From positions 8,149,501-8,213,500 of the forward strand of contig NZ_CP109009.1 of the NCBI RefSeq assembly GCF_036226685.1: a stretch of DNA of 64,000 nt, in the 5' to 3' direction. A program made the translations under genes and the position numbers. This document shows positions 1-64,000 of this stretch, piece by piece. How positions within the stretch are numbered: the stretch's first letter is position 1; each line of letters starts with the position of its first letter. Under the pieces are notes generated by a model. The model was not told the origin of the DNA. It saw nothing but the letters and a program-made list of their open reading frames with translations, and made no database searches. The stretch is from Streptomyces sp. NBC_00690. Its GTDB lineage: Bacteria; Actinomycetota; Actinomycetes; Streptomycetales; Streptomycetaceae.

Positions 1-1
1 C

Positions 2-166
2 CTCGGCCTGGTCACCGGCGAACGCCGTGGCCGTTCGATCGTCTATGCCCTCTACGACCACCATGTCGCTGAACTCCTCGACCAGGCCCTCTACCACGTG
101 GAACACCTACGGCTCGGGCTGCGCGACGCGCCCGCCGAACCGATGTCGACCGAGGTGCGGAGGTAG
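2..166 (+). CDS. ArsR/SmtB-family transcriptional regulator, C-terminal fragment
   Basis: The window opens inside this gene. The only long open frame entering from the left edge encodes about 54 residues ending at a TAG. The peptide reads ...GLVTGERRGRSIVYALYDHH..., followed by VAELLDQALYHVEHLRLGL. That is the wing and C-terminal dimerisation helix typical of ArsR-type winged-helix repressors, many of which sense metals. The recognition helix and N terminus are outside the window, so the sensed ligand cannot be inferred. Identification rests on the characteristic arginine-rich wing followed by a leucine-rich amphipathic helix. Confidence 0.7.
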   Translation, partial: LGLVTGERRGRSIVYALYDHHVAELLDQALYHVEHLRLGLRDAPAEPMSTEVRR

Positions 167-286
167 GAGCCCCTCTCGGGTTCGAGCGGCCGGCCACTCG
201 AACCGACGAACACGCTCGCCGCCGCGGCGATGGGTGTGCCTGGCAACGGACGGGGCGGCGGACCGCAGAGGGGTTTGGGCTGGCGC

Positions 287-1288
287 TCAGCCTTCCTCGG
301 ACCCTTCCGCGGAGGCCGCTTCGAAGAAGTCGCCCACCTCGTCGACGACTTCGGCGGCCACCATGCCGCCGACGACTCCGACCGCTAGGCCCGCGGCCCC
401 GGCGGCAATGGCCGTACCCGGCCCCTTGGGGCGGTCTTCGGCTCCCTGGTGACCCACCTCGTACGCATGCCCGTCCGGCGATCCGGAATGAACCTGAGCC
501 GGGACTGTCCGGGTGCCGAGCGATGCGGTCAGTTGACGGATCCAGCCGTCGACCTCGGCCGTCAAGTCCCGCCCGGAGTTCTCCCGGTGGCTGACGTCGA
601 ACCGAGTGAGGGCTGCGTGCCCCGAGGAGAACAGGCCCTCCGGTTTGTCTGCCTCCAAGACGACCTCCATACCGCCCGGATGGGCCAGAAAGGTCACTTC
701 GAGTTCCTGCATGGCGTACGCGTACTGAGGAGCCGGCGTCAGTTCGATCTCCTGATAGAAGGGCAGTCGTTGCCCCGTGCCGCCGATGCGTCCGTACTCC
801 AGATCGGTTGAGGCGAATCCGAATCCGAGCAGTCCGAGCGCTTCCAGGACCGCCTGCTGCGCGGGTAGAGCACCCACCGTCAATGGATCCAGATCGCCCT
901 TGTCCCTCGCTCCCGCCACCACCAACTCGGTGCGCACTCCGAGTGTGATGCCCAGGTTCTGGCCGTGGAGCGTGGTGATCGGGGTCTCCCACGGCAGCTT
1001 CGCCTGAAAGGGGAGGGTGAGCTGCTGTCCCGCGGCGAGGCGGAAGTCCCCGCTCACGGTGAACCGGTCGAAGACCACTGATCCTTCGTGCGCGACGTCG
1101 TCCGTCTCGGCCTCGACCCGGGCGACCAACTCCCATCCGATCCGCTCGATGGCAGCGTCCGTGCTCCCGCCCTGGAGATGGACCTGGCCCGTGAAGCTGC
1201 CCCCGGGCAGCGGGGTGCCGGGGTCGAGCACCGTGTCAACCGTGGGACCGCCCACGCCGAGCGAACCGAGCAGTCGTTTGAACACCAT
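287..1288 (-). CDS. Spo0M-like sporulation-control (arrestin-fold) protein
   Basis: The product has 333 residues, starting MVFKRLLGSLGVGGPTVDTV and continuing with LPGGSFTGQVHLQGG. This matches the sporulation-control protein Spo0M family, cytoplasmic arrestin-like beta-sandwich proteins. The first ~230 residues are the Spo0M domain. The C terminus has a glycine/alanine/valine-rich segment (AIAAGAAGLAVGVVGGMVAA) before an acidic tail, a possible membrane-interacting helix. I chose the ATG at 1288 because GAGGAG lies 11 nt upstream. A GTG four codons earlier abuts that same site and is less likely. It stands alone. A near-perfect palindrome at 1455-1472 lies 167 bp upstream and may be its operator. 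Family confident, cellular role inferred. Confidence 0.85.
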   Translation of the reverse strand: MVFKRLLGSLGVGGPTVDTVLDPGTPLPGGSFTGQVHLQGGSTDAAIERIGWELVARVEAETDDVAHEGSVVFDRFTVSGDFRLAAGQQLTLPFQAKLPWETPITTLHGQNLGITLGVRTELVVAGARDKGDLDPLTVGALPAQQAVLEALGLLGFGFASTDLEYGRIGGTGQRLPFYQEIELTPAPQYAYAMQELEVTFLAHPGGMEVVLEADKPEGLFSSGHAALTRFDVSHRENSGRDLTAEVDGWIRQLTASLGTRTVPAQVHSGSPDGHAYEVGHQGAEDRPKGPGTAIAAGAAGLAVGVVGGMVAAEVVDEVGDFFEAASAEGSEEG

Positions 1289-1300
1289 GGCGGAGTTCAC

Positions 1301-1707
1301 TCCTCATCTGTGCGTTGTCATGTTCGAGTGTTGGGCCCGATGTGCGCGTGATGGGGCGCGCCGGGCTCCCTCGGTTGGGACTGCTTGGCCCCAGCGCAAG
1401 CCTGGGCGCGCGCCACTCCACGAGCCGACTGGAGCACCGTCATCCTCGATCTATTTCTACACGACTGTAGAAGCACAGGGGGGAGTGTACGAGTGAGGCA
1501 ATGCCTCGGCGACTGGCGGTGGTTGTCCGAAACCGATAGGTCGACCACCCATATGAGTTGACCGTCGTCCTGTCGCACTGAGGGTTCGCGGGCCCACAGC
1601 GCCCCCGCCACCGTGTCTCCGGCCGTTGGCGATCTCCGGGGCCGACCACGACAGGATCAGGGGCGCCTATCCACCCGCTGTCAGTGGGAGTTGCTACCGT
1701 CCGGGCC
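1301..1707. other. Divergent intergenic region
   Basis: This noncoding stretch separates the minus-strand Spo0M-like gene from the plus-strand SUKH-like gene. The only distinct element is the 18-bp inverted repeat at 1455-1472, in a locally AT-richer patch. I see no convincing small gene. Confidence 0.5.
1455..1472. promoter_or_regulatory. Perfect inverted repeat, candidate operator
   Basis: TTCTACA-CGAC-TGTAGAA is a perfect 7-bp inverted repeat with a 4-nt spacer inside an AT-richer patch. The size and symmetry suit a dimeric winged-helix repressor. It sits 167 bp upstream of the Spo0M-like start and 235 bp upstream of the SUKH-like start. The binding protein is unknown. The truncated ArsR-type regulator at the left edge is only a positional candidate. 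Confidence 0.4.
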
Positions 1708-2439
1708 ATGACGTTTGAGGGGGCGGAAAGCCCTGCGCACGGAGTGACATTGACGGAGCAGGTTATTGAGAAGGTGCGGCGCGATCCGGCGGCGTCCGTG
1801 CTGTCGTACCGGCACATACCCTGGGTGGAGGGCGCCGTCGCCCGCCCGCTGGACGAAGAAACCCTCGCGGATGCCGTGTTCCCGTCCGGACGTCCGTTGT
1901 CACCGAGCCTGCGCGCCTGGTTGGCGTTCGACACCAGCCTCCTGGAGCGCCATGGGTGGTTCGACTCCGACGGCGATTTCGCGCCGCTCCCGCTCGACGA
2001 AATGGTGGGGGAGGAGATGGGCGACATATGGGCCGAGGAGTTCACCTGGCTGGCCGGGCGTTTCTCCGAGTGTTTCCTGCTTCCTGGCGGATCGGACTCC
2101 AGACGGATCCTCGCCGTCACCGAGCCGGACGCAGAAGGCGAGTACCCGGTGCTGGCTCTCGACTGCGACGACATGCCGTTCCTCGGACTCATGTATCCGG
2201 GGTTCGACGTCTATCTGGCCGACGCAGCGGGCTTTCTGCCCGAGGGTGAATCGCGGGGTTACACGGAGTTGATGGACCACGGCGTCTACGGATCCAGGAT
2301 GCGCCGGCACGCGAACCAGTGCTTCGCGGGGGACTCCCATGTCGAGTTCCCCTTTGAGCGCACACCGGTGTATGCCGAGCTGCACCCCCAAGCGGAGCGG
2401 AAGCAGCGGTCGACCCGAGCGCCGGACGCACATCGCTAG
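1708..2439 (+). CDS. SMI1/KNR4 (SUKH)-like hypothetical protein
   Basis: This 243-residue soluble acidic protein begins MTFEGAESPAHG. The segment PLSPSLRAWLAFD..., followed by DDMPFLGLMYPGFDVYLAD, recalls the SUKH fold: a 'P-S-L/Y-R' helix, then aromatic beta strands and a compact glycine-rich turn. In actinomycetes SUKH proteins are often immunity proteins of polymorphic toxins, but no toxin gene lies nearby. The ATG at 1708 is preferred over an upstream in-frame GTG at 1684 because the shorter form starts where coding character begins. No signal peptide or membrane segment is visible. Family assignment is tentative. Confidence 0.5.
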   Translation: MTFEGAESPAHGVTLTEQVIEKVRRDPAASVLSYRHIPWVEGAVARPLDEETLADAVFPSGRPLSPSLRAWLAFDTSLLERHGWFDSDGDFAPLPLDEMVGEEMGDIWAEEFTWLAGRFSECFLLPGGSDSRRILAVTEPDAEGEYPVLALDCDDMPFLGLMYPGFDVYLADAAGFLPEGESRGYTELMDHGVYGSRMRRHANQCFAGDSHVEFPFERTPVYAELHPQAERKQRSTRAPDAHR

Positions 2440-2485
2440 ACCAGCACCCCGGGAGGGCCAAGAACCCTTGTCCGGTGGCTAAGCC

Positions 2486-3295
2486 TTACCGGGCTGGGAA
2501 ATCTCGCATCAACGCTGTCGAGAAGGTCGTCGCATGGCGGGTGATGTGTGCGGCGTCGGTGCGGTAGAGGGAGTCATGCCCGGCCGCGATGTGCCCGGCG
2601 AATGCCGTGGAACCCGCGCTCGCCTGTGCATGCATATGGCGGACCAGGTGTTCCAAGCGGTCCCGGGCCGTTGCGGTCAGTTCCGCGCGATCGTCGACAC
2701 CCAGCCGATAGGCGTCTGCGAGGAGCCGAAGCCGATGTGCCTGTTCCTCGACGGGCAGGGTGACATCACCGTGGTCCGGGTCGGTCAGGGGAACGAACCG
2801 ATAGGCGGCATAGGCGAGGTCCCAGATGCGCGGGCCGGGGTGTGCGGTATCGAAGTCGATGAAGGCGATCGGCCTGCCGCCGCGGAAGACACAGTTGTAC
2901 GGTGTGACATCGCCATGGCAGATCACCTCGGCCGGTTCGCGGCCGGGGAAGTACCAGTCGGCGTCCGCCCCAGGGGCGAAGCCGACGGTGGCATCGTGGT
3001 ACTCGCGCAGCAGCTGGGCCACTGCGCACAAGGCCGCGTCCGATCGCACACGGTCCGCCAGGGGATGGTCGGCGACCTGGCCGGGGAGGAAATCCAGGAC
3101 CTCCCGGCCCTCCGTGTCGAACCCATGGGCGCGCGGGGCACCGGTGAACCCCACCACGCGCAGATGGGCGAGCAGGGCATGGACGGTGCGGGTCCACGGC
3201 CCCACCGGCCGTCGGACAGTCGATCCGATCCGTACGACATGGTTGACACCGCCGCCTATCAGCACTTCTTCGCCCAGATGTTCTGGCGTTGTCAT
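2486..3295 (-). CDS. Aminoglycoside phosphotransferase-fold kinase
   Basis: This 269-residue protein of the APH/choline-kinase fold has the catalytic loop ICHGDVTPYNCVF (H-G-D-x-x-x-x-N) and the metal-binding IDFDTA, followed by PRIWDLAYAAYRF. The N terminus (GGGVNHVVRIGSTVRRP) is the shortened glycine-rich lobe common in actinomycete family members. It should transfer phosphate from ATP to a small hydroxylated substrate in the cytoplasm, but the substrate cannot be read from sequence and resistance should not be assumed. The start has AAGGAG six bases upstream. It converges on the preceding gene with 46 bp between stop codons. Confidence 0.85.
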   Translation of the reverse strand: MTTPEHLGEEVLIGGGVNHVVRIGSTVRRPVGPWTRTVHALLAHLRVVGFTGAPRAHGFDTEGREVLDFLPGQVADHPLADRVRSDAALCAVAQLLREYHDATVGFAPGADADWYFPGREPAEVICHGDVTPYNCVFRGGRPIAFIDFDTAHPGPRIWDLAYAAYRFVPLTDPDHGDVTLPVEEQAHRLRLLADAYRLGVDDRAELTATARDRLEHLVRHMHAQASAGSTAFAGHIAAGHDSLYRTDAAHITRHATTFSTALMRDFPAR

Positions 3296-3677
3296 GGGGA
3301 CTCCTTGGCTACCGCAACGCGCGGTTCGAGCGCTCTTGGTCCGCCCTGCCCGCGCACTCGCGTGGAAATGCTCGTCGACGAGAGCTCAACGACGCCGCGC
3401 ACTGAGTATTCACCGACTACGCCGCCATCGCCCCCTTAGTTGCAGACCGCCGGGCTGATGACCGCCGACCACCAGCTCCGCCCTCGTACGTCACCACTAG
3501 GCCGTATGTTCGAGCAGTTGAACGGGATCTGCGGCACGGCATGGGCGACGCCCGCTCGCCCGCGTCACAGCCGACACCCGCCACGCATATCGGCTGACCC
3601 GAAGGAACCACCCGGGAGGTCGGACGACTCCAGCGCACGTACGGTGAGACCCACGCTCGTCTCCGGGGGTGCAGAAG
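3296..3677. other. Intergenic region without recognised features
   Basis: About 380 bp lie between divergently transcribed genes. It probably contains both promoters, but I cannot identify a convincing -35/-10 pair, repeat or small ORF. Confidence 0.4.
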
Positions 3678-4622
3678 ATGGAACGGTCGGTCAGGAAGCG
3701 GAAGGCCGCGCTCGGCACCGTGCTCGCGGTGGTGCTCGCCACCCTGCTGGGCGCGTGCTCCGATGACTCGGGGACCTCGCCCGAGGAATCCGCCACCCCT
3801 TCGGCGGGGCCGGTGCTCGCCGTCAAGATCGACAACGCTCCGCAGGCCCGTCCCCAGACGGGGCTGGGCGCGGCGGACGTGGTCTACGCGGAGCAGGTCG
3901 AGGCCGGGCTGAGCCGGCTCATGGCCCTGTACGCGACTCGGCTCCCCGACTCCGTGGGACCCGTGCGGAGTGCCCGGGAGTCCGATCTTGAGCTTCTGGC
4001 GCAGTTCCCGGACCCGACGCTGGTGTTCTCCGGGGCCCAGTCGAAGTTGCTGCCGCTGATCGAGGCTGCGCCGTTGCGGCCCGTGACCCCCGGTAGCGCC
4101 CCGGCGGGAGCCTTCGTTCGCGACCAGGAACGGACCGCCCCCTACAACCTGTACGTACGGCCGCAGCGGGTCCAGAAGGACACGGCCGGGGCGAAGGCCC
4201 TGGAACGGGCCGGGTTCCGTACGGGCCCACCGCCGGGTGGCGGTGAGGCGGTGACCGAACGCACCGTGCGTTTCCCCAGCGCTCGGTTCACCTTCACCTG
4301 GTCCGCCGATCGGGGCCGTTGGCAGATCGCCATGGACGGTCGCCGGGCGGTTGAGCCGGACGGTACGGCGGTGACCGCGGCCACTGTCGTCGTCCAGCGG
4401 GTGGAGATCAGGGAGTCCCAATTCCAGGACTTCATGGGCAACAACTCCCCGCTGACCGTGACCGTCGGCTCCGGTAGCGCCGAGGTCCTGCGGGACGGGC
4501 GGGCATTTCCGGGGGAGTGGAAGCGCGCCTCGGCGCGAGGTGGAACGACTTTCACCACACCGGACGGCGATCCGCTGAATATCGCGAACGGGCCGGTGTG
4601 GGTGATGTTGGTGGCAAGCTGA
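3678..4622 (+). CDS. DUF3048 (YerB-like) lipoprotein
   Basis: The 314-residue product starts MERSVRKRKAALGTVLAVVL with lipobox LLGAC, so it should be a lipid-anchored surface protein. The following sequence (VLAVKIDNAPQARPQTGLGA...VYAEQVEAGLSRLMALY) and the SVGPVRSARESDLELLAQF segment are hallmarks of DUF3048, found in B. subtilis YerB and many actinomycete lipoproteins. The C-terminal half, ending PLNIANGPVWVMLV, matches the second conserved domain. Biochemical function is not established. The ATG at 3678 gives the best signal peptide. An in-frame GTG lies three codons upstream. Transcription converges on the next gene. Confidence 0.88.
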   Translation: MERSVRKRKAALGTVLAVVLATLLGACSDDSGTSPEESATPSAGPVLAVKIDNAPQARPQTGLGAADVVYAEQVEAGLSRLMALYATRLPDSVGPVRSARESDLELLAQFPDPTLVFSGAQSKLLPLIEAAPLRPVTPGSAPAGAFVRDQERTAPYNLYVRPQRVQKDTAGAKALERAGFRTGPPPGGGEAVTERTVRFPSARFTFTWSADRGRWQIAMDGRRAVEPDGTAVTAATVVVQRVEIRESQFQDFMGNNSPLTVTVGSGSAEVLRDGRAFPGEWKRASARGGTTFTTPDGDPLNIANGPVWVMLVAS

Positions 4623-4737
4623 GAGACGGCTGCCGAGTGGCGGCGCGCAACGGCCCTGACGGGGCGAGGTCGGTGGAGGTGCGAGCTCGGCCGGGTTCCA
4701 CTACCCCGCCGAGCCCAGCAAGTGGGAGAGCGCCGAC

Positions 4738-5235
4738 TCAGAACTCTTCGGGCTCGGGCAGGATTCTGACGGTCAGCGTCTGGGTCTCGCCCAGCAGGGT
4801 GAAGGAGCCGTTGAAGTAGCCCCCTTCGTAGGGCGCGTCGTAGTCGGCGGCGAGATCGATCGTGATGGGGCGGGCGAAGGTCACCCGGTTCGCCGGGAAG
4901 TACCCGCTCGCGCTCAGCCCGTCCGGGGCGACGCGCGAAGTGCATCCCGGCGACTCGCAGTTGATGTTCAGGGAGACGATCCTGGTGTACGGCGGCGCTT
5001 CCACGTCGAGGTAGCCGGGTCCGCGGCGTACCTGTCGGTCCGGCGGCAGCACCACCCTCCTGGCCGGGCCCCCTGCTTCCAGCTCGGGAATGTTCTGTTG
5101 AGGTGGTAGCGCGAGGACAGCCCGGGTCTGTGCCACGGCGGGAGGCGCAGACAACGCGGTCGGTACACCCGCGCCGCCGAGGAGCACCACGGCCGTGACC
5201 GCCCAGACGGGCATGCGGATCTTCCTCGTGACCAT
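4738..5235 (-). CDS. Small secreted hypothetical protein
   Basis: This 165-residue protein has a clear Sec signal peptide (VTRKIRMPVWAVTAVVLLGG, predicted cleavage after LSAPPAVAQ). The mature part of about 125 residues is beta-rich. It has one likely disulfide pair (NINCESPGCTSRV) and an acidic C terminus, LPEPEEF. No catalytic motif is visible. The start is supported by GAGAGG upstream of the ATG at 5235. I do not recognise a family. It appears to be a small extracellular beta-sandwich protein, expressed alone. Confidence 0.7.
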   Translation of the reverse strand: MVTRKIRMPVWAVTAVVLLGGAGVPTALSAPPAVAQTRAVLALPPQQNIPELEAGGPARRVVLPPDRQVRRGPGYLDVEAPPYTRIVSLNINCESPGCTSRVAPDGLSASGYFPANRVTFARPITIDLAADYDAPYEGGYFNGSFTLLGETQTLTVRILPEPEEF

Positions 5236-5616
5236 GGGTGCAGTCCTCTCCTCAGAGCCCGGCGAACGGATAGGGGATCAGGACGTCGCCCTGCCCACAC
5301 GATCCTTTTCCGGATGCAGCCGGATATGCCGGCAGGCCATTCGATTCACCTGAATGAGGGGGCTGCGCACGGCCGGAGCGCCTACCGGTCGGGTGCGTGG
5401 ACCGGCCGTTACCACCACACGGTGACCATGTGCCTTGGCTCGGGTAGCCGTACGGCCCGGGCTCGCGGACCCGATCCAGCGGCGGTGTAGCGCGTGGATC
5501 GCCCCTCGGACCGGGACCGCCCCCTTGGCGGACGTCTGGGTGCCTGATGCCCGGTCGCCGATCATGAGGTGCGGGAACGTAGGCGTTCCGGCAGCACAAC
5601 GGCCCCCGCCCACTGA
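5236..5616. other. Intergenic flank left of the insertion sequence
   Basis: This noncoding stretch runs from the secreted-protein start to the left end of the insertion sequence. Its last five bases (ACTGA, 5612-5616) are the target duplication. At 5599-5607, ACGGCCCCC can pair with GGAGGCCGT at 7429-7437 on the other side of the element. I see no gene. Confidence 0.4.
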
Positions 5617-5642
5617 GGGACGCTGTTGGCGAATGGTCCTTG

Positions 5643-5676
5643 CTTCGCCCCACCGATGTCATTCGGTGGGGCGAAG
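5643..5676 (-). terminator. Hairpin at 3' end of transposase
   Basis: CTTCGCCCCACCGA and its exact complement form a 14-bp stem with the 6-nt loop TGTCAT. The transposase stop codon lies in the loop. The position fits a terminator of transposase transcription. No U-tract follows, as is common in high-GC genomes. Confidence 0.65.
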
Positions 5677-7316
5677 TGCTGCCAGGTGGCTGGTGCGGGT
5701 GCGGGCGTGGGGTGTCCCGGTGAGATGGGCGTCGATGCGGACGAGGTTGATCGCCGCGCCGGTGAGCTGGTGCTGAAGGCTGGTCTTGGCCAGGCCCCGG
5801 TAGCGGGATCTGCGCAGGCCGTGGGCGAGGACGCCTTGGGAGATGGTGCCCTCGACCCCGGCGCGGATCTTGTAACGGGCCTTCCAGTCATCGGTCTGCT
5901 GGAGAGCCCGGGCCTGGTGGATGGTGTCGTACTCGTTGCGGGGCCGCAGGGTGAGGTCGCGGCGGATGAGCTTGCGGCTGCCGGGCTTCGATTTGATGCA
6001 GTCAGGCCGCTGCGGGCAGGGGGTGCAGTCGCGTGGGGAGAACTGGACGCGGATGACCGGCGTCCCTCGCTGTGACATGGCCTGACGCCACACGGTGCTG
6101 GTGTGAGTGCCCGGACACGTCACCTGCTGCTGGTCGCAGTCGATGGTGAACGCATCCTGTCCGAAGGCCGCTTCACCTCTGGACTGGGCGGAAGTGACGG
6201 CCTTGAGCGGTCCGTGCAGGTCCACGCCGTGATCCTGGCGGGCTGCGCTCATCGCGGGACCGTTGGCATAGCCGGTGTCTACCCAGTGCTCGCCGGGCAG
6301 CAGGTCCCGTCCGGCGAGGGCACGGTGGACGACAGCGGCCATGCGGTCATCGCTGACCTCACCGGTCGTGGTGGCGACGTTGGTGATCAAGCGGACGGTA
6401 TCCAGCTCGCAGGTCTCGGTCAGATGGACCTTGTAGCCGTCCCAGAACACGTCCCTCTTCCCGCCGTTGCGGGCCTCGGGGTCATACGGGGTGGCCAGGC
6501 GCGTGGCGCCCGGCGGACGGTCTTTTGGGCCTCGGCGAGCCACCTCGCCGTCGACCAGGTGGAAGTGCTGGCCCACACCTGCCGCAGGATCTCCGCCTCG
6601 GGCAGTGTCCGTAGTCCTGGCGGAGCACCGTTCGCCCAGATCTTCCGCAACAGGTGCATGCCGTCGGCGCCGATCCGCTCGTAGACGCGCGTGCGCTTCG
6701 TTCGGTCCTTGGGGAAACGGGATTCTTCGGCGCGGGTGGCATAGTGCCTGAACCATTCCGGCCGGGCACACTCACTCAGCCAGTCCGGCTCGGCGCGGGC
6801 CACCGCGTTCAGGGCTGCCCGCAGACTCTCCGCAACCAGCTCCAACTGGTTCAGCTCACGCACCGCAGACAGCACGTGCGTGGAGTCTGTCCGCGCTCTG
6901 CCGGCGGCGGTGATCAGTCCCCGATGCCGGGCCGCGGCCAGAATACCGTCCAGGATCTCCCGGCCGCCGTCCGCACCGATCAGCCGGTCCCTGAACTCTG
7001 AGAGAACCGAGTAGTCGAAGCCCGGGTCGGTGAGTTCCAGTCCGAGCGAGTACTTCCAGTCGATACGGGCCCGCACCGCCTCGGCGGCCTGCCGGTCCGT
7101 CAGGTTCTCCACGAACTGCAACACCAGCACTACAGCCAGCCGGCCTGGTGACCAGGCATTCTTGCCCCGCACCGGGAACAGATCGGCGAAGTCCTGGTCC
7201 TGGAACAACACCCCCACTTCGTTCCGGACCCTGATTGCCAGGCTGCCCTTCGGAAACGCAGCCCGTGCCACCCGCACGGTCTCCACCGGAACGTCTCCCG
7301 ATACCTGCGGCCTCAT
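5659..7316 (-). pseudogene. IS1182-family DDE transposase, frameshifted
   Basis: The first part (7316 down to about 6573) starts MRPQVSGDVPVETVRVARAA and holds the N-terminal DUF772-type region, with LFPVRGKNAWSPGRLAVVLV and TDRQAAEAVRARIDWKYSLG. It runs to LPEAEILRQVW, then leaves frame. The second part resumes in another frame at QHFHLVDGEVARRG and continues through DPEARNGGKRDVFWDGYKVH, an RVQFSPRDCTPCPQRPDC cysteine cluster, and RAGVEGTISQGVLAHGLRR. Relatives read straight through this junction, so about one base is missing near 6571-6572. It is probably non-functional unless a -1/+1 slip restores the frame. The stop codon falls in the loop of the 5643-5676 hairpin. Confidence 0.9.
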
Positions 7317-7343
7317 CGACACGCGTACCCACCCCAAACAGCA

Positions 7344-7386
7344 ACGTCGGCCTTCGAGACCACAACTGGGTCTCGAAGGCCGACGT
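7344..7386. terminator. 18-bp hairpin upstream of transposase inside the IS end
   Basis: ACGTCGGCCTTCGAGACC (7344-7361) and its perfect complement (7369-7386) enclose the 7-nt loop ACAACTG. It lies between the right terminal repeat and the transposase start at 7316. In RNA entering from outside, this stem would be very stable, so it probably blocks read-through into the transposase. A role as an extended transposase binding site is also possible. Confidence 0.6.
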
Positions 7387-7456
7387 CACGCGACAGGCCC
7401 TATTCGCCAACAGCGTCCCACTGAGGACGGAGGCCGTCAGCCACGTTCGGAGCCTG

Positions 7457-9190
7457 TCAGAAGAGCAGGTTGTACTTCTTCCAACCGGAGGCGACCTTCA
7501 CCCGGGCCGCGTACGGCTTCGCTGCGTCACCCGTGCCCTTGTAGAACCAGATGGCACCCGCGGCGTCCCGTGCGACCAGGTCCGCCTTGCGGTCCGAGTT
7601 CAGGTCGCCCGGTGCCACCAAGGAGTTGTAAATCTGCCAGCCGGTGCTGACCTGCACCCGACCGCTGAGCGGCTTCGACGCCACTCCCGTTCCCCGGTAC
7701 AGCCACAGCACGCCCTTGGCGTCCCGGCCCAGCAGATCTGCCGTGCCGTCACCGGTCACGTCGGTGCCGCCCACCAGCGAGTTGTAGATGTTCCAGCCGG
7801 TACCCACCTTGGTCCTGGCACCGAACGGCGCCGTGGTGGTTCCCGTGCCCGGGTACAGCCACAGCACGCCCTTAGCGTCCCGCGCCAGCAGATCGGCCTT
7901 CTTGTCGCCGGTCAGATCCGATGCACCGGTCAGAGAGGTGAAGGCGTTCCAACCCCCGCCGACCCTCAGCCGGCTCTTGAAGATGCCGCCGTCACCGGAC
8001 GTCCGGTAGAACCACAACACACCGCTCTTGTCCCGTGCCACTGCACCGGGGCCGCTGCTCTGGACGGTCACCGGAGCCAGCCGGGTCAGCGCCGAGTACT
8101 GGTTCCAGTTCACACTGCTGCCGACCAGCTCGACCGAGGCGAACGGCTTCGAGGCTTTGCCCGTGCCGCGATAGTCGTACAGCTCGCCGTCCGTGCCTCG
8201 GCCCACGACCCGGAAGCGCTCGGTCACCGGGATCGAACTGCTCACCGCGAAGTCCGACGCCTTCTGCGGGTTTCCGGTGCCGAAGCCGTACACCTCGTAG
8301 ACCGCGGTGTTCCGCAGTCGCCATGCCGGAGCGGTTGCAGCGGCCTTCAACCCGTAGGTGACCGTGTAGTCGCCGGGCTTCTTGACGGTACAACGGATGT
8401 CATTGCCCCAGCCCAGCTCCCCGAGCGAGTGATCGCACTCGGCGCCGGTGGCGCCCGCCGCGTTCACGCCGTCGACGCTGACCTTCAGCTCGCCCTCGTC
8501 CCAGCGCCGGAAGCCCGGAGCCTGGGACAGGCTCAACTGGAGTTCGCCCTTGTCGACCGCGTGCAGCTTCACCGTGTGCTGCACGGAGCCACCGGCCGGC
8601 AGTGTCGCCGTCGACAGGGTCATGGTGTTCTTCGCGACGTGTGCCTTGGTCTTCGCCGTGACCGTCGCATGTGCACGCCGCGGACCGATGGCCTTCGAGC
8701 CGGCGGTCTGCGCCTCCTTGATCCCCGCGTCGACGCTCTTCCCGCGCGGCACGTAGACAAGGCCGTAGTAGAGCGTCGTACCGTTCGCGGCACTGCTCGC
8801 CGCCGAGACATTGGGCCCCGGGGCGCCCCAGCCCTTCACACTGCACAGGTACACACCGGTGACCCCGGTCTTCGCCTTGCAGTCGGCCGTCGGGTCCACC
8901 TTCAACCCGGTCGGCACCCCGCCGCTGGACCAGCGCGCATCCGTGAGCGGCTTCTTGCTCAGGGCGTAGACGAAGGTTCCGTCCGCCTCCCCGCTCTGCT
9001 GTCCGCCGGTGGCCGGCGGTGACAACTCCTCCCAGCCCACACCGGGCATCAGGGCCATGTCCTGGACCGGGTCGAAGTAGAACGTCGGATCCCCGGCCGC
9101 CACGGCCGTCCCCGCCCCCACGACACCACCGGTGACGAGCAGCGCCGTCGCAACACCGGTTCCCACGAGCTTTCGCAAAGCTACCCCCAT
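7457..9190 (-). CDS. Secreted VCBS/FG-GAP repeat protein
   Basis: This 577-residue protein has a Sec signal (VALRKLVGTGVATALLVTGG, cleavage near AVAAGD). Residues ~35-330 form an unrecognised cysteine-containing region. The C-terminal ~240 residues are at least four beta-propeller repeats of about 49 residues. Each has a calcium-loop-like sequence (DLTGDKKADLLARDAKGVLW, DVTGDGTADLLGRDAKGVLW, DLNSDRKADLVARDAAGAIW) followed by a FY/LY-x-GTG strand. Such propellers usually serve extracellular carbohydrate or protein binding. I used the ATG at 9190. A TTG six codons downstream (...GCTTTGCGAAAG) is an alternative. The insertion sequence sits immediately downstream of its stop. Confidence 0.82.
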   Translation of the reverse strand: MGVALRKLVGTGVATALLVTGGVVGAGTAVAAGDPTFYFDPVQDMALMPGVGWEELSPPATGGQQSGEADGTFVYALSKKPLTDARWSSGGVPTGLKVDPTADCKAKTGVTGVYLCSVKGWGAPGPNVSAASSAANGTTLYYGLVYVPRGKSVDAGIKEAQTAGSKAIGPRRAHATVTAKTKAHVAKNTMTLSTATLPAGGSVQHTVKLHAVDKGELQLSLSQAPGFRRWDEGELKVSVDGVNAAGATGAECDHSLGELGWGNDIRCTVKKPGDYTVTYGLKAAATAPAWRLRNTAVYEVYGFGTGNPQKASDFAVSSSIPVTERFRVVGRGTDGELYDYRGTGKASKPFASVELVGSSVNWNQYSALTRLAPVTVQSSGPGAVARDKSGVLWFYRTSGDGGIFKSRLRVGGGWNAFTSLTGASDLTGDKKADLLARDAKGVLWLYPGTGTTTAPFGARTKVGTGWNIYNSLVGGTDVTGDGTADLLGRDAKGVLWLYRGTGVASKPLSGRVQVSTGWQIYNSLVAPGDLNSDRKADLVARDAAGAIWFYKGTGDAAKPYAARVKVASGWKKYNLLF

Positions 9191-9372
9191 CAATCAAACG
9201 ATCGGCGGACGGTAACACGCCCCACTGACAGCCGATTCAATCGGGGCCAGCCCCGGGAGGCATGTGCCCCTGCTCGCCGCCATCGTGTCGGTCCTGCCTT
9301 GCGTGCCCCACGACCTCGGAAGGAAGCACAGGTCACCGCCATGCGCCGGCTCGGTCGCACCTGGGTGATCGC

Positions 9373-10539
9373 CTACGTTCCTGTAGGCGCTTCACCGTCT
9401 GAGCTGAGGAACGCACCCGGCGCACCGAGTGTGTTGTGACGGTAGTCCCGAGGGGGTACGCCGTAGGCGGCACGGAAGGCGCGACTGAACTCCGACGCCT
9501 GGGGCATTCCCCAACGAGCTCCGATGGTGTGGACCGGCTGCCCGGCGCAGATCGGGTCCGCGAGGTCCGCGCGGGCGTTCTCCAGACGGCTGCGACGAAT
9601 CAGTGCGGCCACGGTGGTGCCTTCGGTTCGGAACAGCCGATGCAGATGGCCTACGGAGATGTGGTGGGCGGCGGCGATGTGCGTGGGAGTGAGGTGGGGG
9701 TCCGCCAGGTGCTGTTGGATGAACGCCTTGATCCGTAGGACGAGCGCACGCTGCCGGGTGTCCGGCGGCAGGAGGTTCTCCGACTCCAGCGCATGCGCGA
9801 ACATCGCCGCCACCAGGTCGGTGAGGACTACCCCGAGACGCGGGGCGTCACTGAGTCGATAGTCGTTGAGGTTCCGGGTGAACTGGGTGAGGAACTGGGC
9901 CAGTAGCGCCCCCATGCCCTCTCGTCCCGACATGGGCAGTCCAATCGCACGCTCGGCACGGTGGCGGGGCAACGGCAGCACCGCCTTCGGCACCTCCACA
10001 CCGATGAGGAGGATGCGCTGCTTGCCGGAGACGATCTCGTAGGGGCGCGAGGTGTCGTTGGTGTGGTAGCTGAACGGGTATCGGCTGACCTCCTGGCGCC
10101 CCCAGAAGATGTGGCCCTCACCGCGCAGGAGCAAGGACACGTGGTAGTTCTCGGGGTCCGCCTGACGGATGTGCTGCGCCGTCCGTCGGAAGACCACCGG
10201 CGGGAAGGCGGCGGGCCACACCGTCACATCACCGAGTTCGATGACCCGCTGGCGCGCCCGGAAGTCGCAGGCGTCGTCACTCCGGAGATCCATGGGGGCA
10301 TGCGTGGAGCTCATCAGGTCGCGCCAGTAGTCGAATCGATCGGCAGCGGGAATGCCCGTGGAGCGCAGCACGACGGACGGCAGTGGTCGGCCGGCCGCAT
10401 GCGATGCGGACTCTGCTGCGGCGCACGGATCGGAATGAGGTGTGGGTCCGTCGATCGGTCCGGGATGGTCCCCGGGGCCCGTCAACGGTCCTGCATTCGG
10501 GGCCTGTCGCTGTGGCGGGACGAGTGTGCGTACGGACAT
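9373..10539 (-). CDS. AraC-family transcriptional regulator
   Basis: This 388-residue protein has an N-terminal cupin-like sensing region of the AraC_binding_2 type (RFDYWRDLMSS...FRRTAQHIRQADPENYHVSL). A C-terminal double helix-turn-helix follows (LTPTHIAAAHHISVGHLHRL... and VHTIGARWGMPQASEFSRAF, then RAAYGVPPRDYR), the AraC signature. The first ~60 residues are a proline/histidine-rich extension. AGGGGGA eight bases before the ATG at 10539 supports this start over earlier in-frame codons. It is divergent from the LuxR-type regulator at 10758, sharing about 220 bp of promoter. The inducer is unknown. Confidence 0.9.
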   Translation of the reverse strand: MSVRTLVPPQRQAPNAGPLTGPGDHPGPIDGPTPHSDPCAAAESASHAAGRPLPSVVLRSTGIPAADRFDYWRDLMSSTHAPMDLRSDDACDFRARQRVIELGDVTVWPAAFPPVVFRRTAQHIRQADPENYHVSLLLRGEGHIFWGRQEVSRYPFSYHTNDTSRPYEIVSGKQRILLIGVEVPKAVLPLPRHRAERAIGLPMSGREGMGALLAQFLTQFTRNLNDYRLSDAPRLGVVLTDLVAAMFAHALESENLLPPDTRQRALVLRIKAFIQQHLADPHLTPTHIAAAHHISVGHLHRLFRTEGTTVAALIRRSRLENARADLADPICAGQPVHTIGARWGMPQASEFSRAFRAAYGVPPRDYRHNTLGAPGAFLSSDGEAPTGT

Positions 10540-10757
10540 CGCTTGAATCCCCCTGAGTGCAACGAAGTTCATGGTGGCGAAACGGCTGCGATGTCGTTCG
10601 CCCCGGCCCTGCGCACCGGTCCAGGTCACGGTGGTGCGATGACGCCCATGGGTTGTGATGGCCCGTGCGGGCGCCTCAAGGGCACGGTTCGCATCCTGCT
10701 ACGGGGGTGCCATTGCGCACCGCGTCGAGCCTGCGTACGCATGTAATCTGCGTACTT

Positions 10758-11807
10758 GTGAAGCACAATCAATCTGCACCATTACCGTGTGGATGTGGCA
10801 AAACGACCGCACAAGGGGCCTGTGGGCCCGCCCAGGACTTCTACCGGCGCCTACTCGATGCAGGACGGCTCCCCGGGATCGACGCTCCGTCCTGTCTGTG
10901 GCAACTCCATCTGCTCGCAGACGATCCACGGGATCCGGGATCCGTCCTCCCCGTTCCGCCGGATACCGCGGCGCCGGCCGCGTTGCAGCCGTTGGAGGAT
11001 GTGTTCGCGGAGCAACGCAGCAACCTGCGGTCCGCCCGGGCGGCACTCGCCCGCTTTGGGGAGTTGTACACGGAAGCCCAGCGCTCCGAGATGCCGGGCG
11101 CTACCCTCCTCACCGGAGCGGCACTGATCAGCAGGACCCTCGAAGCGACCGTGAACAACGTCCATCACGAGGTGATGACCGCGCAGCCGGGCGGAGGCCG
11201 CCCGCCCGATGTGCTGGAAGAGGCGATCGCCCGCGATCTGCGGATGTTGGCGCGGGGCGTGCGGCAGCGATCCATCTATCAGCACACCATCCGCCTCCAT
11301 CAGCCGACCCTGGCCTACGTCGATGCCACCACTCGGGCCGGCGCCGAGGTGCGCACTCTCGCGGAGGTCTTCGAACGGCTCATCGTCCTGGATCGCGAGG
11401 TGGCGTATATCCCGGTCTCCGACCAGCGTGCGGATGCCGCGTTGGAGATACGTCACCCCGGGATGGTCCGCTTCATCTGTCTCTTCTTCGAGAGCGCGTG
11501 GAGCCGTTCGCTCCCGGTGCACGGCGAGAGCAGGCCGCGTCCACCGCGGGTCACCCAGGAGGTCCAACAGGCGATCTTGCGGGCAGTCGTCTCCGGTGAC
11601 ACCGACGACTCCATTGCGCGCAGGCTCGGCATGAGTAGACGCAGCGTCTCCGAGCACATACGCAAGGTGTCACAACAGCTGGGGAGCAGCAGTCGGGCCC
11701 AGCTGGGCTACCTGTTGGCGACGTCCGGTTGGAGATGGGACGGCCAGGACCCGCAGAGCGCGCCGGAGACGACACAGAGTACGCAGGAGACGACCGACGG
11801 TCCCTGA
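10758..11807 (+). CDS. LuxR-type helix-turn-helix regulator
   Basis: The 349-residue product has a long helical central region (RSNLRSARAALARFGELYTE..., EEAIARDLRMLARGVRQRSI) resembling TrmB/PLD-like regulators common in Streptomyces. It ends with a LuxR C-terminal HTH: ILRAVVSGDTDDSIARRLGM then SRRSVSEHIRKVSQQLG. The last ~25 residues are a disordered Gln/Thr/Glu-rich tail. The GTG at 10758 is preferred because the open frame upstream overlaps the promoter region of the divergent gene. No receiver domain is present, so regulation is likely by ligand or partner binding. Targets are unknown. Confidence 0.8.
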   Translation: MKHNQSAPLPCGCGKTTAQGACGPAQDFYRRLLDAGRLPGIDAPSCLWQLHLLADDPRDPGSVLPVPPDTAAPAALQPLEDVFAEQRSNLRSARAALARFGELYTEAQRSEMPGATLLTGAALISRTLEATVNNVHHEVMTAQPGGGRPPDVLEEAIARDLRMLARGVRQRSIYQHTIRLHQPTLAYVDATTRAGAEVRTLAEVFERLIVLDREVAYIPVSDQRADAALEIRHPGMVRFICLFFESAWSRSLPVHGESRPRPPRVTQEVQQAILRAVVSGDTDDSIARRLGMSRRSVSEHIRKVSQQLGSSSRAQLGYLLATSGWRWDGQDPQSAPETTQSTQETTDGP

Positions 11808-12344
11808 CCCGGCCTCCCCGTACCAACGTGTCGCAGAGGCGCGAAGGTGTTCCCCGGGCCCGCTGCGGGGGCAGTCGCTGTCGAGTGCGGGATCGCACTG
11901 CCTGGGCTGGCCTCCGCCGGGTCGGCTCGACGGCGCCCTGTGACGGCACGCGCACGGAGGATTGTCCGCCCTGGGATCCGAAACTTCCCGGAGGCGGGAT
12001 CAGCCGCAGAAACGGCTGGTCCCTGCGCCCGGGGAATAAAAGTAAACGGTTGTACAGTTTTCATGTGTCGTAGCGACAGGCCCTGACCCTGGAGTTCTTG
12101 TGTCACGTGATGCGGTACCGCCGCCCCGGTCCCTCCGGGCGTCTCGGACCCGGCAGCGGTCTGCCGCCCGCCCCCTCGTCGCCCCGCCCCGGCCGCTGCA
12201 CGCGCGCGGTCGATGCGCCGGGACGACCCGGGCCTGTGTACCTGCCCCGACCGGGCCCACCGGACTTCTTGCCCCGACCGGGCCCGCAGGGTTTCTGGAT
12301 CGCTTCGATCCGACACCGCTTCTCATGCTCGTACTGGAGAGACC
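11808..12344. other. Intergenic region with AT-rich site and direct repeat
   Basis: About 540 bp upstream of the FAD oxidoreductase. A small hairpin with a 6-bp stem (CAGCCG/CGGCTG) lies at 12001-12018. It is followed by an AT-rich patch around 12036-12064 containing TTGTACA, which stands out from the local GC content. Two copies of GCCCCGACCGGGCCC lie at 12244-12258 and 12271-12285, exactly 27 bp apart. I cannot support a gene here. Confidence 0.45.
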
Positions 12345-13427
12345 ATGTCCCCCAAAGTTGTGATCGTCGGCGGCGGCTACGGCGGCAGCGCCGCGGCCAA
12401 GGCCCTGGATGCTGTGGCCGACGTGACCCTTGTCGAGCCTAAGGACGCCTTCCTGCACAATGTCGGCGCCCTCCGGGCCGCCGTTGACTCGGACTTCGCC
12501 CCCCAGATCTTCCTGCCCTATGACCATCTGCTCAGCCGGGGCCGTGTCGTCCGTGACCGCGCGGTCCGGGTCGAGCCCGGGACGGTCTCGCTCGCCTCGG
12601 GCAAGGCGCTGGATGCCGACTACATCGTCCTTGCCACCGGCTCCAGCTACCCCTTCCCCGCCAAGAGCGACCTCGATGACTCCTCGGCTTCCCTGGAGAA
12701 GTTCGGTGCCACGCAGAAGCAGCTCACCGCGGCGGACAAGGTCCTTCTTCTCGGAGCGGGGCCCGTCGGCCTTGAGTTCGCGGGGGAGATCAAGGCCCGA
12801 TGGCCGCAGAAGCAGGTCGTCATCATCGACCCGGCCCCGAGCATCCTGAGCGGCTACTCCGATGCGTTCCGTGAAGAGATCCTGCGCCAACTGGACCAAC
12901 TCGGGGTGGAACTACTGCTCGGCGACTCGCTCGCCCAGGAGCCACCGACCGAGGTCGGGACGGCTGGGGCGTTCGACGTCACCACCCGTTCGGGCGCCGA
13001 GGTGAGCGCGCAGGTCTGGTTCAGGGCCTACGGAGTCACACCCGCCAGCGCCTACCTCGCGGGCTCGCTCGCCCCGGCCCGGTTGGACAGCGGCCGTGTC
13101 GAAGTGCTGCCCAGCCTTCAGGTGAAGGGCCAGACCACGGTGTTCGCCCTCGGTGACATCACCGATGTGGCCGAACCCAAGCGAGCCGGGGCCGCCATGC
13201 AACACGCCGAAGTGATCGCGGGAAACATCACCGCCCTGATCGGGGGCGGTAAGGAGCTGACGTCGTACGAGCCCGGTCCGGCCGCCATCCTGCTGCCGTT
13301 GGGCCCCACCGGCGGTGCCACGGAACTGCCCGGCGGCGAACTGTTGGGGCCCGAAGTGACGGCCCAGTACAAGGGGGCGGACCTGATGGTCGGCCGCTTC
13401 TCCGAAACCTTTGGGCTCAGCGGATGA
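12345..13427 (+). CDS. NAD(P)/FAD-dependent oxidoreductase (AIF/NDH-2-like)
   Basis: This 360-residue pyridine-nucleotide-disulphide-type flavoprotein starts MSPKVVIVGGGYGGSAAAKA with the FAD-binding GxGxxG Rossmann motif. A second nucleotide-binding fold is at KVLLLGAGPVGLEFAGEIKA. The conserved TTVFALGDITDV near the C terminus contacts the flavin. Absence of a CxxxxC redox pair argues against a disulphide reductase. AIF-like or ferroptosis-suppressor-like NAD(P)H:quinone oxidoreductases are the nearest match. GGAGAG precedes the ATG closely. An unrelated SDR gene follows 223 bp downstream. Electron acceptor not determinable. Confidence 0.85.
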   Translation: MSPKVVIVGGGYGGSAAAKALDAVADVTLVEPKDAFLHNVGALRAAVDSDFAPQIFLPYDHLLSRGRVVRDRAVRVEPGTVSLASGKALDADYIVLATGSSYPFPAKSDLDDSSASLEKFGATQKQLTAADKVLLLGAGPVGLEFAGEIKARWPQKQVVIIDPAPSILSGYSDAFREEILRQLDQLGVELLLGDSLAQEPPTEVGTAGAFDVTTRSGAEVSAQVWFRAYGVTPASAYLAGSLAPARLDSGRVEVLPSLQVKGQTTVFALGDITDVAEPKRAGAAMQHAEVIAGNITALIGGGKELTSYEPGPAAILLPLGPTGGATELPGGELLGPEVTAQYKGADLMVGRFSETFGLSG

Positions 13428-13650
13428 GCAGGACCATGCGCACCGGCCGCGCCCTGCGGCACGGATCGGACGCGTGTGGCTGTCAGTGGAGGGCGTCATG
13501 AGTACGTGTTCTCGGGCCGAACGCGAGCGCTTACCGCAGGCGGGCGGTCACCGGACACGGGTGGTGGGTTGAAGAACACCCCATCGCTGAAACGTTCCTG
13601 CATTGGGTTCGACAGAGATATTTCCCAACGGATTTGAGGAGCACAGAGCC

Positions 13651-14412
13651 ATGGACATCAAGGACCGGGTAGTCATCGTGACCGGTGGCGGCGGCGGGAT
13701 CGGTGCCGAGACCGCGAAGCTGTTGGGCAGCAGGGGTGCCCGGGTCGTGGTCACGGACATCAGTGAGTCGGGCGAGGCAGTGGCCGAGGCCATCCGGGAA
13801 GCGGGGGGAGACGCCGCGTTCCTGCGTGCGGACATCACCGTGGAGGAGGAGGCCGAGGCGCTGGTGGCCAGGACCCTCGACCGATACGGCAGACTCGACG
13901 GCGCATTCAACAACGCCGGTGTGGAGCAGGCCGCGACGCCGCTCCACCAGCTCACCGCTGCGCAGTGGGACCGGGCGATCCGGGTCGATCTGACCGGTGT
14001 CTTCTACTCTCTGAAGTATCAGATCACGGCCATGCTGGAGTCGGGCACCCGCGGATCCATCGTCAACACGGCATCCGCTCTGGGGCAGGTGGCCGTTGCC
14101 AATGCGAGCGAGTACGTGGCCGCGAAACACGGCGTCATCGGCCTCACCCGTGCTGCCGCTGCCGACTACGGACAGCACGGCATCCGTGTCAACGCCGTAC
14201 TGCCGGGCATCGTCGAAACCCCCATGGTCGCCCGCATCGCGGAGGAGCCCAGCTTCTCGGGAATCTTCGACGGCCTCCGCCAGCGACACCTGCTCGGCAG
14301 ATTCGCCCAGCCGAACGAGGTCGGCGAGGCCGTGGCCTGGCTCCTTTCGGACAGCTCGGCATTCGTCACCGGAGCGGCGATTCCCGTCGACGGCGGCTAT
14401 CTCGCCGTGTGA
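13651..14412 (+). CDS. Short-chain dehydrogenase/reductase (classical SDR)
   Basis: The 253-residue product starts MDIKDRVVIVTGGGGGIGAE, giving the TGxxxGxG cofactor motif. NNAG appears as AFNNAGVEQ. The catalytic residues are the serine in VNTASALGQ and the Y-x-x-x-K in EYVAAKHGVIGLT. The C terminus ends AIPVDGGYLAV as in classical SDRs. An aspartate at the end of the second strand (VVTDISES) suggests NAD preference, which is an inference. GAGGAG lies upstream of the ATG at 13651. Substrate unknown. Transcription ends at a bidirectional hairpin at 14441-14484. Confidence 0.92.
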   Translation: MDIKDRVVIVTGGGGGIGAETAKLLGSRGARVVVTDISESGEAVAEAIREAGGDAAFLRADITVEEEAEALVARTLDRYGRLDGAFNNAGVEQAATPLHQLTAAQWDRAIRVDLTGVFYSLKYQITAMLESGTRGSIVNTASALGQVAVANASEYVAAKHGVIGLTRAAAADYGQHGIRVNAVLPGIVETPMVARIAEEPSFSGIFDGLRQRHLLGRFAQPNEVGEAVAWLLSDSSAFVTGAAIPVDGGYLAV

Positions 14413-14440
14413 CCTCGGACAGAGCGTAGGACGGTAACAC

Positions 14441-14484
14441 CGCCAGTCCGTCATCAGACAGGGCCCGCTGATGGCGGACTGGCG
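14441..14484. terminator. Bidirectional terminator hairpin between convergent genes
   Basis: CGCCAGTCCGTCATCAG pairs with CTGATGGCGGACTGGCG: 17 bp including one G-U wobble, with a 10-nt loop. It lies between the SDR stop (14412) and the convergent hydrolase stop (14537), so it can serve both strands. Confidence 0.75.
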
Positions 14485-14536
14485 CATGCATGAACCCATG
14501 TGCCGCCTTCGCAGGTCACCACGAGGGGAGTTCGGC

Positions 14537-15589
14537 CTACAGCGCTTCCCCCATCGACGCACGACTCCCGGCGTGGGACTGGGCGAGGAGACGTCGGAGC
14601 CAGCGCAACCGGGCGTTGCGGGCGTCCCGACTGAGTGCCGCTCCTGGTACGAAGGTGTCGAACCCGTGGAACGCGCCCGGCCATACGTGCAGTTCGGCTT
14701 GGCCGCCGGCCTGCCAGATCGCCTGGGCATAGGCCACGTCCTCGTCCCTGAAGGTCTCGGCCGATCCGACGTCGATGTAGGCCGGGGGAAGCCCGGACAG
14801 ATCCGTGGCGCGGGCGGGAGCCGCGTACGGCGGTAGGTCCGGGGCGCCGCACCGGTCGCCGAGCAATGCCTGCCACGCGGTTGCGTTGGAGGTGCGGTCC
14901 CAGGTGTCGACGCCGGCCATCTGGTGGCTGGAGAAGGTGTTGTTGCGGTCGTCGAGCATCGGGCACAGAAGCAGCTGCCCGATCGGTGCGGGCCCGCCCC
15001 GGTCACGGGTGAGGAGGGCGAGCGCCGCGGCGAGCCCACCGCCGGCACTCTTTCCACCGACGATGATGCGGTCAGCGTCGACGCGCAACTCGATCGCGTG
15101 CGCGGCCACCCAGCTCAACCCGGCGTAGCAGTCCTCGATCGGCTCGGGGTAGCGCGCCTGCGGTGCCAGTCGGTATTCGACGGAGACGACGGCCAACTCC
15201 AGCGCACCGGCCCATTCGTGCAGCACTTGCGGAAGGACGGACCAAGCATTGCCCATCACCATTCCGCCGCCGTGCATGTAGTACAGCACCGGCAATCGTC
15301 CGGTGGCCCCGGTGGGGCGAGCGCAGACGAGTGCGACGTCGGGCCGGCCCGATTCTCCCGGCACAAACAGTTCGTCCACCTTGAACAGGCCGTCGGCGCT
15401 GAGTTCCGGAACTGTGGGCCTGGGCCTGGTCGCAGCGTCCTGCTGCTGTCGGGTCGCGAGGTTCTCCGGGGTGACCGGTTCCCGTCCCTCGTTGCCCCAA
15501 GCCGTCAATGCGGCGCTCAGCTCGGGATCAAAAGGGGGCGGTTGCCACGTCGGCTGGAGCCGATCCGGCTCTGAGCGCCTGTCAGCCAC
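14537..15589 (-). CDS. Alpha/beta hydrolase, HSL-type esterase
   Basis: This cytoplasmic hydrolase of about 350 residues is of the hormone-sensitive-lipase family. The oxyanion-hole motif is YYMHGGGMVMG and the nucleophile elbow is VGGKSAGGGLAAALA (G-x-S-x-G). The catalytic acid lies in IDVGSAETFRDEDVAYAQ and the histidine in WPGAFHGFDTF. Such enzymes cleave acyl esters or epoxide-related substrates. GGAGG upstream fits either the TTG at 15595 or the GTG at 15589. I list the GTG. It converges on the SDR gene. No signal peptide. Confidence 0.9.
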   Translation of the reverse strand: MADRRSEPDRLQPTWQPPPFDPELSAALTAWGNEGREPVTPENLATRQQQDAATRPRPTVPELSADGLFKVDELFVPGESGRPDVALVCARPTGATGRLPVLYYMHGGGMVMGNAWSVLPQVLHEWAGALELAVVSVEYRLAPQARYPEPIEDCYAGLSWVAAHAIELRVDADRIIVGGKSAGGGLAAALALLTRDRGGPAPIGQLLLCPMLDDRNNTFSSHQMAGVDTWDRTSNATAWQALLGDRCGAPDLPPYAAPARATDLSGLPPAYIDVGSAETFRDEDVAYAQAIWQAGGQAELHVWPGAFHGFDTFVPGAALSRDARNARLRWLRRLLAQSHAGSRASMGEAL

Positions 15590-15832
15590 ACTCAAGACGA
15601 TCCCTCCCGTCGGACGAAAGGACAACGGCCCGCACGGCGACGGCTCCAGCTCGTCAGTAGTTCCGTACCAGGAGGAAACGTTCGCGCGAGGTTCATACGG
15701 CGTAGTCAAGCACCCCTCGTACGGACACCCCGGCTTCCTCGGGCATGGTATCCAGGAGTGCATTTCGGGGCGCTGTCAGAAACCACACCAGTCGAGACGG
15801 CTTGATGCAGCGAAGACCGGTCGACAGTTCGC

Positions 15833-16933
15833 TCATCGCGGAGATGCGGCGATCCGCACGCGATCGCTCTCGTTGTCGGAGAGGAACGACGCCAGTTCAC
15901 CGCCCTGTTCGGCGACGCCGGCGCGATCCGTCCGTGAGAAGGGGCGCAGTGGAGTGACAACCACGGTGTCGTCGTCGACGCCCCACGTCGCGGAGACCCG
16001 GCCGTCGACCAGGACGACGCGCTCGCCGGCGACGGACAGGCCGCGATGGGCGTCGTCGATGATCCGGCTGCGATCGTGATAGCCCAGGATCGCGTTGTCG
16101 AAGGCGGGGAGGAACCGTACCGGCGCGGGGGTGTCGGGGTCGGGGCGCGGGAGGTCAGGGAGGTCCAGCAGCTCGCGACCCCGCTCATCGCGGAAGCTGA
16201 CCAGGTGTTCGCGCATCGCGGCGATCGCTTTCGGGAGTCCGGTCAGACCGCACCAGGCACGCAGATCAGCCGATGCGGCGGGACCGAACGCGGTCAGATA
16301 GCGCCGCACCAGCGCTTCACCGACCGGGTCGGTGCCCGGCGGGGCCGCTGGGTCGATGCTTCGCCCCAGCCATGAGGAGAGCAGTGCGTACCGCGCTCCC
16401 CCTTTGGTACGCCACAGCCCGCGCGGCGGCAGTTGTGTCGTCGGGAGGAGGGCTGCGATCAGCAATTCGCCCAGTGCCCGCGGTCCCGGGTCTGGCCAAC
16501 GCTCGCCGAGCGCCCTGGCGAGCTGGGACATCGAACGGGGTTCTTCGTCGGCCATGACCTCCAGGCCGGCCACGGTGAGTTCGTCGAGGTCCACGCCGTC
16601 GAGTTCACGGCGATAGGTGCCGAGCACCCGTTGACGCAGCATGCCGTCATGTCGTGCGCGCCAGGCCAAGGCATCGTCCGCGGTGACCAGATGGACGGTA
16701 CGGCGCATGAGGTGCATCCGTACCACGTTCCGCTGGGTGAGCAGGTTCGAGAGCGTTGCGGGGTCGAACCGGCCCAGCCGCGACCACAGCCCGACGAACG
16801 GTTCCTGGGGTTCTTGCGCTTGTAGACCGCCGAGGTGTGCGACGGCGCCGAGGACGGGGAGGTCGGCGCGATCGAGCAACAGTTGCCGGGCGAGCGTGGC
16901 GCGGTTGAGTGCCCGGGTGGCGAGGAAGCTCAT
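15833..16933 (-). CDS. AlkZ/YcaQ-like DNA glycosylase (winged-helix HTH_42)
   Basis: The 366-residue product contains the winged-helix 'DUF1006/HTH_42' architecture: ATLARQLLLDRADLP, LGGLQAQEPQEPFVGLWSRL, VRMHLMRRTVHLVTADDALA, a central RALGELLIAAL segment and a C-terminal RVVLVDGRVSATWGVDD. This family includes AlkZ of Streptomyces, which unhooks azinomycin interstrand crosslinks, and YcaQ. The catalytic Q-x-Q motif is present as Q38-A-Q40, the AlkZ-type rather than the Q-x-D YcaQ-type. So it probably excises bulky alkylated purines. Isolated gene with no biosynthetic cluster beside it. A short hairpin at 16957-16980 precedes the start. Confidence 0.82.
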   Translation of the reverse strand: MSFLATRALNRATLARQLLLDRADLPVLGAVAHLGGLQAQEPQEPFVGLWSRLGRFDPATLSNLLTQRNVVRMHLMRRTVHLVTADDALAWRARHDGMLRQRVLGTYRRELDGVDLDELTVAGLEVMADEEPRSMSQLARALGERWPDPGPRALGELLIAALLPTTQLPPRGLWRTKGGARYALLSSWLGRSIDPAAPPGTDPVGEALVRRYLTAFGPAASADLRAWCGLTGLPKAIAAMREHLVSFRDERGRELLDLPDLPRPDPDTPAPVRFLPAFDNAILGYHDRSRIIDDAHRGLSVAGERVVLVDGRVSATWGVDDDTVVVTPLRPFSRTDRAGVAEQGGELASFLSDNESDRVRIAASPR

Positions 16934-17550
16934 CGGGTCATGCCTCCGAAATCTGCCCCACCGGCCCCTTGCCCGGTGGGCGCGTGCAGCTGACCCCTGG
17001 CGATGTGTGCAGGCCCCCCATGGCGCTGGTCTCCTGGCAGGGTGTCCTGCCGCCGCTGCCTTGGGCGCTTGCCCGATTCCGGATCTGTTCCTGCTCGTCT
17101 GCTGTCACAGTGCTGTCGTTCCCATCGAAATCACGATTCCAGGTCAGGGCCGGCCGCCGCGCGTCCATCGGCCACGGTGGTGCGGCCTGCTCGATCCGGG
17201 TGCCGGTGCCCCGCTGCCACTGCACCAGGTCAGGGCCGATCGCCTGCACCGGACCGGATCTGGCGTCATGGGTTCTTCTGTCTGCCACGCGACCACCATT
17301 GCAGGAGTAGCGGACAGGATGTGACCTCTACTGCGGGCCGTATGGACACCAAAGCCGGAACTGAAGGAGGCATGCGCACAAGTGGCGCGGCGAAGTACGA
17401 ACGCCGCGGCCGGCATGGTCACCGCCCCCGCGGGCGTCGCCATGAACCGGATCGTGGCGCCGCTCTTTCGAGGTAATGCGCGACGTATGAACGGCGGATC
17501 GTCCGCCCCCGGGCTACGGTCGCCGATGACTTGCAGGCGCACATCCGGGG
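16934..17550. other. Intergenic region, no supported gene
   Basis: It contains an 8-bp-stem hairpin (CCCACCGG/CCGGTGGG, 16957-16980) just upstream of the AlkZ-like start. A strong ribosome-site-like GAAGGAGG at 17363-17370 precedes GTG at 17382. The frame after that GTG runs into the next gene without recognisable protein character, so I do not call it. No repeats or RNA genes are seen. Confidence 0.4.
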
Positions 17551-19947
17551 GTGCACTCGATCATGCGCGGGAACACTGGGGAACACTCGTGGACACGGGC
17601 GCCGAGGTGGCGCAGGTGGATGGCGGCCTGCTGCCTGACGGCATTCGCGGCAGCTCCCCTGATCGGCCCCGGCGGCGGCGATGTCGTATCCGGTGCACAG
17701 GCTGCGACCCGATCCGTTGCGGACGGCGCCGGTGGGCTCGTCCCGTACTACGAGGACCAGTTCAGCCAGGAGGGATTCGACTTCCGGGACCGACTGGGCA
17801 CTGAGTACAGAGGCGCGTACATCCGGGAGTCGGGCCAGTACGCCAACGGCTACAGCGAGTTCGCCAACGTCGCCGCAGCGCTCGTCGATCCACGCGGGCG
17901 GACCGACGAGGAACTCCAGTCCCTGCTGCGGACTGCTCGACCCGAGGAGGCACCGGCGTACGACTTCAAGCTGGTGCCCCTGGAGACGTGGAAACGCTAT
18001 CTGCGGCCCGGCGACTATCGGAACCTGCGTGCCGAGGGCGTGAAGAACCTGCTGATGGTGCGGGCGATGAGCTTTCCCGGCCTGCGGGAAGGCCGCAAGA
18101 AGACGGGCCTGCACTCCGAGAAGCTGATCAAGAATGTGCTGCAGGAGCGCAGGACCGGCAGAGCCGCTCTGAAGCCGCTCTCCTGGTACACCGATCGGGG
18201 TCCATGCGAAGAGTGCGACGAAGAGGTCATCGAGGACGGCACTCCGACCTATCACGCGCAGGAGTACGGCCTGAGCCGACCGGAGCGGGCGCAACGTAAC
18301 ACCGAGTTGAAGAAGGCCGAAGCCGAAGTTCACCAGGCTGCGAACAGTCAGAGGCGACTCGTCGAACGGGCGCAGAAGGCGGCCAAACTGCCAGCCGCAC
18401 AACGTGCCAACGAGCGGAAGGTGATCAAGAAGGAGATGGAGAAGGTGGCCGTTCGCCGGGAGACCGCGGAGGCCACCCGACAACAGATCACCGATCGCTA
18501 CCGGGACATCGAGAGCGTCCGAGCGGCCACGGCTCGCGGCAACCTCCGCAAGGACATCAACACGGCACGCAAGACCGACACCGCGGCCACGTCCCTCTTC
18601 ACCGCGGCTCCAGCGAACTGCCCCAGGCCGCAGGCCCAGAGCCTCGCGCAATCCGGAGCAGCCGCCTTTCGCCTCGCAGCCCATTCCACACCGCGGATCG
18701 CCAGCTGTGATGGCGCGGACGACCAGGTCAGAGGCGGTCTGGCACGGGGTCTGACAACACCGCACGAGGCACCAGGCGGTATCGACTTCTCCCGTCTTGA
18801 ACTGCGCTACCTCAGCGATCCCGGGGCGGATGGCGGTGGGCTTCGCTATGCCTTCAAAGCCCCCTTGACGGCATCGGACAAGGGGAGCGGATCGACCGGG
18901 CTCGCCGGTGCCAAGGAGTCGTCGGACGCCTTCTTCGTCTGGCTGCAGTTGGAACCCTCGACGTTCTGGGTCAACCTCAATCCCAATGAACCGGACCGCA
19001 TCGTCGACTCCCGGTTGGGCCGGACCGATGCGGGACGGGTGTTGCTGCAAGCCGATCTGCTGCTGAAGAAGACGACCGGCACCTTCATCCACCCGGATAC
19101 GAAGCTCGGCGCGGACTACTGGGAAGCACTGTCGGGGAACTGCATGTCGTTCCGCACCTGGATCGTGCCGTCGCCGGCGACCGTGCACCAGAAGGAAGGC
19201 GAACTGCACATCCTTGACGCACCGCTGGATGTGCAGATGGAGACGCAGTATCTGAAGTCGCGCGGCGCGAAGGCGACGATGTCCTGTGCGGAGCAGTCGA
19301 CGTCCGTGCAGGAGCACAACGAGAAGGTTTTTCGGCGCATGATCCTGCCCAGGGTGGTCGAAGCCGTGAACAAGGCACCCGAGTACGCAGAGCTGCGGCG
19401 TGTGTACCTCAGTCGGGTCGCGGCGGAGTGGTACCGCCAACTGAGCGCCCGTACGAAGACGACGTACGGTTCGATGATCGACAACGGTGACATCAGCGCG
19501 TACACCACCGCGAAGAGCTGGACTCCCCGCGACACCTTCGACCAGTACGTACGGTCCTACACCAAGGGCGAGTTCAAGGTGACGCACCGTACGCGCGAGG
19601 GCAACACCGAATACACCAAGACATATCTCTACGGCGGCGTCGACTTCACCGCCGTCCCCTTCACCTCCATGTCGGGCGACCGGCTGAAGGAGCGCTGGCC
19701 CACACTCACCCGGGATGTGAGCCGGTCGTTGGCACAACCCGTCACGGACACCCAACAGGGACAAGTGTGGCTCGGCGGCGGCGCGCAGAGCCTCGACGAA
19801 GGTACGGAGCCCGGCACGTCGGACGGCGAGGAGGCATCCGCCGGGGACGTCGCGTCCGCCGCCATGCGATGGCTGCCCGCGCTGCTCCCCGTGCTGCTCG
19901 TCCTCTTCGTCCTACGAAGGAGGGCACGACGTCGTTCCGGCCGTTGA
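17551..19947 (+). CDS. Exported membrane-anchored protein with zinc deaminase signature
   Basis: This 798-residue protein has an N-terminal signal peptide (RWRRWMAACCLTAFAAAPLI, likely cleavage after SGAQA). At 188-222 it has H188-S-E190 ... W-Y-T-D-R-G-P-C219-E-E-C222, the H-x-E / P-C-x-x-C signature of cytidine-deaminase-fold nucleic-acid deaminases. A charged coiled coil follows (~245-330). A large extracellular region contains FWVNLNPNEPDRIVDSRLGR and DAGRVLLQADLLLKKTTGTF (~465-520). The C terminus has one membrane helix (WLPALLPVLLVLFVL) and an arginine-rich cytoplasmic tail. So most of the protein, including the deaminase-like domain, should face outside. Whether it is catalytic, or a toxin, is unknown. 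No immunity gene is adjacent. Confidence 0.75.
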   Translation: MHSIMRGNTGEHSWTRAPRWRRWMAACCLTAFAAAPLIGPGGGDVVSGAQAATRSVADGAGGLVPYYEDQFSQEGFDFRDRLGTEYRGAYIRESGQYANGYSEFANVAAALVDPRGRTDEELQSLLRTARPEEAPAYDFKLVPLETWKRYLRPGDYRNLRAEGVKNLLMVRAMSFPGLREGRKKTGLHSEKLIKNVLQERRTGRAALKPLSWYTDRGPCEECDEEVIEDGTPTYHAQEYGLSRPERAQRNTELKKAEAEVHQAANSQRRLVERAQKAAKLPAAQRANERKVIKKEMEKVAVRRETAEATRQQITDRYRDIESVRAATARGNLRKDINTARKTDTAATSLFTAAPANCPRPQAQSLAQSGAAAFRLAAHSTPRIASCDGADDQVRGGLARGLTTPHEAPGGIDFSRLELRYLSDPGADGGGLRYAFKAPLTASDKGSGSTGLAGAKESSDAFFVWLQLEPSTFWVNLNPNEPDRIVDSRLGRTDAGRVLLQADLLLKKTTGTFIHPDTKLGADYWEALSGNCMSFRTWIVPSPATVHQKEGELHILDAPLDVQMETQYLKSRGAKATMSCAEQSTSVQEHNEKVFRRMILPRVVEAVNKAPEYAELRRVYLSRVAAEWYRQLSARTKTTYGSMIDNGDISAYTTAKSWTPRDTFDQYVRSYTKGEFKVTHRTREGNTEYTKTYLYGGVDFTAVPFTSMSGDRLKERWPTLTRDVSRSLAQPVTDTQQGQVWLGGGAQSLDEGTEPGTSDGEEASAGDVASAAMRWLPALLPVLLVLFVLRRRARRRSGR

Positions 19948-20250
19948 CTCCGCCATCGAAGCAGGTCGGAGGGCCGCTGGTGAGGAGTTCACCACCACCC
20001 GCCGCACGGTGCAATCCGTCCGGGTCGCGCCGGGAACCACCCTTCCGCACTACCGGCTGCAAGGCTCGGCTTGCACGACCGAGCCGCATGCACCACCACC
20101 GTGCCCCAGCCCACCGGGACGGGCTGGGGCACGGTGGCGAGCAGGTCTCCGCGTTGTTGCAGGCCCTCCGGGGGATTCGCTCATCGACGGCGCTCCCCAT
20201 ACGGGCAGGCCCAGCATCACGAAGGCCATGCCGTACGGTCCGGCAATGCG
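19948..20250. other. Convergent intergenic region with two hairpins
   Basis: It separates the deaminase-like gene from the flavoprotein gene. A small GGCTCGG/CCGAGCC hairpin near 20064-20086 precedes the strong terminator at 20097-20136. No gene seen. Confidence 0.5.
20097..20136. terminator. Bidirectional terminator, 16-bp perfect stem
   Basis: CACCGTGCCCCAGCCC and its exact complement enclose the loop ACCGGGAC. It lies between two convergent genes (stops at 19947 and 20251), so termination in both directions is expected. Confidence 0.85.
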
Positions 20251-22212
20251 TCACACCAGGTGGGACACAGCGCGGTAGGCGGCGTCGAAGGCAGCGTGCG
20301 TGTAGCCGAAGGCTTCGGCGTCCGAGTTGGCGATGGCTATCCGACCGACGGGACGACGGGCCTTGACATAGGGCCGCTGGCTCTCGGGCCCGAACAGCGC
20401 CGGGTCGTCGAGCGAGTTGTACTCGTAGGAGTACCCGTGCGCCCACCGGTTCACGGTGATGGCGGTGATGTCCTTGCCTGGATCGAATCCGTGGTCACTC
20501 AGAGAGCGAGCCATGGAATCGCGGATCTCCCGTTCGAAGTTCTCGAACTGCATCCTGGCCAGGGCGCGTCGGCCGGCCTTGTGCTGGTCGCGGCACGCAC
20601 CGAGGCCGGGCTGGTTCGGAGTCGCGGACAAGGCGATGACGGTCGGCAGCTCGGGGCGGTGCGGCATCTTGAAGTCGCCGATCTCGGTCACCGTCGGCAG
20701 CCCGAAGCTACTGAAGTACATGGACGGGGTGCTCACCCGGGAAACGCGCGCCGCGGCGAAGGCACGCCAGTCACGCAGCGCCACCCGTGCGTAGACCAGC
20801 GGTACCTTCACCCCGTAGCGCATCGCTTGGACCTGGTCGGCGGGCAGTTCGGGAACGATGTAGGAGGCCACCGAGTTCCAGCAGGCCATCACAACGCCCT
20901 TGGTCCGCACCCGGTAGCTGCGCCCGTTCTTCGAGTAGCTGACGGTCGCGCCGTGTCGACCCTCGTTGCGGACCTGGAAGACCGTGCTCGACAGCCGGAT
21001 GCGTACGGAGGAGTCCGAGTCGTCCAGGTTGGCGTAGCGGGCGGTCGCCGTGGGCGCCTCCTTCCAGTCGAGGCGGCGGTCCTTGAAGGCGTCCGGGACC
21101 AACTTGCTGACGAGGAGCCGTGCCAGAGTGGCGTTGCCCTCGGGGAAGTAGTAGTTGCCGTCCCCTTCTGTCGCCGCGAGTTGCATCAGAGGTGTGAAGC
21201 CGGCGCCCGGCCAGGGCGTGCTCTCCAGATTGAGACCGTTGAAGCCGGGCTGTCCGGTCGCCCAGGCGTCGGCGGCGGCGACACGGTCGACATCGACGCC
21301 CCACAGCCCATTGGTCCCACGCCTCATGATCGCCAGCGCATCGGTATCCATTCCGATCTTCTCGCGCAGATAGTTCTCGTACGGGGTGCGGGCCAGCGCT
21401 GCCTTCTTCTGGGCGTCCGTCATTCCCGGAAAGAAGTCTTCGGTGGTGGTGTACAACCGGACGAGCGCCGCCCTGCTCGCATCGCTCATCGGGAGCTTGG
21501 TGACGTACGAGGCCCAGGACTCGCCGGACTCCCGGATCACCAGCCGATCCTTTCCCCAGCGCTCGGAGTTGAAAAGGGTCCCACTGCGCAGCGCGTACTG
21601 CTGGTAGGCATCGGATTTGACGGTGGCTTCCAGTGCCTTGAAGTCGACACCGAGATCCCTGGTCACCAGTCTGTACGCCTCGCGGGACCAGGTGCTGGGG
21701 GTGTCCATGTTCACGGTGCCGCCGTGGGAGAGCAGCGTGTGGCGGCCCACGCGGAACTCATTGCGCCGCGCGTGTCCGCCGAAGTCGTCGAGGGCGTCGA
21801 GGATGAGGATGCGGGCGCGCGATCCGACGGCCTTGCGGTAGAAGTGCGCCGCGGCCAGCCCACTCAGTCCCGCGCCGACGACGACGAGATCGTAGGACTC
21901 GCGCGTGTCCTTGATGGAGCCCGGGGCGAACTTGCCGTCGCGCACCGAGTGGGCGACTTCGAACGAACCGGCCTGCTGTCCCCTGAGGCCGGTTTCAGTG
22001 GGCGGGTACGACGTGTGTCCACCGTGTCCATGTCCGTGCTCATGTCCGTGTCCGTGGCCCTTGTCATGGCGAGGGCCCGGTGCGGCTTGGGCAACGCCGG
22101 GCAGTGCTGCCGCCACCGCAACACCGGCGGTGCTGACGGCCACCCCGTCCAGAAAGTCCCTGCGGGTGATTTTCCGGGTCATTCCAAGCTCGCGATCACT
22201 GAATCTGGGCAT
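20251..22212 (-). CDS. Tat-exported FAD oxidoreductase, spermidine dehydrogenase-like
   Basis: The 653-residue protein begins MPRFSDRELGMTRKITRRDF, the N terminus and twin-arginine motif (TRRDFLDG) typical of the SpdH-like family. A hydrophobic stretch and cleavage near GVAQA follow. A histidine/glycine-rich stretch (HDKGHGHGHEHGHGHGGHTS) precedes the FAD Rossmann motif YDLVVVGAGLSGLAAAHFYR and FGGHARRNEFRVG. Spermidine dehydrogenases and monoamine-oxidase-type flavoenzymes oxidise amines extracellularly, with FAD loaded before Tat export. The His-rich linker is unusual and might bind metal. Substrate is inferred from family only. The start at 22212 is kept because the pre-Tat peptide is family-typical. 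Confidence 0.85.
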   Translation of the reverse strand: MPRFSDRELGMTRKITRRDFLDGVAVSTAGVAVAAALPGVAQAAPGPRHDKGHGHGHEHGHGHGGHTSYPPTETGLRGQQAGSFEVAHSVRDGKFAPGSIKDTRESYDLVVVGAGLSGLAAAHFYRKAVGSRARILILDALDDFGGHARRNEFRVGRHTLLSHGGTVNMDTPSTWSREAYRLVTRDLGVDFKALEATVKSDAYQQYALRSGTLFNSERWGKDRLVIRESGESWASYVTKLPMSDASRAALVRLYTTTEDFFPGMTDAQKKAALARTPYENYLREKIGMDTDALAIMRRGTNGLWGVDVDRVAAADAWATGQPGFNGLNLESTPWPGAGFTPLMQLAATEGDGNYYFPEGNATLARLLVSKLVPDAFKDRRLDWKEAPTATARYANLDDSDSSVRIRLSSTVFQVRNEGRHGATVSYSKNGRSYRVRTKGVVMACWNSVASYIVPELPADQVQAMRYGVKVPLVYARVALRDWRAFAAARVSRVSTPSMYFSSFGLPTVTEIGDFKMPHRPELPTVIALSATPNQPGLGACRDQHKAGRRALARMQFENFEREIRDSMARSLSDHGFDPGKDITAITVNRWAHGYSYEYNSLDDPALFGPESQRPYVKARRPVGRIAIANSDAEAFGYTHAAFDAAYRAVSHLV

Positions 22213-22558
22213 ACCCGACCCCTATGAGAGATGTGCGAATTCCGGACCTGGATTGCTAGTTGGGCATGCTATACCGCACATAACCGGCTTCGTAATAACT
22301 AAATTCGTTGTTCAATGACCCATCTGATGCGAAATCAGTTGTGGCGAATGTCTTGTGCGGGACTGAGTGGCCGAAATCGCTGCTGTCGTGCACTCGCCTT
22401 CGCCGTTGGCCGGCGGCTCCACCGCTCCCAGGGAGCGCCCGTACCCGTGTCACCCGGACGGCCGATCGGTTCACTCTCTCGCCCATCGCGGAGAGCGCGC
22501 AGCGGCGCCGCGAATGAAGGTGGGACCAGCCCTTCCCCCAGCAGAAGAGAGACCCCTC
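22213..22558. other. Divergent AT-rich promoter region
   Basis: This region lies between the minus-strand flavoprotein and the plus-strand secreted hydrolase. Bases about 22250-22350 are clearly AT-richer than the surroundings (GCTATACC, TAATAACTAAATTCG). On the minus strand TTACGA-16 bp-TATAGC is a possible promoter for the flavoprotein. No gene seen. Confidence 0.45.
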
Positions 22559-23431
22559 ATGGCCGTACCACCCTCCTCCAGTGCGCGGCGCCGCATAGTG
22601 CGCGTGACCGCTCTGTCCGCCGCGCTGACGGCAGCGGTGTTCGCGACCGGGCCCGCGATGGCCGGCGGTGACCCTTCCGGAGCCAGCCACCCGGAACCCA
22701 CCGCGCAGGGAGTGAAGCCGACCGTGGTCCTGGTCCACGGTGCCTTCGCGGACGCGTCAGGATGGAACGCCGTGGTCGAGCGGCTCCAGCACCGCGGCTA
22801 TCCGGTGGTCGCTCCTCCGAACCCCCTCCGCGGCGTTCTCAGCGACTCCGCCTATGTCGCCTCCGTCCTCAAGAGCATCAAGGGACCGATCGTGCTCGCC
22901 GGGCACTCCTACGGCGGGGCGGTCATCAGCCAGGCGGCGGCCGGAAACGAAAACGTGAAGGCGCTGGTGTACGTATCGGCCTTCATGCCGGACGTGGGCG
23001 AGAACCCTGCCACGCTGTCCACGAAGTTCACCGGCAGTGACCTCGGTACCGCGCTGCGCCCGGTTCCCTACACCGACGGCACTACGAGCGGCACCGACCT
23101 GTACATCCAGAACGACAAGTTCCACGCCGTGTTCGCCGCGGACCTTCCCGAGGCCCAGACGCGGGTCATGGCGGTGGAGCAGCGCCCCGTCGCCCAGGCG
23201 GGCTTCGGCCAGAACGCGACCGCCGCCGCGTGGCGGACGATTCCGTCCTGGTTCATCGTCGCGAAGAACGACAAGGCCATCGCCCCCGACTTGGAGCGGT
23301 TCGAGGCGGCGAGGGCCAAGTCCCACACGGTCGAGGTCGAATCCTCACACGTGGCGATGATGTCCCATCCCGATCTCGTCGCCGATCAGATCCGCAACGC
23401 CGCACACACCACCGTCGGCAACGCCCAGTAG
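22559..23431 (+). CDS. Secreted alpha/beta hydrolase (salicylate-esterase/HNL-like)
   Basis: This 290-residue protein has a Sec signal (RRRIVRVTALSAALTAAVFA, cleavage near AMAGG). The mature hydrolase opens PTVVLVHGAFADASGWNAVV. The nucleophile elbow is VLAGHSYGGAVISQAA (G-x-S-x-G). The catalytic acid is probably in FIVAKNDKAIAPDLERF and the histidine in VESSHVAMMSHPDLVA. This pattern is the 'alpha/beta fold hydrolase, EstC/pyrethroid-hydrolase-like' group. The ATG at 22559 directly precedes the signal peptide, with a purine-rich AGAAGAGAGA upstream. It is divergent from the Tat flavoprotein. Substrate not assignable. Confidence 0.88.
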   Translation: MAVPPSSSARRRIVRVTALSAALTAAVFATGPAMAGGDPSGASHPEPTAQGVKPTVVLVHGAFADASGWNAVVERLQHRGYPVVAPPNPLRGVLSDSAYVASVLKSIKGPIVLAGHSYGGAVISQAAAGNENVKALVYVSAFMPDVGENPATLSTKFTGSDLGTALRPVPYTDGTTSGTDLYIQNDKFHAVFAADLPEAQTRVMAVEQRPVAQAGFGQNATAAAWRTIPSWFIVAKNDKAIAPDLERFEAARAKSHTVEVESSHVAMMSHPDLVADQIRNAAHTTVGNAQ

Positions 23432-23591
23432 CGGATCGGGATTCGGTCCACGCCACGTGGTCCGTTCTGGCGGCGCTCCTGCGCGCGGGGCGTGGACGCC
23501 GTGCCCAAGGGCCCGGGCCAACACCCGGGCCCGATGCGGTGCACCGTGCGCTGTGTCATGTGGGTCAGGGGCGGTTGTCGGCACGCCTTGG

Positions 23592-24863
23592 TCACCCAGC
23601 CCAAGCGATGACGTTCGACTTCACACCCGATGCGACCACCCAATAGCGGCCGGGGGCTTCCATGGGGAAGGCGCCGAACTCGCGAGTGCCGTCGGCGTCG
23701 ATGGTGTGGATTCTCTGATCGTACGGACCGTCGGTGGTGTCCGTGTCCGTGTATGCGTAGATCATGACGTCCTCGTCCGGCTCGAAGCCGGTCATGTTGA
23801 CGTTCATCTCATTGCGATGCCCCCGAACGATGAAGATCTTGCTCGACGGCCTGTTGGTCTGCGCAGAGGTGGAAGGGGTTTCTCGCGGCACCGGTCGTCG
23901 GGGGATGGACTTCCGCGATGACGCAGCAGGTGATGACGAAGGACGGGGGGAGTCAAGGGCCTCGCTGGCCGGGCTGTCCGTGCTGGCCTTGTTGTCCGGG
24001 GCGCGCGAGGGCCGGCGCGGCGGTGCTTGTGGGGGAGTCGTGGACGCGGAGCGGGACATCGTTGTGGTGAGTCCGTCGGCTGGTCCGGTTGCGGGTGCGC
24101 GAATCCCCCGACGGCCCGGCTCCGCAGAGAAGGGCATGCTGACGACGAGGGCGATGGCGACGACGGTCGTGATCAACAACGCGATCAGAAGCGCAGTACG
24201 AGGCTTGCGCTGACCTGCACGCAGCAGCCTGCGCAGCCGGCCCAACTCCCTTGCATTGGCATCGAGCTCCAACGCGATGGCCCGTAGCACTTCGTCGTGG
24301 TCACCCCCGAAGGCACGTGACGGGAGGGTCGGCTCGATGAGCCTCTGCCGCTGGACGGTGGCCCGGGGAACCCGGCCCGTTCGAGCGTGTTCCAGCGCCC
24401 ACTTCTCTGCCCACTGCTCGGCCGCGTGCCGCAGCCGGTTGGCCCGCTTCTTGTCCGCTCTGGCCCGTCTCAGCTGTGACTCGGCCCGTCGACGGCGCTT
24501 TCGGAGGTGGTTCCGCTCCAACTGGACGCTCCGCAAGCCCCGTGTGCTCGGCACCGGCCCGTCATCGAGCCCACGCAGCTGGGACTCCAGTGAATCGATG
24601 GCCTCCAGCAGCTTCCACACCAGCGTCGTACTGAAGCGCTCGGCATCATTTGCGTCCAACACGAGTTGGACGATGCCGCTGTTGGCGAAGCCGCCGGGCC
24701 CCGCATACGCGTCTCCCGTATCCCGGGCCTGTTGTACGGGGGTTTCGTTCGGCGGTCGTATCAGTGATGGTTCGGCCGTCGGATCAACATCACCGGGTTG
24801 GCCTGCGCCGCGCCCCACCGGTAAGGGGCGACTCTCTTCGGGCGGGTCCTCCTGTGCGGACAT
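23592..24863 (-). CDS. Coiled-coil single-pass membrane protein, unknown function
   Basis: This 423-residue product has four parts. An N-terminal disordered part is followed by FANSGIVQLVLDANDAERFS and a helical region. Residues ~95-180 are a highly basic coiled coil (RNHLRKRRRRAESQLRRARA). A single membrane helix follows (TALLIALLITTVVAIALVVS). A Pro/Ser/Thr-rich external linker of ~100 residues leads to a C-terminal ~75-residue beta domain (SSKIFIVRGHRNEMNVNMTG ... RYWVVASGVKSNVIAW). The orientation with basic side inside is inferred from charge. The ATG at 24863 lies 26 bp after the stop of the next upstream membrane protein, suggesting an operon. I do not recognise the family. Confidence 0.65.
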   Translation of the reverse strand: MSAQEDPPEESRPLPVGRGAGQPGDVDPTAEPSLIRPPNETPVQQARDTGDAYAGPGGFANSGIVQLVLDANDAERFSTTLVWKLLEAIDSLESQLRGLDDGPVPSTRGLRSVQLERNHLRKRRRRAESQLRRARADKKRANRLRHAAEQWAEKWALEHARTGRVPRATVQRQRLIEPTLPSRAFGGDHDEVLRAIALELDANARELGRLRRLLRAGQRKPRTALLIALLITTVVAIALVVSMPFSAEPGRRGIRAPATGPADGLTTTMSRSASTTPPQAPPRRPSRAPDNKASTDSPASEALDSPRPSSSPAASSRKSIPRRPVPRETPSTSAQTNRPSSKIFIVRGHRNEMNVNMTGFEPDEDVMIYAYTDTDTTDGPYDQRIHTIDADGTREFGAFPMEAPGRYWVVASGVKSNVIAWAG

Positions 24864-24889
24864 GCGGGGTCTTCTCGCGAAACTCCTGG

Positions 24890-25285
24890 CTAGGTCGTGG
24901 GCTTGTCGGCGGAGTACACACCCGAGCAGGCGAAGCTGCCGGGCCCCTGTGCCGTGACTTTCCCGGAGTCCTGCACCCGCATCGGGATGCCGTCGGCACC
25001 GCTTCCGCGCACCCCGCCGCTGACCGCCGTGCCTCCGTCGCTCGCGCTTGCCCGTCCCGAACCGGTCACGATGTCCACCGCATCCGTCGCCCTGCGGGGC
25101 TCGGCAGCACCGGGGGAGGTGAACAGGCTCCACACCAGAGCGACCACTCCCGTGGCGCCCTGAACGGAAGCGGCGACCAACCGACCACTATCGGGGCCGC
25201 CGAGCAGCCAATACAGGGGCGTTGAGGCGATCGCCGCCGCCGCGCCCGTCATGATCGCAACCTTCATGCCCTTCGACACGACCAC
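24890..25285 (-). CDS. Small two-helix membrane protein with Gly/Ser/Thr-rich tail
   Basis: The 131-residue product starts with a GTG, five bases after GGAGG. Two hydrophobic helices (KVAIMTGAAAAIASTPLYWL and LVAASVQGATGVVALVWSLF) are followed by two degenerate repeats: TGSGRASASDGGTAVSGG and SGKVTAQGPGSFACSG. The tail looks like the low-complexity T/S-G-x-A-x-A-x-x-G-G-x-A-x-S-G stretches seen beside membrane helices in some actinomycete conflict-system proteins. That resemblance is from memory and unverified. It is the first gene of a probable pair with the coiled-coil protein. Function unknown. Confidence 0.6.
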   Translation of the reverse strand: MVVSKGMKVAIMTGAAAAIASTPLYWLLGGPDSGRLVAASVQGATGVVALVWSLFTSPGAAEPRRATDAVDIVTGSGRASASDGGTAVSGGVRGSGADGIPMRVQDSGKVTAQGPGSFACSGVYSADKPTT

Positions 25286-25605
25286 GCTTTCCTCCCCCGG
25301 TGCTTCACGCTCCATCAGACGGTCCGAGGTCGGAAGACCTCGACGCTCCGCCCTTTGCGCTCGTCGCTCCTCAGCCGACCGGCACGATGAGCTGGCGGCG
25401 GACAAGTACGCGCACCGGGTCTAACGACAATCGGCCGGGTAGGTGACGATCGCCCCTGGAGCGAACGGCTGCGGGGAACCCGGTCGACGCAAGGCGTAAC
25501 CCCAGGGGCACTCCCGAAGTCCCCGTGCTACGCGCTCGCAAGGGTCGGTGGTGAACCATCCTCCTGCTCGGCAGACCGAACAGGGCCGCCCATAGAGGGA
25601 TCTGG
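25286..25605. other. Intergenic region without recognised features
   Basis: About 320 bp between the Imm49 stop and the start of the small membrane protein, both on the minus strand. It probably holds the promoter of the two-gene membrane module. No repeat, hairpin or ORF stands out. Confidence 0.35.
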
Positions 25606-26562
25606 CTACTTGGCCGCCCACAGTCCCAGGTGATTCTCACCCGTGTCAGCCGCCCGTCGCAGCGCGTCCGGGGATCCCAGCACGTCGTGCGGGAGGTAGC
25701 CGGACCTGACGTTCAACTCCCATCCGTGCACTTGAACCGCCAGGCAGGCCAGGCCGAGGACGCCCAACGGGAACAGGGTTCTGGGGGCGGGATCGGGGCC
25801 CGTGTTCTCGCGGTGCTCGATGAGTCGGGCCACGAGCGCCCGCTCGAAGGCTCGCTGGTCGTCGTCGAGGAGTACGCGAAGGAGTCGCTGATCCGGTGTC
25901 AGAGTGTCGAAGGCATCCAGTTTCAAGGCCGCTTCGGCGCGCTCATCGGCAGCGGGCTTGCACAGGGGCACGGTGGGCCAGTCCCGGGGGAGATGGCCAT
26001 CGGCCTGCCTGAGGTAGCCGCACAGCGCGTCCATTTCAGCGAGGTCGGCCGGATCCGACGTCGAGTTCAGAAATGAGTACGGCACCCCCTTGTGGATCTC
26101 GGGTGCGTAGTCCTCGCGCAGCAGGAGACCAACCACCCGCTGCCACTCCCACACCAGGCCACTCACCAGGGATACGGCAAAGGTGTCGAGCCAGGTCCTG
26201 GCCGTGGGGGCGATGTCGACGGCGTCGCCAAAGTCGGTGTCCTCGCTGGTGAGCGTCTCCCCGATGAGCGGGAAGACGATCTCCTGGTCGCCGTTGGGGA
26301 AGCAACCAACGCTCAATATGCCCAGGGAACACTCCGCCGCGGTCCGCAGTGCGGACCGCGATGGTTCGTCGAAGGTCGCCCCCTTCTCCAGACTGCGAGC
26401 GGCGACATGGTCCATGAGCTCGTCGTGCATCTCCCGCAGCTTCTGCGGTGAAGGGTCTTCGTCGCACAAGGCGTTCCACCGCTGCCGGGTCCGTCGGTCG
26501 ATGTCATCGAGTGCCCGAGCCGCTTGCTCTCCACTGACCTCGTGACGGGTCACTTCCCGCAT
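25606..26562 (-). CDS. Imm49-family immunity protein
   Basis: This 318-residue soluble protein begins MREVTRHEVSGEQAARALDD. The C-terminal part has the recognisable Imm49 pattern: RAFERALVARLIEHRENTGP, then LFPLGVLGLACLAVQVHGWE and VRSGYLPHDVLGSP. The middle is helical with DTFAVSLVSGLVWEWQRVVG. Imm49 proteins are predicted to neutralise toxins of polymorphic toxin systems, and in Streptomyces they often occur as orphans. No toxin or secretion gene is adjacent, so the partner is unknown. Expressed alone, opposite to the following DUF1992 gene. Confidence 0.75.
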   Translation of the reverse strand: MREVTRHEVSGEQAARALDDIDRRTRQRWNALCDEDPSPQKLREMHDELMDHVAARSLEKGATFDEPSRSALRTAAECSLGILSVGCFPNGDQEIVFPLIGETLTSEDTDFGDAVDIAPTARTWLDTFAVSLVSGLVWEWQRVVGLLLREDYAPEIHKGVPYSFLNSTSDPADLAEMDALCGYLRQADGHLPRDWPTVPLCKPAADERAEAALKLDAFDTLTPDQRLLRVLLDDDQRAFERALVARLIEHRENTGPDPAPRTLFPLGVLGLACLAVQVHGWELNVRSGYLPHDVLGSPDALRRAADTGENHLGLWAAK

Positions 26563-26762
26563 GTCTGCCGTCCCATCATGATCTTTTCGGCTGGATCCGG
26601 CACGCTACCAGCGGGCTCGGACATGGCCGTGGGCTCGGCGCAGTACATCGGGAGCAACGGGAGCTCCACACCGGGCGCACCACTCGTGAAGGGCGGTGCG
26701 AAGGGCCGGTGATGGGTCACATCGCCTTACCGACGATCGTTGTGGTTTGGCATCATGGTGGT

Positions 26763-27170
26763 ATGACGCAACGGAAGCCGCCCGGTGTCCCCTTCGAGGG
26801 CTGGGTCGACCACCAGATCCATGAGGCGGAGAAGCGCGGCGAGTTCGCGAGCCTTCCCGGCTTTGGGAAGCCCTTGTCGAACGACAGTGCTCCGTATGAC
26901 GAGATGTGGTGGATCAAGGCGAAGATGGCACGTGAGGGAGCCTCCTACCTCTCCCCGGTCATCGAGTGCCGCAAGGAAGTCGAGGATCTGCCCGCATCCC
27001 TTTCGCAGGTGATGAGTGAGGCGGAGGTGCGGCAGCGGGTGTCGGACCTCAACAAGAAGATCACTGATCTCCTGCTGATGCCTCCGCCGGGGCCACCGTT
27101 GGGAATCAAGCGTCTCGATGTGAAGGAGATCCTGCGCGAGTGGCGCCGGGCGAGGGATTCCGGCCGGTGA
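26763..27170 (+). CDS. DUF1992 (DnaJ-C28 homology) protein
   Basis: This 135-residue protein carries the diagnostic FEGWVDHQIHEAEKRGEFAS and LPGFGKPLSND motif, with MWWIKAKMAREGASYLSP following. It is the DUF1992 domain shared with the C-terminal domain of eukaryotic DnaJ C28. No J-domain is present. The ATG at 26763 yields the family-typical N terminus (MTQRKPPGVPFEGW). Cellular function is not established. Likely cytoplasmic. It converges on the VOC gene. Confidence 0.9.
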   Translation: MTQRKPPGVPFEGWVDHQIHEAEKRGEFASLPGFGKPLSNDSAPYDEMWWIKAKMAREGASYLSPVIECRKEVEDLPASLSQVMSEAEVRQRVSDLNKKITDLLLMPPPGPPLGIKRLDVKEILREWRRARDSGR

Positions 27171-27231
27171 ATCCCGCCCTCGGACGCACTGGACCGATGG
27201 CCCTGATGCTGGTGGGGCGAGGGCCCACTTC

Positions 27232-27708
27232 CTAGGCTTCGGCGTCCGCCGCCCGATAGAGCTCGGCGACGTCGATCTTCTTCATGCCGAGCATCGCCTT
27301 CATGGCGCGCTGGGCGCGCTTTTGGTCTGGGTCGCTGAGCAGCTCACCGAGTGCGGCGGGGGCCACCTGCCAGGACAGCCCGTACTTGTCCTTCAGCCAG
27401 CCGCACGGCCCTTCCTGGCCGCCTTCGGACAGCTTGCTCCAGTAGTGGTCGACCTCTTCCTGATCGGCACAGTTGATCAGAAGCGAGATCGCCTCGCTGA
27501 AGGTGAACTCCGGGCCGCCGTTGATCGCGGTGTACGGCTGCCCGTCGAGGACGAAGTCGACCGTCAGTACGGTGCCTGCCGGGCGTGGACCGGCCTCGCC
27601 GTAGTGCGAGACGTTCGTGATCTTCGAGTTCGGGAAGACCGATACGTAGAACTGCGCTGCGTCCTCACCTTGGGTGTCGAACCAGAGATTGGGCGTCACG
27701 GTGGGCAT
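27232..27708 (-). CDS. VOC-family (PhnB-like) protein
   Basis: This 158-residue protein starts MPTVTPNLWFDTQGEDAAQF and contains FYVSVFPNSKITNVSHYGEA, GTVLTVDFVLDGQPYTAING and YGLSWQVAPAALGELLSDPD. These are typical of the PhnB/'3-demethylubiquinone methyltransferase-like' branch of the vicinal-oxygen-chelate superfamily. The C-terminal RAMKAMLGMKKIDVAELYRA is family-typical. Such proteins bind metal or small molecules and often have no known reaction. AAGGGGA precedes the ATG at 27708. It lies downstream of the large hairpin that ends the 2-oxoacid dehydrogenase operon. Confidence 0.88.
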   Translation of the reverse strand: MPTVTPNLWFDTQGEDAAQFYVSVFPNSKITNVSHYGEAGPRPAGTVLTVDFVLDGQPYTAINGGPEFTFSEAISLLINCADQEEVDHYWSKLSEGGQEGPCGWLKDKYGLSWQVAPAALGELLSDPDQKRAQRAMKAMLGMKKIDVAELYRAADAEA

Positions 27709-27919
27709 CGCATTCCCCTTGTCGTCGTGCTGTGGCTCTCTCCGCTTTCCCTGTATGGACTGTCGGGCCGCTCGGAACTCATCGCCTTCGACCGGCCGGA
27801 TGCTCCAAGGGACCGACACTGCCATCGTGCGGGACATGATCGGGTCTCGCCGAACGGGTGGCACACGGTCCGTTCGCTGGACACGACTGGCCGTCACATC
27901 GATCGGGAGCCCCTGGACG

Positions 27920-27986
27920 GATGGAGCCGACGCGGTGCAGTCCCGCAGGGTTCTCCCCTGCGGGACTGCACCGCGTCGACTCCATC
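27920..27986 (-). terminator. Very long hairpin (30 of 31 bp paired) ending the E1-E2 operon
   Basis: A perfect 23-bp stem (27928-27950 with 27956-27978) around the loop TTCTC extends past one C/A mismatch by another 7 bp (GATGGAG/CTCCATC). It lies 25 bp downstream of the E2 stop on the minus strand, and between that gene and the VOC gene at 27708. It should be an efficient terminator, though the length exceeds usual needs. Confidence 0.85.
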
Positions 27987-28010
27987 AGCGGCTCCCACTG
28001 CGGAGCGGGC

Positions 28011-29435
28011 TCAGAGCAGGATGCGCATTGGGTGTTCGATGCGTTCCTTGAAGGCGCCCAGCCATTGCGCGGCGAGTGCCCCGTCCAGGACACGGTGATC
28101 GCCGGAGAGAGTGACGGTCATGATCGTGGCCGATGTGATGCCACCGTCGTCGTCCACGACCGCGCGACGCGTGGCCGCGCCCACCGCGAGGATTCCCGCA
28201 TGGGGCGGATTGATGATCGCGCCGAACCGTTCGATCCCGTACATTCCGAGATTCGAAACGGTGAACGAGCCTCCTTCGAGGTCGGACTGGCTCAGTCGGC
28301 CTTCCCTCGCCCGCCCGGCCAGATCGGCGACGGTGCGGCCGATGTCGCCGATCGAGCGGGTGTCGACGTTGCGTACGACCGGGGTGACCAAGCCGCCGTC
28401 GATGGCGACCGCAACCGCAATCGAGACCGACGAGAACCTGCGGATCGCATCCGGCGTCCAGATCGCATTGGCCTCGGGCACGTCCTGGAGAGCTCCGGCG
28501 ACCGCCTTTACGACGAAGTCGTTGACGGACGGGGTCGGTGTGTTCGGTCCGTGGTCGGCCTTCATCGTCCGACGCAGCTCCAACAGTGCGTCGACGCGGC
28601 AGTCGATGTCCATGTAGAAGTGCGGAACGGTGCTCTTGCTCTCGGTGAGTCGCCGGGCGATCGCACGGCGCATACCGGTGTGCGGCACATCGGTGAACTC
28701 GCCGTCGTCCGCGTGGCGCGGAACGGGTCGGCTCGCCTCGCTGGTTGCCGGTGAAGGTACGGCCCCGGGCCGGACCGCGGGTGCAGCCGGTTGCGCGAGG
28801 GTCGGTGCGACGGGTTGTTGCGCCGCGTCTGCCTTGAACCGGTCGAGGTCGCGACGGACGATGCGTCCGCCGGGGCCCGTGCCGACCACCGTGGTGAGAT
28901 CCACCTTTCGATCGCGGGCGAGCCGCCGTACGAGCGGGCTGGCGAACAGACGCTCCCGGGACGGCAACTCTGCCACCGGCACGGAGTTCTCGGTGTACTC
29001 CTGTTGCTGTGTGTCCGGGCGGGCAGTCGATGCCTCGGCGGGAGCCGTGGCTGTCTCGGCCGGGGCCGGGGCGTCACCTTCACCGTCGGCAGACGTACCA
29101 GACGTACCAGACGTACCAGACGTACCAGACGTACCAGACGTACTGGACGAAGCAGGTCCACCGGAGACCTCGGCCAGTGCCTGCTCGGCCGTCTCACCTG
29201 CGACAGCCAGTACGAGCATCGGTGTACCGACCGTGACCGGCGTGCCGAGCTCGACGAGGAAACCCGCGACCGTGCCGGCCTGCTCGGCCTCGTAGTCGAC
29301 CGCGGCTTTCTCGGTCTCGATCTCCGCGATCGCCTGTCCGACCGACACCTCCTGGCCCGGTGCGACGTGCCAGGCCAGCACGATGGCTTCGGCCATGCCG
29401 GTCAGGACTTCGGGCATGCGGATGACAAGGGCCAT
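28011..29435 (-). CDS. Dihydrolipoamide acyltransferase, E2 of a 2-oxoacid dehydrogenase
   Basis: This 474-residue E2 has an N-terminal lipoyl domain with the lipoylated K43 in IAEIETEKAAVDYE. A flexible linker contains a (Thr-Ser-Gly)n run encoded by the tandem repeat at 29092-29145. The peripheral-subunit-binding domain reads FASPLVRRLARDRKVDLTTV then GTGPGGRIVRRDL. The catalytic acyltransferase domain ends LSGDHRVLDGALAAQWLG, with H447 and D451 as the active-site pair. It forms the multienzyme core and transfers the acyl group from lipoamide to CoA. Its ATG overlaps the E1 stop by one base (TGATG). No E3 gene is in the cluster. The native substrate, pyruvate, branched-chain or acetoin-type, is uncertain. 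Confidence 0.93.
   Translation of the reverse strand: MALVIRMPEVLTGMAEAIVLAWHVAPGQEVSVGQAIAEIETEKAAVDYEAEQAGTVAGFLVELGTPVTVGTPMLVLAVAGETAEQALAEVSGGPASSSTSGTSGTSGTSGTSGTSADGEGDAPAPAETATAPAEASTARPDTQQQEYTENSVPVAELPSRERLFASPLVRRLARDRKVDLTTVVGTGPGGRIVRRDLDRFKADAAQQPVAPTLAQPAAPAVRPGAVPSPATSEASRPVPRHADDGEFTDVPHTGMRRAIARRLTESKSTVPHFYMDIDCRVDALLELRRTMKADHGPNTPTPSVNDFVVKAVAGALQDVPEANAIWTPDAIRRFSSVSIAVAVAIDGGLVTPVVRNVDTRSIGDIGRTVADLAGRAREGRLSQSDLEGGSFTVSNLGMYGIERFGAIINPPHAGILAVGAATRRAVVDDDGGITSATIMTVTLSGDHRVLDGALAAQWLGAFKERIEHPMRILL
29092..29145. repeat. Six 9-bp tandem units encoding a Thr-Ser-Gly linker
   Basis: The unit GACGTACCA is repeated five times exactly, with a sixth diverged unit (GACGTACTG). 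On the coding minus strand it encodes Thr-Ser-Gly triplets between the lipoyl and subunit-binding domains of E2. The near-identity of units suggests recent slippage, so linker length may vary between strains. Confidence 0.9.
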
Positions 29436-31621
29436 CAGTTCCCTCCCATGGCGGCCAGGCTGCGTCGGAGCGCGGCGGCGATGTCATCGACCTGTGCGAT
29501 GGACGCTGCTTCGAGCACCCGGGAGATGCTGGGGCTCGCCTCACCACCGGTGACCCGCTCGACCGGCTGATCCAGCCAGTCGAAGTACCGGCGCTGGATC
29601 TCATCGGCGAGCCAGCCACCGTAGGAGGTGCCCTGTGCGCCCTGCTCGACGATGAGCACCGCGTTCGTCTTGCGGATGCTCGCACCGATGGTGTCCCAGT
29701 CGATCGACGCCCGGTCGAGCCAGCGCAGATCGATCAGATCGGCGTCCGCACCGGTGTTCTCGATCGCTTCGAGTGCCTTGTGCACCATCGACAGATAGCT
29801 GATCACGGTGATGTCGGAGCCGGTGCGGCGCACAGCCGCGACACCCAGGGGAAGCTGGTAGTCGAGATCGCCCTCGGGCACGTCCTGTGACACTCCGTAC
29901 AGGTCGACGTGTTCGATCACGAGGACCGGATCCGAGAGGGCCATGGCGGTGTTGAACAGCCCGATGTAGTCGGCCGCTGTGGAAGGGGCCACGATGCGCC
30001 AGCCGGGGCTGGTGGCGAAGATTCCGGCTGGATCCATGAGGTGCTGCGAGCCGTAACCGGAACCCATGGCCACCTTGGTGCGCAGCACGAGGGGGACGGC
30101 GCTGTCGCCGCCGAACATGTGGCGGGCCTTGCCGATCTGGTTGAACACCTGGTCGGCCGCGACCCAGAGGAAGTCGGGGTACATGAACTCGATGACGGGC
30201 CGGAACCGACCGTCCAGTGCCAGGCCGGCGCCCAGGCCAGCGAAGGCGTTCTCGCTGATCGGCGTACCCAGTACGCGATCGGGTGCAACCTGTAGTGCCC
30301 GCTTGGTCACGCCGTTGGTTCCACCACCGAGGCGGTGCACGTCCTCGCCGAGGACGACGACCCTCGGGTCTTGCGCCATCCGGCGTCCGAGGACATCGGA
30401 AGCCGCCGTGACAAATCGTTTCTGCTCGGCAGGTCCGTCGTACGTCGCCGGGTCGAGGGTACGGGCGCCGGCCAGCTCGCTGGCGTCGCCGCGCAGACCG
30501 TCGTTGGCCGTGGCGGGGTCGGGCCAGTGCGCCGGCATGATCCGTCGCTTGCCCTGGTTGTCCGGATCGGCTTCGACGAGCTCTTCCGTGAGCTGTCGCA
30601 TCGCCTCGCGCGCCTGCTCGCGGACCCCGGCCGCGGCTGCTTCGTCGAGCAGCCCGAGGCGGGACATCTCCCGCTCGGTCTTCAGGATGGGGTCGCGTTC
30701 GCGCCAGGCCGCCTCTTCCTCCTTGGTGCGGTACCCGAAGGCGCTGCCGGTGTACCCGCCGTTCTGGTGGAAGTAGCGGTAGACGTCGGCCTCGATGATG
30801 CACGGCCCTCCGCCGCCGCGCATGACCTCCTCCGCCTGGGCCATGGCGAGGTGTACGGCGAGGGGGTCCATCCCGTCGACGCGCCACGATGGAATGCCGA
30901 ATCCGAGGCCACGGCCCGAGAGCCTGTCTTCGCGGGTGACCTCCGCGACCCGTGTCGAGACGGCGTAGAGGTTGTTCTCGATGAAGAAGCACAGCGGCAG
31001 GTCCCAGGCCGCCGCGAGGTTCAGTGTCTCCAGGACCGATCCGATGTTGACCGCTCCGTCGCCGAAGTAGGTGACGGTCAGGTCGTCGGTGTTGGAGTGG
31101 CGCTGCGCCCAGGCGTTGCCGGCTGCCAGCGGGACGCCGCCTCCGACGATCGCGTTGCTGCCCAGGGCGCCGGCTTCGAGCCACTGCAAGTGGATCGAAC
31201 CGCCGCGTCCCTTGGTGAAGCCCTGGGCGAGTCCGAGGATCTCCGCGAGCGTGCGGCGCAGCACCGTGCGGACGCCGTCGTCCACGAGGTTCTCCAGGTC
31301 GACCTCGCCCTTGGTGACATGGGTGAGGGCCTTGGAGAGGAACTGGTGGTGGCTGCGGTGCGAGCCGTTGATGCCGTCGGAGGTCCGCAATCCGATCGCT
31401 GAGCCGACGGCACCGCCTTCCTGCCCGATGCTGGAGTGGGCGGGACCGTGTACGAGTCCCTCACCGGCGAGGTCGAGCACCGTTTCCTCGAAGGCCCGGA
31501 TGAGGTGCAGCTGGGCGAGCATGCCGCGCAGCAGGTCGGGATCGGCCTTTCCCCAGTCGGCCTGTGTGGCGGTGAACTCCACCCAAGGGCGGATCGGTTC
31601 CAAACGTCGTTGGCGCGGCAA
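29435..31621 (-). CDS. Fused E1 alpha/beta subunit of a 2-oxoacid dehydrogenase
   Basis: The 728-residue product joins both E1 subunits. The alpha part (~40-360) has the thiamine-pyrophosphate motif GDGAVNIGSVLETLNLAAAW ... IENN, plus SIGQEGGAVGSAIGLRTSDG. The beta part (~400-725) has VVLGEDVHRLGGGTNGVTKR and FMYPDFLWVAADQVFNQIGK. Fusion into one chain is seen in some bacterial pyruvate/branched-chain E1 enzymes. The TTG at 31621 is chosen because GGAGGAG immediately precedes it. The open frame extends upstream to 31708 but crosses the likely transcription start. Cotranscribed with E2 from the promoter at 31680-31708. Substrate unresolved. Confidence 0.9.
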   Translation of the reverse strand: MPRQRRLEPIRPWVEFTATQADWGKADPDLLRGMLAQLHLIRAFEETVLDLAGEGLVHGPAHSSIGQEGGAVGSAIGLRTSDGINGSHRSHHQFLSKALTHVTKGEVDLENLVDDGVRTVLRRTLAEILGLAQGFTKGRGGSIHLQWLEAGALGSNAIVGGGVPLAAGNAWAQRHSNTDDLTVTYFGDGAVNIGSVLETLNLAAAWDLPLCFFIENNLYAVSTRVAEVTREDRLSGRGLGFGIPSWRVDGMDPLAVHLAMAQAEEVMRGGGGPCIIEADVYRYFHQNGGYTGSAFGYRTKEEEAAWRERDPILKTEREMSRLGLLDEAAAAGVREQAREAMRQLTEELVEADPDNQGKRRIMPAHWPDPATANDGLRGDASELAGARTLDPATYDGPAEQKRFVTAASDVLGRRMAQDPRVVVLGEDVHRLGGGTNGVTKRALQVAPDRVLGTPISENAFAGLGAGLALDGRFRPVIEFMYPDFLWVAADQVFNQIGKARHMFGGDSAVPLVLRTKVAMGSGYGSQHLMDPAGIFATSPGWRIVAPSTAADYIGLFNTAMALSDPVLVIEHVDLYGVSQDVPEGDLDYQLPLGVAAVRRTGSDITVISYLSMVHKALEAIENTGADADLIDLRWLDRASIDWDTIGASIRKTNAVLIVEQGAQGTSYGGWLADEIQRRYFDWLDQPVERVTGGEASPSISRVLEAASIAQVDDIAAALRRSLAAMGGN

Positions 31622-31679
31622 GGCTCCTCCGTGGCGGTCGGGCGCAACAGCGCGTCGTCGCGCCGTCGAAGCTGCGGCA

Positions 31680-31708
31680 AAAGTAGACCCAATAGGATCC
31701 AATCGCAA
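31680..31708 (-). promoter_or_regulatory. Promoter of the E1-E2 operon overlapping a GntR-type operator
   Basis: On the minus strand TTGCGA (31703-31708), a 17-bp spacer and TACTTT (31680-31685) form a good sigma-70-type promoter. It starts about 50 nt before the E1 TTG. The spacer contains ATTGGATCCTAT (31692-31703 complement), close to the ATTGNATNCAAT consensus of FCD-type GntR repressors. Binding here would block the promoter. Confidence 0.65.
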
Positions 31709-31734
31709 TACCTTGTTGTGTCATGTGCCAGAAA

Positions 31735-31766
31735 TTGTCGGAGTCTGGTCGCTCATTGTATCCAAT
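31735..31766 (+). promoter_or_regulatory. Promoter of VOC-gntR with overlapping operator
   Basis: TTGTCG (31735-31740), an 18-bp spacer and TATCCA (31759-31764) form a plausible promoter. The palindrome-like ATTGTATCCAAT (31755-31766) covers its -10. It is the second copy of the element found in the divergent E1-E2 promoter, 63 bp away centre to centre (six helical turns). Confidence 0.6.
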
Positions 31767-31806
31767 GCTACGGTGAGGACTCATAGGCTTGAGGAAAGGA
31801 AGGCAT

Positions 31807-32334
31807 ATGTCCCTGCCCGGCTTGAAAGGCACCGAGCACATCGGATTCACCGTTCCCGACCTGGAAGAGGCGGACGCCTTCTTCACGGACGTCATCGGCT
31901 GCGTGCGCATCTACGAGCTCGGTCCGTTCGCGCACGAGCGCGGGGACTGGATGAGTAAGCAGCTGAACGTCCACCCGCGCTCGATCATGCGCAAGCTGTA
32001 CTTCTACCGCTGTGGCATCGGGCCGAACTTCGAGGTCTTCCAGTGGGAGGCTGCGGACGGCCAGCTCCCGCAGCCCCGCAACAGCGACGTCGGCGGACAT
32101 CACCTGGCGTTCTACGTCGACGATCTCGACGCCGCGGTCGCCTATCTGAAGTCGCGGAACGTCCGGGTGCTCGGCGAACCCGTCGCGAGCGCCAACGCCA
32201 GCGCGGGCCAGCGCTGGGTCTACTTCCTCTCCCCGTGGGGGATGCAGTTCGAGTTGGTCAGCTTTCCCCAGGGCAAGGCATATGAAGCGGGCGCGCCAGT
32301 GACATTGTGGAACCCGACGCGCCCAGCAGACTAG
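31807..32334 (+). CDS. VOC-family (glyoxalase-like) protein
   Basis: This 175-residue protein starts MSLPGLKGTEHIGFTVPDLE with paired beta-alpha-beta-beta-beta modules. Likely metal ligands are the histidine in GTEHIGFTV, the glutamate in GPNFEVFQW, the histidine in VGGHHLAFYVDD and the glutamate in GMQFELVSF, arranged as in vicinal-oxygen-chelate enzymes. It is divergent from the E1-E2 operon and followed after 13 bp by the GntR regulator. So it probably acts on an intermediate of the same catabolic route (isomerase, hydrolase or dioxygenase-like). AAGGAAGG upstream supports the ATG at 31807. The exact reaction is unknown. Confidence 0.85.
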   Translation: MSLPGLKGTEHIGFTVPDLEEADAFFTDVIGCVRIYELGPFAHERGDWMSKQLNVHPRSIMRKLYFYRCGIGPNFEVFQWEAADGQLPQPRNSDVGGHHLAFYVDDLDAAVAYLKSRNVRVLGEPVASANASAGQRWVYFLSPWGMQFELVSFPQGKAYEAGAPVTLWNPTRPAD

Positions 32335-32347
32335 GAGGCCCTGCACC

Positions 32348-33094
32348 GTGAGCGACAACGCCACGCCCACCCCGAGCACGCCCGTGGACGCCCGCCCCGC
32401 TCTCCACGGGGAGAGCGGGGCAGGCGCAGGACGGCACGGCAATGCGAGCCGTCGCATCGCCGACGGCCTCCGTGCCGCGATCCTGTCCGGGGAGCTGCCT
32501 CCCGGAACCCGGATCCGCCAGGAGGAGGTCGCGGCGAACTACGGAGCCAGCCGCATCCCGGTGCGTGGTGCCCTGAACATCCTGCAGTCCGACGGCCTGG
32601 TGACCCTCGTGGCGAACGCCGGGGCCTGGGTCGCGCAACTGAACCTCGCCGAGTGCGAAGAGGCGTACCAGTTGCGGGAGCAGATCGAACCGCTCCTGCT
32701 CCGGGCGAGCAGGCCCGGTCTGACGGCCGACAAGCTCGACCGGATGGACGACCTCGCATCACGGATGGAACGGGCGGCGACTCCCGAGGAGTTCCTCCAT
32801 CTCGACCGGGAGTTCCATGACCTCTCCTACTCCGGGGCCGAGACGGTCGTGCTTTCCGACTTCGTCGATCGGCTGTGGAACATGACCCAGCAGTACCGGC
32901 TCGCTTTTGTGCGTCTGTTTGACGAGCAGGGCAGTGCGATCGTCCACGACGAGCACCGGATGCTGGTCCGTGCGCTGCGGGAAGGTGACGACGATCAGGC
33001 GGGCCTCGTCATGCGCGGGCACATCCGCCGAACCCGTCTGGCGCTCGCCCAGCATCCGGAACTCTTCGACACCACAACGCCCAAGCAGAGTTGA
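32348..33094 (+). CDS. GntR-family (FCD domain) repressor
   Basis: The 248-residue product has an N-terminal winged helix (ASRRIADGLRAAILSGELPP, QEEVAANYGASRIPVRGALN, then LQSDGLVTLVANAGAWVAQL) and a C-terminal all-helical FCD domain (AYQLREQIEPLLLRA ... FHDLSYSG ... HDEHRMLVRALREGD). The FCD domain usually holds a metal and an organic acid inducer. GTG at 32348 has AGGAGG ten bases upstream. It follows the VOC gene closely and is the obvious regulator of the two ATTGNATCCAAT elements in the E1/VOC intergenic region. It probably represses both directions until the pathway substrate binds. Confidence 0.92.
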   Translation: MSDNATPTPSTPVDARPALHGESGAGAGRHGNASRRIADGLRAAILSGELPPGTRIRQEEVAANYGASRIPVRGALNILQSDGLVTLVANAGAWVAQLNLAECEEAYQLREQIEPLLLRASRPGLTADKLDRMDDLASRMERAATPEEFLHLDREFHDLSYSGAETVVLSDFVDRLWNMTQQYRLAFVRLFDEQGSAIVHDEHRMLVRALREGDDDQAGLVMRGHIRRTRLALAQHPELFDTTTPKQS

Positions 33095-33660
33095 CGCCCC
33101 GCGGTACCCGATCCCCCCGCCTCGAAGATCGCTGCGGCCAGGGGGTTCGACCGCGTTCACCACGAAGCAGTCGTGATCCGGATTGAACCGGTCGTTGATC
33201 CGGACCGGCCACCTGGGGCGAGTGCGCAGACCGCACTGCGGCGGCCACCCGCGCGGAGTGCGTAGGCCACCTTGCGATGGTGCCGTTGGGGGAGGGTGAA
33301 GGAAGTGTGCCCCTCCGCCGAAGTAGCACGGCGGCCCGTGGCGTCTCGTTAGGATTCGACGACGAACTGCGGACTCTCCATGACACCGCAGAACGCCCAG
33401 ACCTGGTCCCTACGCAGTCGCACCCCCGGCGCACGGTTCCCTGGCCGCTCCCGGGATCCCGAGCACATCCCGAGGACATCCCGAGCCCGAGTCCCGGCAT
33501 CGGTCGAGTGAGCACGGTGGACGGCACAGTCGGCCGATGGCCGGCCGCGCGTACGGGCCCGCCGGGGAAGGGAACACGTCCGGAACGGGAGCGCGTTCGG
33601 AAATCGGGGGAGGGCCGCCGCGGACCCGTTCGCATTCCTCCGTGCTAAAGGCGGATCCAG
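33095..33660. other. Intergenic region with short tandem repeat
   Basis: About 570 bp without a supported gene. Three 11-bp units (ATCCCGAGCAC, ATCCCGAGGAC and a diverged third) lie head to tail at 33456-33488. A CCGGTC/GACCGG hairpin near 33188-33212 may end the GntR transcript. Confidence 0.45.
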
Positions 33661-34839
33661 TTGTTCGCAACGAACTCCCCCTACCGCGACCTGATGACTC
33701 GTGAACTACTGCTGTGGGGCGTCCTCGCACTCTTGAGCAAGGCCCCCGTGGCCATGGCACCGCTGGCCCTGGTGTTTCTGAGTCGGGAGAGCCCGGCCGG
33801 CTACACGCTCGGCGCGGGCCTGGCCTCCGCGTACGTCGTGGGTGAAGTGGTCGGCGCTCCCCTGCTCGGGGCCCGCCTCGGCCGAGGCGCGATGCGACGA
33901 CGGCTGTCCGCCGGGCTCACCGTCGGGGCGTTGGCCTTCTGCGCCCTACCGTTCGCGATAGCCGCCCCCACTCCGGTACCGATCGGCCTTGCCTTTCTGG
34001 CCGGCGCGGCACCGGCCGCCTGCCCCGGTGGCATCCGAGCCATGCTCACCCGACTGGTGCCCGAGGATTCGGTGACCCGCGCATTGAGCATCGAGACCAC
34101 CTTGACCCAGATCACCTGGGCCTCGGCGCCTGCTCTGGTCGTCCTCCTGGCGCTTCGGGTCCATGCCGGAGCCCCGCTGGTGGTGGGCGCGATCCTCGCG
34201 GCCACCGCTGCGATCCTGCTGTTTCGGCTCCCCGAGACGGAGGAACCGGAACCCGCCGATCGCCCTACCGCGCCGATCACGCGGACCCTGCTCTCCGGCT
34301 GGCCCGTCTATCTCACCAGCGCCGCTTCCATGGCGATGCTGGCCACGGCGGAACTGGTCCTGCCCGCTCTCCTTGAATCGCAGCGGATCTCCGTCGGATG
34401 GTCGGGGCCGCTGCTCGCCGGCTTCGCACTGGCCAGCGCCGCCGGAGCGCTCTGCTACGGCTCGCGGACCTGGCCGGGTTCCCTGCGCGTCCAGAGCCTG
34501 GTGCTCCTGGTGCTCACTGCCGGGTGCCTCGTACTGATCACCGTCTTACCCGGCCCGGTGGGCATCGCCTTCGGTCTCCTCCTGGCCGGCGTCTTTCAAT
34601 CCGGTGTGATGGTCACCCGCAACCTCAGCCTCCGCGAACGCCTCCCCGCACACGCGCACGCCGCCGCGTACTCCGTCATGTACGCGGTTGGGGGCTTGGG
34701 CTACGGTCTCGCGGCGTCCCTGTCCGCCGTCGCCCTCGAAAAGGGAAGCCCTTCCGCTGCGATCCTCGGCGGTGTCGCTATCACCCTCGTCATCACGGCC
34801 GTCAGCGCCATGGCTGAAAGTCGATCCCCAACCGACTAG
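33661..34839 (+). CDS. MFS transporter with a TTA (bldA-type) codon
   Basis: This 392-residue protein has about twelve hydrophobic segments and typical MFS features. A glycine-rich helix (GYTLGAGLASAYVVGEVVGA) is followed by a basic cytoplasmic loop (GARLGRGAMRRRLSAG). The central loop is acidic (RLPETEEPEPADRPTAPITR). An in-frame TTA leucine codon at 34546-34548 (in LITVLPGP) is the only one I found in this window. In Streptomyces such codons make translation depend on the bldA tRNA. The TTG at 33661 is assumed to be the start. ATG at 33694 is an alternative. Substrate unknown. Confidence 0.82.
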   Translation: MFATNSPYRDLMTRELLLWGVLALLSKAPVAMAPLALVFLSRESPAGYTLGAGLASAYVVGEVVGAPLLGARLGRGAMRRRLSAGLTVGALAFCALPFAIAAPTPVPIGLAFLAGAAPAACPGGIRAMLTRLVPEDSVTRALSIETTLTQITWASAPALVVLLALRVHAGAPLVVGAILAATAAILLFRLPETEEPEPADRPTAPITRTLLSGWPVYLTSAASMAMLATAELVLPALLESQRISVGWSGPLLAGFALASAAGALCYGSRTWPGSLRVQSLVLLVLTAGCLVLITVLPGPVGIAFGLLLAGVFQSGVMVTRNLSLRERLPAHAHAAAYSVMYAVGGLGYGLAASLSAVALEKGSPSAAILGGVAITLVITAVSAMAESRSPTD

Positions 34840-34845
34840 AGCCAC

Positions 34846-35079
34846 TCAATCGGTCGTCTCTTCCGCTTCCGGCGTCGTCCCGGCCACAGCGCGTCGCGCA
34901 GCCTCACTTTCGGCCGCAGGGGGCGACAGTTCGTCCAAGGTGTCGAGATCGTCCCCGGCCAACTCTGCCTCCCAGGTGGCGGCCAGCTTCTCCTGCTCGG
35001 CGCCCGACTGCTTCCCGACCGCTTCCCGATCTTCGGGGCTCAAGGCGGCAAGGAATCTCGCAACGGAGTCATGGGGCAT
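34846..35079 (-). CDS. Small acidic hypothetical protein
   Basis: This 77-residue, highly acidic protein reads MPHDSVARFLAALSPEDREA then VGKQSGAEQEKLAATWEAEL. It is all-helical in appearance with a disordered acidic C terminus. AAGGAG eight bases before the ATG at 35079 supports a real gene. Stops of this gene and the preceding convergent transporter are only 6 bp apart. I do not recognise a characterised family. Confidence 0.65.
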   Translation of the reverse strand: MPHDSVARFLAALSPEDREAVGKQSGAEQEKLAATWEAELAGDDLDTLDELSPPAAESEAARRAVAGTTPEAEETTD

Positions 35080-35524
35080 CGAGGTTCTCCTTCGGTCACA
35101 TGGGCACAGCATCGCCTGGTGCCCGTGCCAGCATGACCGAGGCATGCCACTCGACGGCGGATGCCGCGCCTCGGAGCCCCCGAATGGGTACCCCCGGACG
35201 ACTGGAGAGAGCGGTCGACCGACGAGGCGCCCGACGTGGCGCTGCACCGCTCGGCAACGGTCGGGGTCACACCTGCGCGGGCGGGCAACGAGGCGCTCCC
35301 AGCGTGCTCACCGCTGCCTCATAGCTTCGAGATGCCTCCGTTTAGCAAGGAGGGCAGGACGAATCCGCTCGTTCACCGGGTCCGGGACTTCGGCCTGAAT
35401 ACATCCCTGGACCGGCCCCTTTTGGACATTGGTGATCTCCCGACCAACCCGCATCACGTGAATGCCACTTCTCCCAGGATGAGCGCAGCCATATGGACGC
35501 GCTCAACTCCCGACTGGAGGGCAT

Positions 35525-38500
35525 GTGTTCACGAGACAGCAACGCGCCGCGGGGGCGGCGCTCACCGCCGCGGTCTCCCTGGCGCTGGTTGCCGGGATGA
35601 CCGGGGCCGGCACTGCCACTGCTTCCCCGCCACCTGGTACGGCAGGGGCAAGGCCGGCGTCCGGCGGTTCCACCTGGGTCACCCTGATCACCGGCGACCG
35701 CGTCAGGGTGGACGGCAAGGGTAAGGTCACCGGCTTTGACCACGCGGATGGCCGGGTCGGCATATCCGTACAGAGGTACACCGAGGGCGGTCACACCTAT
35801 GTGGTGCCCCATGACGCCCGTCGACTGATCGCCGAAGGCAAGTTGGACCGACGGCTCTTCGACATCACCGAGCTGAGCAGGCCGGAGAGCCGGCAGGCAC
35901 ACCGGGACGGGCTGCGACTGATCGTGGCGTACGGCGGTTCCGCTGGCCCGAACGCGCGGAAGGCCGTCCGGGCAGCCGATGGCACGGAGCTCAACCGTTC
36001 GCTGAAGAGCCTCAACGCGGACGTGGTGACCAGCACGCCCGAACTGTGGGGAACCCTGACCAAGGGGGGCGGCCAGGCGCGGTCGGCCGCGTCCGGGATC
36101 AGCAGGATCTGGTTGGACGGCATGCGCAGGGCCACGCTGGAGAAGAGCACCGGCCAGATCGGCGCACCGAAGGCGTGGCAGTCAGGCTTCCAGGGCAAGG
36201 GGGTGAAGATAGCCGTCCTCGACACGGGCATCGACGCCGACCATCCCGACCTCAAGGGCAGGGTGATCGCCGCCCAGAACTTCAGCCAGTCCCCGGACAC
36301 CAAGGACCGCGTCGGCCACGGCACCCATGTGGCCTCCACCGCTGCGGGCAGCGGGGCCAGGTCGAACGGAACCCATCGCGGCGTCGCACCCCAGGCCGAG
36401 ATCCTCAACGGCAAGGTGTTGAGCGACCATGGCGCTGGCAGCGATTCCGGGATCATCGCGGGCATGGAGTGGGCGGTCGCGCAGGGCGCGGACATCGTCA
36501 ACCTCAGTCTCGGTGGGCGGGACACCTCGGACATCGACCCGTTGGAAGCCCACATCAACAAGGTGTCGGCCGAGACGGGTGTGCTCTTCGCCGTCGCGGC
36601 GGGCAACGCCGGGCCGAATGCCATCGACTCACCGGGCAGTGCCGACGGCGCTTTCACCGTCGGCGCCGTGGACGCTCAGGACAAGCTCGCCCCCTTCTCC
36701 AGCACCGGCCCCAGGGTCGGTGGTGGCAGGATCAAACCCGATGTGGCAGCACCGGGAGTGGACATCTCCGCCGCAGCCGCGGCCGGGACCGTATCCCCGG
36801 GTGATACGGGATACACGACCATGTCCGGTACGTCGATGGCGACGCCGCACGTCGCCGGTGCGGCAGCCCTCCTCAAGCAGCAGCATCCGGGGTGGAAGGC
36901 GAAGGAGTTGAAGAACGCGCTCGCCTCGTCCGCCAAGGATGTTGGGCACAACCCTCATGAACAGGGCACCGGCCGGATCGCCGTAGACCGGGCCGTCACC
37001 CAGACCGTGGTGCCCGAGGAGAGCTCTCTCGACTTCGGCACCCAGCAGTGGCCCCACACCGACGACACTCCGGTTTCCAACAAGATCACCTACCGCAACA
37101 GCGGCACGGCGGACATCGCCTTGGACCTTGCGGTGACCGGCTACGGTCCGGGGAATCAACCCGCTCCCGCCGGCTTCTTCACCCTCGGTACGAACCGGAT
37201 CACCGTCCCGGCCGGAGGCACGGCCTCGGTCGATCTCACCGCCGACACCCGGCGGGGCAGCGATGACGGCCACTACGCAGCCGCTGTCGTCGCGTTCGGG
37301 GGAGGCCAGACCGTCCGGTCCACCGCGGCCATCGAGCGTGAGGTCGAATCGTACGACGTCGCCTTCAAGCACATCGGACGGGACGGCAAGCCGAGTACGC
37401 ACTTCACATCGACACTGCTGCCTCTCGCCATCAACGCAGCGCCGAGTTTCGTCGAATCCTCGTCCGGGGACCTCACCGTGCGCATGCCCAAGGGCGAGTA
37501 CGTGCTCGACGCGCAGGCTCCGGTCGACGCCACCAAGCCCGCCAGCGGGCTCGATGTGCTCCTCCAGCCGAAACTGCTGATCGACAAGGCGCAGTCGGTC
37601 ACACTCGACGCCCGCCGGGCCAAGCCAGTGAAGCTCACCGTGCCGGACCGGAAGGCCGTGCTCGGAGCCGGAATGATGGAGTACACGCGGACGGGGGCTG
37701 CTGGTCGGAGCGTCGGTGTCTTCTACGACGTGGTCTCGTTCGATGCCTTGCACATCGCCCACGTCGGCCCGCAGATCACGGACGGGTCCCTGCACCAGGT
37801 GTGGGCAGGCAACTGGCGCAAGAACGCCCGCACCGAGTACAACGCTGCTTCCGGCGGTGTGGTGAAAAAGGTCGCCACCGGCTACGAGCGCGACTTCAAG
37901 GCTGCGGAGTTCGCGGCGGTGAAGGTCGGCATCGGTGCTTCGGCCAAGGGCAAGAAGGGGACCGTCGAGCCGACCGCGCACTTCGAGGGCAGCCACTGGG
38001 GGATGGTCGGTTTCAGCATTCCGCGGCCCCTGCCGGACACCCGCACGATGTACGTCTCCACCGGTGACAAGGCGAAGTGGAACTTCTACGTCGGCCAGAA
38101 CACCGAGGACCCCGACGGCTCCTACGTGATCGACGTCATGATGGATTCTCAACCCAGGACCTACCGCGTGGGCAAGGCCCATCAGGAGACCTTCAACACC
38201 GCCGTCTTCGGTCCGAAGATCGACGAGAGGTCGGGCTTCTGGCGCCTCGGGGGCCATCTGTTCGCCATGATGCCCCAGTTCGCGGACGGCCAGGGTCACA
38301 CCGGATCCTCCTCGATCGAGTCCGCGAAGACCACGCTGTACCGCAACGGGGTGAAGATCGGTGAGAGTGCCGACGAACTGACCAGCGGGACGTACCTGCC
38401 CATCGGTCGGGAGGCCGGTCAGTTCAAACTCACGACATCGGTCCTGCGCGATGTCACGATGGCACGAGTGAGCAGCCGGATCGATGCCGAGTGGGCCTTC

Positions 38501-38842
38501 AGCGCGGGCGCGGCGACCGCCGACGAGGAGGTGATGTTGCCGGTCTCGACCGTGCGCTTCGCCGATGCACGGGTCGGCTTGGACAGCACCGCCCCGGCGG
38601 GTGCCACGCAGTCCATTGCGCTCCAGATCCAGGGTGCGGCGGCGAAGGGCAACGTCAAGTCGCTGACCGCGCACGCGTCGTACGACGGTGGCAAGACCTG
38701 GCGAAAGCTCACGGTGACCAACAGCAAGGCAACGGTGAAGAACCCGGCCAAGGGGAAGTCGATCGCTCTGCGGGCCCGAGTGACCGACAAGCAGGGCGGC
38801 TCCCACCAGGTGACCGTGTACGACGCCTTCTTCGGCAAGTAG
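35525..38842 (+). CDS. Secreted S8 (subtilisin-like) serine protease, multidomain
   Basis: The 1105-residue product has a Sec signal (RAAGAALTAAVSLALVAGMT) and an N-terminal propeptide region. The subtilase domain (~200-500) has its catalytic triad in view: D233 in AVLDTGIDADHPDL, H265 in GHGTHVASTAAGSG and S437 in TMSGTSMATPHVAG. The oxyanion asparagine is in AVAAGNAGPNA. The remaining ~600 residues are beta-rich accessory domains, including a module ending TAHASYDGGKTWRKLTVT. This matches large Streptomyces extracellular peptidases. GTG at 35525 has GGAGGG five bases upstream. It is monocistronic, with a terminator hairpin at 38906-38935. Confidence 0.95.
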   Translation: MFTRQQRAAGAALTAAVSLALVAGMTGAGTATASPPPGTAGARPASGGSTWVTLITGDRVRVDGKGKVTGFDHADGRVGISVQRYTEGGHTYVVPHDARRLIAEGKLDRRLFDITELSRPESRQAHRDGLRLIVAYGGSAGPNARKAVRAADGTELNRSLKSLNADVVTSTPELWGTLTKGGGQARSAASGISRIWLDGMRRATLEKSTGQIGAPKAWQSGFQGKGVKIAVLDTGIDADHPDLKGRVIAAQNFSQSPDTKDRVGHGTHVASTAAGSGARSNGTHRGVAPQAEILNGKVLSDHGAGSDSGIIAGMEWAVAQGADIVNLSLGGRDTSDIDPLEAHINKVSAETGVLFAVAAGNAGPNAIDSPGSADGAFTVGAVDAQDKLAPFSSTGPRVGGGRIKPDVAAPGVDISAAAAAGTVSPGDTGYTTMSGTSMATPHVAGAAALLKQQHPGWKAKELKNALASSAKDVGHNPHEQGTGRIAVDRAVTQTVVPEESSLDFGTQQWPHTDDTPVSNKITYRNSGTADIALDLAVTGYGPGNQPAPAGFFTLGTNRITVPAGGTASVDLTADTRRGSDDGHYAAAVVAFGGGQTVRSTAAIEREVESYDVAFKHIGRDGKPSTHFTSTLLPLAINAAPSFVESSSGDLTVRMPKGEYVLDAQAPVDATKPASGLDVLLQPKLLIDKAQSVTLDARRAKPVKLTVPDRKAVLGAGMMEYTRTGAAGRSVGVFYDVVSFDALHIAHVGPQITDGSLHQVWAGNWRKNARTEYNAASGGVVKKVATGYERDFKAAEFAAVKVGIGASAKGKKGTVEPTAHFEGSHWGMVGFSIPRPLPDTRTMYVSTGDKAKWNFYVGQNTEDPDGSYVIDVMMDSQPRTYRVGKAHQETFNTAVFGPKIDERSGFWRLGGHLFAMMPQFADGQGHTGSSSIESAKTTLYRNGVKIGESADELTSGTYLPIGREAGQFKLTTSVLRDVTMARVSSRIDAEWAFSAGAATADEEVMLPVSTVRFADARVGLDSTAPAGATQSIALQIQGAAAKGNVKSLTAHASYDGGKTWRKLTVTNSKATVKNPAKGKSIALRARVTDKQGGSHQVTVYDAFFGK

Positions 38843-38905
38843 ATCTCACTGCGCCACTGCGCCACTGCACAGCGGTATGACGGCTGATGGCCGACGGCGG
38901 CGGCC

Positions 38906-38935
38906 CGCTGGAACCCACATCGGAGGGTTCCAGCG
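38906..38935 (+). terminator. Terminator hairpin after the S8 protease
   Basis: CGCTGGAACCC and GGGTTCCAGCG form an 11-bp perfect stem with loop ACATCGGA, 63 bp after the protease stop. Three copies of the 8-bp unit ACTGCGCC (the last partial) lie between the stop and the hairpin. Confidence 0.75.
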
Positions 38936-39049
38936 AGCCGCTGTCGGTCGTACGGGGAGTGCGGCCGATGGAGGGGAACCCCGCATTGCACCGCGCCGGA
39001 TGGGAAGGTGTACGGGCACCCATCCGATCGACGGAAGAGAACCCACGGC

Positions 39050-39715
39050 ATGGCCGTCATTCACCACACCGTCCTTGAGCCGACCAAACTGGAACTGCTC
39101 ACCCATTGGCTGCCCACGCGACCGTGGTACCGCGGAGATTCGGGTGAACCGAAGCTGGCCAAGGCAGGCGGATTCCGACTGGACGATCCGAACGGCGAGG
39201 TCGGGATCGAGTTCATCGTGGTCACGGACGCGGGAGGACCTCGACCGACCGACTACCTCGTCCCACTGACCTATCGCGGCGCCCCGCTCGAAGGGGCGGA
39301 ACACGCACTCGTCGGCACGATGGAGCACGGCGTCCTCGGCCGGCGCTGGGCCTACGACGCCTGCCAGGACCCAGTGGCGGTCACTCAACTACTCGCCCTG
39401 ATCGCGGGCCGTGTCGGGGCCCAGGACCAGAACACCAGCGACACCCCCGACCATGAGGTCCTCGGCTCCTACACCGGAGAAGGCCCCATTCCCGGAGACT
39501 TCGGCGCCACGGTCTCCGACGACCGAGCCGGTACCGAACTGTCCGCACCGTCCGGCAGTCTCCTCCGCTTGCTCCGGGTCCTACGTCCTGTTCCTGACGG
39601 CTCGTCGTCGTCCGTCGGGGAAGCGAGCGGCAGCGTCGTGGGTTCTTGGCAACTGCCGGATGGCACTCGCGCCCGCGGGCTGTTCGCCGTACTGCACCAC
39701 AACCCGCAGCCGTGA
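39050..39715 (+). CDS. Standalone maltokinase N-terminal cap-like protein
   Basis: This 221-residue protein starts MAVIHHTVLEPTKLELLTHW and contains LPTRPWYRGDSGEPKLAKAG, PLTYRGAPLEGAEHALVGTM and HGVLGRRWAYDACQDPVAVT. This is the cap domain normally preceding the kinase domain of maltokinases. No kinase domain follows; the rest is a short beta-rich tail (LFAVLHHNPQP). Actinomycetes carry such isolated caps, often annotated as glucan-branching proteins. A role in trehalose/glycogen metabolism is inferred only. The ATG at 39050 gives the family N terminus. It is followed by a terminator hairpin. Confidence 0.85.
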   Translation: MAVIHHTVLEPTKLELLTHWLPTRPWYRGDSGEPKLAKAGGFRLDDPNGEVGIEFIVVTDAGGPRPTDYLVPLTYRGAPLEGAEHALVGTMEHGVLGRRWAYDACQDPVAVTQLLALIAGRVGAQDQNTSDTPDHEVLGSYTGEGPIPGDFGATVSDDRAGTELSAPSGSLLRLLRVLRPVPDGSSSSVGEASGSVVGSWQLPDGTRARGLFAVLHHNPQP

Positions 39716-39733
39716 CGAGGTCCTGACGGAGAG

Positions 39734-39768
39734 CGGGTGCCCCAGGTCCGGCGCGGCCGGGGCACCCG
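39734..39768 (+). terminator. Terminator hairpin after the maltokinase-cap gene
   Basis: CGGGTGCCCC and GGGGCACCCG form a 10-bp GC-rich stem with a 15-nt loop, about 20 bp beyond the stop at 39715. Confidence 0.7.
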
Positions 39769-39998
39769 GCAGACGGCTCGGGCAGAGCGGCCCCCGTCCC
39801 GTGCGGTTGCCGACTCCCTTGCGCGGTGGGGAAAAGCTCTGCGCTAGCATCCCATTTCCGCGTGTATGAAGGGGCCTTCGTCCAGGTTTCCCCCAGGGCG
39901 CGTTGTGCGGTGGCGACCGGTGCCCCACCCGGGGGCAGTGTCCCGTACAACCGCTCGATGGTGGTCGGTATGACGGCGGTGCCCGGAGGAGGAAGAAC

Positions 39999-40748
39999 AT
40001 GATGCGTTCCCGGTCGTCGCTACGGGCCCGATGGAGTGCGGTGCTGTTGGCGGCAGTCGCGGTGTCGGGGTGTTCCACGGGCGACGCGAAGCAGGGAAGG
40101 ACCGACGCCCCTGATGCGGGGACGCAGGCAGCTGCGCGCGTAGCGGCAGCGCCCCTGACCGTGGATCGCCTGGCCAAGCTGACACTGAGGAAGGGCGAGG
40201 TGCCCGACCTGATGGGCGATCAAGTGCCACCGGTGGAGGAGCTCCCACCAGGAAAGATGCGACAGCCGTTTCCCCCGGTGTCGAAACCCGAGTGCCGTCC
40301 ACTGATCGATGTCTCCCAGGGCAAGGAGGCGGTCGCTGTGGTCAGCCAGAGCTTCCAGTGGGTAGACGGCGTAGGAGGTTGGACGACGATCTCCGCCTAT
40401 CGCTCCCCGGAGGAGGCGCAGCGGGCCTTCACCCGGTTGGAGAAGGCCGCAGCCGAGTGCCGATCCTTCGAAGGAGAAGGCTGGACCGGACGGTTCTGGG
40501 CGACCGTCACCACCGATGAGCCACTCAAGCTGGGCGACCAGGCCATGAGCTTTCGCCAGTCCATGCCCATGAGCACCGAGGCCATGCCCGTTCGGCCGGG
40601 CACCGCGGGCGCGGTGGACCACACGACCTACAGCACGGCGGTCCGCACCGGTGCCGTCATCGCCGTGTTCCGCAATTCCCAGAAGGCGTTCCCCCGCCAG
40701 CTCATGGCAACGCAGATCCGACGCCTCCACACGGCACAGCAAGCTTGA
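39999..40748 (+). CDS. Lipoprotein, unknown function
   Basis: This 249-residue protein has a lipoprotein signal (SSLRARWSAVLLAAVAVSGC, lipobox VSGC). The mature part has two conserved cysteines (PECRPLIDV and AAAECRSFEGEG) and a fold resembling secreted actinomycete lipoproteins of the LpqN/LppP or 'sensor' type: a helix-strand module with WTTISAYRSPEEAQRAFTRL, then EAMPVRPGTAGAVDHTTYS and VIAVFRNSQKAFPRQL. GGAGGAGG eight bases upstream supports the ATG at 39999. No pathway association. Convergent with the DUF3040 gene. Confidence 0.8.
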   Translation: MMRSRSSLRARWSAVLLAAVAVSGCSTGDAKQGRTDAPDAGTQAAARVAAAPLTVDRLAKLTLRKGEVPDLMGDQVPPVEELPPGKMRQPFPPVSKPECRPLIDVSQGKEAVAVVSQSFQWVDGVGGWTTISAYRSPEEAQRAFTRLEKAAAECRSFEGEGWTGRFWATVTTDEPLKLGDQAMSFRQSMPMSTEAMPVRPGTAGAVDHTTYSTAVRTGAVIAVFRNSQKAFPRQLMATQIRRLHTAQQA

Positions 40749-40792
40749 TGGTGCTGTGTCGAGGCACTCGACCCACCGAACGAGATGCCCTT

Positions 40793-40814
40793 GGCCGACC
40801 GACGTCCGTCGGCC
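40793..40814. terminator. Short terminator-like hairpin between convergent genes
   Basis: GGCCGAC and GTCGGCC form a 7-bp stem with loop CGACGTCC, between the lipoprotein stop (40748) and the DUF3040 stop (40907). Confidence 0.5.
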
Positions 40815-40906
40815 CGCCCCCGTTGCGGGCGCCCCATCGCTCGTACATGCGTCACACTGCCCTCGGCGCACGCCTGAGCTCCTGATACCGGCCCCCGAGC
40901 GCCCGA

Positions 40907-41188
40907 CTAGCTCGGCCGCCGTAGACCGGGGCGATCGCGCTGGGGATCGAAGAGGTGGCCGGCGGCCCCCGCCACCACCAGCCCGGAAGCAATCAGCAGC
41001 CCATCGCTGATGACCACCCCGACACCGAACAACACGCTGGCGGCGGCCAGAAGCAACCAGGCAGATCGGTGCCGATACTCCCGAGGGCGGCAGGGCTCTC
41101 CGCGGTCCATCGCCCGGGCGAACCGCGGATCCTCGGACCTCGTTCGGTGCGCAAGGTCAGCTAGGGGGTCGTTTCCGCTCCTGGCCAT
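40907..41188 (-). CDS. DUF3040-like small membrane protein
   Basis: This 93-residue protein begins MARSGNDPLADLAHRTRSED and continues PRFARAMDRGEPCRPREYRH, the 'DPRFAR' pattern of the actinobacterial DUF3040 family. Two membrane helices follow (AWLLLAAASVLFGVGVVISD and LLIASGLVVAGAAGHLF) and a short basic tail. GGAGGAG precedes the ATG at 41188. Function is unknown. It is divergent from the histidine kinase gene, with the long inverted repeat at 41396-41480 between them. Confidence 0.75.
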   Translation of the reverse strand: MARSGNDPLADLAHRTRSEDPRFARAMDRGEPCRPREYRHRSAWLLLAAASVLFGVGVVISDGLLIASGLVVAGAAGHLFDPQRDRPGLRRPS

Positions 41189-41395
41189 GATGATCTCCTC
41201 CCAACGACAGGGACGGGCCCGGACCGCCCCTGCCGGACTGCGGCAGGGCCGCACAACGCTTCGTCCGCCCGACCCTTCGTACGGCGGTGAGCGCCTCACA
41301 CCGGGCAGCGCTCCACCGTGCGATGCCCCGTGGCCCGCCCCACGGGGTGCCGGTCGTCCGCTGGTTCCCACGCTCCCTGAGGCCGATGACCGAAA

Positions 41396-41480
41396 CCATC
41401 CGTGGCGCCACCCATCTCCGCGGCGGGGACCATGTAGAGCAGGTCCGTTCCGGGGGAGGGATGGGTGGTGCCACGGATGG
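41396..41480. repeat. 21-bp inverted repeat in a promoter region
   Basis: CCATCCGTGGCGCCACCCATC (41396-41416) and its complement with one change (41460-41480) flank a 43-bp interval. It lies between the divergent DUF3040 and histidine kinase genes, 127 bp upstream of the kinase start. The arms also contain a shorter palindrome (GTGGCGCCAC). Confidence 0.8.
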
Positions 41481-41606
41481 ACACGGACCACGCCGACCGG
41501 CACGCTGGCCGGATGGCCCGATGGGCAGGTCAGGGGGGTGGGGGAGCCGTTGCCGCAGGTAGGAGCGATAGTGGAGACACTCCATGGAGAGGAGGGGGCA
41601 CCCGCC

Positions 41607-42653
41607 GTGTCCGTGTTCGCTTCCTTGTCGTCGAAGCTGTCGTCGCTGTCGTCGTTGCTGCCACTGTCGGCACTGGCAGCACCTTCGGCGCTTTCGTTGT
41701 TCTGGCGGATCTTCCTGTTGAACGCCGCAGTGCTCACCCTGGCCACCGCGCTTCTGCTCCTGGGACCCGTCACCGTCTCCACACCGGTCGTCCTCGCCGA
41801 AGCACTGATCCTGAGCGCCGGCCTGGCCATCATGCTCATCGCCAACGCAGCGCTCCTGCGGCTCGGTCTCTCCCCGCTTCAGCGCCTGGCCCGGACCATG
41901 GCCACGCTCGACCTGCTGCGCCCCGCACCCCGGCCTGCCGCCGCCGGACACGGCGAGATCGCCGAACTGATCACGACCTTCAACAGCATGCTCGACCGGT
42001 TGGAGGCCGAACGGGCCACCAGCAGCGCCCGGGCCCTGTCCGCACAGGAAGGGGAGCGCCGCCGCATCGCTCAGGAACTGCACGACGAGGTGGGGCAGAC
42101 CCTCACCGCCGTCCTCCTCGAACTGAAGAGGGTCGCGGACCAGGCTCCGGAAGGCATTCGGATGGAACTGCTCCAAGTGCAGGAGACGACACGGGGCAGC
42201 TTGGACGAGATCCGTCGCATCGCCCGCAGGCTGCGCCCCGGCGTCCTCGACGAACTCGGTCTGGCGAGCGCCCTCAGATCGCTGGTCAACGAGGTTCCGT
42301 CCCACGGCGGGCTCACGGTCGGGCGCCGACTCCAGACGGACCTGCCGGAACTGGGAAAGGACCTAGAGCTGGTCCTGTACCGGGTCGCCCAGGAGAGTCT
42401 CACCAACACGGTACGTCACGCCCGGGCCTCACACGTCGAACTCACGCTCCGTCGGATCCACGACGGAGTGGAACTACGGATCCGCGACGACGGTCGGGGG
42501 CTCCAGGGTGCCCCGGAAGGCGCGGGCATTCGCGGCATGCGGGAGCGTGCCCTGCTCATCGGGGCGCAGTTGCACCTTGAGCCCGGTCCCGGGGGCGGTA
42601 CGGATGTGCGTCTCGTCGTGCCCCTCGCGAACGCCGCAAACGGAAGCGACTGA
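41607..42653 (+). CDS. NarL-type sensor histidine kinase (HisKA_3)
   Basis: This kinase of about 348 residues has two membrane helices (ALSLFWRIFLLNAAVLTLAT and VVLAEALILSAGLAIMLIAN) almost back to back, so very little external sensor. A HAMP-like linker (LSPLQRLARTMATLDLL) leads to the HisKA_3 dimerisation helix with phospho-acceptor H159 in IAQELHDEVGQTL. The HATPase domain has ELVLYRVAQESLTNTVRHAR and IRDDGRGLQG...GIRGMRERA. The signal is probably sensed in the membrane or by accessory proteins. GTG at 41607 has AGGAGG 11 bases upstream. The stop is 3 bp before the response regulator. Confidence 0.92.
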   Translation: MSVFASLSSKLSSLSSLLPLSALAAPSALSLFWRIFLLNAAVLTLATALLLLGPVTVSTPVVLAEALILSAGLAIMLIANAALLRLGLSPLQRLARTMATLDLLRPAPRPAAAGHGEIAELITTFNSMLDRLEAERATSSARALSAQEGERRRIAQELHDEVGQTLTAVLLELKRVADQAPEGIRMELLQVQETTRGSLDEIRRIARRLRPGVLDELGLASALRSLVNEVPSHGGLTVGRRLQTDLPELGKDLELVLYRVAQESLTNTVRHARASHVELTLRRIHDGVELRIRDDGRGLQGAPEGAGIRGMRERALLIGAQLHLEPGPGGGTDVRLVVPLANAANGSD

Positions 42654-42656
42654 ACC

Positions 42657-43331
42657 ATGCCCGACGACACCATGCCCGAGAAAGCCAGGACCCGCATCCT
42701 CCTCGCCGACGACCACGCACTCGTACGCCGCGGGGTGCGGCTCATCCTGGACAACGAACCCGACCTGACCGTCGTCGCCGAGGCGAGTGACGGTGCCGAA
42801 GCCATCGAGATGGCGCGCGAGGAGCGCCCTGACCTCGCCATCCTCGACATCGCCATGCCGCGTCTGACCGGCCTCCAGACCGCGCGTGAACTCTCCCGCC
42901 TCCAGCCGGAGCTGCGCATCCTCATCTTGACCATGTACGACAACGAGCAGTACCTCTTCGAAGCCCTCAAGGCGGGTGCCGCCGGCTATGTGCTGAAGTC
43001 CGTGGCCGACCGGGACCTCGTCGAAGCCTGCCGTGCAGCCATGCGTGACGAGCCGTTCCTGTACCCCGGCGCCATCAACACACTGATCCGCAGCTACCTC
43101 GACCGTGCCCGGGACGGCGGCGCACTGCCGGCGAAAGCCATCACCGACCGTGAAGAGGAGATCCTCAAGCTCGTTGCTGAAGGGCACTCCTCCAAGGAGA
43201 TCGCCCGCATCCTCGTCATCAGTGTGAAGACGGTCGAACGGCATCGGGCCAATCTGCTGCACAAGCTCGGCCTCAAGGATCGACTGGAACTCGCCCGCTA
43301 TGCCATCCGCGCCGGACTCATCGAGCCATGA
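42657..43331 (+). CDS. NarL/LuxR-type response regulator
   Basis: The 224-residue product has a receiver domain (RILLADDHALVRRGVRLILD) with phospho-acceptor D64 in LAILDIAMPRLTG, the conserved threonine/lysine in LILTMYDNEQ and GYVLKSVAD, and a LuxR HTH: ITDREEEILKLVAEGHSSKE then IARILVISVKTVERHRANLL. It starts 3 bp after the kinase stop, so the pair is cotranscribed and translationally coupled. Targets are unknown. The inverted repeat at 41396-41480 upstream of the operon could be an autoregulatory site, which is speculative. Confidence 0.94.
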   Translation: MPDDTMPEKARTRILLADDHALVRRGVRLILDNEPDLTVVAEASDGAEAIEMAREERPDLAILDIAMPRLTGLQTARELSRLQPELRILILTMYDNEQYLFEALKAGAAGYVLKSVADRDLVEACRAAMRDEPFLYPGAINTLIRSYLDRARDGGALPAKAITDREEEILKLVAEGHSSKEIARILVISVKTVERHRANLLHKLGLKDRLELARYAIRAGLIEP

Positions 43332-44044
43332 GGGCTGGGCTGTCCCGCAGTCCCTGGCTGATCCACCACGGATCATCGGACGGCCTTGGTTCGATCCCTG
43401 CTCTCAGAGGGCGAACGCCTCGTCGGTGCAGCGGGTCGGACACCTTGTCAGTTGGTGCCAGTGGTGTTCTCTGGGATCGTCGTCGCTCCGAAGCGCCACC
43501 CGAGTTCACCCTCTGCGCACCACAGCTCACTCGCTTTTCCCACCCTATGGTGACGTTCGGTTAGTTTGCTGTGCTTTGCCCTGCGCTAGAATTCCTGACC
43601 GAAGCACATGCTCCATACAACGGGTGGGGTCTTTCCAAGCGTTGGAGCGCAAGACCTAGGGATACCGGACCATCGGGGGAGGGCACGACATGGCTCAATA
43701 CACGTGTGCCCTGCGCCTGTCCGTGACCGGCCTCGCTCGCTGCCGCTTCCCCTTCCCGCCCACGCCCTGGGCTGTGCGGGTCGAGACTCCCGCTCGTGAC
43801 AGCGTGCCGGATACCGGCGAGTTCGAGCGCCACTTCTCGTCACCCGTCCGGCCGGCCCTTTCCGTCTGAGGTTCATCGCCTCGTTCGTCTGCGTGGAACG
43901 GGGTTTGCCCCGCACCTGGGCAATCCGGTCGATCGTCGCGGCTGACGCAGAACTCTTCACCACCGGCAGTGCGCGCGGACCTCTGGTCTCCCCGTGCCGG
44001 TGGGTGATGCCCGCACGTCCGCTTTCGTGCCCCGGGAGTACGCC
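43332..44044. other. Intergenic region with possible small gene
   Basis: About 700 bp between the response regulator and the antiporter pair. A good -10 (TAGAAT, 43587-43592), with weak TTTGCT 16 bp upstream, precedes a 59-codon ORF at 43690-43869. The rest shows no recognisable feature. Confidence 0.4.
43690..43869 (+). CDS. Possible 59-residue small protein
   Basis: The ORF starts with ATG preceded by GGGGAGGG and has high third-position GC. The product begins MAQYTCALRLSVTGLARCRF and has no recognisable domain. A TAGAAT -10 element lies about 100 bp upstream. It may be real, but proline/arginine richness is also typical of random high-GC frames. Uncertain. Confidence 0.25.
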   Translation: MAQYTCALRLSVTGLARCRFPFPPTPWAVRVETPARDSVPDTGEFERHFSSPVRPALSV

Positions 44045-44272
44045 ATGGAGCCAACCGCCAGTCTTCGCACCACCGAGTTGCCAGGAGTCGGCCGCCGCCA
44101 CGACCTCGAAACCGAGGCCGGCCGCCATCTGTCGCTCATCGCAGCACCGCGCCGCACCACGGCCGTTCCCTCGCCTTCTCGCACGTTCCGCTTCACCATC
44201 GGCGGCCCCCTGGTGGTCGCCGATGGTGGAGAAGGCGTCGAAGCCGTGGCCGAACTGATCACCGGAGGATAG
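44045..44272 (+). CDS. Short regulatory subunit of a cation:proton antiporter (KhtT-like, reduced)
   Basis: The 75-residue product starts MEPTASLRTTELPGVGRRHD then LETEAGRHLSLIAAP. This is the N-terminal strand-helix typical of cation:proton antiporter regulatory (KhtT/TrkA-C) subunits. The family is usually about 150-160 residues with a full TrkA-C domain. Here the middle is missing, and the end (FTIGGPLVVADGGEGVEAVA) resembles only part of the ligand-binding domain. The stop is 6 bp before the antiporter start, as expected for a gene pair. It may be a reduced but functional regulator or a decayed one. Confidence 0.55.
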   Translation: MEPTASLRTTELPGVGRRHDLETEAGRHLSLIAAPRRTTAVPSPSRTFRFTIGGPLVVADGGEGVEAVAELITGG

Positions 44273-44278
44273 ACGCCT

Positions 44279-45505
44279 GTGCACAACACCACGGAATTGC
44301 TCATCGAACTCGGTGCGATCATTCTTGCCCTCGGCTTGCTGGGGCGGCTCGCCGGGCGAGTGGGCTTCTCGCCCATTCCCCTCTATCTACTGGCCGGGCT
44401 CGCTTTTGGCCACGGAGGAATTCTCCCGCTCCAGGCCAGCGAAGAATTCACCGCGACGGGCGCCGAAATCGGCGTCATCCTTCTCCTGCTCCTCCTCGGT
44501 CTGGAATACAGCGCCTCCGAACTCGTCACCAACCTCAAATCCCAGTACCCGTCCGGCGTGGTCGACTTCGTCCTGAACGCCGCTCCCGGTGCGATAGCGG
44601 CACTGATTCTCGGCTGGGGTCCGGTGGCCGCCGTCGTCCTCGCCGGCGTCACCTGGATCTCCTCCTCCGGAGTCATCGCCAAGGTGCTCGGTGACCTCGG
44701 TCGGCTCGGGAACCGGGAGACACCCGTGATCCTGGGAGTCCTGGTCATCGAGGACCTGGCCATGGCCGTGTACCTACCGATCCTCACCGCCCTGCTCGCC
44801 GGTGTGAGTCTGGCGGGCGGCGCCACCACACTGCTCATCTCCCTCGGCACCGTCGGAGCCGTGCTCTACCTCGCCCTGCGCCACGGTCGGCTCATCAGCA
44901 AGGCCGTCTCGTCCGACAGCGCCGAGATGTTGCTGCTGGTCGTCCTGGGCCTGACGCTTCTCGTCGCCGGCATCGCGCAGGAACTCCAGGTCTCCGCGGC
45001 AGTCGGCGCGTTCCTGGTCGGAATCGCCCTGTCCGGGGAGGTCGCGGAAGGCGCCCGCAGCCTGCTCATGCCCCTGCGCGACCTGTTCGCTGCGGTCTTC
45101 TTCGTCTTCTTCGGGCTCTCCACCGACCCCGCGGACATCCCGCCGGTCCTCGTTCCCGCGCTGATCCTCGCCGCGATCACCACCCTCACGAAGATCGCCA
45201 CCGGCTGGTACGCGGCCCGTCGGGCCGGCATCAAGACGGCCGGTCGTTGGCGTGCAGGAGGCACCCTCGTCGCCCGGGGCGAGTTCTCCATCGTCATCGC
45301 CGGCCTCGCGGTCGGCGTCGACTCACGCATCGGACCGCTCGCCACCGCGTACGTCCTGATCCTGGTCATCGTCGGCCCCCTCGCCGCGCGCTGGACCGAA
45401 CCCGTCGCACGCCGACTCACCCGCCGCTCCGCACCTCCCAACTCTCCGGCGCCGCCTACCGGTCCGGCGACGGAAGCGGTCGACCCGGTGGCGACGAACA
45501 CATGA
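44279..45505 (+). CDS. CPA2-family cation:proton antiporter
   Basis: This 408-residue integral membrane protein has about 12 helices. It carries the CPA2 Na+/K+:H+ exchanger pattern: LGLLGRLAGRVGFSPIPLYL, GVILLLLLLGLEYSASELVT, then the discontinuous-helix region GVTWISSSGVIAKVLGDLGR and GVLVIEDLAMAVYLPILTAL with the ion-binding aspartate in VIEDLAM. A C-terminal cytoplasmic tail is short and proline-rich. No TrkA-N domain is fused, consistent with a separate regulator directly upstream. GTG at 44279 has GGAGG ten bases upstream. KhtU-like K+ efflux is the likeliest role, inferred. Confidence 0.9.
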   Translation: MHNTTELLIELGAIILALGLLGRLAGRVGFSPIPLYLLAGLAFGHGGILPLQASEEFTATGAEIGVILLLLLLGLEYSASELVTNLKSQYPSGVVDFVLNAAPGAIAALILGWGPVAAVVLAGVTWISSSGVIAKVLGDLGRLGNRETPVILGVLVIEDLAMAVYLPILTALLAGVSLAGGATTLLISLGTVGAVLYLALRHGRLISKAVSSDSAEMLLLVVLGLTLLVAGIAQELQVSAAVGAFLVGIALSGEVAEGARSLLMPLRDLFAAVFFVFFGLSTDPADIPPVLVPALILAAITTLTKIATGWYAARRAGIKTAGRWRAGGTLVARGEFSIVIAGLAVGVDSRIGPLATAYVLILVIVGPLAARWTEPVARRLTRRSAPPNSPAPPTGPATEAVDPVATNT

Positions 45506-45853
45506 GGGGACGTCCGTCCGTCGAAGCCCGCTCTGCAATGCCCGGCCGCGGCCGTTGCGGAGGGCCGACCGTCACCACCGGGCTACCCCGCTCCGGATGT
45601 TCGCTCACCATCGCTGAGAAGGGGTCGGTCCGGCATTCCGCTCCCGGCTTCGGTGATGCTGGTGGCCGTCCACGGTGGGACACCGGCCGGCGCTGCGTTC
45701 GTGCTCCGGCCGGCGTCAGACCGTTCTGATCTTGTTGCTCTCCCATGGCAGTTGGCGGGACTCGAACCCCCGCCAACTGCAATTAGCGACATCATCGCAT
45801 CTGGTCAATTGCATATTTCTGCAACTTGAGAGCATGCGAAAAGGAGAGAGGGG
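45506..45853. other. Convergent intergenic region with tRNA-like palindrome
   Basis: It separates the antiporter (+) and SulP (-) genes. The palindrome at 45748-45780 is described separately. Bases 45781-45830 beside it are unusually AT-rich for this window. No gene supported. Confidence 0.45.
45748..45780. terminator. 12-bp palindrome resembling a tRNA acceptor/T-arm; probable bidirectional terminator
   Basis: GCAGTTGGCGGG and its perfect complement enclose a 9-nt loop. On the minus strand the loop reads GGTTCGAGT, matching the tRNA T-loop TTCGANN, and the stem is 12 bp (7+5), as in a tRNA acceptor plus T stem. No D-arm or anticodon arm can be folded around it, so it is not a tRNA gene. Position between convergent genes fits a terminator. 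Confidence 0.55.
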
Positions 45854-47800
45854 TTAGCGGAAGTGCCCCTCGTCGTAGGGGTGGAGGGGCTGGTCCCCCC
45901 TCCCATCCCACTGCCGCGAGTCGACCACCGGCCCTGAGTACCACGGTTGGTAGTACGCGGGTTCGTCGAACGTCGGCTGCACCGGCCGCAGTCCGTCGGT
46001 CAGTTCGCCCTCGATGGGCGCACCGTGAACGTATGGCCGCCCCCTGTGCTGATCGTTCCTGTTGTGATCGTGCTGGGGCTGGTGCGGGTCGGCCAGATGC
46101 ACCGAACCGTTGACGTACCCGCGGGCCGCGAATTGCGGTACGGGCTCCGATTCCGCCCCATGCGGGTGCGCGGCGATCGCCTCGGAATGCGCCGTGGCCG
46201 ACTGCTCGGGGTCGATCTGAGCCCTCGCCACTGCGGACTCGGCGGCTTCCTGCGCCGACTGGTCGCCACGGAGGAGGACCGAGACATGTTCGGCACCCGC
46301 CTTGCGGCGCTGCTCGGCCCACCCCTCGATCTCACTGAGGCACGCCATGTCCAGATGGACGATTCCGCGGGCGTCGATCTCGACCCGGGAGGCGCCGGAC
46401 ACGGACTCCAGAGCGTCGATGAGACGGGTCAACCGGAGGAACGTGGCATTGCCGCGCAGTTCGAGCCGGGCGAAGTCGCCTTCGGTGCTCCGGCGGATCG
46501 TCATGGTCGACATGCGCAGCACGGTGAGGACGATCGCGACGGCCAGCCCGGCGAGTACGCCTTCGAGGAGGTTGGCGACCACGATGGCCAGCGTGGTGAT
46601 GAACATGACGATGCCTTCACCGCGGTCGGCCTTCCACATCTCGATGAACGCGGGCGGATTGAACAGCTTCCAACCGGCGTGCAGCAGGATGCCGGCGAGA
46701 ACGGTGACGGGGATGAGGCCGAGCAGCCCGGGAAGCAGAAGGCCGAAGCCGAGCAACCAGGCGCCGTGCAGCACCCGGGAGATCTTCGTCTTGCCGCCTG
46801 CCTGGACATTGACCGCGCTGCGCACGATGACGGCGGTCATCGGCAGTGCGCCCAAGAGGCCGCACACCGTGTTTCCGACTCCTTGGGAGAACAACTCCTT
46901 GTTGTACTGGGTACGGGCTCCGGTGTGCATACGGTCGACGGCCGCCGCGCTGAACAGGCTCTCCGCGGAGGCGATGATGGTGAAGGTGACGATCATCATG
47001 AGCACGGCGGGGTCGAGCAGACCGCCGAGGTCGGTCGGGCCGACGACGTCGATCGCGTCCAACATGTCATCGACGACGACCTTCTTCACATCGAACATCG
47101 GCAGTGCCGCGGCGAGTGATCCCAGCACCACGGCGACCAGGGGGGCGGGGACCCGACCCAGGGGAGCAGGGACCTTCTTCCAGAGGAAGCACAGCACAAC
47201 GGTCAGTCCGCCGAGGAGGAGCGCACCCCCCTTCTGTCCGTCCGAGAGGACGTCGGTCGCCAGGTCCGGCAGTCCCGCGAGGTTCTTCAGGGCGGCGCCC
47301 AGCTGTTTGGAATCGACCAGGGCGTAGGTCTGGCTCAGGATCAGCGGCAGACCGATTCCGGCGAGCATGCCCTGCACGACGGCGAGGGAGATGGACTGGA
47401 AGAGCCTGCCCATCTTCATCATTCCCAGGACCATTTGGAGCAGGCCGGAGATCAGGACGACCGGTCCGAGGAGTTCCACGCCGTGTTCGGTGGTGAACTC
47501 CAGGACGAGGACGGCGAGCCCTGCGGCGGGCCCGGAGACCTGGAAGGTGCTCCCGGGAAGGAACCCGACGATCAGTCCGCCGACGATCCCGGAGATGATT
47601 CCCAGTGAGACCGAGACGCCCGATGCAGCCGCCACGCCGATGCACAGGGGCAGGGCCACCAGGAAGACGACGACGGAGGCCACGAAATCGGTGCCGATCG
47701 AGCCGGTGAGGGCGGGTGAGGGCGGGGACTTCTTCGCCCGGCCGCCGGCGCTCCTCTTCGCATGTCGGCCCGTGCCAGGGCGTGTTCGTTCAGACGACAC
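45854..47800 (-). CDS. SulP-family anion transporter with STAS domain and His-rich tail
   Basis: This protein of about 648 residues has membrane helices from TGSIGTDFVASVVVFLVALP through a SulP core (FQVSGPAAGLAVLVLEFTTE, FSQGVGNTVCGLLGALPMTA). A cytoplasmic STAS domain follows (RLELRGNATFLRLTRLIDAL ... IVHLDMACLSEIEGWAE) and a ~120-residue disordered tail rich in His/Asp/Tyr (HLADPHQPQHDHNRNDQHRG). SulP members move sulfate or bicarbonate with Na+ or H+. Here substrate is not fixed, and no carbonic anhydrase is fused. GTG at 47800 (AAAGGA upstream) is preferred. ATG at 47866 would add 22 residues. A possible leader ORF lies 238 bp upstream. Confidence 0.9.
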   Translation of the reverse strand: MSSERTRPGTGRHAKRSAGGRAKKSPPSPALTGSIGTDFVASVVVFLVALPLCIGVAAASGVSVSLGIISGIVGGLIVGFLPGSTFQVSGPAAGLAVLVLEFTTEHGVELLGPVVLISGLLQMVLGMMKMGRLFQSISLAVVQGMLAGIGLPLILSQTYALVDSKQLGAALKNLAGLPDLATDVLSDGQKGGALLLGGLTVVLCFLWKKVPAPLGRVPAPLVAVVLGSLAAALPMFDVKKVVVDDMLDAIDVVGPTDLGGLLDPAVLMMIVTFTIIASAESLFSAAAVDRMHTGARTQYNKELFSQGVGNTVCGLLGALPMTAVIVRSAVNVQAGGKTKISRVLHGAWLLGFGLLLPGLLGLIPVTVLAGILLHAGWKLFNPPAFIEMWKADRGEGIVMFITTLAIVVANLLEGVLAGLAVAIVLTVLRMSTMTIRRSTEGDFARLELRGNATFLRLTRLIDALESVSGASRVEIDARGIVHLDMACLSEIEGWAEQRRKAGAEHVSVLLRGDQSAQEAAESAVARAQIDPEQSATAHSEAIAAHPHGAESEPVPQFAARGYVNGSVHLADPHQPQHDHNRNDQHRGRPYVHGAPIEGELTDGLRPVQPTFDEPAYYQPWYSGPVVDSRQWDGRGDQPLHPYDEGHFR

Positions 47801-48556
47801 AGTGATCCTTTCACCGCGTCCATCGGCCGACGGGCAAGAAGGAGCTCGTATCCGGTCGATGGGCACGTGGGGGGAGAGACGAATCCGGGTGTCTCACTTG
47901 GGACGGCTGGCGCGCGGGCGGGACGCCGCCAACGGCCCAGGGCGCGGGAGACCTCGACGGGGCTCGTCCGCGAGCCGAGGACGGTGAGTGGTGGGGCGTC
48001 GGTGCCATCGCCGGCGTGAACCGGCGGAGCGAACTGCTTCAGGGGGCCACGCGATGCCAGAAGTCCCGCGCGTTGCCCAGCAGCCGCTTCATGGTCACAC
48101 TCCTCCAAGAGCCAGCTCGGCAAGCCGGAACGGGAGACATACCCGGGGGATGTCCTGCGCCCGGAAGCATGCGCCCATGCCATGAGTCAGTCGTGAGATC
48201 ACGATGAGAGAGCTCTCATACGGTCCGAGGTGACGGGCGCGGGAGTAGCAGCGTGGGGTCCAACCGCTTCTCGATCCGCCACGAGAGACGGGAGGAGTCG
48301 GCCGGGCCACTCGCTCGTGGCGCCGAGGTCGTGGTCGCGGGGTTCGCCGGCGCAGGTGCTCGGGCAGCCCAGGCGGCTCCACTGCGCGCCACTGCGCCGG
48401 GGAGAGTGAGGAGGCGGTCGTATCGCCCGATCAGTGAGGGTCCGTGTCATTTGTCTGGAGTGGAGTGAGAGAATGCTTCGCTGACGGCAGCCCCGGCGAC
48501 GCAGGACCGTACCCAACGGGGTCGCGGGCCGTCGCCACCCGACGAAGGACGGTCCG
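47801..48556. other. Long leader/promoter region of the SulP gene
   Basis: About 750 bp between divergent SulP and CPBP genes. It holds the 17-codon leader ORF candidate (48039-48092) and a GAGAGCTCTC palindrome around 48208-48217. No other gene or repeat is supported. Confidence 0.4.
48039..48092 (-). CDS. Candidate 17-residue leader peptide upstream of SulP
   Basis: A short ORF, MKRLLGNARDFWHRVAP, has a strong ribosome site (GGAGGAG) eight bases before the ATG. It is on the same strand as the SulP gene and about 240 nt before its start. The coding character cannot be judged at this length. Upstream ORFs in actinomycete anion transport genes can control expression, but no amino-acid run indicating attenuation is present here. 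Confidence 0.3.
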   Translation of the reverse strand: MKRLLGNARDFWHRVAP

Positions 48557-49384
48557 ATGCACGACCAGATGGAAGCAGCACAGGACGGTCCGGTGGGTCG
48601 GAGGCTCTCGTGGCCGTGGTTCCTGGTGGCGGTTGTCGTCTACGCGGGCATCATCCAGGGCATCGGACTTCTGACCGGCGTGGACACCAGTGGCTCGGAC
48701 AGTCAGTTCCCGACCGCCGAGTCGATAGTGCGCAACGCTCTCATACCGATCGGCGCGTCCATCGTGTTCGTCGTCGGCCTGATCACCTGGCTCGGCTGGT
48801 GGGGCGAGGTCCTGCACCATCGGGTTCCGGTGCGACGGTGGGTGCGTTGGGTGCCGATCTCCATGCTGGTCGTCGCCGTGCTCGGTCTGAACTACTGGCA
48901 CCTGTCGGAGCAGAGCTTCTCCCTCGTGGTCTGTCTGCTCCTGCTCGGACTGTTCGTCGGTGTCGGTGAGGAACTCATGTTCCGGGGCCTGGGCGTGCAT
49001 GTGTTCCGTCGGGCCGGGTTCACCGAGGGCAAAGTGGCCCTCTACTCCTCACTCGTCTTCGGTCTCGTCCACGTCAGCAATGCCGTCAGTGCGGGAGCCG
49101 AGGCACTCATCCAGGCTGCCATCGTCTCCACGTCCGGCTACTTCTTCTATCTCTGTCTGCGTGTCGGAGGTGTGATCCTGCTGCCGATGCTCGTGCACGG
49201 TCTGTGGGACATCAGTTTGATCTCCAACCTCGTCGGTGCAGAACCCCAGACAGCCTTCGGGATGGTCCTCGTCATCCTCCTTCAGGTCGTCCTGATCGTG
49301 GTGCTTCTCGTCAGGCGCCGTTCGATCGAGCCCGTACCTCCGCAATCAGCCGTTCCCTCCGGTCCTGGCGCAGTGGCCGGCTGA
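48557..49384 (+). CDS. CPBP-family intramembrane metalloprotease
   Basis: The 275-residue protein has about eight membrane segments. It carries the CPBP/ABI motif set: EE-x-x-x-R at E138-E139-L-M-F-R-G, and then a histidine in FGLVHVSNAV and another in LPMLVHGLWDISL. These residues form the glutamate/histidine active site of the Rce1-like intramembrane protease family. Bacterial members can act in bacteriocin immunity or protein maturation. No partner gene is adjacent. GAAGGACGG precedes the ATG. Transcription ends at the hairpin 49393-49415. Confidence 0.9.
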   Translation: MHDQMEAAQDGPVGRRLSWPWFLVAVVVYAGIIQGIGLLTGVDTSGSDSQFPTAESIVRNALIPIGASIVFVVGLITWLGWWGEVLHHRVPVRRWVRWVPISMLVVAVLGLNYWHLSEQSFSLVVCLLLLGLFVGVGEELMFRGLGVHVFRRAGFTEGKVALYSSLVFGLVHVSNAVSAGAEALIQAAIVSTSGYFFYLCLRVGGVILLPMLVHGLWDISLISNLVGAEPQTAFGMVLVILLQVVLIVVLLVRRRSIEPVPPQSAVPSGPGAVAG

Positions 49385-49392
49385 CTGATCGG

Positions 49393-49415
49393 GGCCCGGC
49401 CGTTGGGGCCGGGCC
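49393..49415 (+). terminator. Terminator hairpin after CPBP gene
   Basis: GGCCCGGCC and GGCCGGGCC form a 9-bp all-GC stem with loop GTTGG, 8 bp after the CPBP stop. Confidence 0.75.
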
Positions 49416-49459
49416 GGGGATGCCGGTGCCGTGTCATAGGCGGTGGATACCCTGCGGGA

Positions 49460-50077
49460 ATGAGCAATGCGATATGGGCTGCCCTGGCCGCGACACCCCT
49501 CCCGGAAGTGCAGCGCCGCGCGGCCGTGGTGAACGACCTCGCCGAGGTCGAACCGGTGACGGTGACCGGCGCGCGCCGTCTCGGCTGGAACGACCGCGGC
49601 GGCCAGTCCGCGGTCTGGTACTTCACGGACGACGGCCGCGCGCTGCTGCTGACGTTCGACCATGAGTCGTCGCTGAATCTGTACGCCGAGGAGGATTTCG
49701 CCCTCCAGGAGTCCTTCTACCAGGGCGTCCCCGAATCCCTCGTCGCCTTGGTCCGCGACCGTCCCGAGAACTACGAGTCACTGAACCTCACGGACTCCGC
49801 GACCGGCCGGACGATCCACTACGCAGGCGGTGTCTTCTGGTACGACGGCACGCACTGGCAGGTGTCCGACGGCCTGGCGGAGTACTGCCGCCGCGAGGAC
49901 GTGGACCTCTTCGGCGAGTCCGGCTTCGACTACTGCCTGAAGGTTTACCGCTTCGGCCAGGACTTCACCCCGGAGACCGTCGTGGCGACCCGGGACGAGA
50001 AGGGTCGTTACGAGGACGACAAGGAGAGGGAAGCGGACCTGCTCGGCGTCCGCGAAGTCTTCACCCGACACGGCTAG
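49460..50077 (+). CDS. Hypothetical cytoplasmic protein
   Basis: This 205-residue acidic protein starts MSNAIWAALAATPLPEVQRR. It contains WYFTDDGRALLLTFDHESSL then NLYAEEDFALQESFYQGVPE, and later YCRREDVDLFGESGFDYCLK. It has strong coding character with no signal peptide or membrane helix. The aromatic/acidic pattern resembles actinomycete immunity-type proteins, but I do not recognise a defined family. The ATG at 49460 fits the onset of conserved-looking sequence. Isolated gene, no operon partner. Confidence 0.6.
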   Translation: MSNAIWAALAATPLPEVQRRAAVVNDLAEVEPVTVTGARRLGWNDRGGQSAVWYFTDDGRALLLTFDHESSLNLYAEEDFALQESFYQGVPESLVALVRDRPENYESLNLTDSATGRTIHYAGGVFWYDGTHWQVSDGLAEYCRREDVDLFGESGFDYCLKVYRFGQDFTPETVVATRDEKGRYEDDKEREADLLGVREVFTRHG

Positions 50078-50268
50078 GCATCTGACCCGGACGATTGCCT
50101 ACGCGGATGATGGGCGGATGTCCGCCCACTGCAGGGGGCACCGCGGCGATGCAGGTGCCGCGGTGCTCAGTGCCTCACACACTCCGGCCGTACGAGCAGT
50201 GTCATACGAGCGGCACCGGGGCCAGTGCCACACTCGTCCTCGTTGTGCATCCATGCGGGGCGGGCGCC

Positions 50269-50640
50269 CTATGCGGACGAGGGCTTCGCGTAATTGCCGT
50301 AACCGGTCCAGTCCACGGCTACGCAAGGTTCCTCGCCCAGCACCCAGGCGTCATGTCCGGGCGGGATCTGGAGGAAATCGCCCGGACCTGCTTCGGCGCT
50401 CTCGCCGCCGTCCATGACGATCTTGATCCGCCCGCTCACCACGTATCCGGTGTGGGCTTCCTGGCAGCTGGCGGTGCCGGCCAGCGGTTTGATGTGCTCG
50501 GACCATCGCCAACCGGGCTCGAAGACTGCCCGGCCGACCGGTCCGCCGGGCGTTTCGAGCAGGTCCAGCCGGCCCGTGCCATCGGGGAAGGGTCTTGTCT
50601 CATCGGCGGAGTCGAAACTCCGGATCAGCAGTCCAGCCAT
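50269..50640 (-). CDS. Cupin-domain protein
   Basis: This 123-residue single-domain cupin starts MAGLLIRSFDSADETRPFPD. It has cupin motif 1 spread over GWRWSEHIKPLAGTASCQEA then HTGYVVSGRIKIVMDGGESA. Motif 2 is PGDFLQIPPGHDAWVLGEEP. A cysteine and two histidines near motif 1 suggest metal binding. Similar small cupins act as regulators or isomerases of small molecules, but this one has no pathway context. GGGAGG upstream of the ATG. Confidence 0.8.
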   Translation of the reverse strand: MAGLLIRSFDSADETRPFPDGTGRLDLLETPGGPVGRAVFEPGWRWSEHIKPLAGTASCQEAHTGYVVSGRIKIVMDGGESAEAGPGDFLQIPPGHDAWVLGEEPCVAVDWTGYGNYAKPSSA

Positions 50641-50800
50641 GATCGACCGCCTCCCGGCGGGAATGTCCCCGAGTTCCCTTCCAGCCTAGTCCGGTGCCGG
50701 GAGCTGTGCGACGGTCCTGGTCAGTGGGTCAGTGGACCCGCACGTCCGCGAAGAGGAACTGTGGACGAGGGTCCGATGCTCATCCGGGCGGGCGGGAACA

Positions 50801-50903
50801 CCGAGAGACACCGAGAGACACCGAGAGACGCCGTGAGACACCGCGAGGCACGGGGGCGGTGCACAACACGTCCCGACCGCGTCCCGACCGCGTCCCGACC
50901 TCG
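50801..50903. repeat. Two tandem arrays, 5 x 10 bp and 3 x 11 bp
   Basis: CCGAGAGACA is repeated head to tail five times with increasing divergence (50801-50850). After 20 bp, TCCCGACCGCG is repeated three times (50871-50903). Both periods are close to one DNA turn. The arrays lie 97-200 bp upstream of the kinase start. Confidence 0.9.
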
Positions 50904-50986
50904 ACTCGACGGAGGTTCTGACCGGAGTCGAATACACCCCGACAGGGCGAGACGGGTTGATTTGGCGCGGAGTTGACGGCTTGCCC

Positions 50987-50992
50987 TACAGT
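50987..50992 (+). promoter_or_regulatory. -10 element of a probable leaderless promoter
   Basis: TACAGT is seven bases before the ATG at 51000, so transcription would begin at or within a base of the start codon. A weak TTGGCG lies 19 bp upstream. No ribosome-binding site precedes the ATG, consistent with leaderless translation common in Streptomyces. Confidence 0.45.
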
Positions 50993-50999
50993 GACCGCC

Positions 51000-52997
51000 A
51001 TGGTGGGGGCAGCAGGACGTCTGGTAGGCGGGCGCTACCGTCTGGTCGAGCTGGTGGGCCAGGGCGGTATGGGCAGGGTGTGGCGGGGGCACGACGAGAC
51101 TCTCGACCGGCGCGTTGCGGTCAAGGAGGTCGTCCTGCCCGCGGGGCTCGCATCCGACGACCGCGAGCAGCTGCTGCAACGGACCCTGCGCGAGGCCCAA
51201 GTGGCCGCCAAACTCAACCATCCGGGGATCATCACCGTCCATGACGTGGTCAAGGACGACGACGCTCCGTGGATCGTCATGGAGTTCATACCCGGCCAGT
51301 CCCTCGGTGGGTTGATCGCACAGAGCGGCAGGCTCCCCTGGGACCGGGTCGCCGTGATCGGAGCTGAGGTGGCCGACGCACTGGCCCATGCACACGCCGC
51401 AGGGGTGGTGCACCGCGATCTGAAGCCCGACAACGTCCTCATCCACGGCCGTCGCACGATTCTCACCGACTTCGGCATCGCCCGGGTCCTCGACGGCTCG
51501 GCAGGCACCCGACTCACCCGCACGGGAACCGTGGTCGGCACTCCGCAGTACATGCCCCCGGAGCAGTTGGAAGGCGCGGACGCCACCGCTGCCGGGGATC
51601 TCTGGTCCCTCGGGGCCACCCTCTACGCGGCCGTTGAGGGAGACGTCCCCTTTGACGCGCCGTCCTTGGCGGCCCTGTTCCACGCGATCCTCGCCCAACC
51701 CATGCCGGCGCCCTCGCACGCGGGACAACTCGCCACCGTTCTCCATGAGCTCCTCGCCAAGGACCCCGGTCAGCGCCCCGGCGCCGCGACCCTGGCCAGC
51801 CGTCTCGCCACCCTCGCGCACCCCCGTACCCAAGTCGACCATCAACCGCCACCGCCGCAGCACCGGCCGACCGTCACCGCACCGGCCCGCCCACAACCCC
51901 GCACACCGCATCCGCCCACGGCGCACGCCTCCGCACCGCCGAGGACGGCGACCCCATCCGTGACGGGGCCGGTGATCGGGCCGCGGTCCACGACGACAGC
52001 ACCCCGGAAGGTCGGTCGTCGTACGGTGCTGCTCGCCGGTACGGTCGTAGCCGCGGCCACCGCCGGTGCTGTGTGGTACTGGATGCCGGACTCCGCGGCG
52101 CCCTCCGACCGGCCCGGCATCGCCACGCTCACCGGTCATGGCTACATGGTCAACGCAGTCGCCTTCAGCCCCGATGGCAAGGTGTTGGCGACCGCGAGCG
52201 ACGACAGCACCGTACGGCTCTGGGACGTGCCGAACAGAACGCTCCTGGATACGCTCACCGCCCACGGCGACATGGTGTTCTCGGTGACGTTCAGTCCGGA
52301 CGGCAAGACCCTGGCGACGGCGAGCGCCGACTCCTCGGTGTTCCTGTGGGACCTGCGCACACGACGACGCACCGCCGTCCTCAACGGCCACGACGGACGC
52401 ATTCGCTCAGTCGCGTTCACCCCTTCCGGGAAGACCCTGGCCACTGGGGGACAGGACAACACGGTCCGGTTGTGGAATGTGGCGGATCGTCGCCGTACCT
52501 CGGTCCTCTCGGTTCCGGGGGAAGCCGTCTACGCGCTCTCCTTCAGTCCGGACGGGAAGACCCTGGCCGCCGCCGCGGGCTTCGGACCCGCGGTGCGCCT
52601 GTGGGACATGGCCTCCAAGAAGCCCAGGGACCTCGCCGAGAACCCCGGCACCACGAAGTCGATGGCGTTCAGCCCTGACGGCAGGACGATGGCGATCCCG
52701 GGGCCCACCTATGCCACCGCTTCCCTATGGGACGTGGCCACGCGCAAACTGATCACCGAGCTTGAGGTCGTCCACAAGTCCGAGGTCAACGCAGTGGCGT
52801 TCAGCCGGGACGGGAAGACCCTGGCCACCGCGAGCGAGGACAAGTCCGTCCGACTGTGGGACACGACCACTCGCGCTCCCAGCGCCACCATCGTCGGTCA
52901 CAAGGGTGCCGTGTACGCGCTCTGCTTCAGCCCCGACGGCACCATCCTGGCCAGCGGCAGCCATGACAAGTCCGCCCGCCTGTGGGACCTTGCCTGA
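51000..52997 (+). CDS. Ser/Thr protein kinase with extracellular seven-bladed WD40 propeller
   Basis: This 665-residue protein starts with a Hanks-type kinase: glycine loop VGQGGMGRVWRG, K42, catalytic VHRDLKPDNVLI with D140, DFGIAR, then GTPQYMPPEQ. A proline-rich linker leads to one membrane helix (TVLLAGTVVAAATAGAVWYW), then seven WD40 repeats (each S-P-D-G-K ... V-R-L-W-D). Seven blades give a closed propeller outside the cell, presumably the ligand-sensing part. Kinases with WD40 sensors occur in actinomycetes. The ligand is unknown. Preceded by the phased repeats and a likely leaderless start. Monocistronic. Confidence 0.93.
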   Translation: MVGAAGRLVGGRYRLVELVGQGGMGRVWRGHDETLDRRVAVKEVVLPAGLASDDREQLLQRTLREAQVAAKLNHPGIITVHDVVKDDDAPWIVMEFIPGQSLGGLIAQSGRLPWDRVAVIGAEVADALAHAHAAGVVHRDLKPDNVLIHGRRTILTDFGIARVLDGSAGTRLTRTGTVVGTPQYMPPEQLEGADATAAGDLWSLGATLYAAVEGDVPFDAPSLAALFHAILAQPMPAPSHAGQLATVLHELLAKDPGQRPGAATLASRLATLAHPRTQVDHQPPPPQHRPTVTAPARPQPRTPHPPTAHASAPPRTATPSVTGPVIGPRSTTTAPRKVGRRTVLLAGTVVAAATAGAVWYWMPDSAAPSDRPGIATLTGHGYMVNAVAFSPDGKVLATASDDSTVRLWDVPNRTLLDTLTAHGDMVFSVTFSPDGKTLATASADSSVFLWDLRTRRRTAVLNGHDGRIRSVAFTPSGKTLATGGQDNTVRLWNVADRRRTSVLSVPGEAVYALSFSPDGKTLAAAAGFGPAVRLWDMASKKPRDLAENPGTTKSMAFSPDGRTMAIPGPTYATASLWDVATRKLITELEVVHKSEVNAVAFSRDGKTLATASEDKSVRLWDTTTRAPSATIVGHKGAVYALCFSPDGTILASGSHDKSARLWDLA

Positions 52998-53111
52998 TCG
53001 TTGCCCATGGTCGACGGGTGCAGGGACCTGTGCACGGAGCGACCTGGGCACGGCGCACGCGAACGCGACGAAGGGGCCCGATGCGCGAGCGGACCCCTTC
53101 GAACCTTCAGA

Positions 53112-54146
53112 TCATGCGTCGTTCCGCTGCCCCACGAGGTTGAGGGCGATGTCCGCGATCATGTCCTCCTGTCCGCCGACCATGCCCCGGCGGCCCACCT
53201 CCAGGAGGATCTGCCGGGTGTCGAGACCGTGCCGGCGAGCGGCGTCCTCGGCATGGCGCAGGAAGCTGGAGTAGACACCGGCGTACCCGAGGCTGAGGGT
53301 CTCGCGGTCCACCCGGACCGGTCGGTCCTGGAGCGGTCGGACGATGTCGTCCGCGGCGTCCATCAGAGCGAACACATCGCTGCCGTGGAGCCAGCCCGAA
53401 AGGTCGGCGACCGCGATGAACGCCTCCAGGGGACAGTTCCCGGCTCCAGCGCCCTGGCCTGCGAGGGAGGCGTCCACGCGCTGTGCGCCGTTCTCCACGG
53501 CCACCACCGAGTTGGCCACACCGAGGCCGAGGTTGTGGTGGGCGTGGATGCCGATGCCGGTCTCGGGGGCGAGCACCTCACGATAGGCCCGCACCCGGTC
53601 GCGGACGCCGTCCATGGTGAGCCGGCCGCCCGAGTCGGTGACGTACACGCAGTGGGCGCCGTAGGACTCCATGAGCTGGGCCTGACGGGCCAGTTCGGCG
53701 GGTTCGGCCAGATGGGACATCATCAGGAACCCGGCGACGTCCATGTCGAGTTCCCGCGCCGCTGCGATGTGTTGGGCCGCGATGTCGGCCTCCGTGCAGT
53801 GGGTCGCCACCCGAACCGAACGGATCCCGAGTGCATGGGCGCGGCGCAGATCGGCGACCGTGCCGATGCCCGGCAGCAGCAGGGTGGTGAGCCGTGCACG
53901 CGTGACGACCTCCGCCGCGGCGGCGATCCACTCGTCGTCGGTGTGCGCACCCGCGCCGTAGTTCACACTGGAGCCGGCGAGGCCGTCCCCATGGGCGATC
54001 TCGATGGCGTCGACGCCCGCCGCGTCCAGGGCGGCGGCGATGGTGCGGACCTGGTCGACGGTGTAGCGGTGCCGGACGGCGTGCATCCCGTCGCGCAGCG
54101 TCACGTCCTGGATATAGAGCCGGGACGGTGTCTGAGGAGATGTCAT
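53112..54146 (-). CDS. nbaI: 4-hydroxy-2-oxovalerate aldolase
   Basis: This 344-residue member of the DmpG/MhpE aldolase family starts with [20 protein letters not shown], including the metal-binding 'TLRDG'. Further family motifs are [34 protein letters not shown] and [20 protein letters not shown] (H-x-H metal site). It splits 4-hydroxy-2-oxovalerate into pyruvate and acetaldehyde, the latter channelled to the partner dehydrogenase. Its start overlaps the stop of the acetaldehyde dehydrogenase by 4 bp (ATGA), as expected for the complex. Last gene of the catabolic operon. The symbol follows the nba naming by function. Confidence 0.95.
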
Positions 54147-55075
54147 GAGGAGGCCAGCCTTTCCGCGACCCGCAGTGCGGCGGAGGTCATGATGTCGAGG
54201 TTGCCCGCGTAGGACGGCAGGTAGTGGGCGGCGCCCTCCACCTCCAGATAGACCGAGACGAGTTGCCCGGTTCCGGCCGGGGCACCGGTGAGCGGAGCGA
54301 GCGGGTCATCCGCTTCGATCGCGCGGATCTGCACTTCCTGCTTCAGCCGGTAGCCCGGTACGTAGGCGGCGACCTCGGCCACCATCGCCTTCACCGAGGC
54401 CCGTACCGCTTCCTGGTCGCAGTCGCCGACGACGCAGTACACGGTGTCCCGCATCACGAGCGGCGGCTCGGCCGGATTCAGCACGATGATCGCCTTGCCC
54501 AGGGCGGCGCCGCCCACCTCCTCCAGGGCGCGCGAGGTGGTCTCGGTGAACTCGTCGATGTTGGCGCGGGTGCCCGGCCCCGCCGACTTCGAGGCGATGG
54601 AGGCGATGATCTCCGCGTAGCGGACCGGGGTGACACGGGACACGGCAGCGACGATCGGTACGGTGGCCTGGCCGCCGCAGGTGACCATGTTGACGTCGGG
54701 CGCGGACAGGTGCTGGTCCAGGTTGACCGGCGGTACGACATAGGGACCGAGGGCCGCCGGTGTGAGGTCGATCAGCCGCTTGCCGTGCGCCGCCAGTACG
54801 GTGGCGTGATGACGGTGGGCTCCCGCCGATGTGGCGTCGAAGACGATCTCGATGTCGGGGAAGCACTCCATGGCCACCAGTCCCTCCACCCCCTCGTGGG
54901 TGGTGGGGACACCGAGCCTGCGAGCCCGTGCGAGCCCGTCCGACTTCTCGTCGATGCCCGCCATCGCGGCCATCTCCAGTCGGTCCGACAGCCGCAGCAC
55001 CTTGATCATCAGATCGGTGCCGATGTTGCCGGAACCGATGACGGCCACACGGGTGCGCGTGAGCTGGTCAGACAT
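54143..55075 (-). CDS. nbaJ: Acetaldehyde dehydrogenase (acylating)
   Basis: The 310-residue product is of the DmpF/MhpF family, with N-terminal NAD fold [20 protein letters not shown] and the catalytic cysteine in [20 protein letters not shown]. It oxidises acetaldehyde, produced by the aldolase, to acetyl-CoA using NAD+ and CoA. It overlaps the aldolase by 4 bp downstream and the ACMS decarboxylase stop by 8 bp upstream, so translation is coupled. Forms a channelling complex with the aldolase in characterised homologues. Confidence 0.95.
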
Positions 55076-56087
55076 CGTTGCCTCCTGACCGCGGGGAGAA
55101 GAACTCGACCGCGTTGGAACCGAGGATCATCGCCTGTTCGGCTTCGGTGAGCCCCGGGCAGTCGCGCACCACCGTGCCGGGCTGCTGCTCACCGAGGGGG
55201 AAGGGGAAGTCCGTACCGAGCATGACCCGGTCCGGGCCCATCACATCCACCAGCAGCCGCAGCGCCCGGGGGTCGAACACCGCGGTGTCGACGTAGAAGC
55301 GGCGGGCGTACGCGGACGGCGGTTTCGGGGAATCCGCGCGGACGATGTCCCGGTTGTGCCAGGCGTTGTCCGCGCGGCCCAACAGGAAGGCAAAACTGCC
55401 ACCGCCGTGGCAGAAACAGAGCTTCAGGGACTCGGGGAGCTTCTCGAAGGCCCCCGAGAGGGCGAGACCGAGGATGGACAGCTGGGTCTCGGCGGGCATG
55501 CCGACCAGCCAGCGCAGCATGTTCCGGTCCATCCGCCCGTCGCCGAGCATGTCCCACGGGTGGATCAGAACCGGGATGCCCTCCCGGGCGCAGTGGGTGA
55601 GGAAGCCGAGGACGTCCGCGTCGGCGAGGGTGCGTTCGCCGATGTGATTGCCGATGTGGACCCCCCGGTGTCCGGCGGCGGCGGCCTTGGAAGCCATCTC
55701 GCAGGCCAGTTGGGTGTCCTGGAGCGGCACTTGGCAGAGCGGGATCAACCGTTGTGGATCCTGGGCGCAGTATTCGAGGATGCGGTCGTTGACCAACTCG
55801 CACCATTCGGCGGCGCGGTCAGGCGGGGCGGCGTACCCGAACATCAGCGGCGTCGAGGAGATGGCCTGCACATCGATGCCCAGTGCGTCCATCTCGATGA
55901 GTCGCCGCTCGGGGTCCCACAGGGATGCGGTGACCGGACGGTACTCTTCTGTGCCGCTCATCATCATGCCGGTGCCCGAGCCGTCCTGGTGGACACGCAG
56001 CCAGGGCTCACCGGCACCTTGGAGGAGGCGGCTCTCGGATTCCGAAATGCGCGGGAAGACATGCGCATGGACGTCGAAGACAGACAA
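55068..56087 (-). CDS. nbaD: 2-amino-3-carboxymuconate-6-semialdehyde decarboxylase (ACMSD)
   Basis: This 339-residue amidohydrolase-fold decarboxylase begins [13 protein letters not shown], with the metal ligands H7 and H9. [20 protein letters not shown] supplies the third histidine, [17 protein letters not shown] the conserved arginine-region loop, and [16 protein letters not shown] the catalytic aspartate. It removes CO2 from the product of 3-hydroxyanthranilate dioxygenase, diverting flux away from quinolinate. Adjacent to that dioxygenase (22-bp gap). Overlap of 8 bp with the next gene. Confidence 0.93.
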
Positions 56088-56109
56088 GGCGAACTCCGGG
56101 GGGCGTGGT

Positions 56110-57246
<1,137 letters not shown>

Positions 57247-57250
<4 letters not shown>

Positions 57251-58011
57251 CGGGTGGTCACCTCTACTCCGCCGAGGCCGTCGCCGAGAATGCGCACATG
57301 TGCTCCGCGGGGGAGCGGAAGGGCCGCGGTCGCGGCACCCGCGAGGACGATCTGCCCCGGCTCCAGCGCGATCCCGGCCTCGCCGGCCAGCCGTGCCGCG
57401 GCGACCAGGGAACGCAAGGGGTGCCCGAGGATCGCCGCGGACGAACCGGTGGCCACGACCCGGCCGTCGATCTCCACGAGCAGACCGATGTTGCTGAGGT
57501 CGCGTACATCGGCGGGCTGCCAGATGCCACAGCCGTATCGCGCGGCCGAGGCGTTGTCGGCGATCACATCGGGGAGGGTGAAGCGGAAGCCCTCGTAGCG
57601 GGAGTCCAGTACCTCGTACGCGACCGCGACACCGGCGAGCGAACGGACGGCCTCCGCCGGAGTGATCCGGCCGGAGATCGGGCTGCCGATCAGAAAGGCG
57701 ATCTCCGGTTCGATCCGCGGGTGGATCAGGCCACCGAGGTCGAGCACGGCTCCGTCCTCCACCTGCATGGCGTCGGTGAGCAGTCCCCAGATGACGTCGT
57801 CGACGCCCATCTGCACCATCTTCGCCCGGCTGGTGAAGCCCATCTTCACACCGGTGGACGATTCGCCGCGGGCCAGCCGGCGTTCGATGACCGCGCGCTG
57901 GACGGCGTAGGCGTCGGGCAGGGTGAGTTCGATGGAGTCGGTGGGGCGGTCGACGGTGTGCCCGTCGACGGCCGCAGCGTCCAGGATCTCGGTCAGCTGT
58001 GCGAGGGTCAT
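57247..58011 (-). CDS. nbaG: 2-oxo-3-hexenedioate (4-oxalocrotonate) decarboxylase
   Basis: The 254-residue protein is of the hydratase/decarboxylase (MhpD) fold with the family pattern [20 protein letters not shown] (here S/T-x-x-A-K), the metal-site [12 protein letters not shown] and [20 protein letters not shown]. It decarboxylates 4-oxalocrotonate to 2-hydroxypenta-2,4-dienoate. Paralogous to the preceding hydratase gene, as in meta-cleavage operons. GGAGG upstream of the ATG at 58011. The hydratase stop precedes it by one base. Confidence 0.92.
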
Positions 58012-58012
58012 G

Positions 58013-58846
58013 TCATGCCTCCTGGCCGGTCGCTGCGGCGAATGCGACCCGTACGTCACCGAGTCCGTCGATCCTTGCTTCCACCACGTCTCCCGGAAGG
58101 ACGGGGATCATCGGACCGAGCGCTCCGGTCAGTACGGTGTCACCCGCCCGCAGGGGGCGACCCACCCGTACCAGCGTGTCGGCGAGCCAGAGTGCCGCGT
58201 GCAGTGGGTTGCCGAGGCAGGCGGCTCCCGTTCCCGTCGACACCTGTTCGCCGCGTCGCTCCATGACCATGCCGGCCAGGCGCAGATCGAGCCGGTCCAG
58301 CGGGACGGGCCGGTTGCCGAGGACGTACAGCCCGCTGGAGGCGTTGTCCGCGACGGTGTCGGCGAGGCTGATGTCCCAGTCCTGGATGCGACTGCCGCAC
58401 ACTTCGATGGCGGGCAGTGCGAAGGCGGTGGCGCGCAGGAGATCGGCGACGGTGTGCCGCTCCCGGTCGAGGTCGGCATCGAGTACGAGGGCGACCTCGG
58501 CCTCGACCCGTGCCTGCTGGACCGCTCCGACGGGGATCTCGGCACCGTCGGGGACCGCCATGTCGGCGTACAACATGCCGAAGTCCGGTGCGTCGACACC
58601 CAACTGCTCCTGGACGGCGGCCGAGGTCAGACCGATCTTGCGACCGGTGAGACGACGACCTTCCCCGAGCCAGTGCTCGGTGAGCAGGTCCTGCACGGCG
58701 TAGGCCGATTCGGCGCTCGTGACCAGATCGCGTACGGGGGCGCAGGGCCGGCCCTCGGCGTGGGCGCGCAGCAGGCGATCGGCGGCGGCTCTGATGTCGG
58801 CGGACCCCGGTGCGCGGGCCTCGGTGGTGGTATCGGTGCGATTCAT
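58013..58846 (-). CDS. nbaH: 2-oxopent-4-enoate hydratase
   Basis: This 277-residue hydratase-family protein contains [40 protein letters not shown] and [20 protein letters not shown], then [20 protein letters not shown]. It hydrates 2-hydroxypenta-2,4-dienoate to 4-hydroxy-2-oxovalerate. It lies 9 bp after the aldehyde dehydrogenase. It differs from the decarboxylase in the KIGLTS motif. The two usually form a complex. Assignment of hydratase versus decarboxylase between the two paralogues is by motif and gene order. Confidence 0.9.
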
Positions 58847-58855
58847 GACGGTTCC

Positions 58856-60298
58856 TCAGACCTGGATGCAGACGTTGACGGGCTCGGAGAAGAAGTCCAG
58901 GGAGTATGTGCCGCCCTCGCGGCCGATGCCGGAATCCTTCACACCGCCGAACGGGGTGCGCAGATCGCGCAGGTTCCAGCAGTTGACCCAGACGATCCCG
59001 GCGTCGATGCGCGGGGCGACCCGGTGGGCGCGGGAGAGGTCGCGGGTCCAGACGGTGGCGGCGAGGCCGTAGCGGCTGTCGTTGGCGAGCCGTACCGCCT
59101 CTTCTTCGGTGTCGAAGGGGGCGATGTGGCAGACCGGCCCGAAGACCTCCTCCTGGACGGTCCTGGCGTGCTGCGGCAGTCCGGTCAGGACCGTGGGTTC
59201 GACGTAGAAGCCCTCGTCGCGCCGGTCCCCGAAGTGCGGGGCCTTGCCGCCGGCGACGACGGTGGCACCCTCCTCGACCGCGAGCCGGTAGTAGGACAGC
59301 ACCTTGTCGCGGTGGGCCGCGGAGATCATGGGTCCGTAGTCGGTGAGCTCCCTGGCGCGGGCGCCGAGCAGGCTCACGAACTCCTCGTAGCGGGAGCGTT
59401 CGACGTAGACGCGTTCGGTGCACAGGCAGATCTGCCCGGAGTGGGTGAAGGCGGATCGTACGGTGCCTTCGACCGCGGCTTCGAGGTCGGCGTCGGCGAA
59501 GATCACGGCTGCGTTCTTGCCGCCGAGTTCGAAGGAGACGGGTGTGAGGTGGTTCGCCGCCTCGCGCATGATGGCCGAGCCGGTGGCGGACTCCCCGGTG
59601 AAGGCGATGGCGTCCACATCGGGGTGCGAGGTGAGGAAGGCGCCTGCGGCGTTCGTGCCATGGCCGTGGACGAGGTTGAACGCACCCGCGGGCAGACCGG
59701 CCGCGTCGATCGCCTCGGCGAGCAGCGTCGCCGTGGACGGGGTCTCCTCCGACGGCTTGGCGACCACCGTGTTGCCCGCGGCGAGAGCGGGGGCGACCTT
59801 CCAGGTGAGCAGCAGGAGCGGGAGGTTCCACGGGGAGATGACGGCGACGACTCCCAGAGGCCGACGCACGGTGTAGTTGAGCGCCTGCCCGGAGCCGCTC
59901 CAGCCGGGGACACTGGTGGAGTAGGACTGCTCGGGGCGGCCGTAGAGCAGGTCCGCGTAGGCGCGGAAGTTTCCGATGGCGCGCGGGATGTCGACGGTGG
60001 CGGCCAGTTCCCGGGGCTTGCCGGTGTCGCTCACCTCGGCGTCCACGAAGGCGTCGAACCGGGCCTGGATCTCGTCGGCGATGCGGTGCAGTGCGGCGGA
60101 CCGCTCCTCGGGACTCGTCGCCCCCCACGCCCCGTCGAGTGCCTCACGAGCGGCTCGGACGGCGGCGTCCACGGTCTCCCTGGCTGCCTCCGGGACCTGT
60201 CCCACGGTGCTTCCGTCGACCGGATCAACCAGGGGGAACGTTGTGGTGGCGGGGTCGTTCGGCAGGAATGCCCCGCCCACGTAGTGCGCCGCTTGCAT
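58856..60298 (-). CDS. nbaE: 2-aminomuconic 6-semialdehyde dehydrogenase
   Basis: This 480-residue member of the aldehyde dehydrogenase superfamily starts MQAAHYVGGAFLP. Motifs include VVAVISPWNLPLLLLTWKVA, FTGESATGSAIMREAANHLT, the catalytic glutamate in FELGGKNAAVIFADADLEAA and the catalytic cysteine in HSGQICLCTERVYVERSRYE. It oxidises the 2-aminomuconate semialdehyde from ACMSD with NAD+. First gene of the operon after the LysR gene. GAGGGG precedes the ATG at 60298. The long upstream open frame is not part of the protein, because it crosses the promoter. Confidence 0.93.
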   Translation of the reverse strand: MQAAHYVGGAFLPNDPATTTFPLVDPVDGSTVGQVPEAARETVDAAVRAAREALDGAWGATSPEERSAALHRIADEIQARFDAFVDAEVSDTGKPRELAATVDIPRAIGNFRAYADLLYGRPEQSYSTSVPGWSGSGQALNYTVRRPLGVVAVISPWNLPLLLLTWKVAPALAAGNTVVAKPSEETPSTATLLAEAIDAAGLPAGAFNLVHGHGTNAAGAFLTSHPDVDAIAFTGESATGSAIMREAANHLTPVSFELGGKNAAVIFADADLEAAVEGTVRSAFTHSGQICLCTERVYVERSRYEEFVSLLGARARELTDYGPMISAAHRDKVLSYYRLAVEEGATVVAGGKAPHFGDRRDEGFYVEPTVLTGLPQHARTVQEEVFGPVCHIAPFDTEEEAVRLANDSRYGLAATVWTRDLSRAHRVAPRIDAGIVWVNCWNLRDLRTPFGGVKDSGIGREGGTYSLDFFSEPVNVCIQV

Positions 60299-60395
60299 GG
60301 CTCGCCCCTCACTTTCGCGTCCTGTTGTTGTGAAGCCGAGTGGTGGATACGACCGGCTGTTCAGGAGCATGGCGCTGGCGAGGTATGCCTGTCTA

Positions 60396-60432
60396 ATGCC
60401 CATTGGGGTGTCTGCTATAGCAATATGGGCAT
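60396..60432. promoter_or_regulatory. Inverted repeats upstream of the 3-hydroxyanthranilate operon
   Basis: ATGCCCAT (60396-60403) and ATGGGCAT (60425-60432) form an inverted pair 21 bp apart. Between them lies a separate 10-bp palindrome TGCTATAGCA (60413-60422). The group sits about 100-135 bp before the operon's first start codon, in the 155-bp gap after the LysR gene. It is a good candidate for the regulator's binding site. Confidence 0.55.
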
Positions 60433-60453
60433 GGGTTCGGGCGTGCGTCGGGG

Positions 60454-61398
60454 CTATGCGGGTGGCTGGTCCTGCTGGGCTGTGAGTCCGGCTGCCGCGG
60501 TCCTCAGCGCGGTCAGCAGGGCTCGGGTGGATGGGCTGAGCGGGCGGTTGCCGGGGAGGGTGGTGCCGACGCTGTGGCCGATCGGGTCGAGCGAGATCGG
60601 TAGGGATGCCAGTCGGGGGTCGTCGCCGCCGATCAGACCGGGCAGTACGGCGATCACCTCGGTCTCCAGAAGGAGCTGCCGGACGGTGAGGAAGGAGGTG
60701 CACTCGACACGGTTCTCGGGCAGGGCAAGGCCGGAGCGGACGAAGAACTCCTCCAGCTCGCGGCGCAGGACCGTTTCTGCACCTGGCAGGATCCAGGGGT
60801 GGACCAGCAGGTCCGGCAGGGTCACACCGGCCAGCTTCAGCGCCGGGTGATGGGCACCGACGACGATCCTGACCGATTCCTCGTAGAGGGAGTGCCGCAC
60901 CATCGGCCCGCTGGCGGGGGTCGTCAGCCGGCCCACGATGATGTCGATCCGGCCGGCTTCCAGATCGACCAGCAGGGCTTCTGGCGTGCCCTCGCGCACC
61001 ACGACGGTGAGCAGTGGATGCCCGGCCTTGAGTACGGCGATCGCCCGCGGCAGCAGCAGGTTCGAGCCGGCGAGGTGCGTACCCACGACGACGGTGCCGC
61101 GATCGGCGTCGGCGATCTCGGCGACATGCCGGGCGGCCTGGGTGAGCTGGGCCAGCACCGCCCGGGCATGGTCGGTGAAGGCGGCACCGAAGACCGTCGG
61201 GGAGATACCGCGCGGCCCCCGGTCGTACAGCCTGACCCCGAGGATCGCCTCCAGGTCGTGCAGTCCGCGGGTCACCACCGGCTGGGTGACGTGCAGGGCA
61301 GCCGCCGCCCCGACGACGCTGCCCTGTTCGGTGAGCGTGTCGACCAGGATCAAATGGCGCAGCTTGAGGCGCCCGTCCAGAAGGCGTGGAATGTCCAT
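60454..61398 (-). CDS. LysR-family regulator of the 3-hydroxyanthranilate operon
   Basis: The 314-residue protein starts MDIPRLLDGRLKLRHLILVD with the N-terminal winged helix TLTEQGSVVGAAAALHVTQP then VVTRGLHDLEAILGVRLYDR. The C-terminal periplasmic-binding-like effector domain begins VVVGTHLAGSNLLLPRAIAV, with GRIDIIVGRLTTPASGPM typical of this group. It lies 155 bp upstream of the catabolic genes on the same strand, unlike the usual divergent LysR arrangement. The inducer is probably 3-hydroxyanthranilate or a later intermediate. Three 9-bp direct repeats lie just upstream of its start. Confidence 0.9.
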   Translation of the reverse strand: MDIPRLLDGRLKLRHLILVDTLTEQGSVVGAAAALHVTQPVVTRGLHDLEAILGVRLYDRGPRGISPTVFGAAFTDHARAVLAQLTQAARHVAEIADADRGTVVVGTHLAGSNLLLPRAIAVLKAGHPLLTVVVREGTPEALLVDLEAGRIDIIVGRLTTPASGPMVRHSLYEESVRIVVGAHHPALKLAGVTLPDLLVHPWILPGAETVLRRELEEFFVRSGLALPENRVECTSFLTVRQLLLETEVIAVLPGLIGGDDPRLASLPISLDPIGHSVGTTLPGNRPLSPSTRALLTALRTAAAGLTAQQDQPPA

Positions 61399-61742
61399 GG
61401 CCGCCGACCATATAGCCGCATCCCTTCGTCGGGAAGGGTTTCCCCTTCTATGGACGCTATGGACCTTATGGACGCCCCGGAAGGCCCCGGTGCCCCGGGC
61501 CCAGCGGGCGTCACTCCGTGCCCGGGCGGGTCGCGGCCGGACCGGCATCGCACGGTGCGGGCGATGCGCACGTCCTGTGCCTTCGCCCACCGCGACCCAA
61601 TCGTGTGGACCGGGGGAATGCCCCTTCCCCCGGTCCCCGGTCAGCGAGCGCAGGGCGCTCAGTGAGTACGGACACCGGGTGAAGGGTCTTCGGCCGTCCG
61701 AAATCCTCGGCACGGCACGACATCTGTTGTGGTGGGTGGGGA
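61399..61742. other. Intergenic region between LysR and MFS genes
   Basis: About 340 bp upstream of the LysR gene. It contains the 9-bp triplet repeat at 61448-61474 and a TATATG sequence 10 bp before the LysR ATG that could be a -10 for a short-leader transcript. No other features. Confidence 0.4.
61448..61474. repeat. Three 9-bp direct repeats upstream of LysR start
   Basis: Units CTATGGACG, CTATGGACC and TTATGGACG are head to tail, 50-76 bp upstream of the LysR ATG. On the coding strand they read CGTCCATAA, GGTCCATAG, CGTCCATAG, giving three GTCCATA sites nine bases apart. Confidence 0.75.
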
Positions 61743-62963
61743 TCAGCTGGCTTCGGTCGCCGTTGCGGGTCGGACGGCGGTGACGGGGAGCACGGGGATC
61801 GTGTCCGGCCGGGAAGGTTTGATCGCGAGGGCGATGAGGGCGGTGAGGATGCCCACCACTCCCATCAATGTCCAGGCGGCCGGATAGCCGGGGCCGTCGG
61901 CGAGCAGCCCGAAGGCCCAGGGGAGGACGAATCCACCGACGGCGGAGACGGTGAGCATCAGACCGATCGCGGTGCTGAGGTGTTCGGGGGCGATGTGTGG
62001 GGAGTCGCCGGGGGCGGTCTGCCAGATGGCGAAGGTGAAGTTGAACATAAAGCCGATGCCGACGGCTGGTATCCAGAAGGTCGCGGGACCGGACAGGGGG
62101 AGCGCCAGGAGGAAGAGGCTCTCCAGTATGGCGCCGGCGATGAAGAGGCTACGGGTGCTGCCGAACCTGTCGGCGATCCAGCCCGCCGCGATGCTCCCCG
62201 GTACTCCGGCCATGCCGATGAGGAAGGCGGCGGCGGCGACCGTGGAGCCGGACAGCCCACGGTGCTCACCGTAGGAGGCGATCAGTTGGGAGCCGGTCAG
62301 ATAGGCGCCGTAGGCACCGAAGAAGGCGATGCCGTACAACCAGATGTCCCGGTTGCCCAGGGTCCGCCGCAGCCCCTCGCGGGTCAAGTGCACGCCCTGG
62401 AGGGCATCCGCACCGGGTGGGATGCGGAAGAAGACGGCGCTGGCGGCGGCGACGGCGAGGCAGAACACACCGCCGATGACCAGTGAGGTGCGCCAGGAGG
62501 TGGCCGCGGTGATGTCCGCCCATACGTACAGTCCGAGCGCGGTGCCCACGCTGAACGCGGCGGAGGAGATACCGAGTGCCAGGGTGTGATGTCTCTCGCG
62601 GAACCACACACTGACGGCCGCGATACCCACTGCGGCGAAGACCGAGGCCCCCACCCCGCACAACGCCCGCCAGATGATCAGTTCGGTGAAGCTCTGGGCG
62701 GTCGCCGAGAGCAGGGCGCCGAGGCCCTCCACGGCGAGACCGAGGGCGAGTACCTTGCGCAGTCCCCATTTCGTGGCCAGGAAGCCACCGGGGATGTGCA
62801 GCAGTCCATATGCTGCGACGAAGATGGAGATGAGCATTGCCACCGACGGGACGGTGAGTCCGAACTCGTCCGCGATGGGACCGAAACCCGTGGCGATGTT
62901 GAACCAGTTGACGGTCATCGCCACGAACCCGAGCGAGACCAGCGTAAGCATTCCCCACTTCAT
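61743..62963 (-). CDS. MFS transporter, aromatic-acid/anion symporter type
   Basis: This 406-residue protein has about twelve hydrophobic segments. N-terminal sequence GMLTLVSLGFVAMTVNWFNI and the motif GFLATKWGLRKVLALGLAVE are typical of the anion:cation symporter MFS group. A second copy of the basic loop is AGWIADRFGSTRSLFIAG. It lies between the formamidase-like gene and LysR, on the same strand as the catabolic operon. So uptake of tryptophan-derived aromatics such as anthranilate, kynurenine or 3-hydroxyanthranilate is likely, though substrate is inferred. GAGGAGC precedes the ATG at 62963. Confidence 0.88.
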   Translation of the reverse strand: MKWGMLTLVSLGFVAMTVNWFNIATGFGPIADEFGLTVPSVAMLISIFVAAYGLLHIPGGFLATKWGLRKVLALGLAVEGLGALLSATAQSFTELIIWRALCGVGASVFAAVGIAAVSVWFRERHHTLALGISSAAFSVGTALGLYVWADITAATSWRTSLVIGGVFCLAVAAASAVFFRIPPGADALQGVHLTREGLRRTLGNRDIWLYGIAFFGAYGAYLTGSQLIASYGEHRGLSGSTVAAAAFLIGMAGVPGSIAAGWIADRFGSTRSLFIAGAILESLFLLALPLSGPATFWIPAVGIGFMFNFTFAIWQTAPGDSPHIAPEHLSTAIGLMLTVSAVGGFVLPWAFGLLADGPGYPAAWTLMGVVGILTALIALAIKPSRPDTIPVLPVTAVRPATATEAS

Positions 62964-63022
62964 GCGGTGCTCCTCTTTCGGCGGCCGGACGCCCTGCGGT
63001 AGGCGTCCGGATGTGGTTCGCC

Positions 63023-63922
63023 TCAGACCCGCCTTCGGACGGTTCTGGCTGCTCCGGCGGCTGTAGAGGATTGGTCCACCAGGTGCACCAGCCGTTCGAA
63101 CAGCGCGGAATCCGGGTCGGCGAGGTCGAGGAAGATGTCGTAGTGGTGACGGCCGGGGACGACCAATAGACTGGCCGGGGCGTGCGCGGAGTAGGAGTCG
63201 TGGAATCGGGAGCTCTGCTCCAGGAAGCCGGTGCCGTCGTGTTCGGCGACGGCGATGACTGCCCGCGGATGGGTGGTCGCGGGGAAGTCGGCGAGCAGGG
63301 GGCTGAGGGCTGCCGCGCGTTGTGCGTCCAGCCCCAGCCATTCGTTGGCGAAGGACTTGACCAGCGGTCTTAGATCGAAGAGGCCGCTGATGGGCAGGGC
63401 GCCCTTCACCACGTCGGGCGGTAGCCCCAGTGGTTCTTGCCACCCACCGACCATGGTGGTGGCGGTGAGGTGTCCACCGGCCGAACTGCCTCCGACGACG
63501 ATGCGATCGGGGTCGAGGCCGAAGTCGGCGCCGTGTCGGTGGATCCAGGCCACGGCAGCCCGGACCTGTCGGACGATCTCCTCCAAGGAGGCGGTGGGCG
63601 CCAGTGTGTAGTCGATGGAGACGGTGGCGATTCCGGCGTCATTCAGTGCGCCGGCCATGAAGGCGGTGTCATGGCGCGACAGCATCCGCCAGTAGCCGCC
63701 GTGCACCGCCAGGAAGACCGGGCGTGGTCCTTCGTCGCTCACCCCCCACACATCAAGACGCTCATCGCTGTGCTCGTCGTAGGCGATGGCCCGGTGTCCG
63801 GCGAGCGGGCCCGTCACCCGCTCCGACTCCGTGCGGTAGGCGGTGACGGTACGCCGGAACTCGGTTTCCTCGACGGTCAGTCGGACGTTGTACGCGGCGT
63901 CGATGCACGGGTCGGAGCTCAT
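63023..63922 (-). CDS. Kynurenine formamidase-like alpha/beta hydrolase
   Basis: The 299-residue cytoplasmic hydrolase has the HGGYW motif (VFLAVHGGYWRMLSRHDTAF) diagnostic of kynurenine formamidases. The nucleophile elbow is VVGGSSAGGHLTATTMVGG, the likely acid is in VIAVAEHDGTGFLEQSSRFH and the histidine in VVPGRHHYDIF. It would convert N-formylkynurenine to kynurenine. Its place just upstream of a 3-hydroxyanthranilate operon supports that role. Kynureninase, kynurenine monooxygenase and tryptophan dioxygenase are not in this window and may lie beyond the right edge. Another formamide or ester substrate is possible. Confidence 0.75.
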   Translation of the reverse strand: MSSDPCIDAAYNVRLTVEETEFRRTVTAYRTESERVTGPLAGHRAIAYDEHSDERLDVWGVSDEGPRPVFLAVHGGYWRMLSRHDTAFMAGALNDAGIATVSIDYTLAPTASLEEIVRQVRAAVAWIHRHGADFGLDPDRIVVGGSSAGGHLTATTMVGGWQEPLGLPPDVVKGALPISGLFDLRPLVKSFANEWLGLDAQRAAALSPLLADFPATTHPRAVIAVAEHDGTGFLEQSSRFHDSYSAHAPASLLVVPGRHHYDIFLDLADPDSALFERLVHLVDQSSTAAGAARTVRRRV

Positions 63923-63929
63923 GGCGCGC

Positions 63930-64000
63930 TCAGCTCGCCCCGGCTTCGCCGTCAGCGAGGAACGCTCGGATCTGGTCGGCCACCACCTCCGGCGAGTCCA
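63930..64000 (-). CDS. Alpha/beta hydrolase, C-terminal fragment
   Basis: The last 23 codons of a gene entering from the right edge: ...DSPEVVADQIRAFLADGEAGAS then stop. The SPEVVADQIRAFL helix is typical of the C terminus of alpha/beta hydrolases, following the catalytic histidine. The stop is 7 bp before the formamidase-like start on the same strand, so it is probably in the same operon. The rest is outside the window. Confidence 0.6.
   Translation of the reverse strand, partial: DSPEVVADQIRAFLADGEAGAS

Follow-up and report, generated by a model that had tools for sequence, protein, structure and literature searches.

The window analysed here, a 64,000-nucleotide stretch of Streptomyces sp. 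NBC_00690 (contig NZ_CP109009.1), carries an open reading frame at 17551-19947 on the plus strand with a codon-position GC of 0.65/0.51/0.81. A search of its own genome with a profile of the C-terminal half found a single copy of the gene. The 798-residue frame with a signal peptide and a C-terminal membrane helix, as described by the first-pass annotation, was borne out by the frame coordinates and the hydropathy profile. The two top hydropathy peaks lie at residues 770-788 and 24-42 and support the predicted export and membrane anchoring of the protein. Signal cleavage was judged by eye to occur near AQAA/T. The features of the gene are as follows.

17551..19947, plus strand: coding sequence of the 798-aa surface protein, GTG start
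17551..17706, plus strand: predicted Sec signal peptide, residues 1-52 (hydropathy peak 24-42; also in the relative L012)
17860..18276, plus strand: deaminase module core, residues about 104-242 (alignments, hhalign, PF14440 in relatives)
18112..18120, plus strand: H188-S189-E190 (H and E invariant in module alignments; motif-masked BLAST)
18202..18216, plus strand: P218-C219-E-E-C222 (both C invariant in module alignments; motif-masked BLAST)
18277..18585, plus strand: helical hairpin or coiled-coil-like linker, residues 243-345 (AF2 model)
18775..19788, plus strand: conserved C-terminal half, here called the chassis, residues 409-746 (profile in Streptomyces genomes)
19858..19914, plus strand: C-terminal transmembrane helix, residues 770-788, without LAxTG (hydropathy)
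19915..19944, plus strand: basic tail RRRARRRSGR (sequence)

The module core runs in the order N-V-A strand, strand, HSE helix, strand, PCxxC, EYGL. By analogy with deaminases, H188 would be a zinc ligand and E190 the proton-shuttle glutamate, and C219 and C222 would serve as two zinc ligands. The motif does lie towards the N terminus as annotated, but not just after the signal peptide: the first core strand (N106-V-A) begins about 55 residues past the by-eye cleavage site, and HSE follows about 135 residues past it. The annotated coiled coil corresponds to region 243-345 after the core, which is modelled as a long helical hairpin. In the AF2 model of residues 61-360 this linker forms helices 183-217 and 222-285 (model numbering), a block with a pLDDT of 77-95 up to model residue 260 and of 49-69 thereafter.

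The signature itself was examined for chance occurrence. Of 20,000 shuffles of the window protein, one contained the pattern H.E.{18,45}PC..C (5e-5) and 0.45% contained a looser pattern. An alignment of 22 deaminase modules, comprising that of the window protein and 21 relatives at 16-72% identity, has H, E, C and C as its sole invariant columns, and the S of HSE and the N-x-A come close to invariance. Knowledge of the motif guided the selection of these 22 modules, so the unbiased test is a BLAST search with the motif region of the window protein masked; it recovered six other family modules, and all six carry the motif. Since the modules from the masked search all have the motif and H/E/C/C is invariant across the 22, the motif is not a chance occurrence. 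Thus, the set H188-S-E190 plus P-C219-E-E-C222 reported in the first pass is confirmed by the sequence, the shuffles, the invariant columns and the masked search, and its conservation in homologues holds in 22/22 modules. This conservation bears on the suggestion, made in the same annotation, of a catalytically dead binding module, which might serve as an adhesin or nucleic-acid-binding domain. Such a role would fit the poor Pfam score of the window domain. It is made very improbable by the finding that across 22 modules no columns other than H, E, C and C are invariant, and by a dN/dS of 0.38 between the window module and that of L012.

Assignment of the module to a known family was less direct. 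No Pfam family scored over its cut-off with the window protein, NCBIfam gave nothing near a cut-off, and a search of PDB sequences gave no match. The Pfam near-misses over the motif, APOBEC_N and NAD1, both had an E-value of 0.16; being below cut-off, they were rejected as an identity and retained as a hint only. PF14440 (XOO_2897-like) hit neither the window protein nor the window module. It does match 8 of the 22 modules at E up to 1, with a best value of 6e-19, and in two relatives whose modules occupy the same position on the same chassis it exceeds its cut-off of 27 bits (L052, 67.9 bits; L062, 40.2 bits). The profile comparison with deaminase families proposed in the first pass therefore succeeded for these two relatives, and not for the window protein, which stays below every cut-off. 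Because the window protein has no PF14440 hit, its domain is filed as a probable divergent relative of that family and not as a member.

A profile of the module also matches other Streptomyces proteins, at E-values of about 1e-11 and weaker. Twelve such domains were aligned (alignment A6); PF14440 matches 12/12 of them, and nine of the twelve are situated close to the end of their open frames, which are 916-2,510 aa long. When a window-type alignment was compared with A6 by hhalign, the probability was 97.4% (E 1e-11, 59 columns), and a second window-type alignment gave 96.4% (E 1e-9, 59 columns), the E-values being those for a single comparison. The pairing extends from HSE to past CxxC and sets HSE against HSE and takes in [ST]-[DE]-R-x-x-C. 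The PF14440 domains of the large Streptomyces proteins share with the window-type module HSE, [ST][DE]R..C..C, the N-x-A strand and, in many of them, a GTP-x-x-Y-like strand past the second cysteine. They differ in position: the domain sits near the frame end in 9 of the 12 aligned, whereas the window module is N-terminal on an anchored chassis. In a profile search of the PDB, a dCMP deaminase and four APOBEC3 chains took the top five of seven places at E-values of 0.046-0.5, a ranking that is suggestive only.

The AlphaFold model of residues 61-360, built from five sequences, reached a pLDDT of 67.8 and a pTM of 0.45. In it HSE starts helix 129-140 between strands 106-113 and 149-154, as expected, and the CxxC loop has a pLDDT below 50. 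A Foldseek search with this weak N-module model produced no match that reached E 0.001, and the 50 matches listed included no deaminase; the VIA matches listed fall mainly on helices 170-291 and include no deaminase. The absence of a deaminase match in the fold search is not evidence against a deaminase fold. With PF14440 in two relatives, the hhalign probability of 97.4% and the conservation of H/E/C/C, the annotated membership of the deaminase superfamily is well supported as a prediction. The module appears related to the XOO_2897-like deaminases and, more distantly, to the APOBEC deaminases, with a predicted deaminase activity.

The large unknown domain of the first pass was traced in other genomes. 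A first sample gave relatives in 10/61 genomes, and a pattern-based scan in which each species was represented by a single genome yielded 5 loci, all in Streptomyces. In an alignment of these first relatives the C-terminal half was conserved and the N-terminal parts were variable. The profile made from the C-terminal half (A1) detected relatives in at least 81 of 392 Streptomyces genomes, in at least 3 of 296 genomes phylum-wide, all of them in the genus of the window, and in at least 6 of 296 genomes class-wide, one of which (G843) belongs to another family and has a nuclease-type head as judged by eye. These genome counts are lower bounds because only part of the first-look candidates per genome was scored, and they refer to whole-genome sampling of the Actinomycetota, to which the pattern-based scan of all species was added. 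A relative was also present in G048, from another family of the same order. Six plasmid records carried relatives, all from Streptomyces, and none was found among the phages and viral contigs searched. No Pfam family scored over cut-off with the C-terminal half in the six members scanned, its profile found no chain in the PDB, and its AlphaFold model (pLDDT 42.7) was unusable. It may resemble a domain of exported proteins from Omnitrophota-like bacteria. Searches of the literature at the level of titles and opening abstract text, subscription papers and preprints aside, found no description of the chassis family. The unknown domain is, on sequence comparison, a conserved chassis with no Pfam or PDB relative found, and it bears exchangeable nuclease-like or deaminase modules.

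For the comparison of modules, 91 regions were combined with L012-L016 to give 96 loci, and dropping the fragment-only L133-L135 left 93, window included. Positions already included as L012-L014, the second G277 copy and two minor fragments had been left out of the 91 regions. In all 93 classified members the conserved half comes after the variable part. The N-terminal modules comprise 22 deaminase, 68 PD-(D/E)xK nuclease-like and three other modules (L013, L061 and L131). The 68 nuclease-type modules were sorted by exclusion and tested afterwards: the pattern D...[EQ]xK is present in 68/68, and D153, E164 and K166, corresponding to the PD-(D/E)xK set, are invariant in the 33 of the 68 that were aligned. 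Pfam gave weak matches of these 33 to Tox-REase-9 (three modules) and Tox-REase-7 (two), the best at 0.0013, and because these matches are weak the term nuclease-like refers mainly to the signature. A match of the nuclease profile to a PDB 'iron-binding protein' (E 4e-5) was judged a chance local match.

In a tree of the chassis, the nuclease forms (68) and the remaining 25 members lie on opposite sides of a single branch (100/100). The window protein groups with L012, L052, L013 and L061 in a clade supported at 100/99, within which deaminase and 'other' modules occur together. The C-terminal parts of the window protein and L013 are 64% identical, and their modules have no BLAST similarity; likewise, L129 (deaminase) and L131 (other) are 85% identical in their C-terminal parts, and their modules show none. 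A short match between the window protein and L061 (30% over 89 aa, E 1e-4), located at the end of the N-terminal part adjoining the chassis, counts against a clean break between module and chassis. In five pairs, dN/dS was 0.38-0.94 for the module compared with 0.22-0.32 for the chassis. Taken together, exchange of modules on the chassis, with toxin-type modules on a conserved carrier, is supported as the probable history of the family.

The anchors follow the same division. Of the 68 nuclease forms, 64 have an LAxTG motif; it is absent from all 25 others, including the 22 deaminase forms with that of the window. LAXTG is the signal of class E sortase substrates such as the chaplins (PMC5148588), which the nuclease-type relatives resemble in this respect and the deaminase forms do not.

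The deaminase branch has a partial association of its own. A PrsW-like gene on the same strand adjoins 9 of the 22 deaminase genes, and also L131, compared with none of the 68 nuclease loci (9/22 vs 0/68, Fisher 7e-7). All three PrsW-like proteins scanned exceed the PF13367 cut-off, with 81.8, 41.7 and 27.4 bits. Directly upstream of PrsW in 10 loci lies a gene whose small product has a single membrane helix and LPTDLPT-type repeats, and the profile of this product matches just those 10 loci, a remnant in L135 and, as a weak stray match, L015 (E 0.007). L135 retains remnants of both the PrsW-like and the small membrane genes. Neither gene was found beside the window gene; there is no PrsW in the 64 kb, and one PrsW match lies elsewhere in that genome, about 4 Mb away.

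The joint occurrence of the two genes in 10 loci and of both remnants in L135 would suit a toxin that is shed. In the branch that has it, the PrsW-like protease would free the ectodomain by cutting within the membrane, the LPTDLPT protein would be an adaptor, inhibitor or immunity protein, and lone copies, the window gene among them, would depend on a host protease for release or be relics. In polymorphic toxins, PrsW has been suggested to act as a processing peptidase (PMC3482391); in the window family it is a separate neighbour gene, present in some loci only. We regard shedding of this kind as improbable, given that PrsW was found neither beside the window gene nor in 13 of the 22 deaminase loci, some of these absences being soft because the flanks of those 13 loci span only 0.1-7 kb, and that none of the 68 nuclease forms was seen to have it as a neighbour. 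Near PrsW, conserved ORFs on the opposite strand were dismissed as overlapping shadow ORFs.

Toxins aimed at kin are normally paired with an immunity gene. In the gaps at 16934-17550 and 19948-20250, no ORF passed a filter on codon GC; the nearest to passing was 16938-17288 on the minus strand (116 aa, GC3 0.77-0.78, GC2 0.62). This filter is a crude one, having likewise failed to pick up the AlkZ-like gene (GC3 0.80) and a 513-aa ORF at 23592-25133, and a Pfam scan and a locus search with the gap ORFs were therefore added. The eight longest small ORFs around the gaps had no Pfam hits, and 17 gap ORFs matched nothing in the 95 other family loci at E 0.01. The sole flank in common with L012 is the 86 bases immediately before the start codon. 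The AlkZ-like DNA glycosylase (15833-16933) was considered as a repair-type immunity protein and rejected because neither its gene nor that of the flanking FAD oxidoreductase was found in the other 95 family loci. Of four flanking proteins tested, the alpha/beta hydrolase alone matched (49% in L128). In agreement with the first pass, Pfam, the codon-GC filter and the comparison of loci brought up no recognisable immunity gene next to the window gene. An immunity protein of unrecognised type may still be encoded at the locus or at another place in that genome.

The absence of a recognised immunity gene beside the window gene is compatible with a surface-tethered barrier or processing enzyme, whose heads on the mycelium would damage or edit DNA or RNA outside the cell, such as phage DNA, eDNA or naked DNA that comes in, or would salvage nucleosides. 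In that case immunity would not be needed, because the enzyme would never be in the cytoplasm of the producer. The repertoire looks nucleic-acid-directed, with 90 of the 93 modules nuclease-like or deaminase-like, and the LAxTG signal of 64/68 nuclease forms would anchor them covalently to the wall. A precedent is SaEAS of Streptomyces albidoflavus, an exported alarmone synthetase that has no immunity gene and no effect on the Streptomyces tested (PMC12691689). Like SaEAS, the window protein would be a Sec-exported enzyme of toxin type that acts on nucleotides, encoded at an isolated locus with no immunity gene recognised; SaEAS was found in spent medium and, in the excerpts of that paper compared here, is not described as anchored or as borne on a polymorphic chassis (PMC12691689). 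This precedent keeps the barrier or processing role alive, because SaEAS is exported without an immunity gene and leaves the Streptomyces tested unaffected. However, housekeeping salvage accounts less well than an arms race for module exchange and fast module evolution, the deaminase modules have relatives at the ends of large toxin-like proteins, and the window protein matched none of the PADLOC anti-phage models at E up to 0.1. We thus consider a barrier or processing role rather unlikely, while giving it some weight.

The window family resembles the classical polymorphic toxins in having exchangeable toxin-type modules, a conserved carrier and a repertoire of nucleases and deaminases (PMC3482391). 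It differs from them in that the enzyme is N-terminal and the conserved part and the anchor are C-terminal, and in the lack of a recognised immunity gene next to the window gene. Toxins that are C-terminal, PrsW-linked or surface-anchored are described by Zhang et al. (PMC3482391); an architecture with an N-terminal module and a C-terminal anchor was not found in the excerpts of that paper compared here. An N-terminal catalytic domain with a conserved C-terminal domain also occurs in bacteria-killing type IV secretion effectors (TfcB). From what their description gives, such effectors have a translocation signal and immunity proteins, whereas the window protein has a Sec signal and a surface anchor and comes from a Gram-positive organism. 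In E. coli, expressed DNA deaminase toxins of other subgroups introduce mutations into DNA (PMC7901873).

On this basis we interpret the window protein, with about even confidence, as a polymorphic-toxin-like surface effector of reversed polarity, with an N-terminal enzyme and a C-terminal anchor. Sec would export the protein and its C-terminal helix would retain it in the membrane, for which the computation backs the export and anchor signals, with two anchoring styles in the family. The conserved C-terminal chassis would present the N-terminal enzyme module outward. In the window protein that module would be a zinc-dependent base deaminase, and in relatives a PD-(D/E)xK nuclease-like or other module; the identity of the module, the conservation of its catalytic residues, the exchange of modules and the link between a PrsW-like protease and part of the deaminase branch are likewise backed computationally. 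Most likely the module would deaminate nucleic-acid bases of a competitor once the cells are in contact or the ectodomain has been shed. Catalytic activity, substrate, target entry and antagonism are what we infer from this architecture, and the reversed, anchored and polymorphic architecture itself is supported by independent lines. Weighing against the polymorphic-toxin-like reading, no translocation domain was recognised in the window protein, the window domain falls below every Pfam cut-off, and the fold matches listed for its model include no deaminase. The repertoire is narrow (nuclease-like, deaminase and three others), the module is N-terminal and no immunity gene was recognised. The window copy also has no PrsW partner, and the same SaEAS observations, export without an immunity gene and no effect on the Streptomyces tested, count here as well (PMC12691689).

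Somewhat more tentatively, the family could represent an undescribed class of effectors of hyphal actinobacteria, in which a conserved C-terminal chassis, fixed by class E sortase or by a membrane helix and in some loci accompanied by the PrsW-like protease and the LPTDLPT protein, holds swappable heads, nuclease or base deaminase, on the cell exterior. These heads would edit or destroy the nucleic acids of competitors in contact with the cell, or incoming DNA and phage. No cognate immunity would be needed, because the head would never be active in the cytoplasm of the producer. Polymorphic toxins are described as C-terminal toxins with immunity genes, and the window family has the opposite polarity and a surface anchor, for which it uses two solutions. 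This polarity, the anchor and the lack of a recognisable immunity gene beside the window gene raise the question whether such proteins enter a target or guard the surface against foreign nucleic acids. The family may also be a source of divergent base deaminases for base-editing screens, and it suggests that a PrsW-like protease may take part in the shedding of surface proteins, a role that can be tested.

A gene for an AlkZ-like DNA glycosylase lies directly upstream of the deaminase gene of the window, and it was not found beside the relatives of that gene at the 95 other loci of the surface-protein family. At locus L015, a family member of the deaminase type is preceded by a gene for an HTH protein, and similar genes are also located near L054 and L056.

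Window 15833-16933, minus strand: AlkZ-like DNA glycosylase gene (E = 4.5e-77)
L015:2763-5261: HTH protein with long hydrophobic stretches and a NACHT-like match just under the cut-off

A recurring gene set adjoins the surface-protein gene at L014, L015, L016, L050, L056, L090, L128, L129, L131, and L132. It comprises a PrsW-like intramembrane protease and, encoded directly upstream of it, a small membrane protein with one helix and LPTDLPT-type repeats.

A third kind of N-terminal module was observed at two family loci.

L013:213-1244: third-type module member
L061:3933-5000: third-type module member

The two modules share 45% identity over 217 amino acids and gave no Pfam match over the cut-off, and the conserved C-terminal chassis beneath them is close to that of the window protein.

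In another genome, G277, a nuclease-type member is present in two copies of equal score on one chromosome contig.

G277:C1:52615-53499: nuclease-type member, copy
G277:C1:11487335-11488219: nuclease-type member, copy

One copy is located about 53 kb from each end of the contig, a placement as expected for terminal inverted repeats.

Three further XOO_2897-like deaminase domains, each over the Pfam cut-off, are encoded in the window's own genome (G000), two of them spaced 3 kb on the second contig.

G000:C1:3648562-3648864: XOO_2897-like deaminase domain
G000:C2:289385-289666: XOO_2897-like deaminase domain
G000:C2:292679-292951: XOO_2897-like deaminase domain

The long Streptomyces frames L168-L174 span 916-2,510 amino acids and carry an XOO_2897-like deaminase close to their end. 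Judged by eye, the start of L172 resembles WXG100-type secretion proteins.
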